A stretch of 64,000 nucleotides of DNA from Gammaproteobacteria bacterium (GTDB lineage: Bacteria; Pseudomonadota; Gammaproteobacteria; GCA-001735895). Shown here in pieces: positions 1 through 64,000 of the stretch (positions within the stretch are counted from its first letter, which is position 1; each line of letters opens with the position of its first letter). Under the pieces are notes generated by a model, which saw only the letters and a program-made list of their open reading frames with translations, was not told where the DNA came from and ran no database searches. The translations under genes and the position numbers were made by a program. Location: the NCBI GenBank assembly GCA_030066085.1, contig JASJCI010000013.1, forward strand, positions 1 to 64,000. Reading direction: 5' to 3'.

Positions 1-65
1 ACCGAAGTGGTTTTTTCTCACCGCCGCGCTGCTAGAATACGCGCATCCCGACCCGGAACATTTCG

Positions 66-1739
66 ATGGCGCAATACATTTACACCATGAGCGGCGTGGG
101 CAAGGTCGTGCCGCCGCAAACCGAGATCCTGAAGAACATTTCGCTGAATTTCTTCCCCGGCGCGAAGATCGGCGTGCTCGGCTATAACGGTGCCGGCAAG
201 TCGACCCTGCTGCGTATCATGGCCGGCGTGGATACCGAGTACAACGGCGAAGCCAGGCCGCAGCCCGGCATTCGCATCGGTTACCTCGCGCAGGAGCCCG
301 AGCTGGACCCGGCGCTGGACGTGCGCGGCAACGTCGAACAGGGCGTAGCCGACACCAAGGCGTTGCTGGAACAGTTCAACGAAGTCAACATGAAGTTCGC
401 CGAACCCATGTCCGACGACGAGATGAACGACCTGCTGATGGTGCAGGCCGAGCTGCAGGAAAAGATCGAGGCCGCCGGCGCCTGGGATCTGGAACGCAAA
501 CTGGAAATCGCGGCCGATGCACTGCGCCTGCCGCCCTGGGAAGCAGCCGTCGAGCACCTGTCCGGCGGTGAAAAGCGCCGCGTGGCGCTGTGCCGGCTGC
601 TGCTGTCCAATCCCGACATGCTGATACTGGACGAACCGACCAACCACCTGGATGCCGAGTCGGTCGCCTGGCTCGAACGTTTCCTGCAGGACTTCCCCGG
701 CACCGTGGTCGCGGTTACCCACGATCGCTACTTTCTCGACAACGTCGCCGGCTGGATCCTGGAACTCGATCGCGGCCACGGTATTCCCTGGCAGGGTAAC
801 TACTCGTCCTGGCTGGAACAGAAGGAACAGCGCCTGGCCCACGAAGAACGCGCCGAGAAGGCGCGCCAGAAGTCGATGCAGGCCGAGCTCGAATGGGTAC
901 GCGCCAATCCCAAGGGACGCCAGTCCAAGAGCAAGGCGCGCCTCAAGCGCTTCGAGGAAATCTCGTCGCAGGATTACCAGAAGCGTTCCGAGACCCGGGA
1001 GCTTTACATTCCTCCGGGACCGCGCCTGGGCGACCTGGTGGTCGAAATCGAGGGCGGCAAAAAGTCCTTCGGCGAGCGGCTGCTGTACCAGAATCTCGAT
1101 TTCAAACTGCCGCGCGGTGGGATCGTCGGCATCGTCGGCCCCAACGGCGCGGGCAAAACCACCCTGTTTCGCATCATGGTCGGCCAGGAAACGCTCGACG
1201 AAGGCACGGTTCGTATCGGCGACACGGTCGAGGTCGCCTACGTCGATCAGTCGCGTGACGATCTCGATGGCAACAAGACCGTCTGGGAAGAGGTTTCGGA
1301 CGGGCTCGATACCATCAGCGTCGGCAACTACGAGATCCCGTCGCGCGCCTACGTGTCGCGCTTCAATTTCCGCGGCCAGGCGCAGCAGAAATTCGTCAAG
1401 GACCTGTCGGGCGGCGAGCGCAACCGCCTGCACCTCGCCAAGCTGTTGCGCAGCGGCGGCAACCTGCTGCTGCTCGACGAACCGACCAACGACCTCGACG
1501 TCGAAACCCTGCGTGCGCTGGAGGAAGCCATCCTGGAGTTTCCGGGTTGCGTGGTCGTGATCTCGCACGATCGCTGGTTCCTCGACCGCATCGCGACCCA
1601 CATCATCGCCTTCGAGGGCAACAGCGAGGTCTATACCTACGAGGGCAACTACTCCGAGTACGAGGCCCATCGCAAACAGCGCCTTGGCCAGGAAGCGGAT
1701 CAGCCGCACCGGATCAAGTACAAAAAGCTCGAAGTCTGA
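66..1739 (+). CDS. ettA: Energy-dependent translational throttle protein EttA (ABC-F)
   Basis: A soluble ABC-F ATPase of 557 aa, close to the usual 555 aa. It has two nucleotide-binding domains and no membrane segment. Walker [10 protein letters not shown] lies at about residues 39-47 and GPNGAGKTT at about 358-366. The signatures LSGGEKRR (about 165) and LSGGERNR (about 446) are each followed by an intact LDEPTN Walker B. The basic linker between the domains is the P-site tRNA interaction motif region of the family. Known family role: binding at the ribosomal E site and gating the first elongation step according to ATP/ADP. Its stop codon overlaps the next start (TGATG), so the two genes are probably co-translated. 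Confidence 0.96.
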
Positions 1740-2617
1740 TGGCCGATCTCGACAAGTTGTTCCGGCGCCTCGACGAATTGCTCGACCGGGTCGAAGGCAT
1801 CGTTCCCCGCACCGCGGAATGGCACACCGAACCGGGTTTCCAGGCCTACCGCTGGACCGCTGCCGGGCTCGAGGGTATCCGTGAATTCGACCATGTGGAC
1901 AAGCACGAGCTGCTGCATCTCGAACGGCAGCAAAACCTGCTGTTTCGCAACACGGCGATGTTTCTCGATGGCCGCCCGGCCAACAACGCGCTGCTGTGGG
2001 GGGCGCGCGGCACCGGCAAATCATCGCTGATCAAGGCGCAGCTCAACGAGTTCGAGCAGCAGGGATTGTGCATCGTCGAGGTACCCAAGGCCGCGACCGA
2101 GCAGCTGTTCGACATCATCCGCGCGCTGGCCGCCGACGGGCGCAGGTTCATCATCTACCTCGACGACCTGTCGTTCGAGGCGCAGGACGATTCTTACAAG
2201 GCGCTCAAGGCCTGCCTCGAGGGCTCGCTGCAACCGCAGCCGGACAACGTCCTGATCTACGCCACGTCCAATCGTCGCCACCTGATGCCCGAGTCCATGC
2301 AGGACAACCTGGACAGCACGATGGTCGATGGCCAGCTGCATCCCAGCGACGCGATCGAGGAAAAGATATCGCTGTCCGATCGCTTCGGCCTGTGGCTGTC
2401 GTTTCACCCGTTCACCCAGGAACAGTATCTCGCGGTGGTCGAGCAGAATCTCGCCGCGCGCGGTCTCGAACTCGGCGAAGAGGCACGCCTGTCGGCGATC
2501 CGGTTTGCCACCCAGCGCGGCTCGCGCAGCGGCCGCATCGCGGTGCAGTTCGCGGCCTACCACGAGAGCCTGCTGGCCGAGGCCAGGGTTCATATCGACG
2601 GCACCCCCGGCAACTGA
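1739..2617 (+). CDS. DUF815-family AAA+ ATPase
   Basis: A predicted P-loop ATPase of 292 aa. The start is the ATG that shares its A with the ettA stop. Walker A GARGTGKSS is at about residues 88-96 and a Walker B-like FIIYLDDLSF at about 137-146. The C-terminal part (LSDRFGLWLSFHPF, then an SGR motif) fits the lid region of AAA ATPases of the DUF815 type, whose function is unknown. The 1-base overlap with ettA suggests translational coupling. A weak hairpin (GCGGCT/AGCCGC, 2640-2657) without a T-tract follows the gene. Confidence 0.85.
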   Translation: MADLDKLFRRLDELLDRVEGIVPRTAEWHTEPGFQAYRWTAAGLEGIREFDHVDKHELLHLERQQNLLFRNTAMFLDGRPANNALLWGARGTGKSSLIKAQLNEFEQQGLCIVEVPKAATEQLFDIIRALAADGRRFIIYLDDLSFEAQDDSYKALKACLEGSLQPQPDNVLIYATSNRRHLMPESMQDNLDSTMVDGQLHPSDAIEEKISLSDRFGLWLSFHPFTQEQYLAVVEQNLAARGLELGEEARLSAIRFATQRGSRSGRIAVQFAAYHESLLAEARVHIDGTPGN

Positions 2618-2726
2618 TCGCGAGCAATCGGTCACGACCGCGGCTTTCAACAGCCGCGCCAACGGGAAACCGGGAAAACGCCTGCCATGGCACATCTTGA
2701 TCGCCAACGCAATCCGGGGCGGGTAA

Positions 2727-3527
2727 ATGAGTAAAAGCCTGCAAAAATCAGGCCGCCCGCCGGCGAACACCGCAGCGGTTGCCGGGCCGCATGACGATAC
2801 TGTCGCCGCGTCGCCGCGCAATACACCCAATCCGGATGCCGGAACCAACCTGGCCAGGCATCGCGCGGCCATCGAAAAGCTGCGCATCGACCCGGGATGG
2901 CGCTACGATGGCAAACGGCTGCTGCGCGATAAACTCGGTTTCATGGCGGCACAATGCGAGCTGACGCTGGATATCGGCCAATCGAGCCGCGATCTCGCCG
3001 AGCTGTTCGCGCCCGACCGGATCGAGTCGGTCGATATCAACCGCGGCGAACCCACACCCGATATCGTCGACGATATCTGCGCGCCCAGTCGTCTCGAGCC
3101 CGCGCGCTACGACGGCATCGTCTGCCTGTCGGTGCTGGAACACGTTTACGACCCGTTCGCGGCAATCGATACGATGTATCGCCTGCTGATCCCGGGTGGT
3201 TACCTGCTGCTGCACCTGCCGTTTCACTATCGCTACCACGCCCCGCCGGACCTGGCCTTCGCCGACTGCTACCGCTTCAGCCGCGATGGCATAGCCTGGA
3301 TGTTAAGGGATTTCGAATCGGTTGAGCTGTATCCGATAAGGGGCGCCTGGTCGAGCATGATCAATCTTCGCAGGTTCTGGAAAAAAACCATCGAGGCAAG
3401 ATTCGGCCTGCGGGCAGCGCGCTGGCTGGATCGGCTGCTGGCTAAACCCGGCCGCCGCCCGACGGACGAGCTGCAGGTTTCGGGATACTACGTCTGGGCG
3501 CGTAAACCCCCGGCCGCGGGTCCCTAG
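2727..3527 (+). CDS. Class I SAM-dependent methyltransferase
   Basis: A protein of 266 aa with a Methyltransf_11-like core. The motif I region reads LTLDIGQSSRDLAELF (about residue 75-90). An acidic motif II (ESVDINRGE) follows, then IVCLSVLEHVYDP and LLIPGGYLLLHLPF, which match the post-motif and motif III of small-molecule or sugar methyltransferases. Motif I is less glycine-rich than usual. The first 45 residues are polar and low in complexity, so the true start may be internal. The substrate cannot be told from sequence. It stands alone, 109 bases after the DUF815 gene. Confidence 0.75.
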   Translation: MSKSLQKSGRPPANTAAVAGPHDDTVAASPRNTPNPDAGTNLARHRAAIEKLRIDPGWRYDGKRLLRDKLGFMAAQCELTLDIGQSSRDLAELFAPDRIESVDINRGEPTPDIVDDICAPSRLEPARYDGIVCLSVLEHVYDPFAAIDTMYRLLIPGGYLLLHLPFHYRYHAPPDLAFADCYRFSRDGIAWMLRDFESVELYPIRGAWSSMINLRRFWKKTIEARFGLRAARWLDRLLAKPGRRPTDELQVSGYYVWARKPPAAGP

Positions 3528-3705
3528 TTGTCCAGGGCGGTTAGAGGTTGAGGGTCTCGGCCTCCATGCGCGAACTCCGGGAAGTTCGCATGCCAACCCT
3601 CCGCGGCGACCGGATCGACGCCCGAACCCTTGAATTGTGCTGTCGCCCGTGCCAATCTTTATAATACCTGCCGTCCCTTGACGGCACGAGTTCGGAGCTG
3701 GTCAG
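3528..3705. repeat. Intergenic segment with inverted repeat
   Basis: A non-coding gap of 178 bases. It holds a 7-bp perfect inverted repeat, GCGAACT (3570-3576) and AGTTCGC (3583-3589), with loop CCGGGA. No T-run follows, so it is not a standard intrinsic terminator. It may be a protein-binding site or an RNA hairpin. Confidence 0.35.
3635..3665 (+). promoter_or_regulatory. Putative sigma-70 promoter for the cNMP-binding gene
   Basis: A perfect -10 TATAAT at 3660-3665 lies 40 bases before the GTG start. The best -35 is TTGTGC at 3635-3640, giving a 19-base spacer, slightly long. The -10 box is convincing and the -35 is weak. Confidence 0.5.
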
Positions 3706-4173
3706 GTGGATTTAGCCGAGGAAACCGATTTACTGCGCAAGATTCCGATGTTCGCCAAGATGGACACGTCGCGGCTCAAGCTGCTCGCGTTCGCCAGCGA
3801 AATCGTCGCGTTCGACGACGGCGACGTGGTTTTCAACAGCGGTGACAGCGCAGATTTCGCCTACGTCATCATGGAAGGCATGGTCGACGTCGTGACCGAG
3901 ACCGAACGCGGCCCGGTCGTGGCCTCGACGTTGAAACAGAATCAACTGATCGGCGAGCTCGGACTGCTGAACAATGCGCCGCGCAACGCCACGCTGGTGG
4001 CCAAAGGCTCCCTGCGGGCGATGAAGATCACCGGCGACATGTTTTTCCGCCTGCTGCGGGAGAATTCCGAGGTGGCGCTGGACGTAATCCGCATGCTCAG
4101 CGAGAAACTGTCGCGCTCGCACGCGCTGGTAGAGAGCCTGCAAAAACAGCTCGCGCAGCAGGAAACCCCGTAA
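3706..4173 (+). CDS. Cyclic nucleotide-binding domain protein
   Basis: A protein of 155 aa made of a single cNMP-binding beta-barrel plus a C-terminal helix. The phosphate-binding cassette reads LIGELGLLNNAPRNATLVA. It keeps the Glu that contacts the ribose 2'-OH and the Arg that contacts the cyclic phosphate, in the order seen in the PKA-type cassette. There is no DNA-binding, transporter or kinase domain, so it is a stand-alone receptor or regulator. The start is a GTG. It abuts the HD-domain gene with no spacer and is close to a class III cyclase at 4830-6188, so cAMP or cGMP sensing is a reasonable inference. Confidence 0.85.
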   Translation: MDLAEETDLLRKIPMFAKMDTSRLKLLAFASEIVAFDDGDVVFNSGDSADFAYVIMEGMVDVVTETERGPVVASTLKQNQLIGELGLLNNAPRNATLVAKGSLRAMKITGDMFFRLLRENSEVALDVIRMLSEKLSRSHALVESLQKQLAQQETP

Positions 4174-4833
4174 ATGTCCCAAGCGGCCAGTGGCGAGCGC
4201 ACCGGCCTCGAACGGTTCCAGGCACTCTGGCGCAGGTGTCTACTGCAAGGGGCGCCAGACCGCAGTGCGGAAATCCACCGGCGACTGGTGGACGGCTACC
4301 GTGAAACCCAGCGGTTTTACCATACCCTCGAACACATAGAGCATTGCCTGCGGATGTTCGACGCCTGCCGCGACCTGCTGCAGGCGCCCGACGCAGTCGA
4401 ACTCGCGGTCTGGTTTCACGACCTGGTCTTCGAGCCCGGCCAGTCCGACAACGAATTGCGTTCCGCCGAACTCTACCGCGATCTTGCGCGCGGGGTGCAG
4501 GACGAGGCCCTGATCGATCACGTCTACGGGCTCGTCATGGCGACCCTGCACAACGGCTTTGCGCTCGATGGCATCGACGTCGAGTACATCGTCGATATCG
4601 ACCTGTCGAGCTTCGGCCTCGACTGGGAGGAGTTCCTGCACGACAGCGAAAACCTGCGGCGCGAAAATCCCCACCTCGAAGACAGCGCCTACTACCGCAA
4701 CCAGGGCTATTTCCAGGCCCGCCTGCTCGAACGGCCCCGTTTTTTCCTGTCCGACTTTTTTTACCAGCGCTACGAGGACCGTGCACGCGCCAATCTCGCG
4801 CGCTATTTCGAATATCTCGAACAGCGCAACTAG
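4174..4833 (+). CDS. Predicted HD-superfamily metal-dependent hydrolase (COG4339 type)
   Basis: A protein of 219 aa. H50, H54 and H57 in FYHTLEHIEH, followed by H82-D83 in VWFHDLVF, are the metal-binding pattern of small HD proteins. The substrate is unknown; the family is often misannotated as an NMDA receptor subunit. Its ATG directly follows the stop of the cNMP-binding gene (TAA ATG). It converges on the cyclase gene, and the two stop codons share the palindrome CTAG at 4830-4833. Breakdown of a cyclic or other nucleotide is possible but not shown. Confidence 0.8.
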   Translation: MSQAASGERTGLERFQALWRRCLLQGAPDRSAEIHRRLVDGYRETQRFYHTLEHIEHCLRMFDACRDLLQAPDAVELAVWFHDLVFEPGQSDNELRSAELYRDLARGVQDEALIDHVYGLVMATLHNGFALDGIDVEYIVDIDLSSFGLDWEEFLHDSENLRRENPHLEDSAYYRNQGYFQARLLERPRFFLSDFFYQRYEDRARANLARYFEYLEQRN

Positions 4834-6188
4834 TTCGCCGCTGGCGTAACGGTGAATACCTTGACCGGGCGATTGAGCCCGCGCACCGACGTGTCTCCCA
4901 GTTCGCGAAACTCGAACAGCCCCGGCGCTATTCGTTCCCGGGTCGAATCGGCGACCACGATACGGGTACCATAGTCCTTGTTGAGCTGCTCGAGGCGGGC
5001 GGCCAGGTTGACGTTGTCGCCATGCACGGTGTAGCCCACCCGGTCGCCCGAACCAACCAGTCCGCCCACCACGCGACCGGTATTGATACCGACCCGCGTG
5101 TTGAAATAAACCCCGTCGGCAAACTCGATGCCGTCGACCACCCGTTGAATCTCCAGCGCGGCGCGTACCGCGCTGGCGGCGTGTTGCGCATCCGGTCTCG
5201 GCAGGTTGAAGGTCGCCAGGATAGCATCGCCCTGGAACTGGCTGATCACCCCGCCGTTATCGGCAATCGGTTTTGCCACCAGTTCGAAATAGCGGTTCAG
5301 CGCCTCGATCAGGGCTTCCGGCGCCAGGCTCTCGCTGATCGCGGTAAAACCCTCGATATCGGTGAACAGGATGCTGCAGTCCGCGACCTCGCCCTTGCCG
5401 GTGATCGCGCCCTCTTCCGAGTGGATGACCTTGCGCGCGACCTCCTGCGGTACGAAGCGCGACAGGTCGCGCGCGGCACTACCCTCGATTACCGATTCGA
5501 ACAGCAGGCTGCGGGCCCGCTGCAGCGCCAGCGCCAGCACGCCGGTCACCATCAGGATCGAAACCACCTTGTCGAACTCGGCACCGATGAGCACGCTGTT
5601 GGAGGTCATGTACTCGACGTAATCGCGCGTGACCATGTTGTCTACCGGATCCTGCAAGACCACGTAAAGCACCATGCAGATCCAGCCTGTCGCGGCGCTG
5701 ATACCGGTTGCGATTACGAAACGCGGATCGAAGTGCAGCGCGCGGATACTGATGAAGATAAACAGGTAAAGCAGCGTCGGTGCCTTCAGGTAGAACGACG
5801 GCGGCTGTTCGTACTGCAGGTGAAAGCTCCAGATCAGGCCCAGCAAGAGGACGATATCGGCCACCGCGGAAAGGTAGAGCATCCAGTCCGGCAGGCGACG
5901 CAGCAGCGCGAGGCGCAGGCGCACCAGGCTGAACAGGAGATACAGGGTCAGGACCCAGGGTACCGGGGCAAAATCGGCATCCTGGCCGAAGGTTTTCGGT
6001 GCCAGCAGGTACAGCAATCCGAAAATCGTGACGATGACCAGCTGGATGATGCTGATGAGGACCTCGCTGCGTTCCTGCTGGTCCTGGATCGACCGGCGCA
6101 GCCTCTCGGGCAACTGCAACTGGCGCCTGTTCGAGCGCATTGACGGCAGGTTTGCGCCGATACCCCCGGGGGTCATTTTTTTGTCCAA
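4830..6188 (-). CDS. Membrane-bound class III adenylate/guanylate cyclase
   Basis: A protein of 452 aa. The N-terminal half has about six hydrophobic segments (roughly residues 43-62, 78-97, 104-121, 138-152, 157-178, 207-222). A helical linker (RFVPQEVARKVI, about 244-255) leads to the class III cyclase domain. Metal-binding aspartates are D277 (LFTDIEGFT) and D321 (QFQGDAILATF). The transition-state Asn/Arg pair is in GDNVNLAARLEQ. All catalytic positions appear intact, so it should be active. Its nearest neighbours are an HD hydrolase and a cNMP receptor, convergent with it. Confidence 0.9.
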   Translation of the reverse strand: MDKKMTPGGIGANLPSMRSNRRQLQLPERLRRSIQDQQERSEVLISIIQLVIVTIFGLLYLLAPKTFGQDADFAPVPWVLTLYLLFSLVRLRLALLRRLPDWMLYLSAVADIVLLLGLIWSFHLQYEQPPSFYLKAPTLLYLFIFISIRALHFDPRFVIATGISAATGWICMVLYVVLQDPVDNMVTRDYVEYMTSNSVLIGAEFDKVVSILMVTGVLALALQRARSLLFESVIEGSAARDLSRFVPQEVARKVIHSEEGAITGKGEVADCSILFTDIEGFTAISESLAPEALIEALNRYFELVAKPIADNGGVISQFQGDAILATFNLPRPDAQHAASAVRAALEIQRVVDGIEFADGVYFNTRVGINTGRVVGGLVGSGDRVGYTVHGDNVNLAARLEQLNKDYGTRIVVADSTRERIAPGLFEFRELGDTSVRGLNRPVKVFTVTPAAN

Positions 6189-6338
6189 TTCAGACTCCAG
6201 TGCACTCGAAGCACAATATCTACAGGACCTGTTGGCTTGTCAATAATTCCCCGGGAGCGCGAGAAAATCGACGGGCGACGGTGCGTTCGGCACAAAATGC
6301 GTGTAGTCTGCAGGCTGTCCAGGGCATCTGTGGGTAAC

Positions 6339-7547
6339 ATGACGGAGCGGCTCGATTCATCGCGAATCCTGATCTACAGCCACGACTCATTCGGTCTCGG
6401 CCATCTGCGTCGTTGCCGTTCGATCGCGCATTCGCTGACTTCGCGCTACAAGGGGCTGTCCATCCTGATCCTGTCGGGCTCGCCGATCATCGGCAGCTTC
6501 GACTTCAAGGCACGCGTCGATTTCGTGCGTATTCCCGGGGTAATCAAGCTCAAGGATGGTGAATACACCTCGCTCGGGCTGCACATCGATCTCGAGCAGA
6601 CCCTGCAGATGCGCGAATCGATCATCTATCACACCGCGCAATGTTTCCAGCCCGATATTTTCCTGGTCGACAAGGAGCCCACCGGCCTGCAGGGCGAGGT
6701 GACCTCGACTCTCGAAATGCTGCGCCAACGCGGTACGGTCAACGTGCTCGGCCTGCGCGATGTCATGGACGAACCGGGGTTGCTGAAGGCGGAGTGGGAA
6801 CGCAAGCAGGTCGCCCCGGTACTGGAAAACCTTTACCACGACATCTGGGTCTACGGCCTGCCGGAAATGGGCAGCCCGATCGAGGGCCTCGACCTGTCAC
6901 CGGTGGTGCAGAACAAGATGGCCTACACCGGTTACCTGGGGCGAGACCTGCCCAGCGACCTCAACTGGGTTGCCCCGATCGATCTCGAACACCCCTATAT
7001 CCTGGTCACCGCCGGCGGTGGCGGCGACGGCGTGGAAATGGTGGACTGGGTGATTCGCGCCTACGAGGCCGATCCGGTACTGCCCCGACGCGCGGTGATC
7101 GTCACCGGACCCTTCATGCCGGCCAATAGCCAGCAGGAGTTTCACGAGCGCTGCGACCAGCTACCCAACGTCGAGATCCTGACCTTCGACAATCACTTCG
7201 AGCTGCTGATGGAAAAAGCCATCGGCATCGTCGCGATGGGCGGTTACAACACGTTTTGCGAAATCCTGTCGCTGGACAAGCCGGCGCTGATAGTTCCGCG
7301 CTCGGTGCCGCGCCAGGAACAGTTGATTCGCGCGGAACGCGCGGTAGCTCTCGGCCTGGCAAGCATGCTCGATCCGGCAGGCGAGCGGCCGGTCGAACCC
7401 ATGGCGGAGGCGCTGCGGGCGCTGCCGCAGCAACCGCGGCCGTCGACATCGCGCGTCACCGGCCTGCTGGATGGCCATCAGCGTATCGCCGACATGGTGC
7501 GCGCCTACATCGAGCCCGGCGAAGCGGCTACCAGCATCTCGGCCTGA
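6339..7547 (+). CDS. MurG-like (GT28/COG4671-type) glycosyltransferase
   Basis: A protein of 402 aa from the ATG at 6339; upstream in-frame starts add only a poorly conserved stretch. The N-terminal motif SFGLGHLRR (residues 17-25) is the GxGH loop of GT-B enzymes related to MurG. A second Rossmann domain begins at ILVTAGGGGDG. The donor-site segment MGGYNTFCEILSLDKPALIVPR is the typical C-terminal signature. Acceptor and donor sugar are unknown. It heads a four-gene forward run (a second COG4671 protein, a deacetylase, then convergent genes). No signal peptide, so the enzyme is cytoplasmic or peripheral. Confidence 0.85.
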   Translation: MTERLDSSRILIYSHDSFGLGHLRRCRSIAHSLTSRYKGLSILILSGSPIIGSFDFKARVDFVRIPGVIKLKDGEYTSLGLHIDLEQTLQMRESIIYHTAQCFQPDIFLVDKEPTGLQGEVTSTLEMLRQRGTVNVLGLRDVMDEPGLLKAEWERKQVAPVLENLYHDIWVYGLPEMGSPIEGLDLSPVVQNKMAYTGYLGRDLPSDLNWVAPIDLEHPYILVTAGGGGDGVEMVDWVIRAYEADPVLPRRAVIVTGPFMPANSQQEFHERCDQLPNVEILTFDNHFELLMEKAIGIVAMGGYNTFCEILSLDKPALIVPRSVPRQEQLIRAERAVALGLASMLDPAGERPVEPMAEALRALPQQPRPSTSRVTGLLDGHQRIADMVRAYIEPGEAATSISA

Positions 7548-7563
7548 TCCCGCCGTTGACCTC

Positions 7564-8709
7564 ATGCAAGCGCTGATCCACGTCCAGCACCTGCTCGGTG
7601 TCGGCCACCTGCAGCGAGCCGCCGAAATTGCCGGCGCACTCAGTCGCACGGGTTTCGACGTTACCCTGGCGACTGGCGGAAAATCCCCCCCGCGCGCGCT
7701 CGCACCCGGGGTCGAACTGTTCCAGTTACCGGCCGCCAGCTGCGCCGACGGCAGTTTCAGTGAACTGCTGGACGCGAACGGCGCACCGGTCGACGATGCC
7801 TGGCGCGCACGGCGAGCCGATATCCTGCTGCGGCTGTACCAGCAGGTCGCGCCGGTGGTTCTGATTACCGAGGGTTTTCCGTTTGCGCGACGCATGCTGC
7901 GTTTCGAACTGTTGCCGCTGCTCGAGCGGGCTCGACAAGACCGTGGTTGCCGTCTCGTGGTATCTTCGGTGCGCGATATCCTGCAACCCAAATCGCGGCC
8001 GCAACGAAATGCCGAAATCCTGCAGTGGATCGAGACCTATTACGATCGCGTGCTGGTGCATGGCGATCAAAGTCTTGCCCGGCTCGACTACAGTTTTGCG
8101 GCCGCGGCCAGCATTGCTGATCGCATTGCCTACACCGGCTACATCGCCGTCGACCCTGCCTGCGGCGGCGATGAACATGCCGGCGATGAAGTAATCGTCT
8201 CGGCCGGCGGCAGCGACACCGGCTACGCGCTGCTGCAAACCGCGCTCGCTGCCCGCCCCCTTTGTTCCCTGGCGACGCTGCCCTGGCGCCTGCTGGTCAG
8301 CCCGGCAATCGATGCCCGGGCATTCGCCGCACTGCGGGAAGCCGCAGGAGAAGGCGTTACGGTGGAGCGCAACCGCAGCGATTTCCCCGCCCTGCTTGCA
8401 CGCGCGCGCCTGTCGATTTCGCAGGCCGGTTACAACACGGTGACCGACCTGCTGCGCACGCAAACGCCCGCCGTATTGGTACCCTACGCCGAGGCCGGCG
8501 AGCGCGAGCAAACCATGCGCGCCGAACTGCTGCAGCAAAAGGACCGGGCCAGGTTCGTCGACCCGGCCGAACTGTCGCCGGCGCGCCTGGCGCTGGCGAT
8601 CGACGCGGCGCAAATCCACACGGCGCCGCTCGCGCTGAAGCTCGATGGCGCCCGCCGCAGCGCCGAGCTGATTCGCGGCTGGTTGACCGCCGGGGATGAC
8701 GGCGCATGA
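7564..8709 (+). CDS. Second MurG-like (COG4671-type) glycosyltransferase
   Basis: A protein of 381 aa starting at the ATG at 7564, 16 bases after the previous gene. It has the same layout as its neighbour: an N-terminal GxGH loop (LGVGHLQR, residues 11-18) and a C-terminal SQAGYNTVTDLL donor-binding segment. The two enzymes are clearly related but divergent, as expected for successive sugar additions. Its end overlaps the start of the deacetylase gene by 4 bases (ATGA), which points to one operon. The sugar specificity is not evident. Confidence 0.83.
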   Translation: MQALIHVQHLLGVGHLQRAAEIAGALSRTGFDVTLATGGKSPPRALAPGVELFQLPAASCADGSFSELLDANGAPVDDAWRARRADILLRLYQQVAPVVLITEGFPFARRMLRFELLPLLERARQDRGCRLVVSSVRDILQPKSRPQRNAEILQWIETYYDRVLVHGDQSLARLDYSFAAAASIADRIAYTGYIAVDPACGGDEHAGDEVIVSAGGSDTGYALLQTALAARPLCSLATLPWRLLVSPAIDARAFAALREAAGEGVTVERNRSDFPALLARARLSISQAGYNTVTDLLRTQTPAVLVPYAEAGEREQTMRAELLQQKDRARFVDPAELSPARLALAIDAAQIHTAPLALKLDGARRSAELIRGWLTAGDDGA

Positions 8710-9491
8710 GCGAGTCGCCGCATGCGGCCTGGGGTTGGCTGGCGCGTGAACTCGCCGCCTGGGAGGCTAATGGCGAACGCGCAACCTTCTGGTGGCGGGA
8801 CGATGACGCCTGCGCGGCCAGCGACGAATTGACACACCTGCTCGCGCTGGTCGAAACCGCCGGTGTGCCGGTTGCGCTGGCAACGATCCCGGCACGGCTC
8901 GAGCCAGGCCTCGTGGCCGGGGTCAAATCGCTGCCCGGGGTCTCGCTGTTGCAGCACGGCTACGCCCACGTCAATCACGCCGCCAGCGGGGCACTCAAGC
9001 GTGAGCTGGGGGGTGATGCTGCACGCGCCGACCTGCTCGCCCGGCTGGCACAGGGTCGCGAGCGTCTCGCTCAGGCCTTCGGCGCAGGTTTCCTGCCGGT
9101 CATGGTACCGCCCTGGAATCGCATCGACGAAGACGTCGTCGACGCCCTGCCCGGGCTCGGTTTCCGCGGCCTGTCAACGATGCGCGTGCGCAAGCGGGCT
9201 TACCCCGCGGCGCAGCTCTACCAGGTCAACACCCACCTCGACCCGGTACACTGGCGTCACGACGGCGGCTTCATCGGCACCTGGAGCGCGATCGCGATCC
9301 TGGTCCAGCACCTGCAGGCGCGACGCAGCGGTTATCGCGACCGCGATGAACCGACCGGGCTGCTGACGCATCACCTGGTGCAGAACGAGGCCACCTGGCG
9401 CTTCACCGCCGACCTGCTGGATTTCGTCCGCGACCACCCCGGCGCATGCTGGCTCCACGCTGCCGAAATCTGGCCTGCCGGCGAGGGCTAG
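8706..9491 (+). CDS. Polysaccharide deacetylase-like protein
   Basis: A protein of 261 aa. It has an acidic motif WWRDDDA (about residues 29-35), a metal-binding HGYAHVNH (H-x3-H type, about 84-91) and VPPWNRID, which corresponds to the catalytic RxPY/PPW loop of the NodB/CE4 fold. There is no signal peptide, so it should act on a cytoplasmic glycan or lipid-linked precursor rather than an exported polymer. It is coupled (ATGA overlap) to the glycosyltransferase before it, and it converges with the histidine phosphatase gene 9 bases away. Confidence 0.8.
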   Translation: MSESPHAAWGWLARELAAWEANGERATFWWRDDDACAASDELTHLLALVETAGVPVALATIPARLEPGLVAGVKSLPGVSLLQHGYAHVNHAASGALKRELGGDAARADLLARLAQGRERLAQAFGAGFLPVMVPPWNRIDEDVVDALPGLGFRGLSTMRVRKRAYPAAQLYQVNTHLDPVHWRHDGGFIGTWSAIAILVQHLQARRSGYRDRDEPTGLLTHHLVQNEATWRFTADLLDFVRDHPGACWLHAAEIWPAGEG

Positions 9492-9500
9492 CAGCGGCAA

Positions 9501-10091
9501 TCAGGGCTTGCGTTCGAGCGGAATCGAGCGGTAGCTGTCGAGCAAACGCCCCTCGGCATCGAACTCGAACAGGTGAATCGCGTTCCAGTCGAACTCGACC
9601 GGGCTTTCGCCGCGCATATCCCAGCCACGGGCGAGTGCATAGACACAGCGTACCGTACCCTGGTGGGCAACCGCGCCGACATCCGCGCCGCTCGGCGCAA
9701 TCGATGCCAGCCAGGCCGACAGCCGCGCCTGTACCTCGCGCGGACTTTCGCCGCCGGGTGGCCGAAAATCACGCCCGCGCGCCTCGTTGGCGCGCACGCT
9801 ATCGCCAAGCTCGCGCCGCAATTGCTTGAATACCTGTCCTTCCCAGTCCCCCCAGTCCATCTCGATCAACGCCGCGTCGGTACGATAGTCCGGGATCCCG
9901 AGCAGGTCAGCGGTTTCACGCGCGCGGCCGAGCGGACTGCAGTACCAGCGAAAACGGTCGAAAGCGACCGGCACCCGGTGCATTTGCGCCCGCTTGCGTC
10001 CACCTGGCGACAGGGGCCGGTCGACCCGGCCCTGCAGGCGCCGTACCTCGTTCCAGTCCGTCGGGGCATGGCGTATCAGCGCGAGTTTCAC
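9501..10091 (-). CDS. Histidine phosphatase family protein
   Basis: A protein of 196 aa of the phosphoglycerate mutase-like superfamily. The phosphohistidine loop is LIRHAPTDWN (R7, H8). EMDWGDWEG supplies the acidic residue and VGAVAHQGTVR the second catalytic His. It resembles CobC/GpmB-type phosphatases, but no cobalamin genes are nearby. Its start overlaps the stop of the GT4 gene by 4 bases (10088-10091), so the two are one operon. A role in dephosphorylating a sugar or lipid-linked intermediate is inferred from context. Confidence 0.83.
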   Translation of the reverse strand: MKLALIRHAPTDWNEVRRLQGRVDRPLSPGGRKRAQMHRVPVAFDRFRWYCSPLGRARETADLLGIPDYRTDAALIEMDWGDWEGQVFKQLRRELGDSVRANEARGRDFRPPGGESPREVQARLSAWLASIAPSGADVGAVAHQGTVRCVYALARGWDMRGESPVEFDWNAIHLFEFDAEGRLLDSYRSIPLERKP

Positions 10092-11338
10092 GTTTGCCCC
10101 AGCGAATCCTGCAACAGGGCGTCGAGCGTATCGATCCCGCCCTGCATCGAAAACTCCGCGCGCACGCGCTGTTCACCGGCGGCGGCAAGCCGCGCGCGTA
10201 ACGCCGGGTCAGCGATCAGGGTGGCCAGTGCATCACGCAACTGCGCGGGATCCTGTTGCGTCACCAGCCAGCCGGTCTCACCGTGGTTCACGAGTTCGGG
10301 AATACCCGAAATGCCGGTCGACAGGCAGGCGAGCCGCTGGCTCTGGGCCTCCATCAGCACGTTGGGCAGACCGTCGCGATCGCCGTCGTCGGCGATACGG
10401 CTCGGCAGCACGAACAGGTCGGCGTGCCGGTAGGCATCGATAACCTCGGTCTGCGGCAGCGCGCCGCGCCAGTCGATGCGCCCGTCGAGACCGAGGTCGC
10501 GGGCCTGGCGCTGCAGCTCGTCGAGTAATTCACCGCCACCGATGTGGGTGAAACGCCAGTGCAGCTCCGGCGGCAGTTGGGCGAGTGCCTGCAGCAGGTA
10601 ATCATAGCCCTTCTTGACCACCGCGCGGCCGACCGACACCAGCCGCACCGGCTGCTCCGGATCACTGCCGTCGCGTGTCGACTGGATTTCCGGGGGTGAT
10701 GGAAAGCGCGCGAAATCGAGCCCGTGATACAGCAGGGTCACCTTGTCGCGTGACTCACCGAGGCTGCTCAGGTATGCGTGGTTGGCCGCGGTACAGGTCA
10801 CCAGCCAGTCCGCGCTGGCCAGTTTTTCGGTCAGTTCCCAGGCCTCGATGGTCCAGATGTCCTTGGCGTGGGCGGAAATACTCCAGGATCTGCCGCTGAT
10901 CAGACTGGCATAGTAACTGACCGAGGCCGGCGTATGCATGAAGTGGGTGTAGTAATGGCGTACGCCGGGGGGTGTTTCACGCGCCATGACCAGCGCCTGC
11001 CCGAAACGGCGCAGGCGATTACGGCTGCGGTCGCGGCGGAAATCTTGCAACAGCACCATCAGCGTAGTCCAGAAACGCGCGCGCCAGCAAAGCGCGAGCA
11101 GCGCCCGCAGCACGCGTAGCGGGTCGTCGTGCAGGTATTCCGGCAGGTAATAAACCGGCGCTTCTATTTCCGCGTGCACCGGGTGCGTTGCCGGGTCGTA
11201 GGGATGTCGCAGCGAGATGATACAGACGCGATAGCCGCGCTGCTCCAGCGCCCTGATTTCCTGCGCGACGAAGGTCTCCGACAGGCGCGGATACCCCTTT
11301 AGGACAATGGCCAGTTCGGGCGCCAGTTCAGGCGGCAT
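10088..11338 (-). CDS. Glycosyltransferase family 4 protein
   Basis: A protein of 416 aa if started at the ATG at 11338 (MPPELAPELAIVLKGYPRLSE); an upstream GTG-type start to 11386 would add 16 residues. The N-terminus LKGYPRLSETFVAQEI is typical of GT4 enzymes that act in exopolysaccharide assembly. The C-terminal domain shows GALPQTEVIDAYRHADLFVLPS and an E-x7-E-like segment (DGLPNVLMEAQSQRLA), the donor-binding signature. Its 5' end is divergent from the ABC exporter gene, about 124 bases away. Confidence 0.87.
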   Translation of the reverse strand: MPPELAPELAIVLKGYPRLSETFVAQEIRALEQRGYRVCIISLRHPYDPATHPVHAEIEAPVYYLPEYLHDDPLRVLRALLALCWRARFWTTLMVLLQDFRRDRSRNRLRRFGQALVMARETPPGVRHYYTHFMHTPASVSYYASLISGRSWSISAHAKDIWTIEAWELTEKLASADWLVTCTAANHAYLSSLGESRDKVTLLYHGLDFARFPSPPEIQSTRDGSDPEQPVRLVSVGRAVVKKGYDYLLQALAQLPPELHWRFTHIGGGELLDELQRQARDLGLDGRIDWRGALPQTEVIDAYRHADLFVLPSRIADDGDRDGLPNVLMEAQSQRLACLSTGISGIPELVNHGETGWLVTQQDPAQLRDALATLIADPALRARLAAAGEQRVRAEFSMQGGIDTLDALLQDSLGQT

Positions 11339-11462
11339 GGGCGGTATTTGATCTCCGGCGAATGATGCGCGATAGTACACCGGCAAACCAGGCCGTGCTA
11401 GCGTGCGGAAATCGCCATCGGCGTTTCCAGGCAGCCAGCTTGCGGCTTCGGACAGGGGGTCT

Positions 11463-14096
11463 ATGGAACCATCGCTTTACCGGTATATCTGGCAGCACAG
11501 CAGCAAGTCACAGATATTCCTGATCATACTATCGGTGGTCTCGCTGCCGCTGGTCTACATCACGCTGGAGCTGCCGAAACAGATCATCAACCTGCTCGAA
11601 GGTTTGCCGGTGCCGTCCAGCCTTTTCGGTTACGAGCTCGACCGGCTGACCTACCTGATGCTGCTCAGCCTTGCCTTCCTGCTGGTCGTGCTCTGCAGCG
11701 GCGGCCTCAAGTACCTGTTGAACGTCTTCCGGGGCTCGCTGGGCGAGCACGTACTGCGGCGATTCCGCTATGAACTGTACCAACGCCTGTTGCGTTTCCC
11801 GGTACCCCATTTCAAGCGAGTTTCGCAGGGTGAGATCATCCCGATGATCACCGCCGAGACCGAACCGCTCGGCGAATTTATCGGCGAATCCTTCACCCTG
11901 CCGGTATTCCAGGGCGGCATACTCCTGACCTACCTGTTTTTCATTTTCCAGCAGGACGTGTTCCTGGGTCTTGCCGCGATTGCGCTCTACCCGTTTCAGC
12001 TCTACGTGATTCCCAAGCTGCAAAAGCGGGTCAACGAACTGTCCAAGCAGCGCGTGGTCACGGCGCGGGACCTGTCGGGACGTATCGGCGAGACCATTTC
12101 GGGCATCAACGACGTGCACGCCAACGATACCAGCCATTTCGAGCGCGCCCACATCGGGCAGCGTCTCGGCCGGATCTACCTGATTCGCTTCGATATCTAC
12201 AAGCGCAAGTTCTTCATCAAGTTCCTGAATAACTTCATCGCCCAGCTGACGCCGTTTTTCTTTTACTCGGTTGGCGGCTATTTCGTCCTGCGCGGTGACC
12301 TGTCGATCGGTTCGATGGTTGCCGTGCTGGTGGCCTACAAGGATCTCTCGGGACCCTGGAAGGAATTGCTGCGCTACTACCAGCGCAAGGAAGATATCAA
12401 GGTCAAGTACACGCAGATCATCGGCCAGTTCCAGCCGCAAAACATGCTCGAGCCCGCTATCATCGACCGGGTTCCGGAGTCGCTGGCGCTGCCGGGACGG
12501 GAAATCACCGCCGCCAACCTGCGCTACAGCGAGGACGGCCTGTACTTCAGCATCGACGGTGCCAGCTTCCGCTTTCCGCTCGATTGTCACAGCGCGGCGG
12601 TCGGTCTCGGTAACAGCGGCAAGGACGAGCTGGCCTTCATGATGTCGCGCCTGATCGTGCCGAGCTCGGGATCGATGACTATCGGCGACACGAAGATGAG
12701 CGAACTGCCCGAGGCCATTACCGGCAAGCGCCTGGGCTACGTTGGCCCGGCGGTATTCCTGTTCAACGGTTCGGTATTCGACAACCTCTGCTACGCGCTG
12801 AAACACCAGCCGGTCAAGCCCGCGACCGAGTCGACCGACAAGCAGATCGCGCGCGAGCGCCATCTCGCGCGGGAGGCCGGCAACACGCCCGATCGCTACG
12901 ATGACGAGTGGATCGATTACGCCGCGCTCGGGCTCGAGGACAGCCGCCAGCTGAACGCGCAGCTGATCGACGTGCTCGCCTGCGTCGAACTCGACGACGA
13001 AGTCTACCAGTTCGGCCTGCTGTCGTTCGTCGACCAGGCCGATCACGTGCAGCTCGCCAGCCGCATCATGCAGGCCCGGCGAGAGCTGCGCGGCCAGTTC
13101 GACGACCCGGCGGTAGCGCGCCTGGTGGAACCGTTCGATCTCGAAAAGTACAACCTCAACATGACGGTGTCGGAAAACCTGCTGTTCGGCACGGTTTACG
13201 ACGACGAGATCGATCTCGAGCAACTGATCAATTACCCGGCGATGCTCGAGGTACTCGAAACTACCGGCCTGTACGAGGACCTGCTGCAGGCGGGGCTGAA
13301 GATCACCGAGATCATGCTCGACCTGTTCTCCGACGTCGAACCCGACAGCGAGCTGTTCGAGCAGTTCAGTTTCATCAGCGCCGACGATTTGCCAGAGTTC
13401 AACCAGCTGCTGCAGGAAGCCCGCAAACTCGGCACCGACAATCTTCCGCAGACGTCGCAGAGACGTTTGATATCACTGAGTTTCAAGCTGATCGTCGCGC
13501 GTCACCGTCTTGGCCTCATCGATCAGGGCATCCAGCAGAAAATACTCGATGCGCGCAAGAAAATTCACGCGATCGCCGCGGAAAAGGATCTCGGCATCGA
13601 GTTTTTCGACGCTTCGCAGTACAACCCGCGGGTTTCGATCCAGGACAACATCCTGTTCGGCAAACTGGCCTACGGCCAGGCCAATGCCCAGCAAAAGATC
13701 AATGCATTGATCGCGGACGTGGTCGATTCGCTCGACCTGCGCAACGACATCATCGCCGCCGGCCTGGCCTACGAGGTCGGTGTCGCCGGCGGGCGCCTGT
13801 CGGCCATCCAGCGGCAAAAGCTGGGCCTTGCCCGCGCCCTGCTCAAGCGTCCCGACCTGCTGATCGTCAACGAGGCCCTCGCGGGACTCGACAGCGCCAG
13901 CGAGCGCCGCCTGATCGCCAACGTACGCCGCGAGATGGGTGAACGGGGCATCCTGTGGGTGCTCGGCCGGGTGCAGCTGGCCGACCAGTTCGATCACGTC
14001 ATGGTGATGGAGCGCGGACGGGTCGTCGACCAGGGCAGCTACGGCGAAATCGAGCAAGGCAGCGATCACTTCCGCCAGCTGCTGGCTGCCGAGTAA
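11463..14096 (+). CDS. ABC exporter with degenerate, expanded ATPase domain
   Basis: A protein of 877 aa from the ATG at 11463. Residues about 1-330 are a standard type I exporter membrane domain with about six segments. The nucleotide-binding part is abnormal. Walker A is GLGNSGKDE (about 380-388; Lys kept, Ser/Thr replaced). The Q-loop is YVGPAVFLF (Q to P). The signature is GGRLSAIQRQKLG instead of LSGGQ. Walker B is LLIVNEAL (D to N), and the H-loop is WVLGRVQ with no His. Walker A and Walker B are about 420 residues apart rather than about 120. The extra 300 residues contain repeated ENLLFG/DNILFG segments. The frame is open and coding-like throughout, so it is not a pseudogene. It lies between glycan genes, so glycan or glycolipid export is inferred. 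Confidence 0.85.
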   Translation: MEPSLYRYIWQHSSKSQIFLIILSVVSLPLVYITLELPKQIINLLEGLPVPSSLFGYELDRLTYLMLLSLAFLLVVLCSGGLKYLLNVFRGSLGEHVLRRFRYELYQRLLRFPVPHFKRVSQGEIIPMITAETEPLGEFIGESFTLPVFQGGILLTYLFFIFQQDVFLGLAAIALYPFQLYVIPKLQKRVNELSKQRVVTARDLSGRIGETISGINDVHANDTSHFERAHIGQRLGRIYLIRFDIYKRKFFIKFLNNFIAQLTPFFFYSVGGYFVLRGDLSIGSMVAVLVAYKDLSGPWKELLRYYQRKEDIKVKYTQIIGQFQPQNMLEPAIIDRVPESLALPGREITAANLRYSEDGLYFSIDGASFRFPLDCHSAAVGLGNSGKDELAFMMSRLIVPSSGSMTIGDTKMSELPEAITGKRLGYVGPAVFLFNGSVFDNLCYALKHQPVKPATESTDKQIARERHLAREAGNTPDRYDDEWIDYAALGLEDSRQLNAQLIDVLACVELDDEVYQFGLLSFVDQADHVQLASRIMQARRELRGQFDDPAVARLVEPFDLEKYNLNMTVSENLLFGTVYDDEIDLEQLINYPAMLEVLETTGLYEDLLQAGLKITEIMLDLFSDVEPDSELFEQFSFISADDLPEFNQLLQEARKLGTDNLPQTSQRRLISLSFKLIVARHRLGLIDQGIQQKILDARKKIHAIAAEKDLGIEFFDASQYNPRVSIQDNILFGKLAYGQANAQQKINALIADVVDSLDLRNDIIAAGLAYEVGVAGGRLSAIQRQKLGLARALLKRPDLLIVNEALAGLDSASERRLIANVRREMGERGILWVLGRVQLADQFDHVMVMERGRVVDQGSYGEIEQGSDHFRQLLAAE

Positions 14097-14104
14097 AGCT
14101 GCCC

Positions 14105-14986
14105 TCAGGTACGTTTGAGGTACAGGTGCGGCGCGCGGTGGCGGTCGTTGAATTCGCGTCGCAGGCCGCCCCACAGGCTGCCCCAGTTCAGCCGCGGCGG
14201 CGGATCGAAGGCATGCAGGCCGGCGCCCGCGGCAAATGCCAGCAATGCGCGTCGATCGAAACAGTTGATGTGCTCCAGCGGATGCACCGCGCCCATGTCC
14301 GGCGACCAGCCCGAGGCAGCGACACGCGCGCCAATGCCGCGCCCGTCCGGCACCCGGATCTGCAGCACGCCGGCAGGCGCCAGCCGCTCCACCAGCGCCC
14401 GCAGCGTTCGACCGGGTTCGGCCAGGTGTTCGAAAACCTGGTTGGCGAATATGAAATCGTAACGGTCTCCGGGTTCGGGCAGCCGATCGATGACCCGGAC
14501 TCCCAGCGACTCGGCATGCGCGCGCCGCGTCGGCGACAGCTCGAAGCCACTGACGTCGAGGCCATGCGCCGCTGCCATGCGCGCCCAGTAGCCCCAGCCC
14601 ATACCGAAATCGAGCACGCGGGTGGCGCCCGGACGACCCGGAAACAGTTTCAGCAGGGTTGCGACCTGCCCCGCATACTGGCGGTACAGGCGTGCTTTAG
14701 CCTGCATTTTCTTGTCGAGACTGCGGGCCTGGTCGACCCAGTTGCCGTAGAGTTCGCGCATGCCGGCGTCGTCGAGCACGGGATCCTGGAAAACCAGCCG
14801 GCAGTCGCGGCACTCGACCAGGCCATAGTCGGCAGCCGCGAGCGCATCGCGTGGCACCCGTCCCCGGTAAAATTCTTCGATGAACGCCGCCAGGCGCGGC
14901 TCGTCGAAGCCGATTCGCAGCAGTTCCCTGCGCTCCCTGGCGCCGCAGGCGGGGCAGGATTCGCGTTGCCGAAAGCCGGCCGGCAC
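14105..14986 (-). CDS. Methyltransferase with N-terminal zinc ribbon
   Basis: A protein of 293 aa starting at a GTG. Two Cys pairs (CPAC at about residues 11-14 and CRDC near 59-62) form a zinc-ribbon like that of C-methyltransferases acting on nucleotide sugars. A class I SAM domain follows, with motif I VLDFGMGWGYWARMAA and then FANQVFEHLAEPG. The C-terminal sugar-methyltransferase domain of TylCIII-type enzymes is missing. It follows the peptide-type permease gene by 3 bases on the same strand, and converges with the ABC exporter gene 8 bases away. It could belong to the importer operon or to the glycan cluster. Confidence 0.8.
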   Translation of the reverse strand: MPAGFRQRESCPACGARERRELLRIGFDEPRLAAFIEEFYRGRVPRDALAAADYGLVECRDCRLVFQDPVLDDAGMRELYGNWVDQARSLDKKMQAKARLYRQYAGQVATLLKLFPGRPGATRVLDFGMGWGYWARMAAAHGLDVSGFELSPTRRAHAESLGVRVIDRLPEPGDRYDFIFANQVFEHLAEPGRTLRALVERLAPAGVLQIRVPDGRGIGARVAASGWSPDMGAVHPLEHINCFDRRALLAFAAGAGLHAFDPPPRLNWGSLWGGLRREFNDRHRAPHLYLKRT

Positions 14987-14989
14987 GGT

Positions 14990-16138
14990 TTACTTGTACG
15001 GATCGGCCGCGTCGCGCAGGCCGTCGCCGAAAAAATTGAAGGTCAGGATGACCAGGACTACCGGCACGACCGGGAACAGCAGCCACGGATACAGCGCAAC
15101 CACGTTGATGTTCTGCGCCTCGTTGAGTAACACGCCCCAGCTCGTGACCGGCGGGCGTAGCCCCAGGCCGAGAAAACTGAGCGCGGTTTCACCGAGGATC
15201 ATTGCCGGCACCGACAGGGTCGCGGATGCAATCAGGTGGCTCATGAAACCGGGCAACAGGTGGCGGCCGATAATCCGCCGCGGGCTGGCACCCATGAGTT
15301 CGGCCGCCGCGCAGTAATCCTCCTCCCGCAGCGACAGCAGCTTGGACCGTACCGCGCGCGCCAGGCCGGTCCAGTCGAGCAGCGCGAGAATCACGGTAAT
15401 ACCGAAGAAAATAAGGATCGGGCTCCAGTTGACCGGCAGTATCGCCGACAGCGCCATCCACAGCGGCAGTTCCGGAAACGAGCGGATGACCTCGATCAGG
15501 CGCTGTACCGACGCGTCCACCCAGCCGCCGTAGTAACCCGCCAGGCCACCGATGATGATACCGAAGGTAAAACTGATCAGGATCCCGACCAGGCCTATCG
15601 TCAGCGATATGCGCGCGCCGTAGGTAATGCGCGAGAACATGTCGCGCCCGAGACGATCGGTTCCGAGCAGGAAAAACGTGCCGTTTTCGGGCGGACAGAC
15701 GAGGTGGAAGTCGGCTTCGAACAGGCCCCAGAAGCGATAGGGATCCCCGGCACAGAAAAACCGCAGCGGCTGCACGTCGTCGGGCCTTTCCGGGTAGAGA
15801 CGAATCAGGTTATCCATGTCGAGTTCACGATCGCGGCCATAGACGAACGGCCCGATGAATTCCCCCTCGTGAAACAGGTGCACCCGCTGCGGCGGTGAGT
15901 AGATATAGTCGGTATTGCGCGTATGCAGGTTATAGGGCGCAATGACCTCGCTGACCAGGATCGTCGCGTAGTTCAGCGCGAGTATGACGCCGCATACGAC
16001 CGCGAGCCGGTGGCGCTTCAGCTTCCACCACATCAGCTTCCACTGCGACGCGAGGTAGTAGTTTTCCTGCGCCGGCGTCAGCGCCTCGATCGAGTAGGGA
16101 TCGAAGGGTTCGCGCGAGACGTAATGCTCCCGGCTCAT
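14990..16138 (-). CDS. Peptide-type ABC transporter permease (DppC/YejE-like)
   Basis: An inner-membrane permease of 382 aa. It has one N-terminal membrane segment (about 46-66), then a periplasmic loop of about 110 residues that is longer than usual. Next come LGTDRLGRDMFSR and five further membrane segments. The EAA cytoplasmic loop reads CAAAELMGASPRRIIGRHLLPG, which couples to the ATPase. It overlaps the upstream permease gene by 4 bases. The operon order is ATPase, binding protein, permease B, permease C. Confidence 0.9.
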   Translation of the reverse strand: MSREHYVSREPFDPYSIEALTPAQENYYLASQWKLMWWKLKRHRLAVVCGVILALNYATILVSEVIAPYNLHTRNTDYIYSPPQRVHLFHEGEFIGPFVYGRDRELDMDNLIRLYPERPDDVQPLRFFCAGDPYRFWGLFEADFHLVCPPENGTFFLLGTDRLGRDMFSRITYGARISLTIGLVGILISFTFGIIIGGLAGYYGGWVDASVQRLIEVIRSFPELPLWMALSAILPVNWSPILIFFGITVILALLDWTGLARAVRSKLLSLREEDYCAAAELMGASPRRIIGRHLLPGFMSHLIASATLSVPAMILGETALSFLGLGLRPPVTSWGVLLNEAQNINVVALYPWLLFPVVPVVLVILTFNFFGDGLRDAADPYK

Positions 16139-17133
16139 CGCGCCGTCCCTCCACCGAGACGGATGCGCGGATCGAGCATCGCCAGCAGGATATCGGATAT
16201 CAGCACGCCGAACACCGTCAGTATCGCGAGAAACATCAGGAAAGACCCCGCGAGGTACATGTCCTGGCTCTGCAACGCGCTCAGCAGGATGGGCCCGGTG
16301 GTCGGCAGCGACATGACCACGGCGACGATTTCGGCGCCGGATATCACCGCCGGCAGCAGGTTACCGATGTCGGCGACGAAAAAGTTCAACGCCACCCGCA
16401 GCGGGTACTTGCGCAACAGCCTGCCCGGCGGCAGGCCCTTGGCGCGCCCGGTGGTGACATACTGTTTCTGCAGTTCGTCCAGCAGGTTGGCCCGCAGGCG
16501 ACGGATCATGCCCGCGGTACCGGCGGTACCGATTACGACCACCGGGATCCACAGGTGCTCCAGCACGGATACCACCTTGTCCCAGCTCCAGGGCGCATCG
16601 ATATACTCGGGGTCCATCAGGCCGCCGATGCTGGTGCCGAAGTAGACGTTGGCGAAATACAGCATGACCAGCGCCAGCAGGAAATTGGGCGTGGCCAGAC
16701 CGAGGAAACCGAGGGTCGACAGGCCGTAGTCACCCCAGCTGTACTGGTGGGTGGCCGAGTAGATACCGATCGGAAACGCGATGATCCAGGTAAACAGGAT
16801 GGTCGCGATCGAGATCAACACCGTCAGGAACAGCCGATCACCGACCACCTCGGTGACCGGCAGGCTGTACTCGAAGGAATAACCGAAGTCGCCCTGCAGC
16901 ATGCCGGTCAGCCAGAACCAGTACTGCAGCATCATCGGCTGGTCCAGCCCGTACTGCTCGCGCAGGAACTGGATTCGCTGCTCGTCGACGGACTCACCCT
17001 GGCTTTGCAGTTCGGCGATGTAGCTTTCGAGGTAGTCGCCGGGCGGCAGCTGGATGATCACGAACACGAGCAGGCTGATGACCAGCAGTGTCGGGATCAT
17101 GGTCAGGATACGGCGAACAATGTAACGCAGCAT
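16135..17133 (-). CDS. Peptide-type ABC transporter permease (DppB/YejB-like)
   Basis: A permease of 332 aa. It begins [20 protein letters not shown], the classic first segment of DppB-type subunits, and has the motif GDFGYSFEYSLPV and an EAA-like loop (YVTTGRAKGLPPGRLLRKY). The insertion ESYIAELQSQGESVDEQ after the first segment resembles YejB rather than DppB. Its start shares one base with the stop of the binding-protein gene (TGATG), and its end overlaps the next permease by 4 bases. Confidence 0.9.
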   Translation of the reverse strand: MLRYIVRRILTMIPTLLVISLLVFVIIQLPPGDYLESYIAELQSQGESVDEQRIQFLREQYGLDQPMMLQYWFWLTGMLQGDFGYSFEYSLPVTEVVGDRLFLTVLISIATILFTWIIAFPIGIYSATHQYSWGDYGLSTLGFLGLATPNFLLALVMLYFANVYFGTSIGGLMDPEYIDAPWSWDKVVSVLEHLWIPVVVIGTAGTAGMIRRLRANLLDELQKQYVTTGRAKGLPPGRLLRKYPLRVALNFFVADIGNLLPAVISGAEIVAVVMSLPTTGPILLSALQSQDMYLAGSFLMFLAILTVFGVLISDILLAMLDPRIRLGGGTAR

Positions 17134-19037
17134 CAGCGCCGGGCCTCGTCGAACCAGAAGGTGTCCGGTTTATAGATCCCGAAATACGCGCCGGGCGCGA
17201 TATCGTAAAAGCCCTGCTGCGGTACATTGCGCAACGCGCCATTGACCACCACCGGATGCGGAACCTTGTTGACGATGCCGATGGTGAACATCTGTTCGCT
17301 GTGGATATCCAGCATGCGCTGCCAGATCGCGGTGCGTTGCGCCTTGGTTTCGGCGCGCTGCCAGCGGTCGTTGAGCGCGACCAGCTCGCGCGCCGCCGGC
17401 ATATCCGGCGCTTCGCCGCTTTTACCGCCCGACTGGTAGTACGAGCCCCACTTGGGCCACTGGTACTGGTATTTCGAGGTCGGCGCGAGGTTGCCGGGAC
17501 TGGTTTCCGAGGTCGGCATCGCGTTCGGCAGACCTGACCAGATCGCCATGATCGCGTCACCCGAGAAAATGCGGTTGCGAAACACCTCGCGCGTCGACGG
17601 GATGCTGTACAGCTTGATACCGGCCTGCAGCCAGCTGTCGTGAATCAGCTCCAGCACATCGGTCTGTTCGGTGCTTTCGCCGGCCGTCTGCACCAGGATT
17701 TCGAGCGGCCGGCCGTCCGGCAGCAGGCGCACGCCGCGGCTGTCGCGCTCGGTCAGGCCGAGCTCGTCGAGCAGGTTATTGGCAAGTGCCAGGTCGAACT
17801 CGATCCAGGCGTCGCGGTATTCGGGTTTATACAGCGGGCATTCCGGCAGTACCGTGTCGTTGCTCTCCTGCACCAGCCCGAAGTACACGACCTGGTTGAT
17901 CTCGTAGCGGTGAATCGCGAGCGACAGAGCGTGCCGGAAAGTCACGTCCTGCAGCAGGTCGCGAAACACGGGATCATTGGTGTTCAGGTTCGGGTAGAGC
18001 GCCATGTGCGCACCCTTGGCGGTTTGCCACAGGCGCACGTCGAAGTCGAAGCGCTTCGACGCCTGCCTGAGAAAGGTATAGTTATCCATCCGCAGGTAGC
18101 GCGCCTGCAGGTCGGACTCGTTGGCACCGGTCTTGGCCGGCACCAGCTTGCTCGAGGCGATATTGATCACGATCGAATCGATGTAGGGCAACTGCCGGCC
18201 GTTCTGGTCGACCCGGTGATAGAAGGGGTTGCGCTCGAACACGAAGCGTTCCGATGGCGGAAAAGTCGTGTTGACCCAGGGCTGCAGGGTCGGTAGATCG
18301 GGATTGGTGGCCTTGTACGGGCGATCGTGGTTCACGTGTACACCCATCCAGTTACGCTTGCTGTGCTTTTCGATCAGGTCGGCGATTACCGCTTCGTCCT
18401 GGTAACGCGGGTGAAACTGGCGCAGGTAATGTGCCGGCTTGTAGATATACAGCGGACGGGCACCCGCCAGCGCGGGCAGGAAGTGCGGGTTGGCGCGGCT
18501 CCAGCTGTAACGCACGGTGTGCGCATCGAGGTACTCCACCAGCGGCAACTCGCCTTCCACCTGCAGTTCGCGTGGCGGTCCGCCGCGCGACAGCTCCGGG
18601 TTGGTGGCGATATCTTCCCAGTAGTAGCGAAAGTCCTCCGACGTGAAGGGATGACCGTCGGACCAGCGATGACCCTTGCGCAGGTGCAGCGTGAACACCC
18701 GGTTGCGATCGACCTCGATACGTTCGAGCAGGTCCGCTTCCAGTTCGAGATCGCGATTGTAGCCGACCAGGCGGGCGTAGCCGTAGATCACGATCTGGCG
18801 GATATCCTTCTGCTTGCCCATCAACAGGCGCAGCTGGCCGCCGTGTTCACCCGGCTGCCGATCGCCTTCGATCACCACCTGCTGGTACGCCTCGGGCACG
18901 CGCTCGCTAATCGGCGGCAGGCTGCCGGCGTCGACCCGCGCCTGCAGCGACGGCGTTTCCCGCAGCTCGAGCGCCGCGGCCGGCAGCGCGGTCAGCAAGA
19001 CCAGCTGCAGTAACAGTATCTGCAGTAGATTTCTCAT
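17133..19037 (-). CDS. Periplasmic solute-binding protein, family 5
   Basis: A protein of 634 aa from the ATG at 19037; this start gives a clean signal peptide [20 protein letters not shown] with cleavage near AAA-LE. Longer in-frame upstream starts lie inside the ATPase gene and are rejected. The domain contains the SBP_bac_5 marker [18 protein letters not shown] and a long C-terminal lobe ([12 protein letters not shown]). The size and operon partners fit a YejA-like binding protein for oligopeptides or another large ligand; the ligand is not deducible. Its start overlaps the ATPase stop by 4 bases. Confidence 0.88.
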
Positions 19038-20947
19038 GCGGCCAGGTCCGATGCCTTGACCCCGGCGGCCACGCGCAGGAAATGACCCGGGTCGACCTCG
19101 ATAAATTCGGTCGGCGCATTCTGCGTGACGGTGAACGGTGCCGGCCAGCGTGCCGGATCGGACGCGGCGGCGTCGGCGATCGCGGTGAAATCCAGTGGCT
19201 GCGAAAGTTCCGGATGCGGCACGGCCTCGAGCAGCGCGCGCGTGTACGGATGCAGCGGCTTTGCGAACAGGCGGTCGCGGGACGCCAGTTCGACGATGCG
19301 ACCGCGACACATCACGGCGATGCGATTGGCGATGTAATGAATGACCGCGAGGTTGTGCGAGATGAACAGGAAGGTCAGGCCGAGCTCCTGCTGCAGGTCC
19401 TTGAGCAGGTTTAGCACCTGTGCCTGGATCGACACGTCGAGCGCCGATACCGGTTCGTCGCAGATGATCAGGTCCGGTTGCAGCGCGAGCGCGCGGGCGA
19501 TGCCGATGCGCTGGCGTTGGCCGCCGGAAAAACTGTGCGGGTAGCGGTTCAGAAAGCGCGGATCGAGGCCCACCAGGTGCATCAGCTCGGTCGCCATTTC
19601 ACGCTGGTAGTCGAGGTCGCCGAGCTGGTGCACCAGCAGCGGTTCGCGCAGGATGTCGAACACCGTCATGCGCGGATTGAGCGCGCTGTAGGGGTCCTGG
19701 AAAATAAACTGCATCTTGCGCCGGAATGCCAGCAGCTCGTCACCCTCCAGTGCCCGCACATCGATCGCGTCGTGCCCGTCCTGGTAGGTGATCTCGCCAT
19801 GATCGGGCGTGATCGCACGCATGATCATCTTGCTCAACGTGGTCTTGCCGCAACCGCTCTCGCCCACGAGGCCGAAACACTCGCCGCGTTCGACCTCGAA
19901 CGACACCCCGTCGACCGCGCGCAGTACGCGATCCTGCCCGCCGAACAGGCCGCCGCCGCGCAGGTGAAAGGTCTTGCCGAGGTTGTCGATCCGCAGGTGC
20001 GGTATTTTCGGGTCGCCGACCCGCTCGGTCGGCTTGCGAATCAACGCCCCGGCCTCCGAGTGAATTTCGCGCACCGGCACCAGGCGTTCGCCCGGCGCGA
20101 GGTCGAAGCGCGGCACGGCGCGCATCAGCGAGCGCAGGTACTCGTGCTGCGGGCTTTCGAACAATGCCTGCAGCGGCCCCGCTTCGACAACGTGGCCGTG
20201 ATACATGACCACGACCCGATCGGACATGTTGGCAACCACGCCCAGGTCGTGGGTAATCAGCAGCAGCGCCATGCCCAGCTCTGCCTGCAAGTCCTTGATC
20301 AGCTTCAGGATTCGCGCCTGGATCGTAACGTCGAGCGCGGTGGTCGGTTCATCGGCGATCAGCAGCGCCGGGTGACAGATCATCGCCATCGCGATCATCG
20401 CTCGCTGGCGCAGACCGCCCGACAGTTCGAACGGGTACATGTGCAGCGCGCGCGCGGGGTCCGGGAACCCGACGTGACCGAGCATGGCCTCGGTCAGCGC
20501 GAGACCCTCGGCGCGGCTGGCATCGCGGTGCAGAAACAGCGCCTCGCTGATCTGGTCGCCGATGGTGTGCACCGGCGACAGCGACGTCATCGGTTCCTGG
20601 AAAACGATGGAGATATTGCCACCGCGGACCTGGCGAAACGCATCGCTGTCGGGATCGAGCGCGGCCAGATCCTGGCGCCGGCCCAGGTTGGGGTTGTCGA
20701 ACAGGATTTCGCCCGCGGTGATAACCGCATTGCTCGGCAGGATCCCCATGATCGCCTGCGAAGTTACGGATTTACCCGAGCCGGATTCGCCGACCAGCGC
20801 TACCGTTTCCCCTGGCGCCACGCTAAAGGAAACGTCGGCCAGTGCCGTTACCGGGTGGCCGTGCAGCATGAAATCGACCGCCAGCCGGTTGACCTCCAGC
20901 AACGGTCCCTGTGACGTCTCGGTCACCGAGTTGAACTCCTCGGCCAT
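19034..20947 (-). CDS. Fused double ATPase of peptide-type ABC importer (YejF-like)
   Basis: A protein of 637 aa with two tandem OppD/OppF-type nucleotide-binding domains. Domain 1 has [12 protein letters not shown], signature [13 protein letters not shown] and [12 protein letters not shown]. Domain 2 has [25 protein letters not shown] and [12 protein letters not shown]. Each is followed by an oligopeptide-transporter C-terminal tail, so one polypeptide replaces the OppD/OppF pair. It is the first gene of the importer operon. Both domains look catalytically complete. The spacer to the upstream epimerase gene is only 45 bases. Confidence 0.93.
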
Positions 20948-20992
20948 AAAGCCCTGACCCCTCGTTTCGCGCAGTATTTTCGCCTAGTATAA

Positions 20993-22003
20993 CTATTTTT
21001 GCCCGTAATACTCCCGGTACCATTCGGCAAACCGAGCCAGTCCCTCGGCCAGCGAAACCGAAGGCCGGTAGCCCGTGTCCGCCGCCAGCGACTCGATGTC
21101 AGCGAAGGTCGCCTCGACGTCGCCTGGCTGGGCCGCGACCAGCTGCTTTTGCGTACTGCGACCGAGCGCCTGTTCCAGCGCGGCGATGTAATCCAGCAGC
21201 GCCACCGGCTCGCCGCGGCCGATGTTGTAGATTCGCCAGGGCGCACGACTGCTGGCCGGATCCGGTGCCAGGCCCGACCAGTCGGGATTGGCGCTGGCCG
21301 GTCGATCGAGGCAGCGCAACACGCCTTCGACGATATCGTCGATGTAGGTGAAATCGCGCTGGTGACGCCCCTCGTTGAACACCCGGATGGGTTCGCCGCG
21401 CGAAATCGCGTGGGCAAACAGTATCGGCGACATGTCCGGCCTTCCCCAGGGACCATAAACGGTGAAGAACCTGAGGCCCGTGGTCGGCAGTTCATAGAGG
21501 TGGCTGTAGCTGTGCGCCATCAGCTCGTTGGACTTCTTGGTAGCGGCATACAGCGAGATCGGGTGGTCGACGTTGTCCGCGGTCGCCAGCGGCATTTTTT
21601 GATTGGCGCCGTAGACCGAGCTCGACGAGGCGTACACGAGGTGCTCGACCGGATGATGCCGACAGCTTTCGAGCAGGTTGGCGAAGCCGACCAGGTTGGA
21701 ACTGATATACGCGGCGGGATTTTCCAGCGAATAGCGCACGCCCGCCTGCGCCGCCATGTGCAGTACGCGATCGAAGCCCTCCTCGGCGAACAGCTGCATC
21801 AGCCCGGCGTCATCCGCCAGGTCCATTTCGACCAGGCGAAAATTGCCGTGCGCGGCCAGCTGCCGCAGGCGCGCGCGCTTGAGGCCGACATCGTAGTAAT
21901 CGTTCAGGTTATCGACGCCAACCACGTCATCGCCGCGACGGCAGAGGCTTTCGGCAAGCGCGTGGCCTATGAATCCGGCGGCACCGGTAACGAGCAGTTT
22001 CAT
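20993..22003 (-). CDS. NAD-dependent epimerase, UDP-glucuronate 4-epimerase-like
   Basis: A protein of 336 aa from the ATG at 22003, where the Rossmann fold begins at once (MKLLVTGAAGFIG). Catalytic elements are SSSSVYGAN and Y-x3-K in YAATKKSNE. The sequence DNLNDYYDVGLKRARL and the length are characteristic of the UDP-glucuronate/galacturonate epimerase group, which supplies UDP-galacturonate for capsule or LPS. The protein is cytoplasmic. It is probably a source of activated sugar for the surface-glycan genes in the window. It is on the same strand as msrQ, whose stop is 43 bases upstream. Confidence 0.88.
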   Translation of the reverse strand: MKLLVTGAAGFIGHALAESLCRRGDDVVGVDNLNDYYDVGLKRARLRQLAAHGNFRLVEMDLADDAGLMQLFAEEGFDRVLHMAAQAGVRYSLENPAAYISSNLVGFANLLESCRHHPVEHLVYASSSSVYGANQKMPLATADNVDHPISLYAATKKSNELMAHSYSHLYELPTTGLRFFTVYGPWGRPDMSPILFAHAISRGEPIRVFNEGRHQRDFTYIDDIVEGVLRCLDRPASANPDWSGLAPDPASSRAPWRIYNIGRGEPVALLDYIAALEQALGRSTQKQLVAAQPGDVEATFADIESLAADTGYRPSVSLAEGLARFAEWYREYYGQK

Positions 22004-22046
22004 CGTGTCATCCAGTTGTGGCAGTCGGCCGGCGCGGGCCAACCGG

Positions 22047-22667
22047 TCAGCGCGTCGGCGCCGATGTCCTGCTGGCGAGCCGCCGAACAGGCTGCAGGCG
22101 AAACAGCAGCAACGTGGTTGCGATGATTGCATAAATCCCGGCTTCGAGATAGTCGGCCTTGACCAGCCACAGGAAATGCAGGACCGCGAGTGCCGTAATC
22201 GCGTAAACCAGCCGATGCAGGCTTTTCCAGCGCCGGCCGAGGCGACGGATCATGGCCCGGGTCGAGGTTGCCGCCAGCGGAATCAACAGCAACAGCGCGC
22301 TGAAGCCGAGCGTTATGTACGGCCGTTCGACGATGTCTTCGAGCATCGCGGCGAGGTCCAGCGAATGATCGAATACGAGCCAGATCGAAAAGTGACAGAC
22401 GACGTAGAAAAAGGCGTAGAGTCCGAGCATGCGGCGGAAGCGGACCCAGGCCGCGATGCCGCTCCACTGTTGTAGCGGCGTCATCGCCAGCGTGACCAGC
22501 AACAGCCTGAGCGCCCATTGCCCGGTCTCGTGCGTCAGGGTCTCGACCGGGTTGGCGCCGAGCGAATCGGCGAACAGTCCGAATACCAGCAGCAGTAGCG
22601 GTAACAGGCAGAGCGCATGCAGCAGCGGCTTGCTCCAGGCCGATTTGAGCGCCGCTGCCAGCGACAT
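22047..22667 (-). CDS. msrQ: MsrQ, haem-binding membrane subunit of the MsrPQ system
   Basis: A membrane protein of 206 aa from the ATG at 22667, with about six hydrophobic segments. It has the ferric-reductase-like motif WVRFRRMLGLYAFFYVVCHF and a second His in WKSLHRLVYAITALAVLHF. These His residues bind haem b. The known role is to pass electrons from the quinone or flavin pool to MsrP for repair of methionine sulfoxide in periplasmic proteins. Its start lies one base from the msrP stop, so they form an operon. Confidence 0.93.
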   Translation of the reverse strand: MSLAAALKSAWSKPLLHALCLLPLLLLVFGLFADSLGANPVETLTHETGQWALRLLLVTLAMTPLQQWSGIAAWVRFRRMLGLYAFFYVVCHFSIWLVFDHSLDLAAMLEDIVERPYITLGFSALLLLIPLAATSTRAMIRRLGRRWKSLHRLVYAITALAVLHFLWLVKADYLEAGIYAIIATTLLLFRLQPVRRLASRTSAPTR

Positions 22668-22668
22668 G

Positions 22669-23604
22669 TCAGAAATTGACGCGCAGATCGATGTCGTCGT
22701 AGAGCTCGGCGACCTCTTCCCCGTAGCCATTGAACATCAGCGTTTCGCGCTTGAAGAACTCGCCGATGCGGCGCTCGCGCTTCTGCGACCAGCGGGGATG
22801 GTCCACCTCCGGGTTGACGTTCGAGTAAAAACCGTACTCGCCGGGCTGCATCATGTTCCACGAAGTCTGCGGCTGCTGCTCGGTAAACTCGATGCCGACG
22901 ATCGACTTGATACTCTTGAAACCGTATTTCCACGGCACAACCAGCCTGATCGGCGCGCCGTTCTGGTTGGGCATGGTCTTGCCATACATACCGACGCCGA
23001 GCAGTGTCAGCGGGTGCATCGCCTCGGCGATGGTCAGGCCTTCCCGGTAAGGCCAGGTGATGACCGCACGTCGTTGCCCCGGCATGCGCTCGGGATCGTG
23101 CAGCGTGCGAAAGGCGACGTACTTCGCGTTGGCGTTCGGCTCGAAAGCTTTCAGCACCGATGCCAGCGGCACGCCGAGCCACGGTATGACCATCGACCAG
23201 GCCTCCACGCAACGCAAGCGGTAGATCCGCTCCTCGATCGGATGCGGCTTGACCAGGTCCTCGAGCGCATAGGTGCCGGGCCGCGCGCATTCGCCGCCGA
23301 CCTGGATGGTCCAGTCGTCGGTGTCGAAGCGCTGCGAGTTGCGTTTCGGATCTTCCTTGTCGGTGCCGAACTCGTAAAAGTTGTTGTAGCTGGTGGCGTC
23401 TTCCTCGTCGGTCAGCTTGTCATCGAGCGTGATGGCACCCTTGCGATACTCGTCGATCTGGATGCTGGCCAGCGCTTTGGCCCCGGGGGTCATGGCCAGC
23501 GCGCCGATCGCACCGGCCCGGATGAACTTGCGGCGTTGGCGATAAATCGGTTCCGGCGTGACTTCCCTTGCGGGCAATTCCCAGCGTCGTTTGATTCTTA
23601 TCAT
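22669..23604 (-). CDS. msrP: MsrP, periplasmic methionine-sulfoxide reductase (molybdenum cofactor)
   Basis: A protein of 311 aa. A twin-arginine signal (RQRRKFIRAGAIGALAM, about residues 22-38) directs folded export. The sulfite-oxidase-like fold follows. The conserved Cys that ligates the molybdenum cofactor lies in IYRLRCVEAWSMVIPW, and the C-terminal part has the MNPEVDHPRW-type motif (VNPEVDHPRWSQ). It acts with MsrQ on oxidised methionines in the periplasm. Confidence 0.95.
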   Translation of the reverse strand: MIRIKRRWELPAREVTPEPIYRQRRKFIRAGAIGALAMTPGAKALASIQIDEYRKGAITLDDKLTDEEDATSYNNFYEFGTDKEDPKRNSQRFDTDDWTIQVGGECARPGTYALEDLVKPHPIEERIYRLRCVEAWSMVIPWLGVPLASVLKAFEPNANAKYVAFRTLHDPERMPGQRRAVITWPYREGLTIAEAMHPLTLLGVGMYGKTMPNQNGAPIRLVVPWKYGFKSIKSIVGIEFTEQQPQTSWNMMQPGEYGFYSNVNPEVDHPRWSQKRERRIGEFFKRETLMFNGYGEEVAELYDDIDLRVNF

Positions 23605-23650
23605 GTTTTAACCTCGGTCGCGATCCCGTTCTAGACCCGTCGCGATGCTA

Positions 23651-24427
23651 CTAGTTCCGACCGCCGAACAGCGCTCCACCTGTAGCGACTTCGCCCGGAT
23701 CGATCTCGAGCCGGCGCAGACAGGCGAACATCAGCGCCGAGTTGCTGGTCACGACCGGCTTGCCGAGCCGGTGCTCGAGTGCCGCTACCGCTTCCAGCGC
23801 GCGGTAGTCGGTGCACGATATCACCAGCACCTCGGCATCGACATGATCGGCGGCCACTCCCATGCGGTATGCATCCGCGGGCGTCAGCCGGTTCTGTTCG
23901 AGACTGCTGAGTTCGCGCTCGAATCCGAGCTGGCGCACGACCTCGATGTCGCAGGCTTCAAGAAAAGCGATTGCCTCGGCATTCAGGGCGCTGACATAGG
24001 GCGAGGTAAACGCGACCCGCCGCGCGCCGAGCGCGTGCACGGCCTGCACCAGCGCAGCGGCGGTCGTCACCGCCGGCAAACCGGACTTGCGCTCGATCTC
24101 GGCACGGAATTCGCGATCGAACCCGGGACCGTCGGCGAGCGTCGCCGAGGTACAGGCATAGGCGATCAGCTCGACCCGCGCGTCGCGCAGCATCTGCAGC
24201 TGGTCGTCGAGCTGGCGGCGCGCGAAACGGCGCATTTCGTCCGCATCGGGAATGGCATCGACATCGTAACCGCCGCTGCGGGTAAAGTGCAGCGTCACCC
24301 CGGCGGGCGCCAGCGCCAGGCAGTCCGGTTCGGCATTGGTATTCGACGCCGGCACGATCACGCCGATGCGCCGCCGCCGCAGGTCGGGCAGGCGGTAGTC
24401 GCCCAGCACAAACCCGCTCTCGCTCAT
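23651..24427 (-). CDS. Asp/Glu racemase superfamily (maleate isomerase/arylmalonate decarboxylase-like)
   Basis: A protein of 258 aa from the ATG at 24427. The N-terminus RRIGVIVPASNTNAEPD is typical of maleate cis-trans isomerases. Two catalytic cysteines are present, in IAYACTSAT and VLVISCTDYRA, as in racemases and maleate isomerases; arylmalonate decarboxylases keep only one. Its start overlaps the aminotransferase stop by 4 bases, so it shares an operon. The substrate is unclear. It stands alone among redox and purine genes. Confidence 0.8.
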   Translation of the reverse strand: MSESGFVLGDYRLPDLRRRRIGVIVPASNTNAEPDCLALAPAGVTLHFTRSGGYDVDAIPDADEMRRFARRQLDDQLQMLRDARVELIAYACTSATLADGPGFDREFRAEIERKSGLPAVTTAAALVQAVHALGARRVAFTSPYVSALNAEAIAFLEACDIEVVRQLGFERELSSLEQNRLTPADAYRMGVAADHVDAEVLVISCTDYRALEAVAALEHRLGKPVVTSNSALMFACLRRLEIDPGEVATGGALFGGRN

Positions 24428-25497
24428 GCCTGCCAGGCAGCCAGCGCGTCGACGGTCGCGCGCATGTGCGGCTCCTCGGCGATACTGATTCGCAGGCAAT
24501 GAGGCAGCCCGTAACCGCCCATGGGCCGTACGATCAGGCCGCGTGAGCGCAGGAAATCATAGGCCGCGGCGGCGCGCTCGGGGCTGTTTAAATCGACCAG
24601 CACGAAGTTGGTCTGGCTGGGGATCACCCGCAACCCCAGTGCGGCTATGCCGCGGCTCAACAGTTCGCGCAGGCGCGCGATCTCCGCCCGCGCCCGGGAC
24701 GCGGTTTGCTGGTCGCGCATCGCCGCCGCGGCGGCGGCCTGGGACAGTTGCGACAGGCCGCCCGGCGTCATGACCTTGCGCAGGTTGACAATCATTTCGG
24801 GCGGGAAGTAACCCCAGCCGACGCGCAGGCCGGCGAGCCCGTAGATCTTGGAAAAGGTCCGTGTTATCACCGTGTTGCCGGCGTCGACGAGGTCGAACAG
24901 CGGCGCGTTGAAGCCCGGCTCGACGAATTCGGAATAGGCTTCGTCGACCAGCAGCAGCACGTCGTCGGTCAGCGCCCGGCGCAGGCGACGAATCTCGTCA
25001 TTGGCAATCACGGTGCCGCTCGGATTGCCGGGATTGACGACGAACACCAGGCGCGTATCGGCATCGACCGCGTCGAGCAACGCATCGACGTCGACCTGAA
25101 AGTCACGCTCCGGGGCAACATTCAGCCCGGCGTCGACCATTTTGACCAGCGTCCGCATGAACAGGTAGCCGTACTCGGTCATCGCTACCCGGTCGCCGGC
25201 GCCGATGTAGGCATTGACCAGCGCCGACATCAATTCCATCGACCCGCAGCCGCACAGGATGCGCGCCGGGTCGAGATCGTGGACCGCGGCGATCGCGGCA
25301 CGCAGGTTGGTCCACTCCGAATCGGGATAGAGCTGGCCGCTGGCCAGCGCGGCATCAACCGCGGCGCGCACCGCGGCGGTCGGCGCGAAAGCATGCTCGT
25401 TTTGCGCCAGGATAACCGGCTCGACGCCTTCCGGCGCGGTCGTATCCGGCAGTGCGTAGGCGGCCATCGCCGCGATCACGGGCCTGGGTTCGATCAT
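24424..25497 (-). CDS. HisC-like PLP-dependent aminotransferase
   Basis: A fold-type I aminotransferase of 357 aa. PLP-binding residues include VNPGNPSGT, DEAYSEF and the Schiff-base lysine in TRTFSKIYGLAGLRVGW, which is the HisC pattern. It could be a histidinol-phosphate or aromatic amino acid aminotransferase. No other his genes are in the window, so the biosynthetic role is not assured. It overlaps the racemase-like gene by 4 bases and lies 5 bases from the purL stop; all three are on the same strand. Confidence 0.85.
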   Translation of the reverse strand: MIEPRPVIAAMAAYALPDTTAPEGVEPVILAQNEHAFAPTAAVRAAVDAALASGQLYPDSEWTNLRAAIAAVHDLDPARILCGCGSMELMSALVNAYIGAGDRVAMTEYGYLFMRTLVKMVDAGLNVAPERDFQVDVDALLDAVDADTRLVFVVNPGNPSGTVIANDEIRRLRRALTDDVLLLVDEAYSEFVEPGFNAPLFDLVDAGNTVITRTFSKIYGLAGLRVGWGYFPPEMIVNLRKVMTPGGLSQLSQAAAAAAMRDQQTASRARAEIARLRELLSRGIAALGLRVIPSQTNFVLVDLNSPERAAAAYDFLRSRGLIVRPMGGYGLPHCLRISIAEEPHMRATVDALAAWQA

Positions 25498-25502
25498 CGC
25501 AT

Positions 25503-28500
25503 TCAGTCGAGCCAGCGGCGTGCGTTGCGAAACAGCCGCATCCAGGGCCCGTATTCACCCCAGTCCGGCGCTCGCCACGAGTTTTGCACGCTGCGGAATA
25601 TCCGCTCCGGGTGGGGCATCATGATCGTGAAGCGGCCATCCCGGTTGCAGAATCCGTTGAGCCCGAGCGGCGAACCGTTCGGATTGAGCGGGTAGACCTC
25701 GCTCGCCTCGCCCGCGGCGTCGACGTAACGCAGACAGCTGGTGCCGCCTTGCAGCAGCTCGGCCGCCGACGTCGCGCGCGCCTCGATACGGCCCTCGCCA
25801 TGCGCTACCACCACCGGCATCATCGAACCCGCCATGCCGTCGAGAAAAATCGATGCCGAAGGCAGGATCTCGGCCATGACCACCCGCGCCTCGAACTGTT
25901 CCGAGAGGTTGCGCACGAAACGCGGCCAGTGTTCGGCGCCCGGCACCAGCTGGTACAGGCTGGACATCATCTGGCAACCGTTACAGATCCCGAGCCCGAA
26001 GCTGTCCTGCCGGGCGAAAAAGGCGCTGAATTCGTCGCGCGCACGCGGGTTGTACAGGATCGACTTGGCCCAGCCCTCGCCCGCGCCGAGCACATCGCCG
26101 TAGGAAAAGCCGCCGCAGGCAGCAATACCCTGGAAATCGGCCAGCGCGACACGCCCGCCGATGATATCGCTCATGTGTACATCGACCGCTTCGAAACCGG
26201 CGCGATCGAAGGCCGCCGCCATTTCGACCTGGCCGTTGACGCCCTGCTCGCGCAGGATCGCGATACGCGGTCGCCGGCTGCCGACGTAAGGCGCCGCGAT
26301 ATCGTCGTCCGGATCGAACGACAGCGACGCAAACAGCGTCGGCGGCTGCCCGGCCCGGATCAGGTCGAATTCCTGCTGCGCGCAGTCCGGATTGTCGCGC
26401 AGCAGCTGCATCCGGTAGCTGGTTTCCGACCAGGCCCGCATCAGCTCATGCAGCGGCTCGTCGATCAGCGTCACGCCGCGATGACGCAGCCGGATGCGGC
26501 CGTCCTCGGCGGGCTGACCGATCGGATGGCAGGCGATGCCGGCAGCGGCTTCGGCAAACAGCGCTTCGACCGCCGGCAGGTCGCTTGCACGTACCTGGAT
26601 CACGACGCCGAGTTCCTCCGCGAACAGCGCCGCCAGGGCATCGTCGTCGAGCACCGACAGATCGCAGTCGAATCCCTGCCGGCCGGCAAAGGCCATTTCG
26701 CACAGGGTTGCGGCCAGGCCGCCGTCGGAGCGATCGTGGTAGGCCAGCAGCAGCCCGTCGGCAATCAGCGCCTGCAGGACTTCGATACCGCGGCGCAACG
26801 CGTCGGCGTCGTCCAGGTCGGGGCCGAGGTCGCCGGTCTGGTTGTACACCTGCGCCAGCGCGGACGCGCCGAGGCGATAACGCCCGGTGCCGAATTCGAC
26901 CAGCAACAGGCTGCTGCTCTCGTCCGCCTGCACGATATCGGGCGTTACCGCGCGGCGCACGTCTGCCACCGGGGCAAAGGCCGATACGATCAGCGACAGC
27001 GGCGCGGCCATCGCGCGCTCTTCGCCATCCTGCTGCCAGCGAGTCATCATCGACAGCGAATCCTTGCCCACCGGAATCGTGATTCCGAGCGCCGGACACA
27101 GCTCGAGCCCTACCGCGCGCACCGTGTCGAACAGGCGCGCATCCTCGCCCTCGTGGCCGGCGGCAGCCATCCAGTTGGCCGACAGCACCACGCGCGACAG
27201 GTCGCCGATCGGGGCGCTGGCAAGATTGGTCAGCGCCTCGCCGATCGCGATACGTCCCGAGGCCGGGGCATCGAGCAGCGCCAGCGGGGTACGTTCCCCC
27301 ATCGCCATGGCTTCGCCACTGTGGCCGTGAAAATCGCTCAGCGTTACCGACGCGTCCGCGACCGGCACCTGCCAGCGGCCGACCATCTGGTCGCGCGACA
27401 CCAGGCCACCGACGGTACGATCGCCGATACTGACCAGGAAAGTCTTGGCCGCGACCGCCGGCAGTTGCAGCACGCGGTAGAGCGCTTCGCGCGCTTCGAT
27501 CCCGTCCAGTTCGAGCGCTGGCAGCGACGTGTCCACGCGCGCAACGTCGCGCAGCATTTTCGGCGGTTTGCCGAGCAGTACTTCGAGCGGCAGGTCCACC
27601 GGGGCATTACCGAACTGCGGGTCGTCCACCCGCAGGCGACGTTCGGCGGTCGCCTTGCCCAGGATCGCGTAGATACAGCGTTCGCGCTCGCACAGCGCGA
27701 TAAAGTCGTCGAGCCGGTCATCGCCAATCGCGAGCACGTAGCGCTCCTGGCTCTCGTTGCACCAGATTTCCATCGGCGACATGCCCGGTTCGTCGTTGGG
27801 CACCCGCCGCAGGTCGAGCTCGGCGCCCCGTTCGGCATCGTTGACCAGTTCGGGGACGGCATTCGACAGGCCGCCCGCGCCGACGTCGTGAATCGACAGG
27901 ATCGGGTTGTCTTCCGCCTGCGCGAAACAGCGATCGATGACTTCCTGCACGCGTCGCTGCATTTCCGGGTTACCGCGCTGTACCGAGGCGAAATCCAGGT
28001 CCTCGTGGCTGGCGCCGCTCGCCATCGACGACGCCGCGCCGCCGCCGAGTCCGATCAGCATCGCCGGGCCGCCGAGCACGACGATATTCGCGCCTGCTGG
28101 AATTTCGCGTTTGCCGACGTGTTCGCGGCGAATGGCGCCGACGCCACCGGCCACCATGATCGGCTTGTGGTAACCGCGCAGCTCGGCGCCGGCGGTCGAG
28201 TCGACCCGCTGCTCGAAAGTACGGAAATAACCGCAGGTATTGGGTCGACCGAACTCGTTGTTGAACGAGGCCGCGCCAATCGGGCCCTCGAGCATGATAT
28301 CGAGCGCCGAGGCGATACGTTCGGGTTTACCCTCGTGGGTTTCCCAGGGCTGCGGGTAGCCGGGAATCCGCAGGTTGGAGACCGAAAACCCGCACAGTCC
28401 GGCTTTCGGCTTGGAGCCGATACCGGTGGCGCCCTCGTCGCGAATTTCGCCACCCGAGCCGGTCGCGGCGCCGGGAAACGGCGATATCGCGGTCGGATGG

Positions 28501-29372
28501 TTATGCGTTTCGACCTTCATCAGGATATCGAGCCGGGCCGGCTGGTAGCCGTAGGTTGCCGCGTCGCCAAGCGGGGCAAAACGCTGGCCGGCAAAACCCT
28601 CGATCACCGCGGAGTTGTCGTGATAGGCGGACAGGATGCCGTCACTGTGCTGCGCGTGCGTGTTGCGGATCATCTGGAACAGCGAATGCGCCTGGGTTTC
28701 GCCGTCGACGATCCAGTCGGCGTTGAAAATCTTGTGCCGGCAATGCTCCGAATTGGCCTGCGCGAACATCATCAGCTCGACGTCGGTAGGATTACGCTCG
28801 AGGGCAGCGTAGGCATCGGCAAGGTAATCGATTTCGTCCGCCGACAGGGCCAGGCCGAGATCGATATTGGCCTGCTCCAGCGCGGCACGCCCCTGCCCCC
28901 GGGTATCGACTTCACCGAGCGGACGCGGCTCGTGCGTCGCGAACAGCGCCGCGCAGGCCTCGAGGCTGGTGAAAACCGCCTCGGTCATGCGGTCGTGCAG
29001 CAGTGACAGGGGGATGTCGCCGTCGGCATCGATGGTGTAAAGAATACCGCGCTCGATGCGGCGCACGGATTCCAGCCCGCACATGTGGGCTATGTCGGTT
29101 GCCTTGCTGGCCCAGGGAGATATCGTGCCGGGACGCGGCACGACGTAAAACCCGCGCCCCGCAGCGCTCGCCTGTTCGCCGCTGGGACCGTAGGTCAACA
29201 GGTTGTTCAGTACCGCGCGCCCCTGCTGGTCGATGCTCGACTCGTCGACATCGACGAGGTGCACGAAGCGGCTGTCGATCTGCCGCACCGCCAGGCCCGC
29301 GTTGGTTAATTGTTGCTCGAGTTTACTGCGTCTGAATACGGACAGGGCCGGGCTACCGGGGAGGCATAACAT
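25503..29372 (-). CDS. purL: Phosphoribosylformylglycinamidine synthase, single chain
   Basis: The large PurL of gammaproteobacteria, 1289 aa from the ATG at 29372 (E. coli about 1295 aa). It catalyses the ATP- and glutamine-dependent step from FGAR to FGAM in purine synthesis. N-terminal and linker domains are followed by two AIRS-like ATPase halves ([25 protein letters not shown] region, about residue 290). A class I glutamine amidotransferase lies at the C-terminus, with nucleophile Cys in [12 protein letters not shown] and a late PHPERIFR His. A 44-residue upstream extension to 29504 is rejected because length and conservation fit the ATG at 29372. Long frames on the opposite strand are shadows. 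Confidence 0.97.
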
Positions 29373-29460
29373 CGGGTCAGGGTCGAGGCTCGGGGCTGCT
29401 GGGTGCGCAAATGATAACGGAAAACCCGGGGCGCTCCAACAGCGGTCGGCGGTGACTTCG

Positions 29461-30042
29461 TCAGGTTTCGGCGATGTCGATACAGCGGTAGCGACTACAG
29501 ACAATCGACGGCGACCAGTGGCCCGCGGGCAGCCCTGCCTTTAGCATGAGCTGACCCACGAAGTCGGCCGCCCGCGGGATCTTTTGCCAGACCTTCGGCA
29601 GGAAAGTCGCGCGCAGACCGTTGTCCTCGATCAACAGCCCATCCTCGCCGGGAACCAGCAGCTCGAGCAGTTCGGCCCGGTCGCGCACCTGCAGCGGCAC
29701 CATCTCCGACAGCAGCGAAATCTCGATCCGCAACGCGCTTATCTCATCCGCCGCGAGGGCGTCGAAACGACGGTCTCGGTAGGCCGCGTTATGCGCCGCG
29801 GTTGCGACCGCCTGCACCAGCGGCGCGTCAGGCCGGAGCGAACCCACGCAGCCGCGCAGTGCACCATCGCGGGTCAAGGTCACGAATACCGCGCCGGGTA
29901 CCGCCAGTTCGCCGGCATAGTCGGCGATATCGATCTTTAACGGCAAGCCCGATTGCTGGCCGGCATGCAGGGCCTGGCGGGCAACGGCCAGCAGCGCCCG
30001 GCGCGCGTCGGCGTCCGGTTCAACGCAAAATGAAAGCGGCAT
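29461..30042 (-). CDS. amrA: AmmeMemoRadiSam system protein A (AMMECR1 domain)
   Basis: A protein of 193 aa of the AMMECR1 family. The marker segment is [23 protein letters not shown], and later come [12 protein letters not shown] and [19 protein letters not shown]. The biochemical role is unknown in bacteria; the family regularly occurs with a MEMO-like protein and a radical SAM enzyme, as here. Its start overlaps the protein B stop by 23 bases, so the two are co-translated. Confidence 0.9.
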
Positions 30043-30802
30043 AGCCGACGACCCGGTTGCGACTGCCGGCGGTATCGCCGGAGTTGCACAGCTGCAGCAG
30101 TTCGATCTCGGCGTCGCGGCCGAGGGTAGACGCCATCAGGCCGTTTATCGCGCGCGCGCCGCAGGCCTGCTCGCCGCGCAGCGTGGTTTCCTTGTGCAGG
30201 ATCCGCTGCACGGTATCGCTGTCGGTGGCGCGCGCGCTGTCGTAATCGAGAAAATGCGACAGGTCGGAACTGATGACGACCAGCGTGTCGGCGTCACCCG
30301 CTAGCGTGTCGATTACCGCGGCCACCTGCGCCGCGGACGCGCCGCCGACGACCACCGGAATGAGCTCGAAATCACCGATGACGGTCTGCAGGAACGGCAG
30401 CTGCACCTCCAGGCAGTGTTCGTCGCGATGCGCCGCGTCCGATTCGACCACGCCCGGCAGCGCGGCGATCCGCGCCAGCGCCGCGTGGTCGAGCTCGATC
30501 TCGCCGAGCGGGGTACGAAAACGCCGCGCGCCGGGTATCGCCATACCGTCGACATACACCCGGTGCGCCGGCCCCAGCATCAGCACGCGTCGAATGGACT
30601 GCGCCACGCCACGCAAGCAGGCATAGGCGCGAGCCGCGGTCGCACCGGAATAGATCAGGCCCGCATGTGGTACAATCAGCGCCACGGGTGGAGTCGTTGC
30701 GGCCGGTGGCGGTTCCGCCAGCAGTGTCTCGACGTGATGTTGCAAGCGCAGGGGATCCGCCTCGTAAAATGTACCGGCCACGGCCGCTTCGCGAATGATC
30801 AT
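30020..30802 (-). CDS. amrB: AmmeMemoRadiSam system protein B (MEMO1 family)
   Basis: A protein of 260 aa from the ATG at 30802 (MIIREAAVAGTFYEADP); an ATG at 30832 is the alternative. Family markers are VAGTFYEADP, ALIVPHAGLIYSGATAA, LGPAHRVY and VVISSDLSHFLDYDSA. The fold is related to class III extradiol dioxygenases, with His and Asp residues near PHAG and SDLSH at the potential metal site. It is divergent from the radical SAM gene across about 58 bases, so both may share a control region. Confidence 0.9.
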   Translation of the reverse strand: MIIREAAVAGTFYEADPLRLQHHVETLLAEPPPAATTPPVALIVPHAGLIYSGATAARAYACLRGVAQSIRRVLMLGPAHRVYVDGMAIPGARRFRTPLGEIELDHAALARIAALPGVVESDAAHRDEHCLEVQLPFLQTVIGDFELIPVVVGGASAAQVAAVIDTLAGDADTLVVISSDLSHFLDYDSARATDSDTVQRILHKETTLRGEQACGARAINGLMASTLGRDAEIELLQLCNSGDTAGSRNRVVGYAAFILR

Positions 30803-30860
30803 CGGCACCTCCGATTCAGGCTGCCGAGGCATTATAACCCGAAGCCAACGACGATCGACG

Positions 30861-31952
30861 ATGTCAACCAGCGCCAACACCGGCGTCGTTTCGACGCGCT
30901 ACTGGCACCGCCTGGACGATGGCCGGCTGCAGTGCGACCTGTGTCCGCGCCACTGCCACCTGCGCGAGGGGCAGCGCGGCCTGTGTTACGTTCGCCAGCG
31001 CCTCGATGACGAAATCAAGCTGGTCAGCTATGGCCGCTCGAGCGGATTCTGCATCGACCCGATCGAGAAAAAGCCGCTCAATCACTTCTACCCTGGCAGC
31101 GCGGTACTGTCGTTCGGCACCGCGGGCTGCAACCTGGCCTGCAAGTTCTGCCAGAACTGGGACATGAGCAAGTCGCGCGAAATGGATACTCTCGCCGATG
31201 CCGCGTCCCCGGCAAAGCTGGCACGCGTAGCGCGCCAGGAAAACTGTCTCAGCGTTGCCTTTACCTATAACGATCCGATCATCTTCCATGAATACGCGAT
31301 CGACGTCGCCGCCGCCTGCCGCGAAGCCGGGATATTCACGGTGGCGGTGACCGCGGCCTATATCGATCCCGAGCCCCGGGTCGAGTTCTTCGCCGCGATG
31401 GACGCGGCCAACGTCGACCTGAAGGCATTCAGCGAGCGGTTTTACCGCAAGATCTGCGGTGGCGCGCTGGCGCCGGTGCTCGAGACCATCGAGTACATTC
31501 ACCGCGAAACAGACGTCTGGCTCGAGTTGACGACCCTGCTCATCCCGGGCGAAAACGACTCCGATGCCGAACTGCACGAGATGACACAGTGGGTAGTCGA
31601 ACGGCTCGGACCCGACGTGCCGATGCACTTCACCGCGTTCCACCCGGACTGGAAGATGCGCGACAAACCGCCCACGCCGGGCGCGACCCTGACGCGCGCG
31701 CGCAATATCGCGCGCGCCAACGGGGTGCGTTTTGCCTATACCGGCAACGTGCACGACAGCGACGGTTCCAGCACCTGGTGCCCGCAATGCGGCGCGCTGC
31801 TGATCGAGCGCGACTGGTATCGTCTCGGCCGCTGGCACCTGCAGTCCGCTGGACACTGCGTGGACTGCGGCTACGCTCTGCCCGGGCGCTATCTCGACCA
31901 GCCCGGCCACTTCGGTCCCCGGCGCATCCCGCTGCAGCTGAATCGCTACTGA
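30861..31952 (+). CDS. amrS: AmmeMemoRadiSam system radical SAM enzyme
   Basis: A protein of 363 aa from the ATG at 30861. The [4Fe-4S] motif C-x3-C-x2-C is at C90, C94 and C97 (GCNLACKFCQNW). Other markers are an N-terminal cysteine cluster (CDLCPRHCHL, about 25-34) and a C-terminal zinc ribbon (WCPQCGALL and HCVDCGYAL). The whole matches the PflA-like enzymes of this trio. The substrate is unknown. No glycyl-radical enzyme is in the window, so simple pyruvate formate-lyase activation is unlikely. Confidence 0.92.
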   Translation: MSTSANTGVVSTRYWHRLDDGRLQCDLCPRHCHLREGQRGLCYVRQRLDDEIKLVSYGRSSGFCIDPIEKKPLNHFYPGSAVLSFGTAGCNLACKFCQNWDMSKSREMDTLADAASPAKLARVARQENCLSVAFTYNDPIIFHEYAIDVAAACREAGIFTVAVTAAYIDPEPRVEFFAAMDAANVDLKAFSERFYRKICGGALAPVLETIEYIHRETDVWLELTTLLIPGENDSDAELHEMTQWVVERLGPDVPMHFTAFHPDWKMRDKPPTPGATLTRARNIARANGVRFAYTGNVHDSDGSSTWCPQCGALLIERDWYRLGRWHLQSAGHCVDCGYALPGRYLDQPGHFGPRRIPLQLNRY

Positions 31953-32024
31953 TCGCGCGCAGCGCTTGATTTGGGCGCGCAGACGCGTTATCAAGCGTCG
32001 GGTTCCCGCAGCTTCACTTTTCCC

Positions 32025-32633
32025 ATGCCGAACCAGGTTCTCGTTCTCTTCGCCCATCCGTCGCAGCATCGTTCCGAGGTCAACCGCCCACTGGCGCGCG
32101 CCACCGAGGCGCTCGACGGCGTTACCATGATCGACCTGTACGCCGAGTACCCCGATTTCCGTATCGATATCGATCGCGAACAGCAGCGCCTGCGCGAGCA
32201 CGATATCGTCGTATTCATGTTCCCGCTTTACTGGTACTCGACGCCTTCGATCCTGAAGGAGTGGCAGGACCTGGTGCTCGAATACGGCTTCGCCTACGGC
32301 CACGACGGTACCGAGTTACGCGGCAAACTGCTGCTCTGCGCGGTCACCGCCGGCGGCCTCGAGGATGCCTACCGGCACCAGGGCTACAACCATTACTCGA
32401 TCCGCGAACTGCTGCGCCCGATCGAACAGACCGCGATGCTGTGCGGCATGACCTACCTGCCGCCATACGCCCTGTTCGGCTCGCGTACCGCGCTGGAAGA
32501 CGGCCGCGTGCAGGCGCATATCGATGGCTGGGTGCGCATCGTCGAGGACCTGGTTGCCGGTCGCTGCAACATCGCCAGCCTGGCCGACGCCGATAAACTC
32601 AACGAGTGTTACCCGGACGGGGCCACGGCATGA
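32025..32633 (+). CDS. kefF: NAD(P)H oxidoreductase, KefF-type
   Basis: A flavodoxin-fold quinone reductase of 202 aa from the ATG at 32025. Markers are VLVLFAHPSQHRSEVNRPL, YPDFRIDIDREQQRL, FPLYWYSTPSILKEWQDLV and VTAGGLEDAY, which line up with KefF. KefF is an ancillary subunit that activates the KefC potassium channel. The gene overlaps the kefC start by 4 bases, which supports that role. A 72-base gap separates it from amrS. Confidence 0.88.
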   Translation: MPNQVLVLFAHPSQHRSEVNRPLARATEALDGVTMIDLYAEYPDFRIDIDREQQRLREHDIVVFMFPLYWYSTPSILKEWQDLVLEYGFAYGHDGTELRGKLLLCAVTAGGLEDAYRHQGYNHYSIRELLRPIEQTAMLCGMTYLPPYALFGSRTALEDGRVQAHIDGWVRIVEDLVAGRCNIASLADADKLNECYPDGATA

Positions 32634-34567
32634 CGGAATATTTCATCCAGGCCTTCATCTATCTCTGTGCCGCCGTCATCGCGGTACCGCTGGCGAAACG
32701 CTTCGGTCTCGGTTCGGTGCTGGGTTACCTGATCGCTGGCGTCATCATCGGCCCGGTGGTCGGGCTGGTGGGCGAGGAAACCGACACGCTGCAGCGGTTT
32801 GCCGAATTCGGCGTGGTCATGATGCTGTTCCTGATCGGCCTGCAGCTGGAACCGCGCACGCTGTGGTCGATGCGCTCGCGCCTGGTAGGCCTGGGCGGTT
32901 TGCAAGGCGGCGTGACGATCGTCGCGCTGATGGGTGCCGCCATGCTGTTCGGCCTCGACTGGCGGCTGGCACTGACCATCGGCATGATCCTGTTGCTGTC
33001 CTCGACCGCGATCGTGCTGCAAACGCTCGAGGAAAAAGGTCTGACCGGCACCGAGGGCGGGCGCAGTTCCTTCGCGGTGCTGCTGTTCCAGGACATCATC
33101 GTGATCCCGATGCTGGCGCTCATCCCGCTGCTGGAACTGCCGGAGCTGGCACGACAGGCGCGCGATCTCAGCGCGCAAGCCGCGGATGCGACGGGCTCGA
33201 TCGACCTGGTGTCAGGTTTGCCCAACTGGGTCTACGCGCTGCTGATGCTGGCGGCGATCGCCAGCGTGGTGTTCGGCGGACATTACCTGAGCCGGCCCCT
33301 GTTTCGTTTCGTCGCGCTGTCCGGCCTGCGCGAAGTGTTTACCGCAACCGCACTGATGCTCGTCATCGGTATAGCGGCGTTGATGAGCCTGGTCGGCCTG
33401 TCGCCCGCGCTCGGCGCTTTCATGGCCGGCGTGGTGCTGGCCAACAGCGAGTTTCGCCACGAACTCATGACCAATATCGAACCCTTCAAGGGCCTCTTGC
33501 TCGGGCTGTTTTTTATTACCGTCGGCGCCGGCATCAATTTTGGCCTGCTGGCCGCAAACTGGTGGCTGGTGGCGCTGATCACCGTCGGCTTCATTGCCCT
33601 CAAAGCCGGGTTGACCTACCTGCTTGCGCGGCTGTTCGGGATCTACTCGCGCGATCGCTGGCTGCTGACGCTGAGCCTTGCGCCGGCCGGCGAATTCGGC
33701 TTCGTGCTGATCAGTTTCAGCCAGCAGAACAACGCCATGCCGGCTGCCATAGCCGACCTGCTGTCACTGGTGGTCGCGATTTCAATGCTGCTGACGCCGG
33801 CGCTGTTCATCTTCTTCGACAGGGTGCTGGTGCCCCGCTTCGGTGCTGGCCAGGCACAACGCGAACAAGACCAGATTGATGAACGCGGCCGGGTCATCAT
33901 CGCCGGCATCGGCCGCTTCGGCCAGATCGTCAACCGCCTGCTGGTAGCCAACGGCGTCGAAACCGTGGTACTGGACTACGACGCAAAACAGGTCGACAAC
34001 CTGCGCCGGCTGAACATCAAGAGCTATTTTGGCGACGCCACCCGTCCGGACCTGCTGGAAACCGCCGGCATAAACCAGGCCGAGCTGTTCGTCATCGCAA
34101 TCGACGACCGCGAGCGCGCGGTCGAACTGGTCGAGTACATGCACCAGCGCTACCCGCAGGTCGACCTGCTCGCGCGTGCTTACGATCAGCTGCACTATTA
34201 CCAGCTGAAGCAGGCGGGTGCCGATCACATCATCAAGGAAACCTACCTCGCCGCGCTCGAACTCGGCCGCGAGGCCCTGACCCGGCTCGGGCATCATCCG
34301 TTTCGCGCAACGCAGCTGAAGCGTACCTTCATCGAGCTCGAGAACCAGATGGCCGAGGACATGTACCAGAGCTGGGTTGCGTCGACCGAGGAAGGCATGG
34401 GACCCGGTTACCGCGAGCTGTTCATGCAGCAGGAAGCGGTGATGCGCGAGGCCATGCAGGCCGATCGCGGCGACCGCCACAGCGTCAGCGAGCGCGGCTG
34501 GAATCCGCCCCCGAAAGGTTATGCCGACCAGCTGGTGGACCCGGAAGCGCTGCCCGAAGAGCGCTGA
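32630..34567 (+). CDS. kefC: Glutathione-regulated potassium efflux transporter (KefB/KefC type)
   Basis: An inner-membrane CPA2 antiporter of 645 aa with a Na+/H+ exchanger domain of about 12-13 segments (residues about 5-385). A TrkA-N NAD-binding domain (GRVIIAGIGRFGQIVNRLL, about 420) follows, with a C-terminal regulatory tail. The conserved cytoplasmic sensing loop is present (SIDLVSG region). It extrudes potassium in exchange for protons during electrophile stress and is gated by glutathione adducts. It could be KefB or KefC; KefF pairing favours KefC. Confidence 0.92.
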   Translation: MTEYFIQAFIYLCAAVIAVPLAKRFGLGSVLGYLIAGVIIGPVVGLVGEETDTLQRFAEFGVVMMLFLIGLQLEPRTLWSMRSRLVGLGGLQGGVTIVALMGAAMLFGLDWRLALTIGMILLLSSTAIVLQTLEEKGLTGTEGGRSSFAVLLFQDIIVIPMLALIPLLELPELARQARDLSAQAADATGSIDLVSGLPNWVYALLMLAAIASVVFGGHYLSRPLFRFVALSGLREVFTATALMLVIGIAALMSLVGLSPALGAFMAGVVLANSEFRHELMTNIEPFKGLLLGLFFITVGAGINFGLLAANWWLVALITVGFIALKAGLTYLLARLFGIYSRDRWLLTLSLAPAGEFGFVLISFSQQNNAMPAAIADLLSLVVAISMLLTPALFIFFDRVLVPRFGAGQAQREQDQIDERGRVIIAGIGRFGQIVNRLLVANGVETVVLDYDAKQVDNLRRLNIKSYFGDATRPDLLETAGINQAELFVIAIDDRERAVELVEYMHQRYPQVDLLARAYDQLHYYQLKQAGADHIIKETYLAALELGREALTRLGHHPFRATQLKRTFIELENQMAEDMYQSWVASTEEGMGPGYRELFMQQEAVMREAMQADRGDRHSVSERGWNPPPKGYADQLVDPEALPEER

Positions 34568-34648
34568 ATCCGGCCGGCTTGATCCCCGTCATGACCCGCC
34601 AGCCCCGGCGAACTAAGCTGAACGCTGCCCGGCCCGATCATCCTGAAC

Positions 34649-36244
34649 ATGTCGCCAGCAAAACATTTTAGCAACGATGAAGCTGTCAGCGCGGGCCGCC
34701 GGCTGATCGAGGCGTTGGCCAGGTCATCCGCCCTCGGGCACCCGGTGACGGACATCGAAGTCATCGAAACCCACATCTCGTGGGTCATCCTCACCGGCAA
34801 CTTCGCCTACAAGATAAAGAAACCGGTCGATTTCGGTTTTCTCGATTTCTCCACCCTGGAGCAGCGCCGTTTTTACTGCGAGGAAGAACTGCGCCTGAAC
34901 CGGCGCTTCGCGCCTGATCTCTACCTCGAACTGGTGCCGGTGCGCGGCAGCGTGGCGCAACCCCGGCTGCACGGTAACGGCGATATACTCGAGTACGCGA
35001 TCAGGATGCGCCAGTTCCCGCAGGACGAACTGCTCAGTGCCTATGCCGCAAACGGCGTGCTCGAAGCGTCGCATGTCGATGCGATCGCGGCGACGGTGGC
35101 AGGCGCGCACGATAGCTGCGAGCGCGCCGAGCCGGGCAGCAACCGGGGCTCGATCGAATCCGTCGCACACTGGAGCGCGGAAAACCTGTCACAGCTGCAG
35201 GCCGCGGTACCCGAGGCTTGCCTGCCGCCGGCCTGGAGCGATCTGCTGCGCTGGTATCAGCAGGACAAAAGCCTGGCAGAACGTGTCAGCGCGCGTCAGC
35301 GTGGCGGTTTCGTGCGCGAGTGCCACGGCGACCTGCATCTCGGCAACATGGCGATGATCGATGGCAGAATCACCCTGTTCGACTGCATCGAGTTCAATCC
35401 CGAGTTACGCTGGATCGACATCGTCAGCGAAGCCGCTTTCGTGGCAATGGACCTGCAGGCACGCGGCTACCCGCACTACTGCTGGCGTTTCCTCGATCGT
35501 TACCTTGCCGCCGGCGGCGATTACGCCGGTATCGACCTGCTGGGTTACTACGTGGTCTACCGGGCGCTGGTGCGCGCCAAGGTCGAAGCGCTGCGCGTTC
35601 ATGCGGACAGCGACCTGCCCGTGCCGGGCTGCGAGGTCTTCGACATCACGCTGAAATACATCGAACTCGCGCAGCAATGGGCCAGGCGCCAGCGCCGGGG
35701 CCTGGTGCTGATGCACGGACTGTCCGGGTCCGGCAAGTCGACGGTAGCGGCAAGCCTGGTGGAATCGCTGGGCGCAATACGTCTGCGCTCCGATATCGAG
35801 CGCAAACGCCTGTTCGGCCTCGATGCAACCGAGGCCTCGGGCTCTGCAATCGCCGGCGGCATCTACGCTGCGGAGGCCAGCAGGCGTACCTATCGGCGGC
35901 TGGCCGAACTGGCGGGCGGGATCATCGATGCCGGCCATTGCGTCATCGTCGATGCAGCGTTCCTGCAGGCCGACGAGCGCGCTACCCTGCTCCAGCTTGC
36001 TGTTTCCCGCGGTGTCGGCTGCGTTATCGTCAGCTGCACCGCGCCGGTGGACGAACTCGAGCGACGGCTGGCCGCTCGCAGGGGCGATGCCTCGGAGGCA
36101 GGCGTCGGCGTGCTGCATCATCAATTACGGCAACAGGACCCCATCGACGATGCGGAACTCACCGCCGCTGCACTGATCGAGGTTGCTGCAACGGGCCTGC
36201 AGGCGGAGCATGTCGCCCGCATCGAGGCGAGGCTGTTCGCCTGA
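34649..36244 (+). CDS. Fused phosphotransferase-AAA kinase protein
   Basis: A protein of 531 aa with two domains. Residues about 1-330 have an aminoglycoside phosphotransferase-like fold, with RECHGDLHLGNMAMI (Brenner motif HGDLH) and DCIEFNPELRWID as the metal-binding segment. Residues about 350-500 are a P-loop kinase with Walker A MHGLSGSGKSTVAASL and the acidic VDAAFLQADERA. The two halves match COG2187 and COG0645, which are often fused. No substrate is known. It converges with the universal stress gene, 11 bases apart. Confidence 0.85.
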   Translation: MSPAKHFSNDEAVSAGRRLIEALARSSALGHPVTDIEVIETHISWVILTGNFAYKIKKPVDFGFLDFSTLEQRRFYCEEELRLNRRFAPDLYLELVPVRGSVAQPRLHGNGDILEYAIRMRQFPQDELLSAYAANGVLEASHVDAIAATVAGAHDSCERAEPGSNRGSIESVAHWSAENLSQLQAAVPEACLPPAWSDLLRWYQQDKSLAERVSARQRGGFVRECHGDLHLGNMAMIDGRITLFDCIEFNPELRWIDIVSEAAFVAMDLQARGYPHYCWRFLDRYLAAGGDYAGIDLLGYYVVYRALVRAKVEALRVHADSDLPVPGCEVFDITLKYIELAQQWARRQRRGLVLMHGLSGSGKSTVAASLVESLGAIRLRSDIERKRLFGLDATEASGSAIAGGIYAAEASRRTYRRLAELAGGIIDAGHCVIVDAAFLQADERATLLQLAVSRGVGCVIVSCTAPVDELERRLAARRGDASEAGVGVLHHQLRQQDPIDDAELTAAALIEVAATGLQAEHVARIEARLFA

Positions 36245-36255
36245 GCGCGGCGTGT

Positions 36256-36780
36256 TTACTTGACCGTCATGCAGCTGCACTCGGCCATTTGTGCGATCTT
36301 GTGCGACGTGCTGCCGAGCAGCAGGGTCTTGAGCTTGCCGAAACCGCGGTTGCCGCATACGATCAGGTCCGCCGACTGGTCCCTGGCGTAAGCCACGATT
36401 TCCTCCGCCGCATCCCCCTGCAACGCCCTGCTGTCGATTTGCGTGGCACCGCAGTGGCGCGCACTGTTCTCGGCCTGTTCGAGCAGGAACTCCGAATACT
36501 GGAACAGGGCGCGGTCGGACTGCGCTGACAGATCCGCCATGGAGCTCAGCGTGCTCGTCGGCGCGCGACCGAAGTCCACCGGCATGCTCGGCTTGGGGTC
36601 GATGATGTGCTCGATTTCACCCATCTCGCGTACTTCGTCGGGTACGTTCATATGGCTGACATCAATCACGTACGCGATGCCGAGCTTCGCATTTTGTTCG
36701 GCCGCCATCACGGCAGCAACTTCCAGTGCCTTGCTGGAATGGGGCGAGCCGTCGAATGCCACTACTATCGATTTGAACAT
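36256..36780 (-). CDS. Universal stress protein (UspA family)
   Basis: A protein of 174 aa from the ATG at 36780, preceded by an AGGTGG ribosome site. It has the UspA N-terminus MFKSIVVAFDGSPHSSKALEVA and the ATP-binding C-terminal pattern CGNRGFGKLKTLLLGSTSHKIAQ (G-x2-G-x9-GS), so it should bind ATP. The promoter region (36840-36853) carries an FNR-type palindrome. A GTG at 36789 is an alternative start. Confidence 0.93.
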   Translation of the reverse strand: MFKSIVVAFDGSPHSSKALEVAAVMAAEQNAKLGIAYVIDVSHMNVPDEVREMGEIEHIIDPKPSMPVDFGRAPTSTLSSMADLSAQSDRALFQYSEFLLEQAENSARHCGATQIDSRALQGDAAEEIVAYARDQSADLIVCGNRGFGKLKTLLLGSTSHKIAQMAECSCMTVK

Positions 36781-36839
36781 CACTACCACCTACTCTTGAT
36801 CACCTGTTTCAATTACAACAGCAAGCGCGCCAAGCCGCT

Positions 36840-36853
36840 TTGACTCCGGTCAA
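36840..36853 (-). promoter_or_regulatory. FNR/Anr-type operator upstream of the universal stress gene
   Basis: The site reads TTGAC-TCCG-GTCAA, a perfect inverted repeat with a 4-base spacer. It differs from the FNR consensus TTGAT-N4-ATCAA by one symmetric base per half. Its centre is about 67 bases upstream of the stress-protein ATG, a usual place for FNR activation. On the sequence alone it could also be a Crp-family site of another regulator. Confidence 0.55.
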
Positions 36854-36871
36854 TAGGGTTACGGCGTATCG

Positions 36872-39604
36872 TCAGCGGGTGCGCGTGGAGCGGCCGAACC
36901 GGAGCCGCAGCCACTTGTGCAATTCCATCGCCAGCATGACCGACAGTGCCAGCCCGAGCAGCGTCAGCCACTGTTCGAAGGTCACTGGTGAAGCGCCGAG
37001 CACGTCCCCGAGCCAGGGGGTGTACATTGCGCCGATATGCACACACTGCGCAATCACGGTACCGACGAGCAGCAGCTTGTTGCGCAGCGGATTGTGGCGA
37101 AACACCGACAGGGTTTCGGAACGGCAGTTGAAAACGTGCACGTTTTCGAACAGTACCATCAGCAGCAGGGTGTGGTTGCGCGCGGCCTCGACACTGAAGC
37201 CCTGGTCCAGCAGCCAGCTGAACACGCCGAATGCGACCACGCCGATGACGATCGCCGAGATCAGCACGCGTTCGATCATGATGCGGTTGAAGATGGCTTC
37301 CTGCGGCGGGCGCGGCGGCCGGTCGAGTTCGTGCCCCTCCCCCGGCTCGAAGGCGAGCGCTATATCCTGGATACCGTTGGTTACCAGGTTCAGCCACAAC
37401 AGCTGCACCGCCAGCAGCGGCAGCGGCAAGCCGGTCATCATCGCCAGCACGAACAGCACCAGTTCGGAGGCACCGGTGGAGACCAGCAGGAAAATGACCT
37501 TGCGCACGTTGGCGTAGGCGATACGGCCCTCCTCGACACCATCGACGATCGAATCGAAATTGTCGTCGGTAATGATGATCTCGGCGGTTTCACGCGCGAC
37601 GTCGGTGCCGCTGGCGCCCATCGCCACGCCCACCTGTGCCGCGCGCAGCGCGGGCGCGTCGTTGGCACCGTCGCCGCTGACCGCAACATAATGACCGTTG
37701 CGCTGCAGCGACTGCACGATATCGAGTTTCTGCGTCGGTTCGACGCGCGCGAACACCATGGCGTCACGGGTCATAGCGTCGATTTCGGCCTCGTCCGCGG
37801 CCGCCTTGAGCTGCGGCCCGGTGACCACCTGGCCGGCGTCATGCAGCAAACCGAGTTCGTTGCCGATCGCAAACGCGGTCACCGGGTGATCGCCGGTGAC
37901 CATCGCAACCCGGATGCCGGCAGCGCGACACTTGGCGACCGCGTGCTTCGACTCGGGTCGCAACGGATCGATCAGCCCGATCAGTCCGATCAGCTTGAGA
38001 CCCTGCAACTGCGACGGATAAAACGCCTCCTCCGCGTCGGCCTCGATATCGCCACTGGCCAGCGCTATGACCCGGTAACCCTGCGATGCAAGCTCCTTCG
38101 CCTGCTTCTCGATGCGTTTGCGCTTGAGGTCGACTACTCCCTCGGTGGTTACTGCGCCATCGCACATGTCGAGCAGCTTTTCGAAGGCGCCCTTGACGAA
38201 AGCCCGCTTGCTCTCGCCAAACCGGTTGAGACTGGCGCTGAACAGGCGTTCGGATTCGAACGGAATACTGTTGATCTCCGGGTGACGAGACAGCACCTGC
38301 GGGCGCGTATAGCCGGCCTTGTGCGCCATGATCAGCAGCGCCACGTCGACCGCGTCACCGCTGCTGGTCCAGTCGCCGTCCTGGTGACCGAGGAAACCCT
38401 CGTTGGCCAGCACGGCGCAGTCGCAGATTGCCGCCAGCGCGGGATTATCGTCCAGCGGCTCGCCGTCGAGGCTCAGGATCGAGCCTACCGGCTGATCGCT
38501 GTCGCCGCTGATCTGCCAGTGCTCGCCATCCGGCAACACCAGCCGGCGTGCGGTGAGCTGGTTCGCGGTCAGCGTGCCGGTCTTGTCGGAGGCGATATAG
38601 GTACAGGAGCCGAGCGCCTCGACCGCGATCAGGCGGCGTACGATAACATCCCGTCGCGCCATGCGCCGCATGCCGATCGCGAGCGCCACGGTCAACGCGA
38701 CCGGCAAACCCTCCGGGATGACGGAGACCGCCAGCGCTACCGACGACAGGAATATTTCCACCAGCGGCATGCCACGCAGAAACAGGATCGTCGCCATCAC
38801 CAGCACCGCCACACCGACGAACACCGCGACCCGGTGCGTGAAGCGCTCCATGCGCTCCTGTAACGGTGCCTTGCCGCTGGCTTCGCCGGTTACCGAGGCG
38901 GCAATAGCGCCCAGCTGGGTTGCCTGCGCGGTTGCGACCACGACACACAGGCCGCGGCCGCGATTGACCAGGCTGCCGGCAAAAGCCATGTTGACCCGGT
39001 CTCCGAGCACCGTGTCGGCGTCGAGCGTGGCATCGGCGGTCTTGACCACGGCGAGGGATTCGCCCGACAGCAGGGATTCGTCGATTTCGAGATTATGACT
39101 CTCGAGCAGGCGCATATCGGCCGGCACGCGTTCGCCCGACTCGAGCATGACGATGTCGCCCGGCACGACCTCCTTTGAATCGATTTCGTAGGCGTCGCCG
39201 TCGCGCAGCACCCTGGCACGTGTCTTCATCATCTGTTGCAGCGCATCGGCGGAGCGCTGGGCGGAATACTCCTGCACGGTGCCGATAACCGCGTTGAGCA
39301 GCAGCACCGCGCTGATGAAGATCGCGTCCGAATACTCCTGGATCACCAGCGAAACCACCGCCGCGGCGAGCAGCACGTAAATCAGCGGGCTCTTGAACTG
39401 GGCGAAAAATATCTGCACCAGCCCCGGCGGTTCCTTGCGCGGCAGCGCGTTCGGACCGAATTGCTGCAGGCGTTGTTCGGCCCTGGCCTGCGACAGGCCG
39501 GTCAACTCGACTTCGAGTTGCGCCAGCACCTGCTCACCGCCCAGCGTATGCGGTTCGGAAGGTGGCACCACGGCAAGTGGTTGCTGGCCGGAATCAGTCG
39601 ACAT
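36872..39604 (-). CDS. Cation-transporting P2-type ATPase
   Basis: A 10-segment membrane pump of 910 aa. The phosphorylation motif is SDKTGTLTANQ, with GDGANDAPALRAAQVG in the hinge and VIPEGLPVAL in membrane segment 4 (the Ca2+-ATPase-like PEGLP). In membrane segment 6 the sequence is LWLNLVTNG. In SERCA-type pumps the equivalent second position is Asp (NLVTDG), so a key cation ligand is Asn here. The ion may therefore not be calcium. An FNR-type box lies upstream of the start, and a -10-like TATAGT (39645-39650, minus strand) lies between them. Confidence 0.9.
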   Translation of the reverse strand: MSTDSGQQPLAVVPPSEPHTLGGEQVLAQLEVELTGLSQARAEQRLQQFGPNALPRKEPPGLVQIFFAQFKSPLIYVLLAAAVVSLVIQEYSDAIFISAVLLLNAVIGTVQEYSAQRSADALQQMMKTRARVLRDGDAYEIDSKEVVPGDIVMLESGERVPADMRLLESHNLEIDESLLSGESLAVVKTADATLDADTVLGDRVNMAFAGSLVNRGRGLCVVVATAQATQLGAIAASVTGEASGKAPLQERMERFTHRVAVFVGVAVLVMATILFLRGMPLVEIFLSSVALAVSVIPEGLPVALTVALAIGMRRMARRDVIVRRLIAVEALGSCTYIASDKTGTLTANQLTARRLVLPDGEHWQISGDSDQPVGSILSLDGEPLDDNPALAAICDCAVLANEGFLGHQDGDWTSSGDAVDVALLIMAHKAGYTRPQVLSRHPEINSIPFESERLFSASLNRFGESKRAFVKGAFEKLLDMCDGAVTTEGVVDLKRKRIEKQAKELASQGYRVIALASGDIEADAEEAFYPSQLQGLKLIGLIGLIDPLRPESKHAVAKCRAAGIRVAMVTGDHPVTAFAIGNELGLLHDAGQVVTGPQLKAAADEAEIDAMTRDAMVFARVEPTQKLDIVQSLQRNGHYVAVSGDGANDAPALRAAQVGVAMGASGTDVARETAEIIITDDNFDSIVDGVEEGRIAYANVRKVIFLLVSTGASELVLFVLAMMTGLPLPLLAVQLLWLNLVTNGIQDIALAFEPGEGHELDRPPRPPQEAIFNRIMIERVLISAIVIGVVAFGVFSWLLDQGFSVEAARNHTLLLMVLFENVHVFNCRSETLSVFRHNPLRNKLLLVGTVIAQCVHIGAMYTPWLGDVLGASPVTFEQWLTLLGLALSVMLAMELHKWLRLRFGRSTRTR

Positions 39605-39669
39605 GACGGTAAGCGATTGTTTTTATTGCTGCGACAGGCACGAAACTATACCAGCAAAAGATTTCGCAT

Positions 39670-39683
39670 TTGATGCGCATCAA
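39670..39683 (-). promoter_or_regulatory. Consensus FNR/Anr box upstream of P-type ATPase
   Basis: The sequence TTGAT-GCGC-ATCAA matches the FNR/Anr consensus exactly. It lies 66 bases before the ATPase start on the minus strand and 59 bases before the amidohydrolase start on the plus strand. A -10-like TATAGT at 39645-39650 on the minus strand is about 29 bases from the site centre, close to the spacing at class II FNR promoters, so the ATPase is the likelier target. Confidence 0.7.
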
Positions 39684-39742
39684 GAGACCGGCAGGCAGTG
39701 GTGCACCGCCGACTTGGCAAACCGGCAGGTCTGTGTCAGCTT

Positions 39743-40981
39743 ATGGACATGATCGAAGCAGACCGTTTGCTCGCCAACCTGCACGCGCTGCGCGAATTTG
39801 GCCGCCGGGGCAACGGGGTCGTGCGCCGCTGTCTCGACGATGCCGACATGGCCGCACGCTATTGGCTGGTCGAACGCATGCAGGACGCCGGCCTCGATGC
39901 CGGCATCGACGGTATCGCCAACGTGCTCGGCCTATCGCCGAACCCGGGCCCTGCCCTGCTGCTCGGCTCGCACAGCGACACCCAGCCCGCCGGCGGCTGG
40001 CTCGACGGCGCCCTCGGCGTTATCTACGGCATCGAGGTCGCGCAGGCGCTGCACGACAACCCGACCACGCGCGGGCTCGCGATCGACGTCGCGTCCTGGG
40101 CCGACGAAGAGTCGCATTACCTCGGCCTGATGGGCAGCCGCTCGTTTTGCGGACAGCTCGACGAGGCGGAAATCGATGGCGCGCGCAACGATGACGGCCA
40201 TCCGCTGCGCAGTGCGCTGGCCGCGCAGGGCCTGCAGGGCCGCCCGCGTTTTAGTCTCGATACCTCGCGTTATCGCGGATATCTCGAGGCTCATATCGAA
40301 CAGGGCCCCTGGCTCGAACGCGAAAGCAAGCGGATTGGCGTGGTGACATCGATTGTCGGCATGCGTGACCTGACGATTCGCGTGCGCGGGCAGCAGAACC
40401 ATGCCGGCACGACACCGATGCATCTGCGTCATGACGCGGCCCAGGCGCTGTTCGAATTCAACCACAGGGTCAACCAGGCTTTTGCGCGAATCGGCGGCGA
40501 TCATTCCGTCTGGACCCTGGGCCAGGTACGCATAGAGCCATTCGCCCGCAGCATCGTCCCGGGACTGGCCGAGGCCAACCTCCAGTTTCGTGCTCCCGAG
40601 CAGGCACGCGTCGAAGCCCTGCAGGATTGTGTGCTGGAACTGGCGGCGGATTTCAATCGCGGCGCGGCAGCGCAACTGCAAGTGTCCGTGTTCGACGACA
40701 CCGCCAGGGCAGTCGCCATGGACGACAACCTGCAGCGCGCGCTGGCCGATGCCGCCGCAGCACGCATTCCGGGTGGCTGGCAATACATGCCGAGCGGCGC
40801 CGCGCACGACGCGCAGGTACTGGCCACGCGAATGCCGGCGGGCATGCTATTCATTCCGAGCATCGGCGGCATCAGCCACGATTTTACCGAGGACAGCCAC
40901 GAAGAAGACATCGTACTCGGCTGCGAAGTTCTCGCTGACGCGGTCGTCGACCTGTTGACTCGATCGTCGGAAACCGCTTGA
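39743..40981 (+). CDS. Zn-dependent M20-family amidohydrolase (allantoate/N-carbamoyl amino acid hydrolase-like)
   Basis: A protein of 412 aa from the ATG at 39743; a second ATG two codons later is possible. Metal-binding markers are GSHSDTQPAGGWLDGALGV, WADEESHY with catalytic Glu, and LEAHIEQGPWLE. The layout fits allantoate amidohydrolase, N-carbamoyl-L-amino acid hydrolase or beta-ureidopropionase; these are not separable by eye. It is immediately upstream of the tmRNA gene on the same strand but with its own promoter region. Confidence 0.87.
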   Translation: MDMIEADRLLANLHALREFGRRGNGVVRRCLDDADMAARYWLVERMQDAGLDAGIDGIANVLGLSPNPGPALLLGSHSDTQPAGGWLDGALGVIYGIEVAQALHDNPTTRGLAIDVASWADEESHYLGLMGSRSFCGQLDEAEIDGARNDDGHPLRSALAAQGLQGRPRFSLDTSRYRGYLEAHIEQGPWLERESKRIGVVTSIVGMRDLTIRVRGQQNHAGTTPMHLRHDAAQALFEFNHRVNQAFARIGGDHSVWTLGQVRIEPFARSIVPGLAEANLQFRAPEQARVEALQDCVLELAADFNRGAAAQLQVSVFDDTARAVAMDDNLQRALADAAAARIPGGWQYMPSGAAHDAQVLATRMPAGMLFIPSIGGISHDFTEDSHEEDIVLGCEVLADAVVDLLTRSSETA

Positions 40982-41009
40982 TTGTCCGCCCAAAAACACC
41001 ACTTTCGGG

Positions 41010-41015
41010 TATACT
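41010..41015 (+). promoter_or_regulatory. -10 element of the tmRNA promoter
   Basis: TATACT lies 11 bases before the mature 5' end at 41027. No good -35 is present at the usual distance, the nearest TTG-containing hexamer being 22 bases away. The position fits a short leader removed by RNase P. Confidence 0.45.
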
Positions 41016-41117
41016 CAGCAATTCTCGGGGACGACTTGGCTTCGACGTGGGTCGCGAAACCTGAGGTGCATGCCGAGCATGTAGGGAACTCGTAAAATCT
41101 CCTGCAAACTCATAGTT

Positions 41118-41150
41118 GCCAACGACGACAACTACGCACTCGCCGCTTAA
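41118..41150 (+). other. ssrA: tmRNA proteolysis tag reading frame
   Basis: The frame reads GCC AAC GAC GAC AAC TAC GCA CTC GCC GCT TAA, giving ANDDNYALAA. The resume codon GCC follows ATAGTT, in the same relative position as the AUAGUC upstream of the E. coli resume codon. ANDDNYALAA is the tag known from pseudomonads and related gammaproteobacteria. Confidence 0.93.
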
Positions 41151-41370
41151 TACCCGGTAGGGTGCCGTCCGACCGGAGCCGTGTCCATGCGTCCGGACCC
41201 GGGCGTCGCTTTCATGGAATCGTGATGGATCCTCGTCCGGGGGTGAAGCACTAAACAAGTACCGGAATCGCCGTTTGTCTTCCTGGTCCGGCGGGTAGCA
41301 GGCGGTTAAAACAAGGTCCGGAATAAGCATGTAGAGCCGATGGCGGAGGGCTTGCGGACGCGGGTTCGAT

Positions 41371-41633
41371 TAGTCAAATGGTCGCCACGGGGAGTGATCC
41401 CCGTCGGAAAAGAGGGCTCATACGGTGAACGCTAAGGGAGAGATCCTATGCCAACGCCGTCCGGTGAACGGGAAACCGGCAAGCCGGCTAGAGACTCATA
41501 GGCTCCTAACGGCCAATCCATCAAGGATTACCCCATGGAGTACTAGGGTGGGTATAGCCCACAATACGCCCTCCCCTGCCGGCTGGCAGGTGAAGGAATA
41601 GTCCAGCCCACATTGAAAAATGTGGAACAGCTG
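41371..41633 (+). ncRNA. Group I self-splicing intron in the tmRNA T-loop
   Basis: A 263-nt intron that obeys group I rules: the 5' exon ends in U (41370) and the intron ends in G (41633). P1 can form from exon CGAT and GTCG (41381-41384 region) with a U-G pair at the splice site. P2 is ACGGGGA/TCCCCGT with a GTGA loop (41387-41404). P3 GGGCT (41414-41418) can pair with AGCCC (41556-41560). P7 GACT (41493-41496) pairs with AGTC (41600-41603) inside an S-like element AAGGAATAGTCC. P8 is CCTGCC/GGCAGG (41575-41590). P9 is CCACATT/AATGTGG with a GAAA loop (41608-41625). Extra hairpins between P7 and the P3 3' strand suggest subgroup IA. It carries no open reading frame. Confidence 0.88.
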
Positions 41634-41656
41634 TCCCGCCGTCTCCACCACATAGA

Positions 41657-41687
41657 CCCGGTCGTCCAGGCGACCGGGTTTTTCTTT
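41657..41687 (+). terminator. Intrinsic terminator of tmRNA
   Basis: An 8-bp stem CCCGGTCG/CGACCGGG with a 6-base loop is followed by TTTTTCTTT. It starts 6 bases after the CCA end, and separates the tmRNA from the endonuclease gene downstream. Confidence 0.9.
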
Positions 41688-41768
41688 GTTTTAGATAAGG
41701 ATATACTTTCGCTATTGAGAACAAATTGAGAATATTTTATTTACAGGGAAGTTCGAATTCTGCAGCCT

Positions 41769-42167
41769 GTGCAAGCGGCTTATCTTGCGGGCCTGGTTGA
41801 TGGCGAAGGGACGGTAACCCTTTCACGGCGTCACAAATCCGAAAATCGACAATTGGTAGTCAGCATCAGTAATACTGAACTTCCACTGCTCCAGTACGTA
41901 CTGGAGGTCGTGGGCGTAGGCAAAATCACCAGCAAAAAAACCTATCGATCGCATCATGCCCCTGGTTATACCTACTCGATTTCGAATCGCCAGGGGCTAT
42001 CGCTGCTCAAACAGATACATCCCTGTCTGAGAACCTACGAGGCAAAACGCACGGCGTTGATAATCAGAGACTACATTCGGCTGACACCAGGAAACGGTCG
42101 CTACACAGCAGAAATCAGCCAGGCCCGAAAGGTCTTTGAACGCGAAGTAATGTCTATAAAATCGTGA
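41769..42167 (+). CDS. Single-motif LAGLIDADG homing endonuclease, free-standing
   Basis: A protein of 132 aa. The helix motif YLAGLVDGEGTVTL (residues 5-18) is a LAGLIDADG variant with the acidic catalytic residue kept. A single motif in a short protein means it should work as a homodimer, like I-CreI. The start is uncertain: GTG 41769 is the assumed start, but the frame is open back to 41730 and a GGGAAG ribosome site at 41746-41751 fits a start nearer 41757-41760 (ATT or CTG). The gene and its 5' side are markedly AT-richer than the surroundings, a sign of transfer. It lies outside the tmRNA intron, 118 bases after exon 2. It is inferred to promote homing of the intron into intronless tmRNA genes. 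Confidence 0.85.
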   Translation: MQAAYLAGLVDGEGTVTLSRRHKSENRQLVVSISNTELPLLQYVLEVVGVGKITSKKTYRSHHAPGYTYSISNRQGLSLLKQIHPCLRTYEAKRTALIIRDYIRLTPGNGRYTAEISQARKVFEREVMSIKS

Positions 42168-42251
42168 GTTTTGGATTTAATCGCCTTTTGCGCGCTGGAC
42201 GTAACCACAACCTGTTGTATAAGGCCGTAGCAGAAAAGATCCGGATTTATC

Positions 42252-44492
42252 GTGAAACATAAGGCAGGCGCAATATTTTTTTGCACGGTTAGCGGACCAG
42301 AGCGAGCAGTAAGTCTAACGACACTCTGGCTTTTCTGCTGCCTGCTGCTGCTTGCACCGGGCCTGCTGTCGGCGGCTGATGCCAATCGGGCGGTGCATCA
42401 CGAACTGCGGGTGAGTCTCGATCCCGCGCAACAATCGCTCTCGGCAACCGACCGCATTACCCTGCCCTCCGGCATACCTGACGAACTCACGCTGTGGCTG
42501 CATGCGGGGCTCGAAGTCCGCATAAACGACCCGGCGAACGAAACCCGGCTCGAGTTGCTGGATCGGGACGGGCGCTACGCCCGCTACCGGTTGAAGCTGG
42601 CGCCAGATAGCCGACAGATTGAACTAAGCTACTCCGGACGCGTCCACGACGCGCTCGAATCGAGCGCGATCGAACAAACCCGCGGAATCCGCAACACCTC
42701 GGGCCTGATCGACGAACGCGGCAGCTTCCTGTCCGCCGCCAGTCTCTGGTATGCACAGTTCGACGGTCTGCCGTTCCTGACCTTCGATCTCGAAATCGAT
42801 CTGCCGCAAGCCTGGCGCTCGGTAAGCCAGGGCCTGCGTATCGCGCGCGACGAATCCGGGCAGCGGGTCAGTGAGCACTGGCGTGAGATCACGAACCAGG
42901 AAGAGATTTACCTGGTCGCCGCGCCTTTCACCGAGTATCGCGAAACGATCGACAAGACATCGGCTGAAATCGAAGCGCAGGTTTTTCTGCGCCGCCCGGA
43001 TCCACGTCTGGCAGCCCAGTACATCGACGCCACCGGGCGCTACATCCGCATGTACGAAAAGCTGCTGGGACCCTACCCCTACGGCAAATTCGCCCTGGTG
43101 GAGAACTTCTGGGAAACCGGCTTCGGCATGCCTTCTTTCACGCTGCTGGGTTCGCGCGTGATTCGCCTGCCGTTCATTCTGTATTCTTCGTATCCCCACG
43201 AGATCCTGCACAACTGGTGGGGTAACGGCGTCTACGTCGATTGGGCTACCGGCAACTGGAGCGAGGGGCTAACCGCTTACCTCGCGGATCACCTGATCAG
43301 GCAGCAACAGGGCAAGGCCGCCGGCTATCGCCAGCAAACCCTGCAGAAGTACCGCGATTACGCTGCCGATGGACGGGATTTTGCGCTGACCGAGTTTCGC
43401 GCTCGCCACAGTCCCGCAACCCAGGCCGTGGGTTACGGCAAAACCATGATGCTGTTTCACATGCTCCGTCAGCGGGTCGGCGACGAGGCCTTTATCGCCG
43501 CGCTGCAGCGGTTTTACTCCGATTACCGCTTCCGCACGGCCGGCTTTGCCGACCTCGAACGCGTTTTCTCCGCGGAGTCGGGAGAATCCCAGGCGGCTTT
43601 TTTCGACCAGTGGGTGCAGCGCGCCGGCGCGCCGGAGCTCGGCCTGTCAAAGGTCCGGGTCGAATCAACGGCAAGCGGTTTTAGCCTGCGTTTTAGTCTC
43701 GAACAGCAACAGCAGGGCCCGGTGTACCGGCTCGATGTGCCGCTCGCCATCACCACTGAGGGCAGTGCGGTAGCCGAACAGCGAGTCGTGACCCTCGACA
43801 GCCGGCAACGGGAATATGCGCTCGCTTTGCAACGAAGACCGCTGCGTATCGACGTGGATCCGCAGTTCGACCTGTTCCGCAAACTGGCACGGGCCGAAAC
43901 GCCCGCAGCCTTTACCCAGTTGTTCGGTGCACGCGCCATGACCGTGATCCTGCCGCGCGCAGCGGCCACGGCGCTGCGTGAAGGCTGGCAGGATTTCGCG
44001 CGGGTGCTGGGCAACACGGGACCCGCGGTGGAAGTGGTCTGGGATGATCAGATCGAATCCATACCGCCGAATCGTGCCGTTGTCGTGCTTGGCTGGCAAA
44101 ATCGGTTTGCCGACGAAATGCGCGCTGCGCTCGAGCGCGAAGGGCTCGAGTTCGAGCCCGGCAACGTCAGGACCGGGTTGACGCGAACGCCGATCAAGGG
44201 TCAGTCGTTTGCCTGGGTCACGCGCGAATTGCGCGGTTCGACCGATAGCGTGGCGCGTGCCTGGATTGTCGCCGATCTCGCAGCCGCGCTGCCCGGCCTG
44301 GCGCGCAAGCTGCCACACTATCATCGCTACAGTTACGTCGCGTTTGCCGGCACCGAGCCGGAAAACTCGCTCAAGGGTCGCTGGGCGATACAGGGCTCGC
44401 CGCTGACCGCACTGCTGCGGGACGACAGTGATCGTGCGCGGCTGAGCGCGCAGCGTGCGCTGATCGAACCCGAATCATCGCTCGACCAGTAA
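42252..44492 (+). CDS. M1-family metallopeptidase-like protein, exported
   Basis: A protein of 746 aa starting at a GTG. A hydrophobic segment at about residues 23-41 (TLWLFCCLLLLAPGLLSAAD) looks like a signal peptide or anchor. The zinc site is HEILHNWWG (H316, E317, H320) with the third ligand in NWSEG (E338). The spacing between them is 17 residues, one less than the usual 18. In place of the GAMEN substrate loop is FWETGFGMPSFTLLG. A C-terminal region of about 200 residues has no recognised domain. The substrate is unknown; a periplasmic or secreted aminopeptidase is most likely. Confidence 0.85.
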   Translation: MKHKAGAIFFCTVSGPERAVSLTTLWLFCCLLLLAPGLLSAADANRAVHHELRVSLDPAQQSLSATDRITLPSGIPDELTLWLHAGLEVRINDPANETRLELLDRDGRYARYRLKLAPDSRQIELSYSGRVHDALESSAIEQTRGIRNTSGLIDERGSFLSAASLWYAQFDGLPFLTFDLEIDLPQAWRSVSQGLRIARDESGQRVSEHWREITNQEEIYLVAAPFTEYRETIDKTSAEIEAQVFLRRPDPRLAAQYIDATGRYIRMYEKLLGPYPYGKFALVENFWETGFGMPSFTLLGSRVIRLPFILYSSYPHEILHNWWGNGVYVDWATGNWSEGLTAYLADHLIRQQQGKAAGYRQQTLQKYRDYAADGRDFALTEFRARHSPATQAVGYGKTMMLFHMLRQRVGDEAFIAALQRFYSDYRFRTAGFADLERVFSAESGESQAAFFDQWVQRAGAPELGLSKVRVESTASGFSLRFSLEQQQQGPVYRLDVPLAITTEGSAVAEQRVVTLDSRQREYALALQRRPLRIDVDPQFDLFRKLARAETPAAFTQLFGARAMTVILPRAAATALREGWQDFARVLGNTGPAVEVVWDDQIESIPPNRAVVVLGWQNRFADEMRAALEREGLEFEPGNVRTGLTRTPIKGQSFAWVTRELRGSTDSVARAWIVADLAAALPGLARKLPHYHRYSYVAFAGTEPENSLKGRWAIQGSPLTALLRDDSDRARLSAQRALIEPESSLDQ

Positions 44493-44593
44493 CTCGAAAC
44501 CCGGGCGATGACGGGTACCCGATGGACGGGAAGGCTGTCGCCGTCAACGGTGAAAAACTGCACCCGTCGCCTCTGGAAAAAGACAGTTTTGCC

Positions 44594-44605
44594 CCCACAT
44601 GTGGG
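44594..44605. promoter_or_regulatory. Perfect 12-bp palindrome upstream of ferredoxin reductase gene
   Basis: CCCACATGTGGG, centred about 40 bases before the ATG of the fpr-like gene. It is a candidate operator for a dimeric regulator, but no family can be named. Confidence 0.35.
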
Positions 44606-44639
44606 CGGTTGGCAGTTTTTTAATAACAGGATCGAAAGC

Positions 44640-45416
44640 ATGGCATCCTTCCGCCTGGAGCGCGTAATCGACATTTGTCACTGGAACGACAAGCTGTTCA
44701 GCTTTCGCACCACCCGTGATCCCGGTTTTCGCTTCCGCAATGGCCAGTTCATCATGCTGGGCCTGCCGGGTGAAAACCGCCCGGTCACGCGTGCCTACAG
44801 CATCGCCAGCGCGAACCATGAAGACCACATGGAGTTTTTCAGCATCAAGGTCGAGGACGGCAAGCTGACTTCGCGCCTGCAGCATATTGCGCCGGGCGAC
44901 GAAGTGCTGGTGAGCGCAAAACCGGTCGGCACCCTGGTGATCGAAGACCTCAATCCGGGTAAACGGCTGTTCCTGCTGGCCACGGGGACCGGCCTGGCGC
45001 CTTTCCTGAGCGTGATCCAGGACCCCGAGACCTACGAAGCCTTCGAACATGTCTACCTGGTCCACGGTGTGCGCCGCGTGCAGGATCTCGCCTACCGTGA
45101 ATTCATCGAGCACGATCTGCCGCATCACGAGTATCTCGGCGAATTGATCGACGGGCGGCTGCACTATTACCCGACGGTTACGCGGGAGCCCTTCGCGCAC
45201 CAGGGACGTATTCCGGAACTGATGCTGAGCGGCAGGTTATGCAACGACCTCGACATCATGCCGTTGAACGCAAAGCAGGATCGCGCCATGGTCTGCGGCA
45301 ACATGAACATGCTGCGTGACACCAGCGCCGCGCTGCAGCAGCTCGGTTTCGAGATCTCTCCGAGCCAGGGCGTGCCTGGCGATTTCGTCATCGAGCGCGC
45401 CTTCGTCGACAGTTGA
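44640..45416 (+). CDS. fpr: Ferredoxin/flavodoxin-NADP+ reductase
   Basis: A protein of 258 aa from the ATG at 44640. FAD-binding motif RAYSIASANH and the NADPH-binding GTGLAPFLSVIQDP are present. The C-terminus ends EISPSQGVPGDFVIERAFVDS, typical of the bacterial Fpr group. It moves electrons between NADPH and ferredoxin or flavodoxin. A 12-bp palindrome at 44594-44605 may regulate it. Its stop is 9 bases upstream of the next start. Confidence 0.93.
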   Translation: MASFRLERVIDICHWNDKLFSFRTTRDPGFRFRNGQFIMLGLPGENRPVTRAYSIASANHEDHMEFFSIKVEDGKLTSRLQHIAPGDEVLVSAKPVGTLVIEDLNPGKRLFLLATGTGLAPFLSVIQDPETYEAFEHVYLVHGVRRVQDLAYREFIEHDLPHHEYLGELIDGRLHYYPTVTREPFAHQGRIPELMLSGRLCNDLDIMPLNAKQDRAMVCGNMNMLRDTSAALQQLGFEISPSQGVPGDFVIERAFVDS

Positions 45417-45425
45417 CGGCTGCCC

Positions 45426-45851
45426 GTGAGGGCGCCCGCAATCGTCGGTCAAAAAACCGTGCGGACCCTTCGCGGCCTGTGCCTGCTCGGCCTGCTTGCC
45501 TTCATCGGTGCCTGCGCCGGCTGGCGGCCCGAACAACCCTCTTCCCGCGCGGAGCTGCTCGCCGAGATGGGATATGTTGCCGGCCAGGCGATCGACACTA
45601 TTCCGAATTACCGCCTATCGGGCTGGCGTTACCTCGACAGCGTCAGCATCGTGCTGCACGGCGGCGTCAGGCAGCAGTACCTGGTCGTATTGTCGCTGCC
45701 TTGCCCGGAACTGCGCTGGAGCGAAACGCTGGCAACGACCACGACCATAAACCTGCTCACGACCTTCGATTCGGTACTGGCCCGCGGGCCTGGCGGCGGT
45801 CCGCTCAAGCGCTGCCCGATCGAGGCGCTTTACCAGCTGGATGCAATCTGA
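45426..45851 (+). CDS. DUF6491-like lipoprotein
   Basis: A protein of 141 aa starting at a GTG. A signal sequence ends in a lipobox (LLAFIGAC, Cys near residue 30), so it is a lipoprotein. The mature part has CPELRW and a C-terminal CPIEALYQLDAI, two conserved cysteine points that could form a disulfide. It resembles the DUF6491 family, for which no function is known. It follows fpr with a 9-base gap. Confidence 0.7.
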   Translation: MRAPAIVGQKTVRTLRGLCLLGLLAFIGACAGWRPEQPSSRAELLAEMGYVAGQAIDTIPNYRLSGWRYLDSVSIVLHGGVRQQYLVVLSLPCPELRWSETLATTTTINLLTTFDSVLARGPGGGPLKRCPIEALYQLDAI

Positions 45852-45961
45852 TCGGCCCGGGACACCCGGGCGCGGGCGCAAGAGCCGACAGAGTTACCGG
45901 TCTCGCTGCGATGGTCAGTCCGAGCAGCGTCGACCATGTGCGCCCATCGCCACGCAGTGAT
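45852..45961. other. Intergenic space with GC-rich hairpin between convergent genes
   Basis: GCCCGGG-ACA-CCCGGGC (45855-45871) is a 7-bp hairpin without a T-tract. It could serve as a weak bidirectional terminator between the lipoprotein gene and the monooxygenase gene. Nothing else is seen. Confidence 0.3.
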
Positions 45962-47089
45962 TCAGCTGCCGGCGCGGTAGCTCTCGAGGCCGGCCATGAA
46001 ACGCGGGGAAAGCGCCCGCAAGCGTTCGTCGTCGATGCGACCGCCGCGGCGAATGTAGGCATCGGCAAACTCCCAGGCCGGCAAATCCATGTGGCGGGCA
46101 AATTCCTCGTACCAGCGCGCACTGCGACCGGCCGCGGCTACCAGCTTGTCGACAATGGGCTGACGCGACGCCTGGTAGGCCGACAACCCGGCAGCGATAT
46201 CCTGCTTGTTCTCCCGCAGGGCCTTGACCAGCGCGATGGCGTCCTCCATGGCGAGACGCGTACCCGAACCGATCGAAAAATGTGCCGTGTGCAGCGCATC
46301 GCCGAGCAGGACCCGGTTGCCATCGAACCAGCGCTCGTTGCGCAGCAATGGAAAGGTCCGCCAGCAGGAATGATTGCAGACCAGCGGCGCGCCCTCGAGC
46401 ACGTCGGCGAAAATTTCCTCGCAGATCGCGCGCGTCCGCGATTCCTCCAGGTCCGCGAAGCCGGCCGCCTGCCAGGTCGAAGCATCCGTTTCGACGATGA
46501 AGGTGCTCATGTCGGCAGCGTAGCGATAATGGTGCGCGTTGAAACGACCGTAGGCGCTGTCGCGAAAAGTCTGGGTCAGGGTAGCAAAAGGTTTGCGGGT
46601 GCCGTACCAGATGAAGTGGTTATCCATCTGCCGCTGGCTGGTGCCGAATTCACCGCTCGAGCGCAGCAGTGAATTCAGGCCGTCCGCGCCGATGACGAGG
46701 TCGAAGTCCGCGTATTTTTCGATACTTTCGAGCGCAACGCCGAAGCGCGGTTCGAGCGCGAGCGAACGCGCCCGCCGGGTCAGCAACTGGATCAGCCGCA
46801 GGCGGCCGATGGCGGCAAAGCCGATACCGTCGATCGTGATTCGCTGTCCGTGCAAATCGATCGTCAGATCACGCCAGCGCTGCATCTGCGGCAAGATCAG
46901 CGCGTGCGTGTCGGGATCGTCCCCGGCGAGGAAATCGAGCGCCGTATCCGAAAACACCACGCCGAAGCCCCAGGTCACGTCCTCCGGATTACGTTCGACG
47001 ATTTCGATTTCGGCGTCGGCGAATGCCAGGCGCAGCTGGATTGCGCTGTACAATCCGGCGGGGCCTGCACCGACGATGGCAACCCGCAT
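45962..47089 (-). CDS. FAD-dependent monooxygenase
   Basis: A flavoprotein hydroxylase of 375 aa from the ATG at 47089. The FAD-binding motif is VAIVGAGPAGLYSAIQL (residues 3-19), with DLVIGADGLNS and VLLGDALHTAHFSIGSGTR as the second and third FAD-binding motifs. The GFGVVFSDTALDFL segment is like the N-terminal part of salicylyl-CoA 5-hydroxylase and 2-aminobenzoyl-CoA enzymes. The acceptor substrate is unknown. Only the monooxygenase domain is present. Confidence 0.85.
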   Translation of the reverse strand: MRVAIVGAGPAGLYSAIQLRLAFADAEIEIVERNPEDVTWGFGVVFSDTALDFLAGDDPDTHALILPQMQRWRDLTIDLHGQRITIDGIGFAAIGRLRLIQLLTRRARSLALEPRFGVALESIEKYADFDLVIGADGLNSLLRSSGEFGTSQRQMDNHFIWYGTRKPFATLTQTFRDSAYGRFNAHHYRYAADMSTFIVETDASTWQAAGFADLEESRTRAICEEIFADVLEGAPLVCNHSCWRTFPLLRNERWFDGNRVLLGDALHTAHFSIGSGTRLAMEDAIALVKALRENKQDIAAGLSAYQASRQPIVDKLVAAAGRSARWYEEFARHMDLPAWEFADAYIRRGGRIDDERLRALSPRFMAGLESYRAGS

Positions 47090-47271
47090 TGCGAACTCCA
47101 CTGTCGTATCCCGCATGCAAGGGTACTGATTATCGAGCCCGGTACAATTCGAACGAGCCGTTTTTGCGTGACTGAAACTCAGCGCCCCGGCGGCCAAAGC
47201 TCTGCCCGTAACGCGCGCAGGCCCCTGAATCGCGCCGATTACCTGCGAAACGTCGGCCGCAGGGGAACCGG

Positions 47272-47841
47272 TCAGCTGGAAATCGAGATCTTCTTGACGT
47301 CTTCGCCTTTCTGCTCGCGCCGCGGAATGTCGAGTCGCAGAACCCCCTTGTCCAGCTTCGCGCTGATAGCAGCGGCATCGGCATCGTCCGGTAGCGACAG
47401 CGTTCGCTGGAACGAGCCGAAACTGCGCTCGACCCGGTAATAGTGCTTGTCCCGGTCTTCGTTGTGGGCTTCTTTCTGCCCCTTGATCACGAGCAGATCG
47501 TCCCGGATCTCGAGCGCAAGATCGTCCTCGGTCATGCCCGGCACATCCAGGCTGACCTGGTAGCCGCTGTTGTCACCGCACACATCGATTTGCGGTTTGA
47601 AAAAACCTTCCATCTGCGCTGTCGACGGCAGCCCGGCCGGACGCGCGCCGCGCATCGGCATGCCGAAGGACTTGAAAGCATCGTCGAACCAGCGGTCCAT
47701 CTCGCGGTGCAGCTGTAGCAGCGAGCCCGGGCCGGCGTAGGCGCCACTTTCGACTTCCGCCTTGCGCAGCGGTACCTGGCGACCGTTGTCGCCCTCTTCA
47801 TGTTTGAACCAGTTCCAGGGTTTCAGCTTTTCCAGGTCCAT
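47272..47841 (-). CDS. Hsp20/alpha-crystallin small heat-shock protein
   Basis: A protein of 189 aa. A variable N-terminus is followed by the alpha-crystallin domain (YQVSLDVPGMTEDDLALEIRDD to GVLRLDIPRREQ). The conserved hydrophobic triplet and a short C-terminal extension are present. It is a holding chaperone that forms oligomers. A good ribosome site (GGAG) lies 7 bases before the ATG. The upstream region has an FNR-type box at 47937-47950 and an inverted repeat CCCTG/CAGGG (47916-47932). Confidence 0.93.
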   Translation of the reverse strand: MDLEKLKPWNWFKHEEGDNGRQVPLRKAEVESGAYAGPGSLLQLHREMDRWFDDAFKSFGMPMRGARPAGLPSTAQMEGFFKPQIDVCGDNSGYQVSLDVPGMTEDDLALEIRDDLLVIKGQKEAHNEDRDKHYYRVERSFGSFQRTLSLPDDADAAAISAKLDKGVLRLDIPRREQKGEDVKKISISS

Positions 47842-47936
47842 GTCTTTTCTCCTGCATCGAGTTGATCACGAGCCATGCGTACACGGCATTTCGCATACGA
47901 TGTGTGCACTGATTTCCCTGTTTTAAGCAGGGTTAT

Positions 47937-47950
47937 TTGACCTGGATCAA
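47937..47950 (-). promoter_or_regulatory. FNR/Anr-type box upstream of hsp20
   Basis: The site reads TTGAC-CTGG-ATCAA on the plus strand, which is TTGATCCAGGTCAA on the hsp20 strand. It differs from the FNR consensus at a single base. It is about 96 bases upstream of the hsp20 start and 75 bases upstream of the hyi start. Confidence 0.65.
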
Positions 47951-48024
47951 GAACGCAGGTCGGCATGCGCGGAGCCCGCGCCGCCCCCGGGACGAATCGA
48001 AACGGTTATACTGCGCGACCAGCC

Positions 48025-48801
48025 ATGCCTCGATTTTCCGCCAACGTCAGCACCCTGTTTCCCGAACTCGAGATGCCCGCCAGGATCCTGCGTGCCGCCG
48101 AATGTGGTTTCGACGCGATCGAACTGCAGTTTCCCTACGACCAGGACCCGCTTGCGCTGCGCGCGGCGCTCGACCGGACCGGCCTGCCGCTGGTGCTGAT
48201 GAATTTACCGGCAGGCGACCTGCTGCGGGGCGGTCAGGGGCTGGCCGGCATTCCGGGCCGCGAGGCAGCCTTTGCCGAGGCGCTGGAGCAGGCGCGCTAT
48301 CATGCCGAAATACTGCGTCCGCGGGCGATGAACCTGCTGGCGGGTCGCGCGGCGGCGGCACAGGATCCCGCGCCATGCCTGGCGCTGTTGCGCGAGCAAC
48401 TGCTGCGCGCCGCGGAATTCACCGAGACGGCCGGCATTCGCCTGTTGATCGAAGCGGTCAATACCATCGACCTGCCCGGTTTCCTGGTTGCCGACACGCG
48501 CACGGCGATTGGCCTGATCGAGCAATTGCCACAAATCGATCTACGCCTGCAGTATGACTGTTATCACATGGCGCTGATGGAGGGTGATCCGCTGCAGCGA
48601 CTGCCGCAAATCATCGACCGGATCGGTCACATACAGTTTTCCGACGTGCCGGGCCGCACCGAGCCCGGACTCGGGCGGCTCGATTTCGAGGCCATTTTCG
48701 ACCTCGTCGATACGCTCGACTACGCGGGCTGGGTAGGCGCCGAATATTTTCCGACGATACGCACCGAGCAAACGCTCGGCTGGCTGCAAGCGCGGCGTTA
48801 G
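48025..48801 (+). CDS. hyi: Hydroxypyruvate isomerase
   Basis: A TIM-barrel isomerase of 258 aa from the ATG at 48025, the same length as E. coli Hyi. Typical markers are LIEAVNTIDLPGFLV, LQYDCYHMALMEGD and GHIQFSDVPGRTEPGLG, ending with WVGAEYFPT. It converts hydroxypyruvate to tartronate semialdehyde in glyoxylate use. The rest of that pathway is not in this window, so related sugar isomerase activity is possible. It converges with the next gene, their stops overlapping by 4 bases. Confidence 0.85.
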   Translation: MPRFSANVSTLFPELEMPARILRAAECGFDAIELQFPYDQDPLALRAALDRTGLPLVLMNLPAGDLLRGGQGLAGIPGREAAFAEALEQARYHAEILRPRAMNLLAGRAAAAQDPAPCLALLREQLLRAAEFTETAGIRLLIEAVNTIDLPGFLVADTRTAIGLIEQLPQIDLRLQYDCYHMALMEGDPLQRLPQIIDRIGHIQFSDVPGRTEPGLGRLDFEAIFDLVDTLDYAGWVGAEYFPTIRTEQTLGWLQARR

Positions 48802-49964
48802 GTCGACGCGGGCTCGAAGTCGCCGCGATTGCGCCGGATAAATTCGCGCATCGCGTCCAGCCCCTCGCGCTGGCCCGCCCGGCCGCAGCCGATGCGAAAG
48901 CGGTCCGACGGCGTCGCCATGAGTTCGGAGCGATAGATCGACGCCGGCAGCAGCAATACCCCGGCCTCTTCCACCAGCCGCCGACAGAAGTTTTCGACAC
49001 CGCCCCGGCCACGGAAGCGCGGAAAGGCGACACAGCCGCCATCGGGCCGCGCCCAGTCGAACAAATCCGCGTGATCGGCAAAAAACCGGTCCAGGTCGAG
49101 CAGGTTCGCCCGCAGGATATCGCGGTTGCGCGCGAGGATGCGCTCACGCGCGCGTAGCGCGACCAGGCTGAGACGCTCGCTCGGCGCCGGGTTACAGATC
49201 GACAGGTAATGCTTGTAGCGGTTGAAGCGCTCCAGCATCGCCGTATCGCGGCTCGCGATCCAGCCGACCCTGAGACCCGGCAAACCATAGGCCTTGGACA
49301 TGACGTTGAGCGAAAATCCCCGCTCGTAGCAGTCGGCAACCTGCGGCAGGCGCTTTGCTTCGTCCAGCTCGAGCAAGCGGTAGACCTCGTCGCTGAACAG
49401 GTACAGGTCGTGCTCACGGCAGATATCGATGATTTCGTCGAATACCGCGCGTGACGGAATATGTCCGGTCGGATTGTTGGGAAAGTTGATCGACAGCAGC
49501 CGGGTATTCGGCCGCAGCGCGGCGCGTATCGCGGCCGGATCCAGCCGCCAGCCGTCGTCCGCATCGAGTTCGACCCCGCTGACGTCGCAAATTTCGAGCG
49601 GCAGCGTCTCGGCGGCCTGGTAGTTGGGCACCACGACGACGGCATGATCTCCCGGCTCCAGCAGGACCCGCATCGCGGTGTAAACCCCCTCCTCGGCGCC
49701 TGCAAAACACTGTACCTGGGTCGCGTCGAGCGTATCGTAGGTAGCCGCTATCGCCTGGCGTAACTCGGGGTCGCCCCGGGTTTCGGTATACCCCAGCCAG
49801 GTATCGCCGAACTGTTCGCGCTCGTCCTCGTCGGCCATGGCCAGCAGTTCGGCAAGCGTCATGCTTTGCGCGTCGGACGCGGTGAGGTGATAACGCGCGA
49901 CAAATTCCCAGCGCGTGAAATAGGCTTCGAGTTCGAAATCGCGCACGTCAGCCGCCCACGCCAT
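48798..49964 (-). CDS. PLP-dependent aminotransferase class I/II
   Basis: A fold-type I enzyme of 388 aa. PLP elements are NFPNNPTGHIP, SDEVYRLLE and the lysine in SLNVMSKAYGLPGLRVGW, with the terminal Arg in FRIGCGRAG. It resembles arginine--pyruvate or kynurenine-type aminotransferases. The preferred amino acid is not evident. It overlaps hyi by 4 bases at the 3' ends (TTAG). Confidence 0.87.
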   Translation of the reverse strand: MAWAADVRDFELEAYFTRWEFVARYHLTASDAQSMTLAELLAMADEDEREQFGDTWLGYTETRGDPELRQAIAATYDTLDATQVQCFAGAEEGVYTAMRVLLEPGDHAVVVVPNYQAAETLPLEICDVSGVELDADDGWRLDPAAIRAALRPNTRLLSINFPNNPTGHIPSRAVFDEIIDICREHDLYLFSDEVYRLLELDEAKRLPQVADCYERGFSLNVMSKAYGLPGLRVGWIASRDTAMLERFNRYKHYLSICNPAPSERLSLVALRARERILARNRDILRANLLDLDRFFADHADLFDWARPDGGCVAFPRFRGRGGVENFCRRLVEEAGVLLLPASIYRSELMATPSDRFRIGCGRAGQREGLDAMREFIRRNRGDFEPAST

Positions 49965-50081
49965 CGAGAGCAGGCGTCAGCCTGGCGCTGGATGTTCTGG
50001 CGGCATTATCGTGCATGCCCGCTAATTCCATGTGAGCTGAAAAGCCCATGGTAGCGCAATCGATCCGCCGGGTGTTGGAAT

Positions 50082-50441
50082 TCAGGCGTTTCCGCGTTCG
50101 ATACGGAAACCGCTGGCGGAATCAAAAGCAACGCGGCCGCGAATGGCCGCGACGCCTTCGAGTGGATCCGGGTAACTCCAGATGGCATTCTCACGATCTG
50201 CGAAATGCCAGTAGCGGGTTTCGCCCTTGATCGGGCAAAAGGTCGAGTGTCGACTCTCGCGCGCATCCAGGTCGGCCAGCAATTCGGGTGCGAAGTAGTA
50301 GACCGGCGCCAACTCGCGCCCGCGGTAGTACTCACGCAGCTCGATTGCTTGCTCGCTTTCGGCAACCCGCTGATCGTGGAAAAATATTTCGAAACCGGCA
50401 TCGACGACCCGCGTCGTGGCATGGTGTTCGCGCTTGCTCAT
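50082..50441 (-). CDS. DUF427 domain protein
   Basis: A protein of 119 aa. The family markers are VYYFAPELLAD, STFCPIKGETRYWHF and IWSYPDPLEGVAAIRGRVAF. The fold is a small beta-barrel; its function is unknown. It stands alone with a 117-base gap on one side and 194 bases on the other, in which no other feature is seen. Confidence 0.85.
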   Translation of the reverse strand: MSKREHHATTRVVDAGFEIFFHDQRVAESEQAIELREYYRGRELAPVYYFAPELLADLDARESRHSTFCPIKGETRYWHFADRENAIWSYPDPLEGVAAIRGRVAFDSASGFRIERGNA

Positions 50442-50635
50442 CGGTAACGCTCCTGTCTGCCCCTGATCGGCCTAGCGTATCACGACGAAAAGCGAGCCGC
50501 CGTTGCTATCGGCCCGGGTGATGCATCGGTGCTGCTGCGGGTCGAACACAACGGCAGCCATGAGAAACGGGTGTCACGGCAAGCTTCGCGACCATGCCTG
50601 GAAGCGCGGGAACCAGGCCGGCCGATAGGACGGCT

Positions 50636-51679
50636 TCAGGATCCGGACGGATCCTGGTCTAGCGCAAAGTCGTGAATGAACCCGGTCAAACGTTGCCACA
50701 CGGCATCGACCGGGATGCCGTTGATACACTCCATCTGGCATCCCGGGTAGAAACAGTCAGCCTTGCAACCGGGATCGTACTCGATGGTAGCGTGCATCGG
50801 GTCAGGCGCCGCCCAGTTACGCGGGCTGTGCCTGCCGAAAACGGCAAAGGTAGGCCTTTTCCGGGCAACCGACAGGTGCATCAGGCCATTGTCGTTGCCG
50901 ATGTAACAGGCGGCCCGGTCGAGCAGGCTGGCGGCTTCGTAGAGATCCAGGTCGTCGAAAACGGGCAGGCTCTCGTGTTTCATGTGATCCCTGACCTGCT
51001 CGGCAACCTGCTTTTCTCCGGGCCCGATCAGGAAGAATATCTGCCCCGCGTAGCGCTCGACCAGGCGATCACAAATCTGCGCATACCGCTCCGCCGGCCA
51101 GACCTTGAAGGCTCTCTTGGACACGGGCGATACGGCAAACAGCGGGCCGGGCTTGATTCCCCACTGCTCGAACCTGGCCTCGAATCTCTGCCGGGCTGCT
51201 GCGGGAACAAAAAAATCGAGGCTCGAGTCAGCCGACTGCAGGTCGAGCACGCTGAGCATCGACAGTTTGCGTGCCGCGACATAATCGATCTCTTCCGGCA
51301 TCGTCATGGCGTCGGTGAAGCACCAGGAGTGCTTCCTGTGGGCCAACCCGATTCTGCGCGGGATTCCGCTCAGGCGGGCAAAATGCGCGGTCTTGGAACT
51401 GCCGGAAAAATCGACCAGCACATCGTATTTGCGCCGCCGTACCTCGAGCAGCAATGACCAGAGTTCCCTCGCTTTCCAGCGCACGCAATAAACGTGGCGA
51501 ACGTAGGGGCTGTTGTCGTAGATCGTGTTGGCCGGCCTTTGCGTCAAAAAATCGATTTCGCAGTCGCCGAGGTTCGTTGCCAGGGTGCGTACCGCCGGCG
51601 TTGTCATCAGGACATCGCCGAGCTGTTTCAACTGGATACAGAGAACCCGAGTCGGTTTATGTCCCTGCCCTGAACTCAT
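50636..51679 (-). CDS. Glycosyltransferase family 9 (heptosyltransferase-like)
   Basis: A protein of 347 aa. The N-terminus TRVLCIQLKQLGDVLMTTPAV is the typical GT9 start. The C-terminal donor site is AACYIGNDNGLMHLSVA, then PTFAVFGRHSP, as in ADP-heptose:LPS transferases. The Cys-rich end (KADCFYPGCQMECI) is common in WaaQ-like members. It is a likely LPS inner-core enzyme in the 50.6-57 kb surface-glycan cluster, on the opposite strand from the rest. Confidence 0.88.
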   Translation of the reverse strand: MSSGQGHKPTRVLCIQLKQLGDVLMTTPAVRTLATNLGDCEIDFLTQRPANTIYDNSPYVRHVYCVRWKARELWSLLLEVRRRKYDVLVDFSGSSKTAHFARLSGIPRRIGLAHRKHSWCFTDAMTMPEEIDYVAARKLSMLSVLDLQSADSSLDFFVPAAARQRFEARFEQWGIKPGPLFAVSPVSKRAFKVWPAERYAQICDRLVERYAGQIFFLIGPGEKQVAEQVRDHMKHESLPVFDDLDLYEAASLLDRAACYIGNDNGLMHLSVARKRPTFAVFGRHSPRNWAAPDPMHATIEYDPGCKADCFYPGCQMECINGIPVDAVWQRLTGFIHDFALDQDPSGS

Positions 51680-52080
51680 TCCTGTCCTGACGCTGTCAAG
51701 TCAATACCCGTTCGAGCCGCAACCGGTACCGACGGATTTCGTGCAACCGATAAAACAGGTCGAGGCTGGCAACACAAAGCCGGGGCTGGAGACAGGTAGC
51801 ACGCTACCCGCAAGCGTGGTGATATCAATGTATTTCAGCCCAGGTCGTCGTGTCGCAGTCAGCGGAACCCCGACTTCCTGCCGTTTCGTCCGCTCCGCGA
51901 TCATGTCCGGCCAGCGGCCGGATCATCGTTGAAAATTCTATGGTTCACCAAATCAAGATCGCGTATTATCTGGAGTGCCAAATGACTAGTCAATCCTCGC
52001 CGTGCCGCGATCGAGTCCAGCCAGGCGGAAAGATACCGGGCTCCTTTGCGAGCATATCCTGTCGTCAATAAAACACCGAG
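51680..52080. other. Divergent intergenic region, 401 bases
   Basis: No convincing gene is present; short frames here have no recognisable protein features. It must hold the promoters of the GT9 gene and the YrbL-like gene. A TATTAT at 51964-51969 and TTGAAA at 51929-51934 are too far apart (29 bases) to be a sure promoter. Base composition is more AT-rich in the right half. Confidence 0.4.
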
Positions 52081-52689
52081 ATGCCTGAAGCCTCAGTTAA
52101 TGCTGAATTGACTCTCGAGTCGAGCCCGATCGCCCGCGGCAGGGAAAGAACCTGTTTCCGGCATCCGCAGGATCCTGCAAAAATAATCAAGGTTTCTGCC
52201 GGCAGCGAGACGACCCAGTCGACCCGAGAGATCAAGTTCTTCGAGGACCTGGAAAGAGCCGGTTTGAGCGATTACAGCCATTTGCCCCGCTACCACGGCA
52301 CGGTTGAAACCAACCTCGGCCAGGGACTGGTGCTGGAGCTGGTGTGCGACCACGACGGGGATGTATCCCGATCACTGGAATGGTATATCGATGACGGCAT
52401 GACCATCGCCGAGGCCGAGGAGCACCTCGAACAACTGCATCGATACCTGCTCGAAAACCGGATAATTTTCAACCACGATTTGTGTTGCGCCAACCTGCTG
52501 CTGCAGAAAAAAACTCCCGACTCCACCCGCCTGGTGATCATCGACGGCCTCGGCGACGTGGTATCGATCCAGTGGCTCAACCGCTTCCCGTCGCACGTCC
52601 GCGCCAAGATAAGCCGGCGCTGGACCCGGTTCATGGAGCGGTTTTACGCCGAAAAGTATGTCGTCAGACGCCAGCAGCAAAGCTCCTGA
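52081..52689 (+). CDS. YrbL-family kinase-like protein
   Basis: A protein of 202 aa. The fold resembles an atypical protein or lipid kinase, with PIARGRERTCFRHP at the start, YSHLPRYHGTVETNLGQG, and NHDLCCANLLLQ as the catalytic-loop-like segment. VIIDGLGDVV supplies a DxG-like metal site. Its position among LPS genes suggests it phosphorylates Kdo or another core sugar. A related gene lies at 58845-59477. The exact role is not known. Confidence 0.8.
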   Translation: MPEASVNAELTLESSPIARGRERTCFRHPQDPAKIIKVSAGSETTQSTREIKFFEDLERAGLSDYSHLPRYHGTVETNLGQGLVLELVCDHDGDVSRSLEWYIDDGMTIAEAEEHLEQLHRYLLENRIIFNHDLCCANLLLQKKTPDSTRLVIIDGLGDVVSIQWLNRFPSHVRAKISRRWTRFMERFYAEKYVVRRQQQSS

Positions 52690-52766
52690 ATGGCTGGCGC
52701 AAGTGATCTGCAGATGCGACTGGTTGATGCGGCGGCCCGCTGCGCTCGACTCTCCGGGTTGACGTG

Positions 52767-53876
52767 ATGCCACTGAAAGTAGCCCACCTGACCGACAGTA
52801 TCAGTAACAACGGCGTGACTCGCGTATTGTTGACCCTGACCCGGGCCATGGCGGCTCGCGGTGTCGATACGACGCTGCTGATTTTCCGCCCGGCGGAAAA
52901 CAAGGCGTTGGCCGACCAGTTCGAGTGCGAGATCAAACTGCTGGAGATGCCCGCCGACCGGCCGAGGCACAGATTCTGGAACTCCAAATGGGATGTCCTG
53001 CGCTTCGCCGGGGAAGATTCGGCGCTCGTCGACGACTGGGCCCGCGAAAACTCGGCCGACTTCGTTTTCATCCACGGCCGCCCTATCCTGCGTTTTTTCC
53101 GGACGCGGACAGCGCACGCCGTGGTGGCACACAACACCAAGTCCAAAATGTTTCTTCCCGGCTTCGGCTCACCGCGTCGACCATTGATTCGCTCGCGGGT
53201 GCACAGGATTTACAGCAGCCAGCCGGTGATTTCGGTTTCCGAAGGCATTCGCCAGGATTTCATCGACGAGTTCGCTATCCGCCCGGACTCGATCGAAACG
53301 ATCTATAACCCCATCGATATTGATCAGATACGGCAACTTGCCGCCGAGGATGTGCCCGACCTGCCCGCGAGGCCCTTTTTTGTTGCCGCCGGCAGCGCTC
53401 GCAGGGTCAAGCGTTACGATATCCTCATTCGCGCCTTCGCGCGCTGCGGTGTCGACGCCGACCTGGTCATCCTCGGCCAGGGAGAAAAGCTCGACGAATA
53501 CAGGAAACTGGCCAATCGCCTGGGGGTCGGCGCGCGAGTGCATCTTCCCGGTTACCGGCCAAACCCCTACGCCTTTTTCCGGCGCGCACTGGCGCTGGTC
53601 GTGTCTTCGGACTACGAGGGGCTGCCTACCGGGATAATCGAGGCGCTGGCCTGCGGTATTCCCGTGGTCAGCACCGACTGCCCCTCGGGCCCGCGCGAGA
53701 TACTGCAGGACGATATGGCCGATTTCCTGGTTCCCGTCAGAAACGTGCCGGCACTGGCGAATGCCATGCAAAAGGTCGTACGGCAGCCCTATACCTACCC
53801 CGAGGAACTATTTGCAAAGTTCGAGCCTTCCAGAGTAGCCGATGCATACCAACAGTTTGCTGCCAGACATCTCTGA
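52767..53876 (+). CDS. Glycosyltransferase family 4 protein
   Basis: A protein of 369 aa from the ATG at 52767; a GTG three bases earlier is possible. The N-terminal VAHLTDSISNNGVTRVLLTL and donor-binding VVSSDYEGLPTGIIEALACGIPVVST with E-x7-E are GT4 hallmarks. It is likely an LPS core or O-chain transferase. The C-terminal end overlaps the ligase gene by 35 bases. Confidence 0.9.
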   Translation: MPLKVAHLTDSISNNGVTRVLLTLTRAMAARGVDTTLLIFRPAENKALADQFECEIKLLEMPADRPRHRFWNSKWDVLRFAGEDSALVDDWARENSADFVFIHGRPILRFFRTRTAHAVVAHNTKSKMFLPGFGSPRRPLIRSRVHRIYSSQPVISVSEGIRQDFIDEFAIRPDSIETIYNPIDIDQIRQLAAEDVPDLPARPFFVAAGSARRVKRYDILIRAFARCGVDADLVILGQGEKLDEYRKLANRLGVGARVHLPGYRPNPYAFFRRALALVVSSDYEGLPTGIIEALACGIPVVSTDCPSGPREILQDDMADFLVPVRNVPALANAMQKVVRQPYTYPEELFAKFEPSRVADAYQQFAARHL

Positions 53877-55122
53877 ACGACCGCGCGCGTGGTCCACGCT
53901 CGAGTATCTCGTCATCGCTTTCATGGCGCTGACCCCGGTCGTGTATCGCAGCTTCAACCTGTTAGGCCTGCTGATTATGCTGTTGGCCGTCTTCGTCGCG
54001 GTCAAACATCGCCGCGACCTGCCGGCAACAAGCCGTGCCCTGCGCTGGCTGGGTTACCTGCTGGCGGCCAACCTGTTGCTTGCGCTGGTATATGTCGCTA
54101 TCGGACGTGATTCGTTCGACATCGCCAAGGATCCGCTCAAGTTGATTGCCATGATTCCGGTGATGCTTGCCGTGACGATTACCGGCCTGCGCAGCGACAG
54201 GCTGTACCTGGGCCTGGCGGCCGGCATGCTCGGCGCAGCGGTCGTCATCCTGTACCAGAACCAGGTCATGGGGCTGGCGAGGCCCGGCGAGGTCTACAAT
54301 CCCAACCCTTTCAGCGAGGTGGTCATGGTATCCGGCGCCATGCTGCTGACCTCGATTACCCTGTTACCGGGGTGGCAAAAAATGTTCGCGCTCGCGGGCG
54401 CGCTGGCGGCGTTTTACTGCGTCCTGCTGAGCGGGGCGCGAGGAACGCTGCTGGCAATCGTTCCCATGTTAATCGTCGCGGCAATCGCGCTGGCAAGGTT
54501 TCGCCAGCGCGATGGTAGTCCTGCCCCTGCCTTGCCGAGGAAAGCCCTGTTCGCTATCGCCGGGTTGGCGCTCGTCGTTGCCACGGGTCTCGGCTACCAG
54601 TATGGCGGCAGCATGGTTGACCGCTTCGATACTGCAATCGAAGAGCTCGGCGCACATCAACAAGATCGCTCGAAATTCAGTTCAACCGGGATTCGCCTGG
54701 AGTTGTGGTATGCCAGCTGGCTGAGTTTCAAGGATGCCCCGTTAACCGGTATCGGCAGCGACAACCGGCGCAAGTACCTCGACGAGCTCGAGGCGAACGG
54801 CACCATTTTCCTGCACAATTATCCGTGGAGACATAATCACAGCGATTACCTCGACAGCCTGCAGCGCCAGGGATTGCCGGGTATGCTGATAGTCATCGGT
54901 CTCTACGGAATCCTGTTCAGCATTTACTGGCGGAGCCTGGCGGGCAGCAGCTCGCGCGAACATTTTGTCCTCGCCCTCGGGGGATTGTTGACGGTGACCG
55001 GTTACGCCACGTTTTCGCTGACCGAGGTACCGCTGCGCAACAGCCTGACCCTGGTTTTCTTCGGCATGCTTAACGCGGTCCTGCTGGGCCTGCTGCAACG
55101 CCCCGGCGCAAAGTCCGTATAA
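53842..55122 (+). CDS. O-antigen ligase-family membrane protein
   Basis: A protein of 426 aa with about 11-12 hydrophobic segments and a large periplasmic loop late in the protein. The loop has RLELWYASWLSFKDAPLTGIG and HNHSDYLDSLQRQGLPG, the H-S-D-Y motif of Wzy_C/WaaL proteins. It joins O-antigen or a similar glycan to the lipid A-core, or polymerises it; WaaL versus Wzy cannot be decided here. It lies between glycosyltransferase genes. Confidence 0.87.
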   Translation: MHTNSLLPDISERPRAWSTLEYLVIAFMALTPVVYRSFNLLGLLIMLLAVFVAVKHRRDLPATSRALRWLGYLLAANLLLALVYVAIGRDSFDIAKDPLKLIAMIPVMLAVTITGLRSDRLYLGLAAGMLGAAVVILYQNQVMGLARPGEVYNPNPFSEVVMVSGAMLLTSITLLPGWQKMFALAGALAAFYCVLLSGARGTLLAIVPMLIVAAIALARFRQRDGSPAPALPRKALFAIAGLALVVATGLGYQYGGSMVDRFDTAIEELGAHQQDRSKFSSTGIRLELWYASWLSFKDAPLTGIGSDNRRKYLDELEANGTIFLHNYPWRHNHSDYLDSLQRQGLPGMLIVIGLYGILFSIYWRSLAGSSSREHFVLALGGLLTVTGYATFSLTEVPLRNSLTLVFFGMLNAVLLGLLQRPGAKSV

Positions 55123-55164
55123 CCCTGCCCGTTCAGCCGCGATGCAGCACGAGAATCCAGATCA

Positions 55165-56283
55165 GTGACCGAGGCGACCTCCACCGTGCTCATATTTCGG
55201 AAACGCCTGCTGTCGTATTCCGAAACCTTTATTGCCGACCAGGGACAAATGCTGCCGCGCTATCGCCCCGTGTACTGCGGCTATACGCCCGATGATTCCG
55301 GGCTCGGCCTGATCGAAAACGCCGATCGCCTGTTGCTGTCGGATTACAGTCGCAGTCCGGGCCTGGCCAAACTGCTGTTTCGTGCCGGCCTCGGCGGGGC
55401 AAGCCGCTGGCTCGATGCGATCGAACAACAGCGTATCGACCTGGTTCACGCACACTTTTTCAATGACGGTATCGACGCTCTCAGGCTCGGCCAGCGCCTC
55501 GGCAGACCCGTGGTCACAACGCTGCACGGTCACGATATCACCAAGCAGCCCGTGGATGACGGCGGCAGCGGCAGTGCCGCGCGGTTTTTCGCGCGCGTCG
55601 ACTGTGTTATCGCGGTATCCGAATTCATCGCCGAACAGGCGATTCGCCGGGGCTGCCCCGAGCACAAGATCCGGCAGCATTACATCGGCATCGACCTGGA
55701 CAAGTTCGACCAGGAAAAAGACGAGACCGCGCATCCTTCCCTGCTTTTCGTCGGACGCCTGGTCGAGAAGAAAGGCTGTACCTACCTGCTGCAGGCGATG
55801 GAAACGCTCAAATCGCGATTTCCGGATCTGCGGCTTACGGTCGTCGGCGACGGCGAGCTCCGGCCGGCACTGCAACAGGAATCCGTCGCCCGCAAGTTGA
55901 ACGTGGACTTCGTCGGCACCGCGTCGCCCGCGCAGGTGCGTGAACAGCTGGCACGCTGCTGGCTGTTCGTCGCGCCGAGCGTCATTGCCGCCAGCGGTGA
56001 CGCCGAGGGGCTCGGCATGGTGTTTCTCGAGGCGCAGGCGCTGCGCACCCCGGTGGTCAGTTTCCGCAGCGGCGGGCTGGTGGAAGCAGTGGCCGAGGGC
56101 AGCAGCGCCCTGCTGAGTGACGAAAAAGACATTGCGGGCCTCGCCGACAATATCGCCCAGTTGCTGGAAAACCGGTCACTGCGTCACAATATGGGTGCCG
56201 CCGGGCGCGAGCGGGTCGAACAGCTGTTCGACGTGCGCCGGCAATGTGCCAAACTGGAACTGATTTACGATAGCCTGCGTTGA
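55165..56283 (+). CDS. Glycosyltransferase family 4 protein
   Basis: A protein of 372 aa starting at a GTG. N-terminus VLIFRKRLLSYSETFIADQ and VVTTLHGHDITKQ (GT4 colanic acid-type enzymes), then LLFVGRLVEKKGCTYLLQAM and EGLGMVFLEAQALRTPVVSF with the E-x7-E catalytic pair. It probably adds a sugar to the cell-surface glycan. The stop shares a base with the next start (TGATG). Confidence 0.92.
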   Translation: MTEATSTVLIFRKRLLSYSETFIADQGQMLPRYRPVYCGYTPDDSGLGLIENADRLLLSDYSRSPGLAKLLFRAGLGGASRWLDAIEQQRIDLVHAHFFNDGIDALRLGQRLGRPVVTTLHGHDITKQPVDDGGSGSAARFFARVDCVIAVSEFIAEQAIRRGCPEHKIRQHYIGIDLDKFDQEKDETAHPSLLFVGRLVEKKGCTYLLQAMETLKSRFPDLRLTVVGDGELRPALQQESVARKLNVDFVGTASPAQVREQLARCWLFVAPSVIAASGDAEGLGMVFLEAQALRTPVVSFRSGGLVEAVAEGSSALLSDEKDIAGLADNIAQLLENRSLRHNMGAAGRERVEQLFDVRRQCAKLELIYDSLR

Positions 56284-57116
56284 TGTTTGCCTCGGTTATT
56301 TTCACTACCTACAACCACCCGAAATGGCTGGAAAAAACCCTGTGGGGTTTTTCCGCGCAAAGCTACCGGGATTTCGAAATAATCGTTGCCGACGATGGCT
56401 CCGGCGACGAAACCCGTGCCGTGGTCGAATCCATGCGCGCGCAGATCGATATCCCGATTCAGCATATCTGGCAACAGGACGACGGCTTCCAGAAATGCCG
56501 GATTCTGAACAAGGCGATCGTCGCCAGCCGCGGTGAATACCTGATTTTCACCGACGGCGACTGTATTCCGCACCCGGATTTCGTCCGCAATCACGTCGAA
56601 CTCGCGCGTGAAAACACGCTGCTTTCAGGCGGTTATTTCAAGCTTCCGCTCGACGTTTCCCGCGCGATTTCGAAACAGGACATCCTCGATGGCAACGCCA
56701 CCCGCCCGGGCTGGCTGCTCAGGCACGGCGTGCCGTTTACCCCGAAAATCGCCAAGCTGATTTCCCACCCGTGGCTCGGTGCGCTGCTCGATGCGTTGAC
56801 GATTACGCGCGCGACCTGGAACGGGCACAGCTCGTCGACCTGGAAGAAACACGTGCTCGCTACTAACGGTTTCGACGAGCGCATGCAGTATGGCGGCCAG
56901 GACCGTGAATTCGGTGAGCGACTGATGAACATGGGCATCAGCACGCGCCAGGTCCGTTATCGCTGCAGCTGCGCACATCTCGATCACGGCCGGGGCTACG
57001 CGCGCCCCGAGTCCATTGCCCGCAATCGTGGCATTCGCGAACAAACCCGTTCGCAGCGGATTACGCGCACCGATTACGGCATCGACAGCGCGGCGCCGCA
57101 AAATGCCGAATCCTGA
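56283..57116 (+). CDS. Glycosyltransferase family 2 protein
   Basis: A GT-A enzyme of 277 aa from the ATG at 56283. The N-terminal ASVIFTTYNHPKWLEKTL and VADDGSGDET, then the FTDGDCIPHPDF (DxD metal site), are typical; NGFDERMQYGGQDREFGERL is the acceptor region. C-terminal hydrophobic segments are absent, so it is soluble or peripheral. It is the last transferase of the LPS-type run. Confidence 0.92.
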   Translation: MFASVIFTTYNHPKWLEKTLWGFSAQSYRDFEIIVADDGSGDETRAVVESMRAQIDIPIQHIWQQDDGFQKCRILNKAIVASRGEYLIFTDGDCIPHPDFVRNHVELARENTLLSGGYFKLPLDVSRAISKQDILDGNATRPGWLLRHGVPFTPKIAKLISHPWLGALLDALTITRATWNGHSSSTWKKHVLATNGFDERMQYGGQDREFGERLMNMGISTRQVRYRCSCAHLDHGRGYARPESIARNRGIREQTRSQRITRTDYGIDSAAPQNAES

Positions 57117-57468
57117 CCTCGACGCGCGCCAGCTCGAAAGCCTGCGGTCAGCGCTCGAAAAACGGCGCGGCGAACTCGAATTACTGCTGCGCAGCGGCAC
57201 CGATGCGTCTGCACCGGTCACCCTGGATCAGCAATCGGTAGGACGTGTATCACGCATCGATGCGATTCAACAGCAGCAAATGGCGCGCGCCAGCCAGCAA
57301 CAGGCCCGGCAAACCCTGCGCCGGGTCGAGCTGGCGCTGGGGCGTATGGCCGATGGCGACTACGGCTATTGCCAGCACTGCGGAGAAACGATTGCCTACG
57401 CGCGGCTCGAGGCGCAACCGTTTGCGTCCCTGTGCGTGGATTGCCAGCAAAACAGCGAAACGCGCTAG
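57103..57468 (+). CDS. TraR/DksA-type zinc-finger protein
   Basis: A protein of 121 aa from the ATG at 57103; the next gene starts on the other strand. A helical N-terminus is followed by a C4 zinc finger CQHCGETIAYARLEAQPFAS and LCVDCQ. The DxxDxA tip of the coiled-coil of true DksA is replaced by SRIDAIQQQQ, with one D and A. It may bind RNA polymerase, but does not look like canonical DksA. It overlaps the preceding transferase gene by 14 bases. Confidence 0.85.
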   Translation: MPNPDLDARQLESLRSALEKRRGELELLLRSGTDASAPVTLDQQSVGRVSRIDAIQQQQMARASQQQARQTLRRVELALGRMADGDYGYCQHCGETIAYARLEAQPFASLCVDCQQNSETR

Positions 57469-57482
57469 CGCCAGCCGTTCGA

Positions 57483-58841
57483 TCAAAGGTACCAGTCGTA
57501 CTCGCGCGGCAGGATATCGCCCATGAACGCGTCGAACTCGGCCTGTTTCACGTCGGCATAGATCCGCAGATAGTCCTCGCCGAGATAATCGCCGAGTATC
57601 TCGGCCGCACGCAGGCTGTCCAGCGCCTGCCACAGCGTCAGCGGCAGCAGCGGGTCGACCTCGGCGCCGGCATTGCCGGCATGCCTGGCTCCCGGGTCGA
57701 GTTGCGCCACGAGTCCGTGATGCACGCCCGCGAGCACCGCCGCGACCACGAGGTAGGGATTGGCCTCGGCACCCGCGACGCGATGTTCGATCCGGCGATT
57801 CTTGCCGTCGCTCGGTGGTATGCGGAACGCCACCGAACGGTTATTCTCGCCCCAGTCGCGGGTTACCGGGGTAAATTCATCGGGTTTGAAACGACGATAG
57901 ACGTTCAGGTTCGGTGCGAACAACGCCATGGCCTCGCCCATGGTCGCCTGCAGACCGGCTACCGCCTGCCCCAGCCGCAGGTCACCCTCGCTTTTCGCCG
58001 GGTCGAAAATATTGTTACCGTCTTCGTCGAGCAGGCTAAGATGAATATGCATGCCGCTGCCCGACTGGTCGGCAAACGGCTTGGACATGAAACTCGCGTC
58101 GTAGCCAAGCGAGCGACTCACGCCCTGCACCGCGCGCCGCAACAGCGCGGCGTGGTCGGCAGCCAGCAGCGCGTCGTCCTGGTGCTGCAGGTTTATCTCG
58201 AACTGGGCGGCGCCGTATTCGCTGATCATCGACGTGGTTGGAATATGCTGGGTGCGGCAAGCCGTCTCGATAGCGCCCAGCACCTCGTCGAATTCATCGA
58301 GCTTGTCCAGCGACAGTACCTTGCCGCTTGCCTCGCGCTGACCGCTGCGCGGCGAAACCGCCGGCAACGGCGCGCCGCCGGCGGCGCGCGCGGCATCGAG
58401 CAGGTAAAACTCGAGTTCGACCGCCAGCCGCGGCCTGAGCCGCAGTGACTCGAAACGCTGCAGCACCTTTTTCAGCAGCTGTCGCGGTTCGTACCACAGC
58501 GGCTCGCCATCGAGCGAACTGCGGAACTCGCACAGTACCTGCGCCTTGTGACCGCCGACCCATGGAATCGGCACCAGCGTCCCCGCAATCGCTAGCGCGA
58601 ACGCGTCGGGATCACCGTCGGAAAACCCGTAACCCATCGGGTCGTCGGTATTACCCATCACGTCGACCAGCTGCATCGCACCGCATACCGGCGATCCCTG
58701 GGAAAACACCGCTTTCATTGCGCTTGCGGGCAGTCGTTTGCCGATCGCGTTGGCGCACAGATCCATGATCAACACGTCGAGGTGGGTCACTTCCGGATGC
58801 GCGTCGATAAAACGCGCCAGTTCTTTAGCGGTGCCTGTCAT
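57483..58841 (-). CDS. Glutamine synthetase-family enzyme (PuuA-like)
   Basis: A protein of 452 aa of the glutamine synthetase superfamily. The metal-binding VELEFYL and SGSGMHIHLSLLDEDG, then the nucleotide-binding PNLNVYRRFKPDEFTP and NRSVAFRIPPSD, are well conserved. The N-terminal beta-grasp is shorter than in GlnA and there is no adenylylation Tyr motif. Gamma-glutamylpolyamine synthetase is the likely function, but the puu pathway genes are not adjacent. It lies 3 bases from the YrbL-like gene on the same strand. Confidence 0.87.
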   Translation of the reverse strand: MTGTAKELARFIDAHPEVTHLDVLIMDLCANAIGKRLPASAMKAVFSQGSPVCGAMQLVDVMGNTDDPMGYGFSDGDPDAFALAIAGTLVPIPWVGGHKAQVLCEFRSSLDGEPLWYEPRQLLKKVLQRFESLRLRPRLAVELEFYLLDAARAAGGAPLPAVSPRSGQREASGKVLSLDKLDEFDEVLGAIETACRTQHIPTTSMISEYGAAQFEINLQHQDDALLAADHAALLRRAVQGVSRSLGYDASFMSKPFADQSGSGMHIHLSLLDEDGNNIFDPAKSEGDLRLGQAVAGLQATMGEAMALFAPNLNVYRRFKPDEFTPVTRDWGENNRSVAFRIPPSDGKNRRIEHRVAGAEANPYLVVAAVLAGVHHGLVAQLDPGARHAGNAGAEVDPLLPLTLWQALDSLRAAEILGDYLGEDYLRIYADVKQAEFDAFMGDILPREYDWYL

Positions 58842-58844
58842 GCT

Positions 58845-59477
58845 TCATCCCGTTCTGCGGTAAGCGGCTGCGAGTGGCCTCGGGCTGACACCACCGGCCG
58901 CGATCATTTCATCCGAGTGGATCTTGAGCTGGCGCATGAACCGCTGCCAGCGGCGATTGATCTTGCTGTCCGACACGGAGCGAAACACGTCGAACCAGTT
59001 GATCGCGCTGTGATTGCCGAGCCCGTCGATAACCACGAGCTGCGCTCGGTCGGGCGACAGTCGTTGAAACAATACGTTGGTACGGCGCAGGTCCTCGCTG
59101 AACACGACCTGGTTTGCGAGCAGGTATTGCTTCAGTTCATCGAGATAGGGGTAAAACTCTTCCACCGGGTAGCCGCGCTCGAAGTACCAGTACAGCGAAT
59201 TCGAAACTTCGCCATCGTAATCGACAATCAGGTCGGTGACGAAACCCTCCCCGAGGTTGGTCGTGACCTTGCCGTAATAACGCGGCAGCTGGCTGTAGTC
59301 GGTAGCCTTGCGGCGCGCAAGGCGCCGGTAAAGCTCGAGCTCGCGGCGCGTTTGCTTGTTGCTGCTGCCCTTTTGCAGCTTGATGATCTTGCCCGGGTCA
59401 TCGGGATGCCGGTAGCAGATACGTTCCTGGCCTTCGCCGATCGGCTCACCGGTGATCTGAATTGTTTTCTGCTTCAT
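58845..59477 (-). CDS. YrbL-family kinase-like protein, second copy
   Basis: A protein of 210 aa from the ATG at 59477. It is clearly related to the protein at 52081-52689: GEPIGEGQERICYRHP, YSQLPRYYGKVTTNLGEG and FSEDLRRTNVLFQ, then VVIDGLGNH. It probably has the same kind of activity on a different acceptor. It sits just upstream of a PuuA-like gene on the same strand. Confidence 0.82.
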   Translation of the reverse strand: MKQKTIQITGEPIGEGQERICYRHPDDPGKIIKLQKGSSNKQTRRELELYRRLARRKATDYSQLPRYYGKVTTNLGEGFVTDLIVDYDGEVSNSLYWYFERGYPVEEFYPYLDELKQYLLANQVVFSEDLRRTNVLFQRLSPDRAQLVVIDGLGNHSAINWFDVFRSVSDSKINRRWQRFMRQLKIHSDEMIAAGGVSPRPLAAAYRRTG

Positions 59478-59552
59478 CTGCCTGGCGTGGAAACCACGGT
59501 ACCCGCCCGCTCGCTGTTGTATCCTCAACGGGCTTTGTAATACCCTTGATGC

Positions 59553-60362
59553 ATGCCGCTCAGCCAGCAGGAAATCGAAACCTACCAGCGCGACGGCCTG
59601 GTCGTTCCCGCCGCATTTCAGCTATCGCGGGCGGTCCTGGCACGCATCGACGCGCTGTATCGAAAGCTGCTCGCCGACAACCAGGGCAACCCGGATTTTA
59701 GCGCCGATTTCATCCTCGGGCCACACCTCGACGCGGGCGGCGCCTACGGGGTCAAGGGCGATCCCGCCTGGCTCGAGTTCGCGCGTATCCCGCAAATACT
59801 CGACATGGTCGAGCAATTGATCGGTGAAGATTTCATCCTCTGGGGCATGACCATCTTCGGTAAACCGGCACACAACGGCAAGGCAACGCCGTGGCACCAG
59901 GACGGTGATTATTATCCCATCGAGCCGCTGGAGACGCTGACCGTCTGGATCTCGCTCGACGGCTCGACACCGGAGCAAGGTTGCATGCGCTTTATTCCGG
60001 GCTCGCATCGCGATCACCGGATCTACTCCCACCACTTCGAACACCGTGACGATTACACCCTGGCGCAGGTGATCGACGACGACCAGGTCGACCTGTCGAG
60101 CGCGCGCGATGTCGTGCTGCAGCCAGGACAAATCTCGCTGCACGACGTTTACCTCGTACATGGTTCCGAAGCCAATCGCTCCGACCGCCGCCGCATGGGG
60201 CTGGTGTTGCGCATCATGCCGGCAACGAGCTTCTACAATCACGACAGCGGCAAGCTCAAGGAAGACGCCGGGTCCTCGCACGGTTACTCGAACCGCGCGC
60301 TGTTCCTGCTGCGCGGACAGGATCGTAGCGGACGCAACGACTTTTTCCGGGGGCACGCCTGA
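59553..60362 (+). CDS. Phytanoyl-CoA dioxygenase-family protein
   Basis: An Fe(II)/2-oxoglutarate-dependent oxygenase of 269 aa. The metal site is ATPWHQDGDYYPI (H-x-D) and a distal His in VYLVHGSEANRS, where the Arg binds 2-oxoglutarate. GCMRFIPGSHRDH is the family core. The substrate is unknown. Its stop is one base from the next gene's ATG (TGACATG), so they form an operon. Confidence 0.9.
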   Translation: MPLSQQEIETYQRDGLVVPAAFQLSRAVLARIDALYRKLLADNQGNPDFSADFILGPHLDAGGAYGVKGDPAWLEFARIPQILDMVEQLIGEDFILWGMTIFGKPAHNGKATPWHQDGDYYPIEPLETLTVWISLDGSTPEQGCMRFIPGSHRDHRIYSHHFEHRDDYTLAQVIDDDQVDLSSARDVVLQPGQISLHDVYLVHGSEANRSDRRRMGLVLRIMPATSFYNHDSGKLKEDAGSSHGYSNRALFLLRGQDRSGRNDFFRGHA

Positions 60363-60363
60363 C

Positions 60364-61134
60364 ATGTCACGCATCGGCTTTATCGGCGTCGGCGAACTGG
60401 CCCGCTACACGATCAGGGGCTGGCGCCGCGGCGGTTACGAGAAACGCATAAACCTGAGTCCGCGCAACGCGCAAAACGCGGCCGAACTGGCACGGGATCA
60501 TGCCTGCGACGTCATGCCCGACAACCAGTCCGTGGTCGACAGCAGCGACCTGGTGTTTCTCGCCACGCGACCCGAGGACTGTTTCGATGCACTGGCCGGG
60601 CTGGATTTTCGGCCCGACCAGGTCCTGGTCAGCGCGGTTGCCGGGGTCGCCAGCGACCGTTTGCGCGATTCTTTGACGAACAGCGCGCTGAAAATCGTGC
60701 GCGTCATGCCGGTCAGTAGCGCGCAGGCCGGCTACAGCCCGACCCTGGTCTATCCCCGTCACCAGCCTGTTTGCGACCTGTTCGATCGCTGCGGTCGCGC
60801 AATCGCGGTCGAGCAGGAGCGACAGTTCGACCAGGGCACCATCCTCGCCTGCGTCTACTCCTGGTATTTCGCGTTGTTCGATCGCCTCGTCGAAGCCACC
60901 GGCGGTGATGACCTGCCGGCCGAGCTGGCGGCCGAACTGGTCGTCGGCATGGCGCGCGGCGCGGCTGACCTGGCCCTGTCGCGTCCGACGGACAGGCCCG
61001 GCGACATCGCCGACGAGATCGCGACCCCGGGCACCTATTCGCGCCTTGGCCTCGACCTGCTGCGCGACGAAGCGGCCTTCGATGCCTGGCAACGGGCCTG
61101 CGACCTGCTGCGATCTCGCCTGGCGACGGATTGA
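60364..61134 (+). CDS. Pyrroline-5-carboxylate reductase-like protein
   Basis: A protein of 256 aa from the ATG at 60364. The NAD(P)-binding N-terminus RIGFIGVGELARYTI is followed by SDLVFLATRPEDC and VRVMPVSSAQAG (in place of the usual RxMPNTPA). The C-terminal helical region has ATPGTYSRLGLDLL, equivalent to SPGGTT. These changes suggest another imine substrate than pyrroline-5-carboxylate. It is coupled to the dioxygenase before it. Confidence 0.83.
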   Translation: MSRIGFIGVGELARYTIRGWRRGGYEKRINLSPRNAQNAAELARDHACDVMPDNQSVVDSSDLVFLATRPEDCFDALAGLDFRPDQVLVSAVAGVASDRLRDSLTNSALKIVRVMPVSSAQAGYSPTLVYPRHQPVCDLFDRCGRAIAVEQERQFDQGTILACVYSWYFALFDRLVEATGGDDLPAELAAELVVGMARGAADLALSRPTDRPGDIADEIATPGTYSRLGLDLLRDEAAFDAWQRACDLLRSRLATD

Positions 61135-61206
61135 TTTACCCTTTTGACCGATGTTTTGCGCCGTTATGACTGAATTTTTCCCGCGCTGAGGCGGTCGAAG
61201 ACACGC

Positions 61207-61572
61207 ATGCAGACATCAAAATTCATTCGCTGGCACGAAAAACAGCTGTATTTGAGCTTTGCCTGGTTGCTGAGCTGCCTGCTGTGCGGCTTCCTGTTCG
61301 CCACGGTCGTCGAATACGTCGCCAAGTACGCAGCGGGGATATTTACGATTTTGTCCCTGCTCGGTCTCTACGTTATCGGCATTGCCGCAATCGAGCTGTT
61401 TCGTCGCTTCTGGATGCAGTTTTCCTTCGCCCAGTTCTGCTCCAGTTCCGCTACCTGCAAGAGCTGCGGCAGCTACGGCCTGTTCGACGTGCGCCGGGAA
61501 ACCTGGCCGATTTACGCGCGCTGCGACAAGTGCGGCTACAGCTGGGTCATCGGTAGCGAGGATGACGAGTAA
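61207..61572 (+). CDS. Small membrane protein with C-terminal zinc ribbon
   Basis: A protein of 121 aa. Two hydrophobic segments (about residues 16-36 and 40-63) are followed by CKSCGSYGLFDVRRETWP and CDKCGYSW, a C4 zinc ribbon on the cytoplasmic or periplasmic side. It is not in a family I recognise. A short spacer (about 70 bases) separates it from the reductase gene. Confidence 0.7.
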   Translation: MQTSKFIRWHEKQLYLSFAWLLSCLLCGFLFATVVEYVAKYAAGIFTILSLLGLYVIGIAAIELFRRFWMQFSFAQFCSSSATCKSCGSYGLFDVRRETWPIYARCDKCGYSWVIGSEDDE

Positions 61573-61724
61573 TTTCGCACCGCGGGCGATGACAGGGATC
61601 GCATTCGCGACCAGCGGGTCGAGCGACGCAAACGGTTGCGGGCAAGCAGCCCGGTTAAGACGCGGACTCGCATGGGCTGCGCGGAGTTCTGTACCCTGGC
61701 GCCAGTATCCTCGCCGGGCACGTC

Positions 61725-62687
61725 ATGGCCGCTAGCGACACCTGTATCTACCTCGGCCAGGCACTGGCCGACTACGGCTTCAGGGACGGGCACCCGCTCG
61801 GCCCGCAAAGACACGATGCGTTCAAGACCGAGTTGCTCGCGCGCGGCCTCGATCGGCAGGTGGTGGTGCAGCAGCCGGTCGCCGCCGGCACCGATATCAT
61901 TCGCCTGTTCCACACCGCGGATTACGTCGACAGGGTACGTGATTTCTCCGGCAGCGGTCGGGGTTACCTCGACGGTGGCGACACACCCGCCTTCACCGGC
62001 ATGTTCGAAGCCGCCAGCCACGTGGCCGGGTCGGTAACCGATGCAATCGACCGCATCATGCGCGGTGAATTCAGGCGCGCGTTTTCGCCGATCGCCGGGC
62101 TGCACCACGCGCGCCGGCACCTGGCCGCCGGTTTCTGCGTATTCAACGACTGCGGCATCGCGATCGAGTACCTGCGCGCGCAGTACGGAATCCGGCGCGT
62201 GGCCTACATCGACATCGACGCGCATCACGGCGATGGCGTTTTCTACAGCTTCGAGGACGATCCCGACCTGCTGTTCGCCGATATTCACCAGGACGGGCGC
62301 ACGCTGTATCCGGGCACCGGCTTCGTCAACGAGACCGGCATCGGCGCCGCCAGGGGAACCAAGCTCAATATCCCGGTAGCGCCATTTTCCGACGACCGTG
62401 TATTCCACGCGGCCTGGCCGCGGGTAGAGGATTACCTGCGCAGCCACGAACCCGAATTCATCCTGCTGCAGTGCGGCGTCGACAGTATCAAGGGCGATCC
62501 GATTACCAACATGGAGTTCAGTCCGGCAGCACATGCGCACGCGGCGGCGCGTCTGCGTGACCTGGCCGACGAATACTGCGACGGACGCATGCTGGGCATG
62601 GGTGGCGGCGGATACAATCATGCGAATATCGCCCGCGGCTGGACCGCCGTGGTCGAATCGATGGCGCAGGCCCGGGACCAGGACTAG
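61725..62687 (+). CDS. Histone deacetylase-family amidohydrolase
   Basis: A protein of 320 aa of the class I/II deacetylase superfamily (acetoin utilisation protein or acetylpolyamine amidohydrolase type). The catalytic HHA is in PIAGLHHARRHLAAGFCVFN, the zinc ligands are in YIDIDAHHGDGVFY (D and H) and LQCGVDSIKGD, and the Tyr is in GMGGGGYNHANIARGW. All catalytic residues appear present. It may remove acetyl groups from a small amine; the substrate is not known. Confidence 0.9.
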   Translation: MAASDTCIYLGQALADYGFRDGHPLGPQRHDAFKTELLARGLDRQVVVQQPVAAGTDIIRLFHTADYVDRVRDFSGSGRGYLDGGDTPAFTGMFEAASHVAGSVTDAIDRIMRGEFRRAFSPIAGLHHARRHLAAGFCVFNDCGIAIEYLRAQYGIRRVAYIDIDAHHGDGVFYSFEDDPDLLFADIHQDGRTLYPGTGFVNETGIGAARGTKLNIPVAPFSDDRVFHAAWPRVEDYLRSHEPEFILLQCGVDSIKGDPITNMEFSPAAHAHAAARLRDLADEYCDGRMLGMGGGGYNHANIARGWTAVVESMAQARDQD

Positions 62688-62760
62688 ACGTCAGCGGCGA
62701 TCGCCGCTCGAGGTTACCTGCGCCGATCGATAGCAGCCGTTGCCGCCGAGGATTGACGCG

Positions 62761-63060
62761 CTATTCCCAGGAAACGTATTCGGCGTCCTGCACCGCGGCC
62801 TGCAACAGGTCGAGCAGCGGCAGCGCGCGCGTATGCAGGCTGATCCTGGGCTGGTCCTCGTCGGTATCGCCGACGTCGTCATCCGCCGGGGATTCCCGCG
62901 CCAGCGCCGCGCGCAGGTTGTCGAGCGCCTGCGCGACGTCGCCCGCATCGATCGCACCGGGCACACGGGTGCCGAAATCCATCATTTCGAGCATGCGCAG
63001 GCCGACGTCGCCGAACATCGTGATACTGGCATGCGCCTTGCTCCGGAAAGTGATCAGCAT
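62761..63060 (-). CDS. DUF1840 domain protein
   Basis: A protein of 99 aa from the ATG at 63060. The N-terminus MLITFRSKAHASITMFGDVGLRMLEMM and the C-terminal LLDLLQAAVQDAEYVSWE are the DUF1840 pattern. No function is known. It lies 8 bases from the acnA stop on the same strand. Confidence 0.88.
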   Translation of the reverse strand: MLITFRSKAHASITMFGDVGLRMLEMMDFGTRVPGAIDAGDVAQALDNLRAALARESPADDDVGDTDEDQPRISLHTRALPLLDLLQAAVQDAEYVSWE

Positions 63061-63068
63061 GACGGCAG

Positions 63069-64000
63069 CTAGCCTCGATCGAGTACGTATTGCAGGATAC
63101 CGCCTGCCTCGTAGTAGGCGACTTCGTCGCGCGTGTCGATCCGGCACAGCACGTCGATCGCGAGTACGCTGCCGGTCCGGTCGGTAACCGACAGCTCCAG
63201 CTTCTGTCCCGGCTGCAGGCCGCCCTGCATGCCGCTGATCGATATCTTTTCGTCACCGCTCAGCTTGAGCTGTTTGCGATCGAACCCGTCGATAAACTGC
63301 AGCGGCAGTACACCCATGCCGATCAGGTTGGAGCGGTGGATACGCTCGAAGCTTTCGGCAACAACCGCGCGTACGCCGAGCAGGCGCGTACCCTTGGCAG
63401 CCCAGTCGCGGCTGGAGCCGGTACCGTACTCCTTGCCGGCAATCACGACCAACGGGGTACCCGCCTGCAGGTATCGCATCGCCGCATCGTAGATGCTCAG
63501 GCGTTCGCCGCTGGGTACATGACGGGTATAGCCGCCCTCGACGTCGGGCGTCATTTCGTTACGGATGCGGATGTTGGCGAAAGTGCCGCGCATCATGACT
63601 TCGTGGTTGCCGCGGCGCGAACCGTAGGAATTGAAGCCGCTGCGCTCGATGCCCTTGCCGATCAGGTACTGCCCGGCCGGGCTGTCGACCGCGATCGCGC
63701 CGGCCGGCGATATATGATCGGTGGTAATCGAATCACCGAACATGGCGAGAATAGCGGCATTGACCACCGGCTCGAGCTGGCGGCTGTTGTCGAGGCTGAA
63801 GTAAGGAGGATTGCGGATGTAGGTCGACTCGTCGTCCCATGCATAGGTGGTGGAGCCATCTACCTCGATGCTGCGCCAGTTGTCGTCACCGGAAAAAACA
63901 TCGGCGTACTGTTGCTCGAACATGCTTTCGGTGACCTTCATGACCTCGTCGGCAATCGCCTGGTTGCTGGGCCAGACATCGCGCAGGTAGACCGGCTGGC
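63069..64000 (-). CDS. acnA: Aconitate hydratase A, C-terminal part (cut by window edge)
   Basis: The C-terminal 310 residues are in the window; the gene continues beyond base 64000. The C-terminal swivel domain has TDHISPAGAI, FNSYGSRRGNHEVMMRGTFAN, GKEYGTGSSRDWAAKG and a final GGILQYVLDRG. It interconverts citrate and isocitrate with a [4Fe-4S] cluster (the cluster cysteines are outside the window). The FNSYGSRRGNHE and GTGSSRDW motifs identify the AcnA group. Confidence 0.95.
   Translation of the reverse strand, partial: QPVYLRDVWPSNQAIADEVMKVTESMFEQQYADVFSGDDNWRSIEVDGSTTYAWDDESTYIRNPPYFSLDNSRQLEPVVNAAILAMFGDSITTDHISPAGAIAVDSPAGQYLIGKGIERSGFNSYGSRRGNHEVMMRGTFANIRIRNEMTPDVEGGYTRHVPSGERLSIYDAAMRYLQAGTPLVVIAGKEYGTGSSRDWAAKGTRLLGVRAVVAESFERIHRSNLIGMGVLPLQFIDGFDRKQLKLSGDEKISISGMQGGLQPGQKLELSVTDRTGSVLAIDVLCRIDTRDEVAYYEAGGILQYVLDRG

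Follow-up and report, generated by a model that had tools for sequence, protein, structure and literature searches.

What moves a group I intron into a tmRNA gene when the intron carries no reading frame of its own? The question is raised by a 64,000-nt stretch of gammaproteobacterial DNA (GenBank assembly GCA_030066085.1, contig JASJCI010000013.1, positions 1 to 64,000; hereafter the window), in which a tmRNA gene on the forward strand (41027-41650) is interrupted in its T-loop after TTCGAT. The first report of an intron in tmRNA is that of Williams 2002, as cited in PMC11915505, and a 2025 survey by Nawrocki, Petrov and Williams lists 883 unique intron-bearing tmRNA genes (PMC11915505), so an initial sequence-only reading of this locus was correct in stating that T-loop group I introns of tmRNA had already been reported.

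The interrupted tmRNA gene

The Rfam tmRNA model RF00023, proposed as a check in that reading, matches positions 41035-41372 with 160.8 bits (E = 1.5e-63; cut-off 47). The true 5' end lies at 41027, where GGGGACG pairs with CGTCTCC of the 3' acceptor strand, which is followed by ACCA. The covariance-model match, the tRNA-like ends with CCA and the tag reading frame together place the gene among tmRNAs. The features of the locus are as follows.

41027-41370, + strand: tmRNA 5' exon, comprising the 5' acceptor strand, tag frame, pseudoknots and T-arm up to TTCGAT (RF00023; ARAGORN on the spliced sequence)
41118-41150, + strand: tag reading frame, ANDDNYALAA and stop (translation; ARAGORN)
41371-41633, + strand: group I intron, 263 nt, at T-loop position 7, with its terminal G at 41633 (52-intron alignment, consensus fold, pair counts, covariance model)
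41634-41650, + strand: tmRNA 3' exon, comprising TCCCGC of the T-arm, the acceptor strand and ACCA (pairing with GGGGACG at 41027; ARAGORN)
41654-41681, + strand: terminator-like hairpin and T run, between the tmRNA and the endonuclease gene (12-pair stem, T tail)
41769-42167, + strand: predicted LAGLIDADG homing endonuclease gene, 132 aa from GTG (Pfam, PDB profile match, AlphaFold, fold match)

The 3' exon reads TCCCGCCGTCTCCACCA. ARAGORN called no tmRNA on the window or on the isolated unspliced gene; with 41371-41633 deleted, it returned a complete 361-nt tmRNA with the tag ANDDNYALAA. The deletion rebuilds GCGGG-TTCGATT-CCCGC, which is the normal 7-base T-loop and 5-bp stem anticipated by the sequence-only reading; the boundaries it had given for the insert (263 bases ending in G) are exact, and its tag is confirmed by translation and by ARAGORN on the spliced sequence. 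A natural empty site is found in other genomes of the same genus, with an uninterrupted GGGTTC[G/A]ATTCCCGCCGTCTCCACCA, and one of these loci (L020) is 93% identical up to the junction. No second tmRNA exceeds the Rfam cut-off in the genome (96.55% complete), so the other intact copy that had been named beforehand as counter-evidence was not found.

Identity of the insert

An alignment of 52 introns at the same site, from Proteobacteria, Nitrospirota, Bacillota and one metagenome-assembled genome labelled Chloroflexota, gave a consensus fold containing P1, P2, P3, P4, P5, P6, P7.1, P8 and P9, to which P7 was added as a pseudoknot. In the insert, the stems occupy the following positions, all on the + strand.

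P1: 41367-41371/41380-41384 (consensus fold)
P2: 41387-41393/41398-41404 (consensus fold)
P3: 41412-41417/41568-41573 (consensus fold)
P4: 41423-41427/41455-41459 (consensus fold)
P5: 41431-41439/41444-41451 (consensus fold)
P6: 41461-41465/41483-41487 (consensus fold)
P7: 41491-41496/41600-41604 (added as pseudoknot)
P7.1: 41499-41506/41537-41545 (consensus fold)
P8: 41548-41553/41557-41562 (consensus fold)
P9: 41609-41614/41619-41624 (consensus fold)

With the P7 pseudoknot included, 97.8% of the cells of the 52-intron alignment pair, compared with only 35-43% in slid controls. Changes on both sides occur in 36 pairs, and the observed score was reached by none of 500 shuffles. The insert has the conserved core P3-P8 with its P3/P7 pseudoknot, and the U·G pair at the 5' splice site in P1 is present in 52/52 introns. 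A covariance model built from the 52 relatives (R1) scores the insert at 254 bits, the window having belonged to the training set.

The Intron_gpI model (RF00028), also suggested as a check by the sequence-only reading, left the insert undetected with E values up to 1 allowed. It does detect the related viral introns L173, L177 and L179, which indicates that the model is insensitive here; a match to it is a detection aid and not a defining feature of group I introns. Covariation of the core and the model built from relatives identify the insert as a group I intron despite this blank, and self-splicing is predicted. Thus the central claim of the sequence-only reading, that a group I intron interrupts the T-loop of a tmRNA gene, is borne out by RF00023, by ARAGORN after deletion and by covariation of P1-P9 including the P7 pseudoknot.

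Insertion between T-loop nucleotides 6 and 7 corresponds to position 7, which is one of four known tmRNA subsites and the main known intron site in tmRNA (PMC11915505). The insert shares with the catalogued intron-form tmRNA genes the T-loop group I intron, position 7, the U before the splice site and the terminal G (PMC11915505). Since its site is a known one, the intron alone is of a known type and on its own is ordinary for its class. The congeneric genome G020 has the same intron at the identical site and the same endonuclease gene in the same place. A DNA search of phage records revealed no source, its sole match being a 38-nt core shared with Enterococcus phages. Weak intron-model matches elsewhere in the bacterial class proved, where the flanks could be read, to be ordinary introns in tRNA anticodon loops, with no call from ARAGORN. 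Among these weak matches, group I introns interrupting tRNAs with anticodon CAT or TGT were observed at L332, L334, L335, L337, L339 and L341.

An endonuclease gene outside the intron

The unusual and new part of the locus, overlooked by the sequence-only reading, is the endonuclease gene, which lies outside the intron, ~120 nt past the tmRNA CCA and beyond the terminator-like hairpin. Its start codon is uncertain because the frame stays open 13 codons further upstream. The 132-aa protein matches Pfam LAGLIDADG_3 (7.8e-8) and, in a PDB profile search, I-MsoI (E = 1.9e-9); its AlphaFold model has a pLDDT of 93 and is matched by Foldseek to the I-CreI fold (E = 2e-7). The acidic residue (E/D) of the LAGLIDADG motif is kept in 58/58. 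With motif, domain and fold present, the protein is a predicted LAGLIDADG homing endonuclease. Its closest relative is that of G020, from the same genus; the two copies differ by a dN of 0.18 with a saturated dS that is not computable, which points to purifying selection on the gene.

A single LAGLIDADG motif and the fold of homodimeric enzymes are shared with I-CreI and I-MsoI, at an identity of ~13-23% in the structural matches. The genes for I-CreI and I-MsoI sit within organellar rRNA introns, whereas the gene described here is outside its intron.

We scanned ~85,000 species genomes with the endonuclease alignment and kept the best 80 loci by protein similarity only. At 75 of these 80 loci, a tmRNA gene is found at most a few hundred bases away; it has a T-loop intron at 65 of the 75. 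The gene is found behind the tmRNA on the same strand in Proteobacteria and Nitrospirota, typically 80-220 nt past CCA, and convergent to it just past CCA in Bacillota. Intronless tmRNAs beside the gene occur at three Halieaceae-type loci and in several candidate-phyla bacteria (convergent in L103, L113, L117 and L122; behind in L124; in front in L129). Four of the best 80 relatives are clear cases of a gene with no recognizable tmRNA next to it (L096, L119, L132 and L141); the L096 copy has a transposase-like sequence just upstream and groups with the Halieaceae copies.

On viral contigs, 13 of the 18 best relatives are at a tmRNA. At five of the 13, the endonuclease gene lies antisense within the T-loop group I intron (L168, L170, L171, L172 and L174, around 2860-3560); at the remainder, it is beside a standard tmRNA, or beside or in the spacer of a permuted one. 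L178:2780-3700 is an example of a permuted tmRNA, with the gene placed after the CCA of its acceptor piece and before its coding piece begins. Pistol ribozymes were also observed near split tmRNAs on three viral contigs (L171:5106-5174, L172:5103-5171 and L174:4342-4409). Our literature search turned up no account of an endonuclease gene located behind a tmRNA, and an earlier mention in Williams 2002 or 2003 is possible.

Association of intron and endonuclease gene

Scanning 369 genomes of the window's class with the intron model gave 20 strong matches, all in tmRNA T-loops, and one further intron end is visible at L158, which makes 21 intron-bearing genomes. An endonuclease gene or its relic stands at the expected place in 17 of these 21 and is not detectable in the other 4. 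The gene without the intron occurs in 2/369 genomes (G049 and G115), each with a broken copy and a canonical T-loop. Fisher's test on the intron-gene linkage in the 369 genomes gives p = 1e-23, which is only a guide because the genomes are related. In a Clostridia sample chosen by intron, and with the entry locus set aside, an intact or broken endonuclease gene adjoins 6 of the 19 intron-split tmRNAs, and about two thirds are without one. In about half of the class cases, the intron is present with a broken or absent gene. A series from intact through broken to lost gene is expected from the known life cycle of homing genes.

Endonuclease distances are more strongly correlated with tmRNA-body distances (partial r = 0.58) than with intron distances (0.29, p = 0.0005), so a tight co-descent of intron and endonuclease, which we had considered, is not what the distances show. 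The endonuclease tree, built on few columns and with many open forks, nests intronless arrangements at more than one point among the intron-bearing ones, and pairs the window's copy with that of the congener (support 98/92). Given the closer agreement of the distances with the tmRNA body than with the intron, intron and endonuclease partners can probably be exchanged.

Displaced 3' ends and changed T-loops

To recognize a displaced tmRNA 3' end, we scored the sequence behind the endonuclease gene out of 26 positions; the maximum in 859 control regions was 19/26. Perfect second tmRNA 3' ends (26/26) stand right behind the gene in L074 and L134, and diverged copies are found at the same distance in L085 (21/26) and L126 (20/26). 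The displaced ends lie 0-60 nt behind the gene. L090 scores only 17/26, yet its sequence, GGGTTCAACTCCCGC, is the form usual in its family, and the congener L045 has a weak score of 17/26 (p = 0.03). Behind the window's own endonuclease gene no displaced 3' end is recognizable, the best score of 14/26 being at chance level.

The Halieaceae provide a second trace. The ancestral TTCAACT is found in 19 unchanged-loop tmRNA loci with enough flank, and none of the 19 has the endonuclease gene; a T-loop of TTCGAGA or TTCGAAA is found in four loci, three of which have it. All three gene-bearing loci thus have a changed T-loop, in a comparison that is small and confounded by relatedness. Intact enzyme genes are found beside changed T-loops, and broken ones beside canonical T-loops. 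Taken with the displaced 3' ends, this pattern suggests that the element appears to bring its own tmRNA 3' end and to push that of the host downstream. L301:1490-1700 holds a Halieaceae tmRNA with the changed T-loop TTCGAGA, no endonuclease gene and then a further partial tmRNA 3' end; it is possibly a locus that lost the gene.

Proposed mechanism and its alternatives

We propose that the mobility of the intron is supplied by the endonuclease from outside it. Acting as a homodimer, the enzyme would cut the DNA of an uninterrupted T-arm, GACGCGGGTTCGATTCCCGCCGC, which is an imperfect palindrome at 12/23 positions by virtue of the T-arm stem. Repair templated by the donor would then copy the intron along with the 3' exon, the terminator and the endonuclease gene, and the recipient's own 3' end would sometimes stay behind the endonuclease gene. 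The new allele would be immune, since the intron, or the changed T-loop in other lineages, should break the target site, and splicing would keep the insertion harmless to the tmRNA. From the sequence comparisons above, we consider this whole explanation, with the T-arm cut by an outside endonuclease and intron, 3' exon and gene copied jointly, to be likely. Counting against it are the window's own lack of a recognizable displaced 3' end, the four intron-bearing class genomes and some two thirds of the Clostridia sample in which the gene is missing, the closer tie of the endonuclease distances to the tmRNA body, and L301 with its changed loop but no gene. We also lean towards its wider form: a widespread tmRNA-directed endonuclease family, in several bacterial phyla and on viral contigs, whose self-standing unit of intron, 3' exon and endonuclease would replace the tmRNA end at each transfer, with the intron or a changed T-loop serving as the immunity device.

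A doubtful but possible alternative is that intron and endonuclease are independent parasites which converged on the T-arm, the enzyme homing without an intron and helping the intron only by accident. The gene does occur without an intron in Halieaceae, candidate-phyla bacteria and viral contigs, including those with permuted tmRNAs, its distances track the tmRNA body more than the intron, and its tree switches between arrangements several times. Against this stand the strong linkage in the class, where most introns of this type adjoin the gene or a relic, and the intron-endonuclease correlation that remains after correction for the tmRNA body (r = 0.29). The endonuclease gene would be the cargo of an integrase-placed genomic island, with the direct repeats as att sites, in another reading that we find improbable. 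In its favour, att sites are well known from tmRNA 3' ends (PMC11915505), the endonuclease gene is flanked by displaced 3' ends, and G049 has an 8.4-kb segment between direct repeats that include a tmRNA 3' end and an endonuclease pseudogene (L046:2426-11500), which is itself probably an island at a tmRNA att site. Such islands likewise insert at the 3' end, restore it with incoming DNA and leave a displaced copy downstream; the unit described here differs in being <1 kb, in lacking an integrase and in having an endonuclease gene and usually a T-loop intron. The 0-60 nt behind the gene leave no room for an integrase, the endonuclease gene is the constant element across phyla, and an island would leave the T-loop intron and the changed T-loops unexplained.

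Some LAGLIDADG proteins are maturases, and the profile of the present protein also matches the solved mRNA maturase 2ab5 (E = 5.8e-6), so the gene might encode a splicing aid placed beside the intron instead of inside it. We rate this as very unlikely, since many introns have survived where the gene is broken or missing (about half of the intron-bearing class cases); moreover, intact genes stand beside intronless tmRNAs, and the best structural matches are endonucleases. That this interrupted gene is dead or silent, with an insert that does not splice, is scarcely credible: splicing is a prediction and the assembly is only ~97% complete, but no other tmRNA is found in the genome, the exons, tag and every catalytic helix are intact, and the congener G020 retains the same intron at the same site.

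A free-standing endonuclease gene near an ORF-less intron is the layout of the window and of the 65 intron-bearing loci, and with homing from outside the intron as the preferred explanation, the arrangement is probably a case of collaborative homing at tmRNA in bacterial chromosomes. Collaborative or trans homing was described in phages by Zeng, Bonocora and Shub 2009 (reviewed in PMC3984707), and its known cases are phage protein genes. The tmRNA locus differs in that the target is an RNA gene in bacterial chromosomes, the enzyme is of the LAGLIDADG type (its cleavage being predicted), the 3' exon would be copied as well and 3' ends are displaced.

Significance

The 2025 survey found endonuclease genes inside 36 of 883 tmRNA introns (4.1%), compared with 54% for archaeal rRNA introns, and left the difference open; it counted only genes inside introns (PMC11915505). 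Unlike in those intron-form tmRNA genes, the endonuclease gene here is outside, behind the tmRNA, as is the gene or relic in 17/21 intron-bearing class genomes. Such an outside location may account for the scarcity of endonuclease genes inside tmRNA introns. The carriers include the cultured species Methylophaga sulfidovorans, Thiocapsa marina, Parahaliea mediterranea and Halalkalibacter wakoensis, which make the proposed homing testable. If the predicted cleavage is true, collaborative homing would no longer be confined to phage protein genes but would include a bacterial chromosomal RNA gene.
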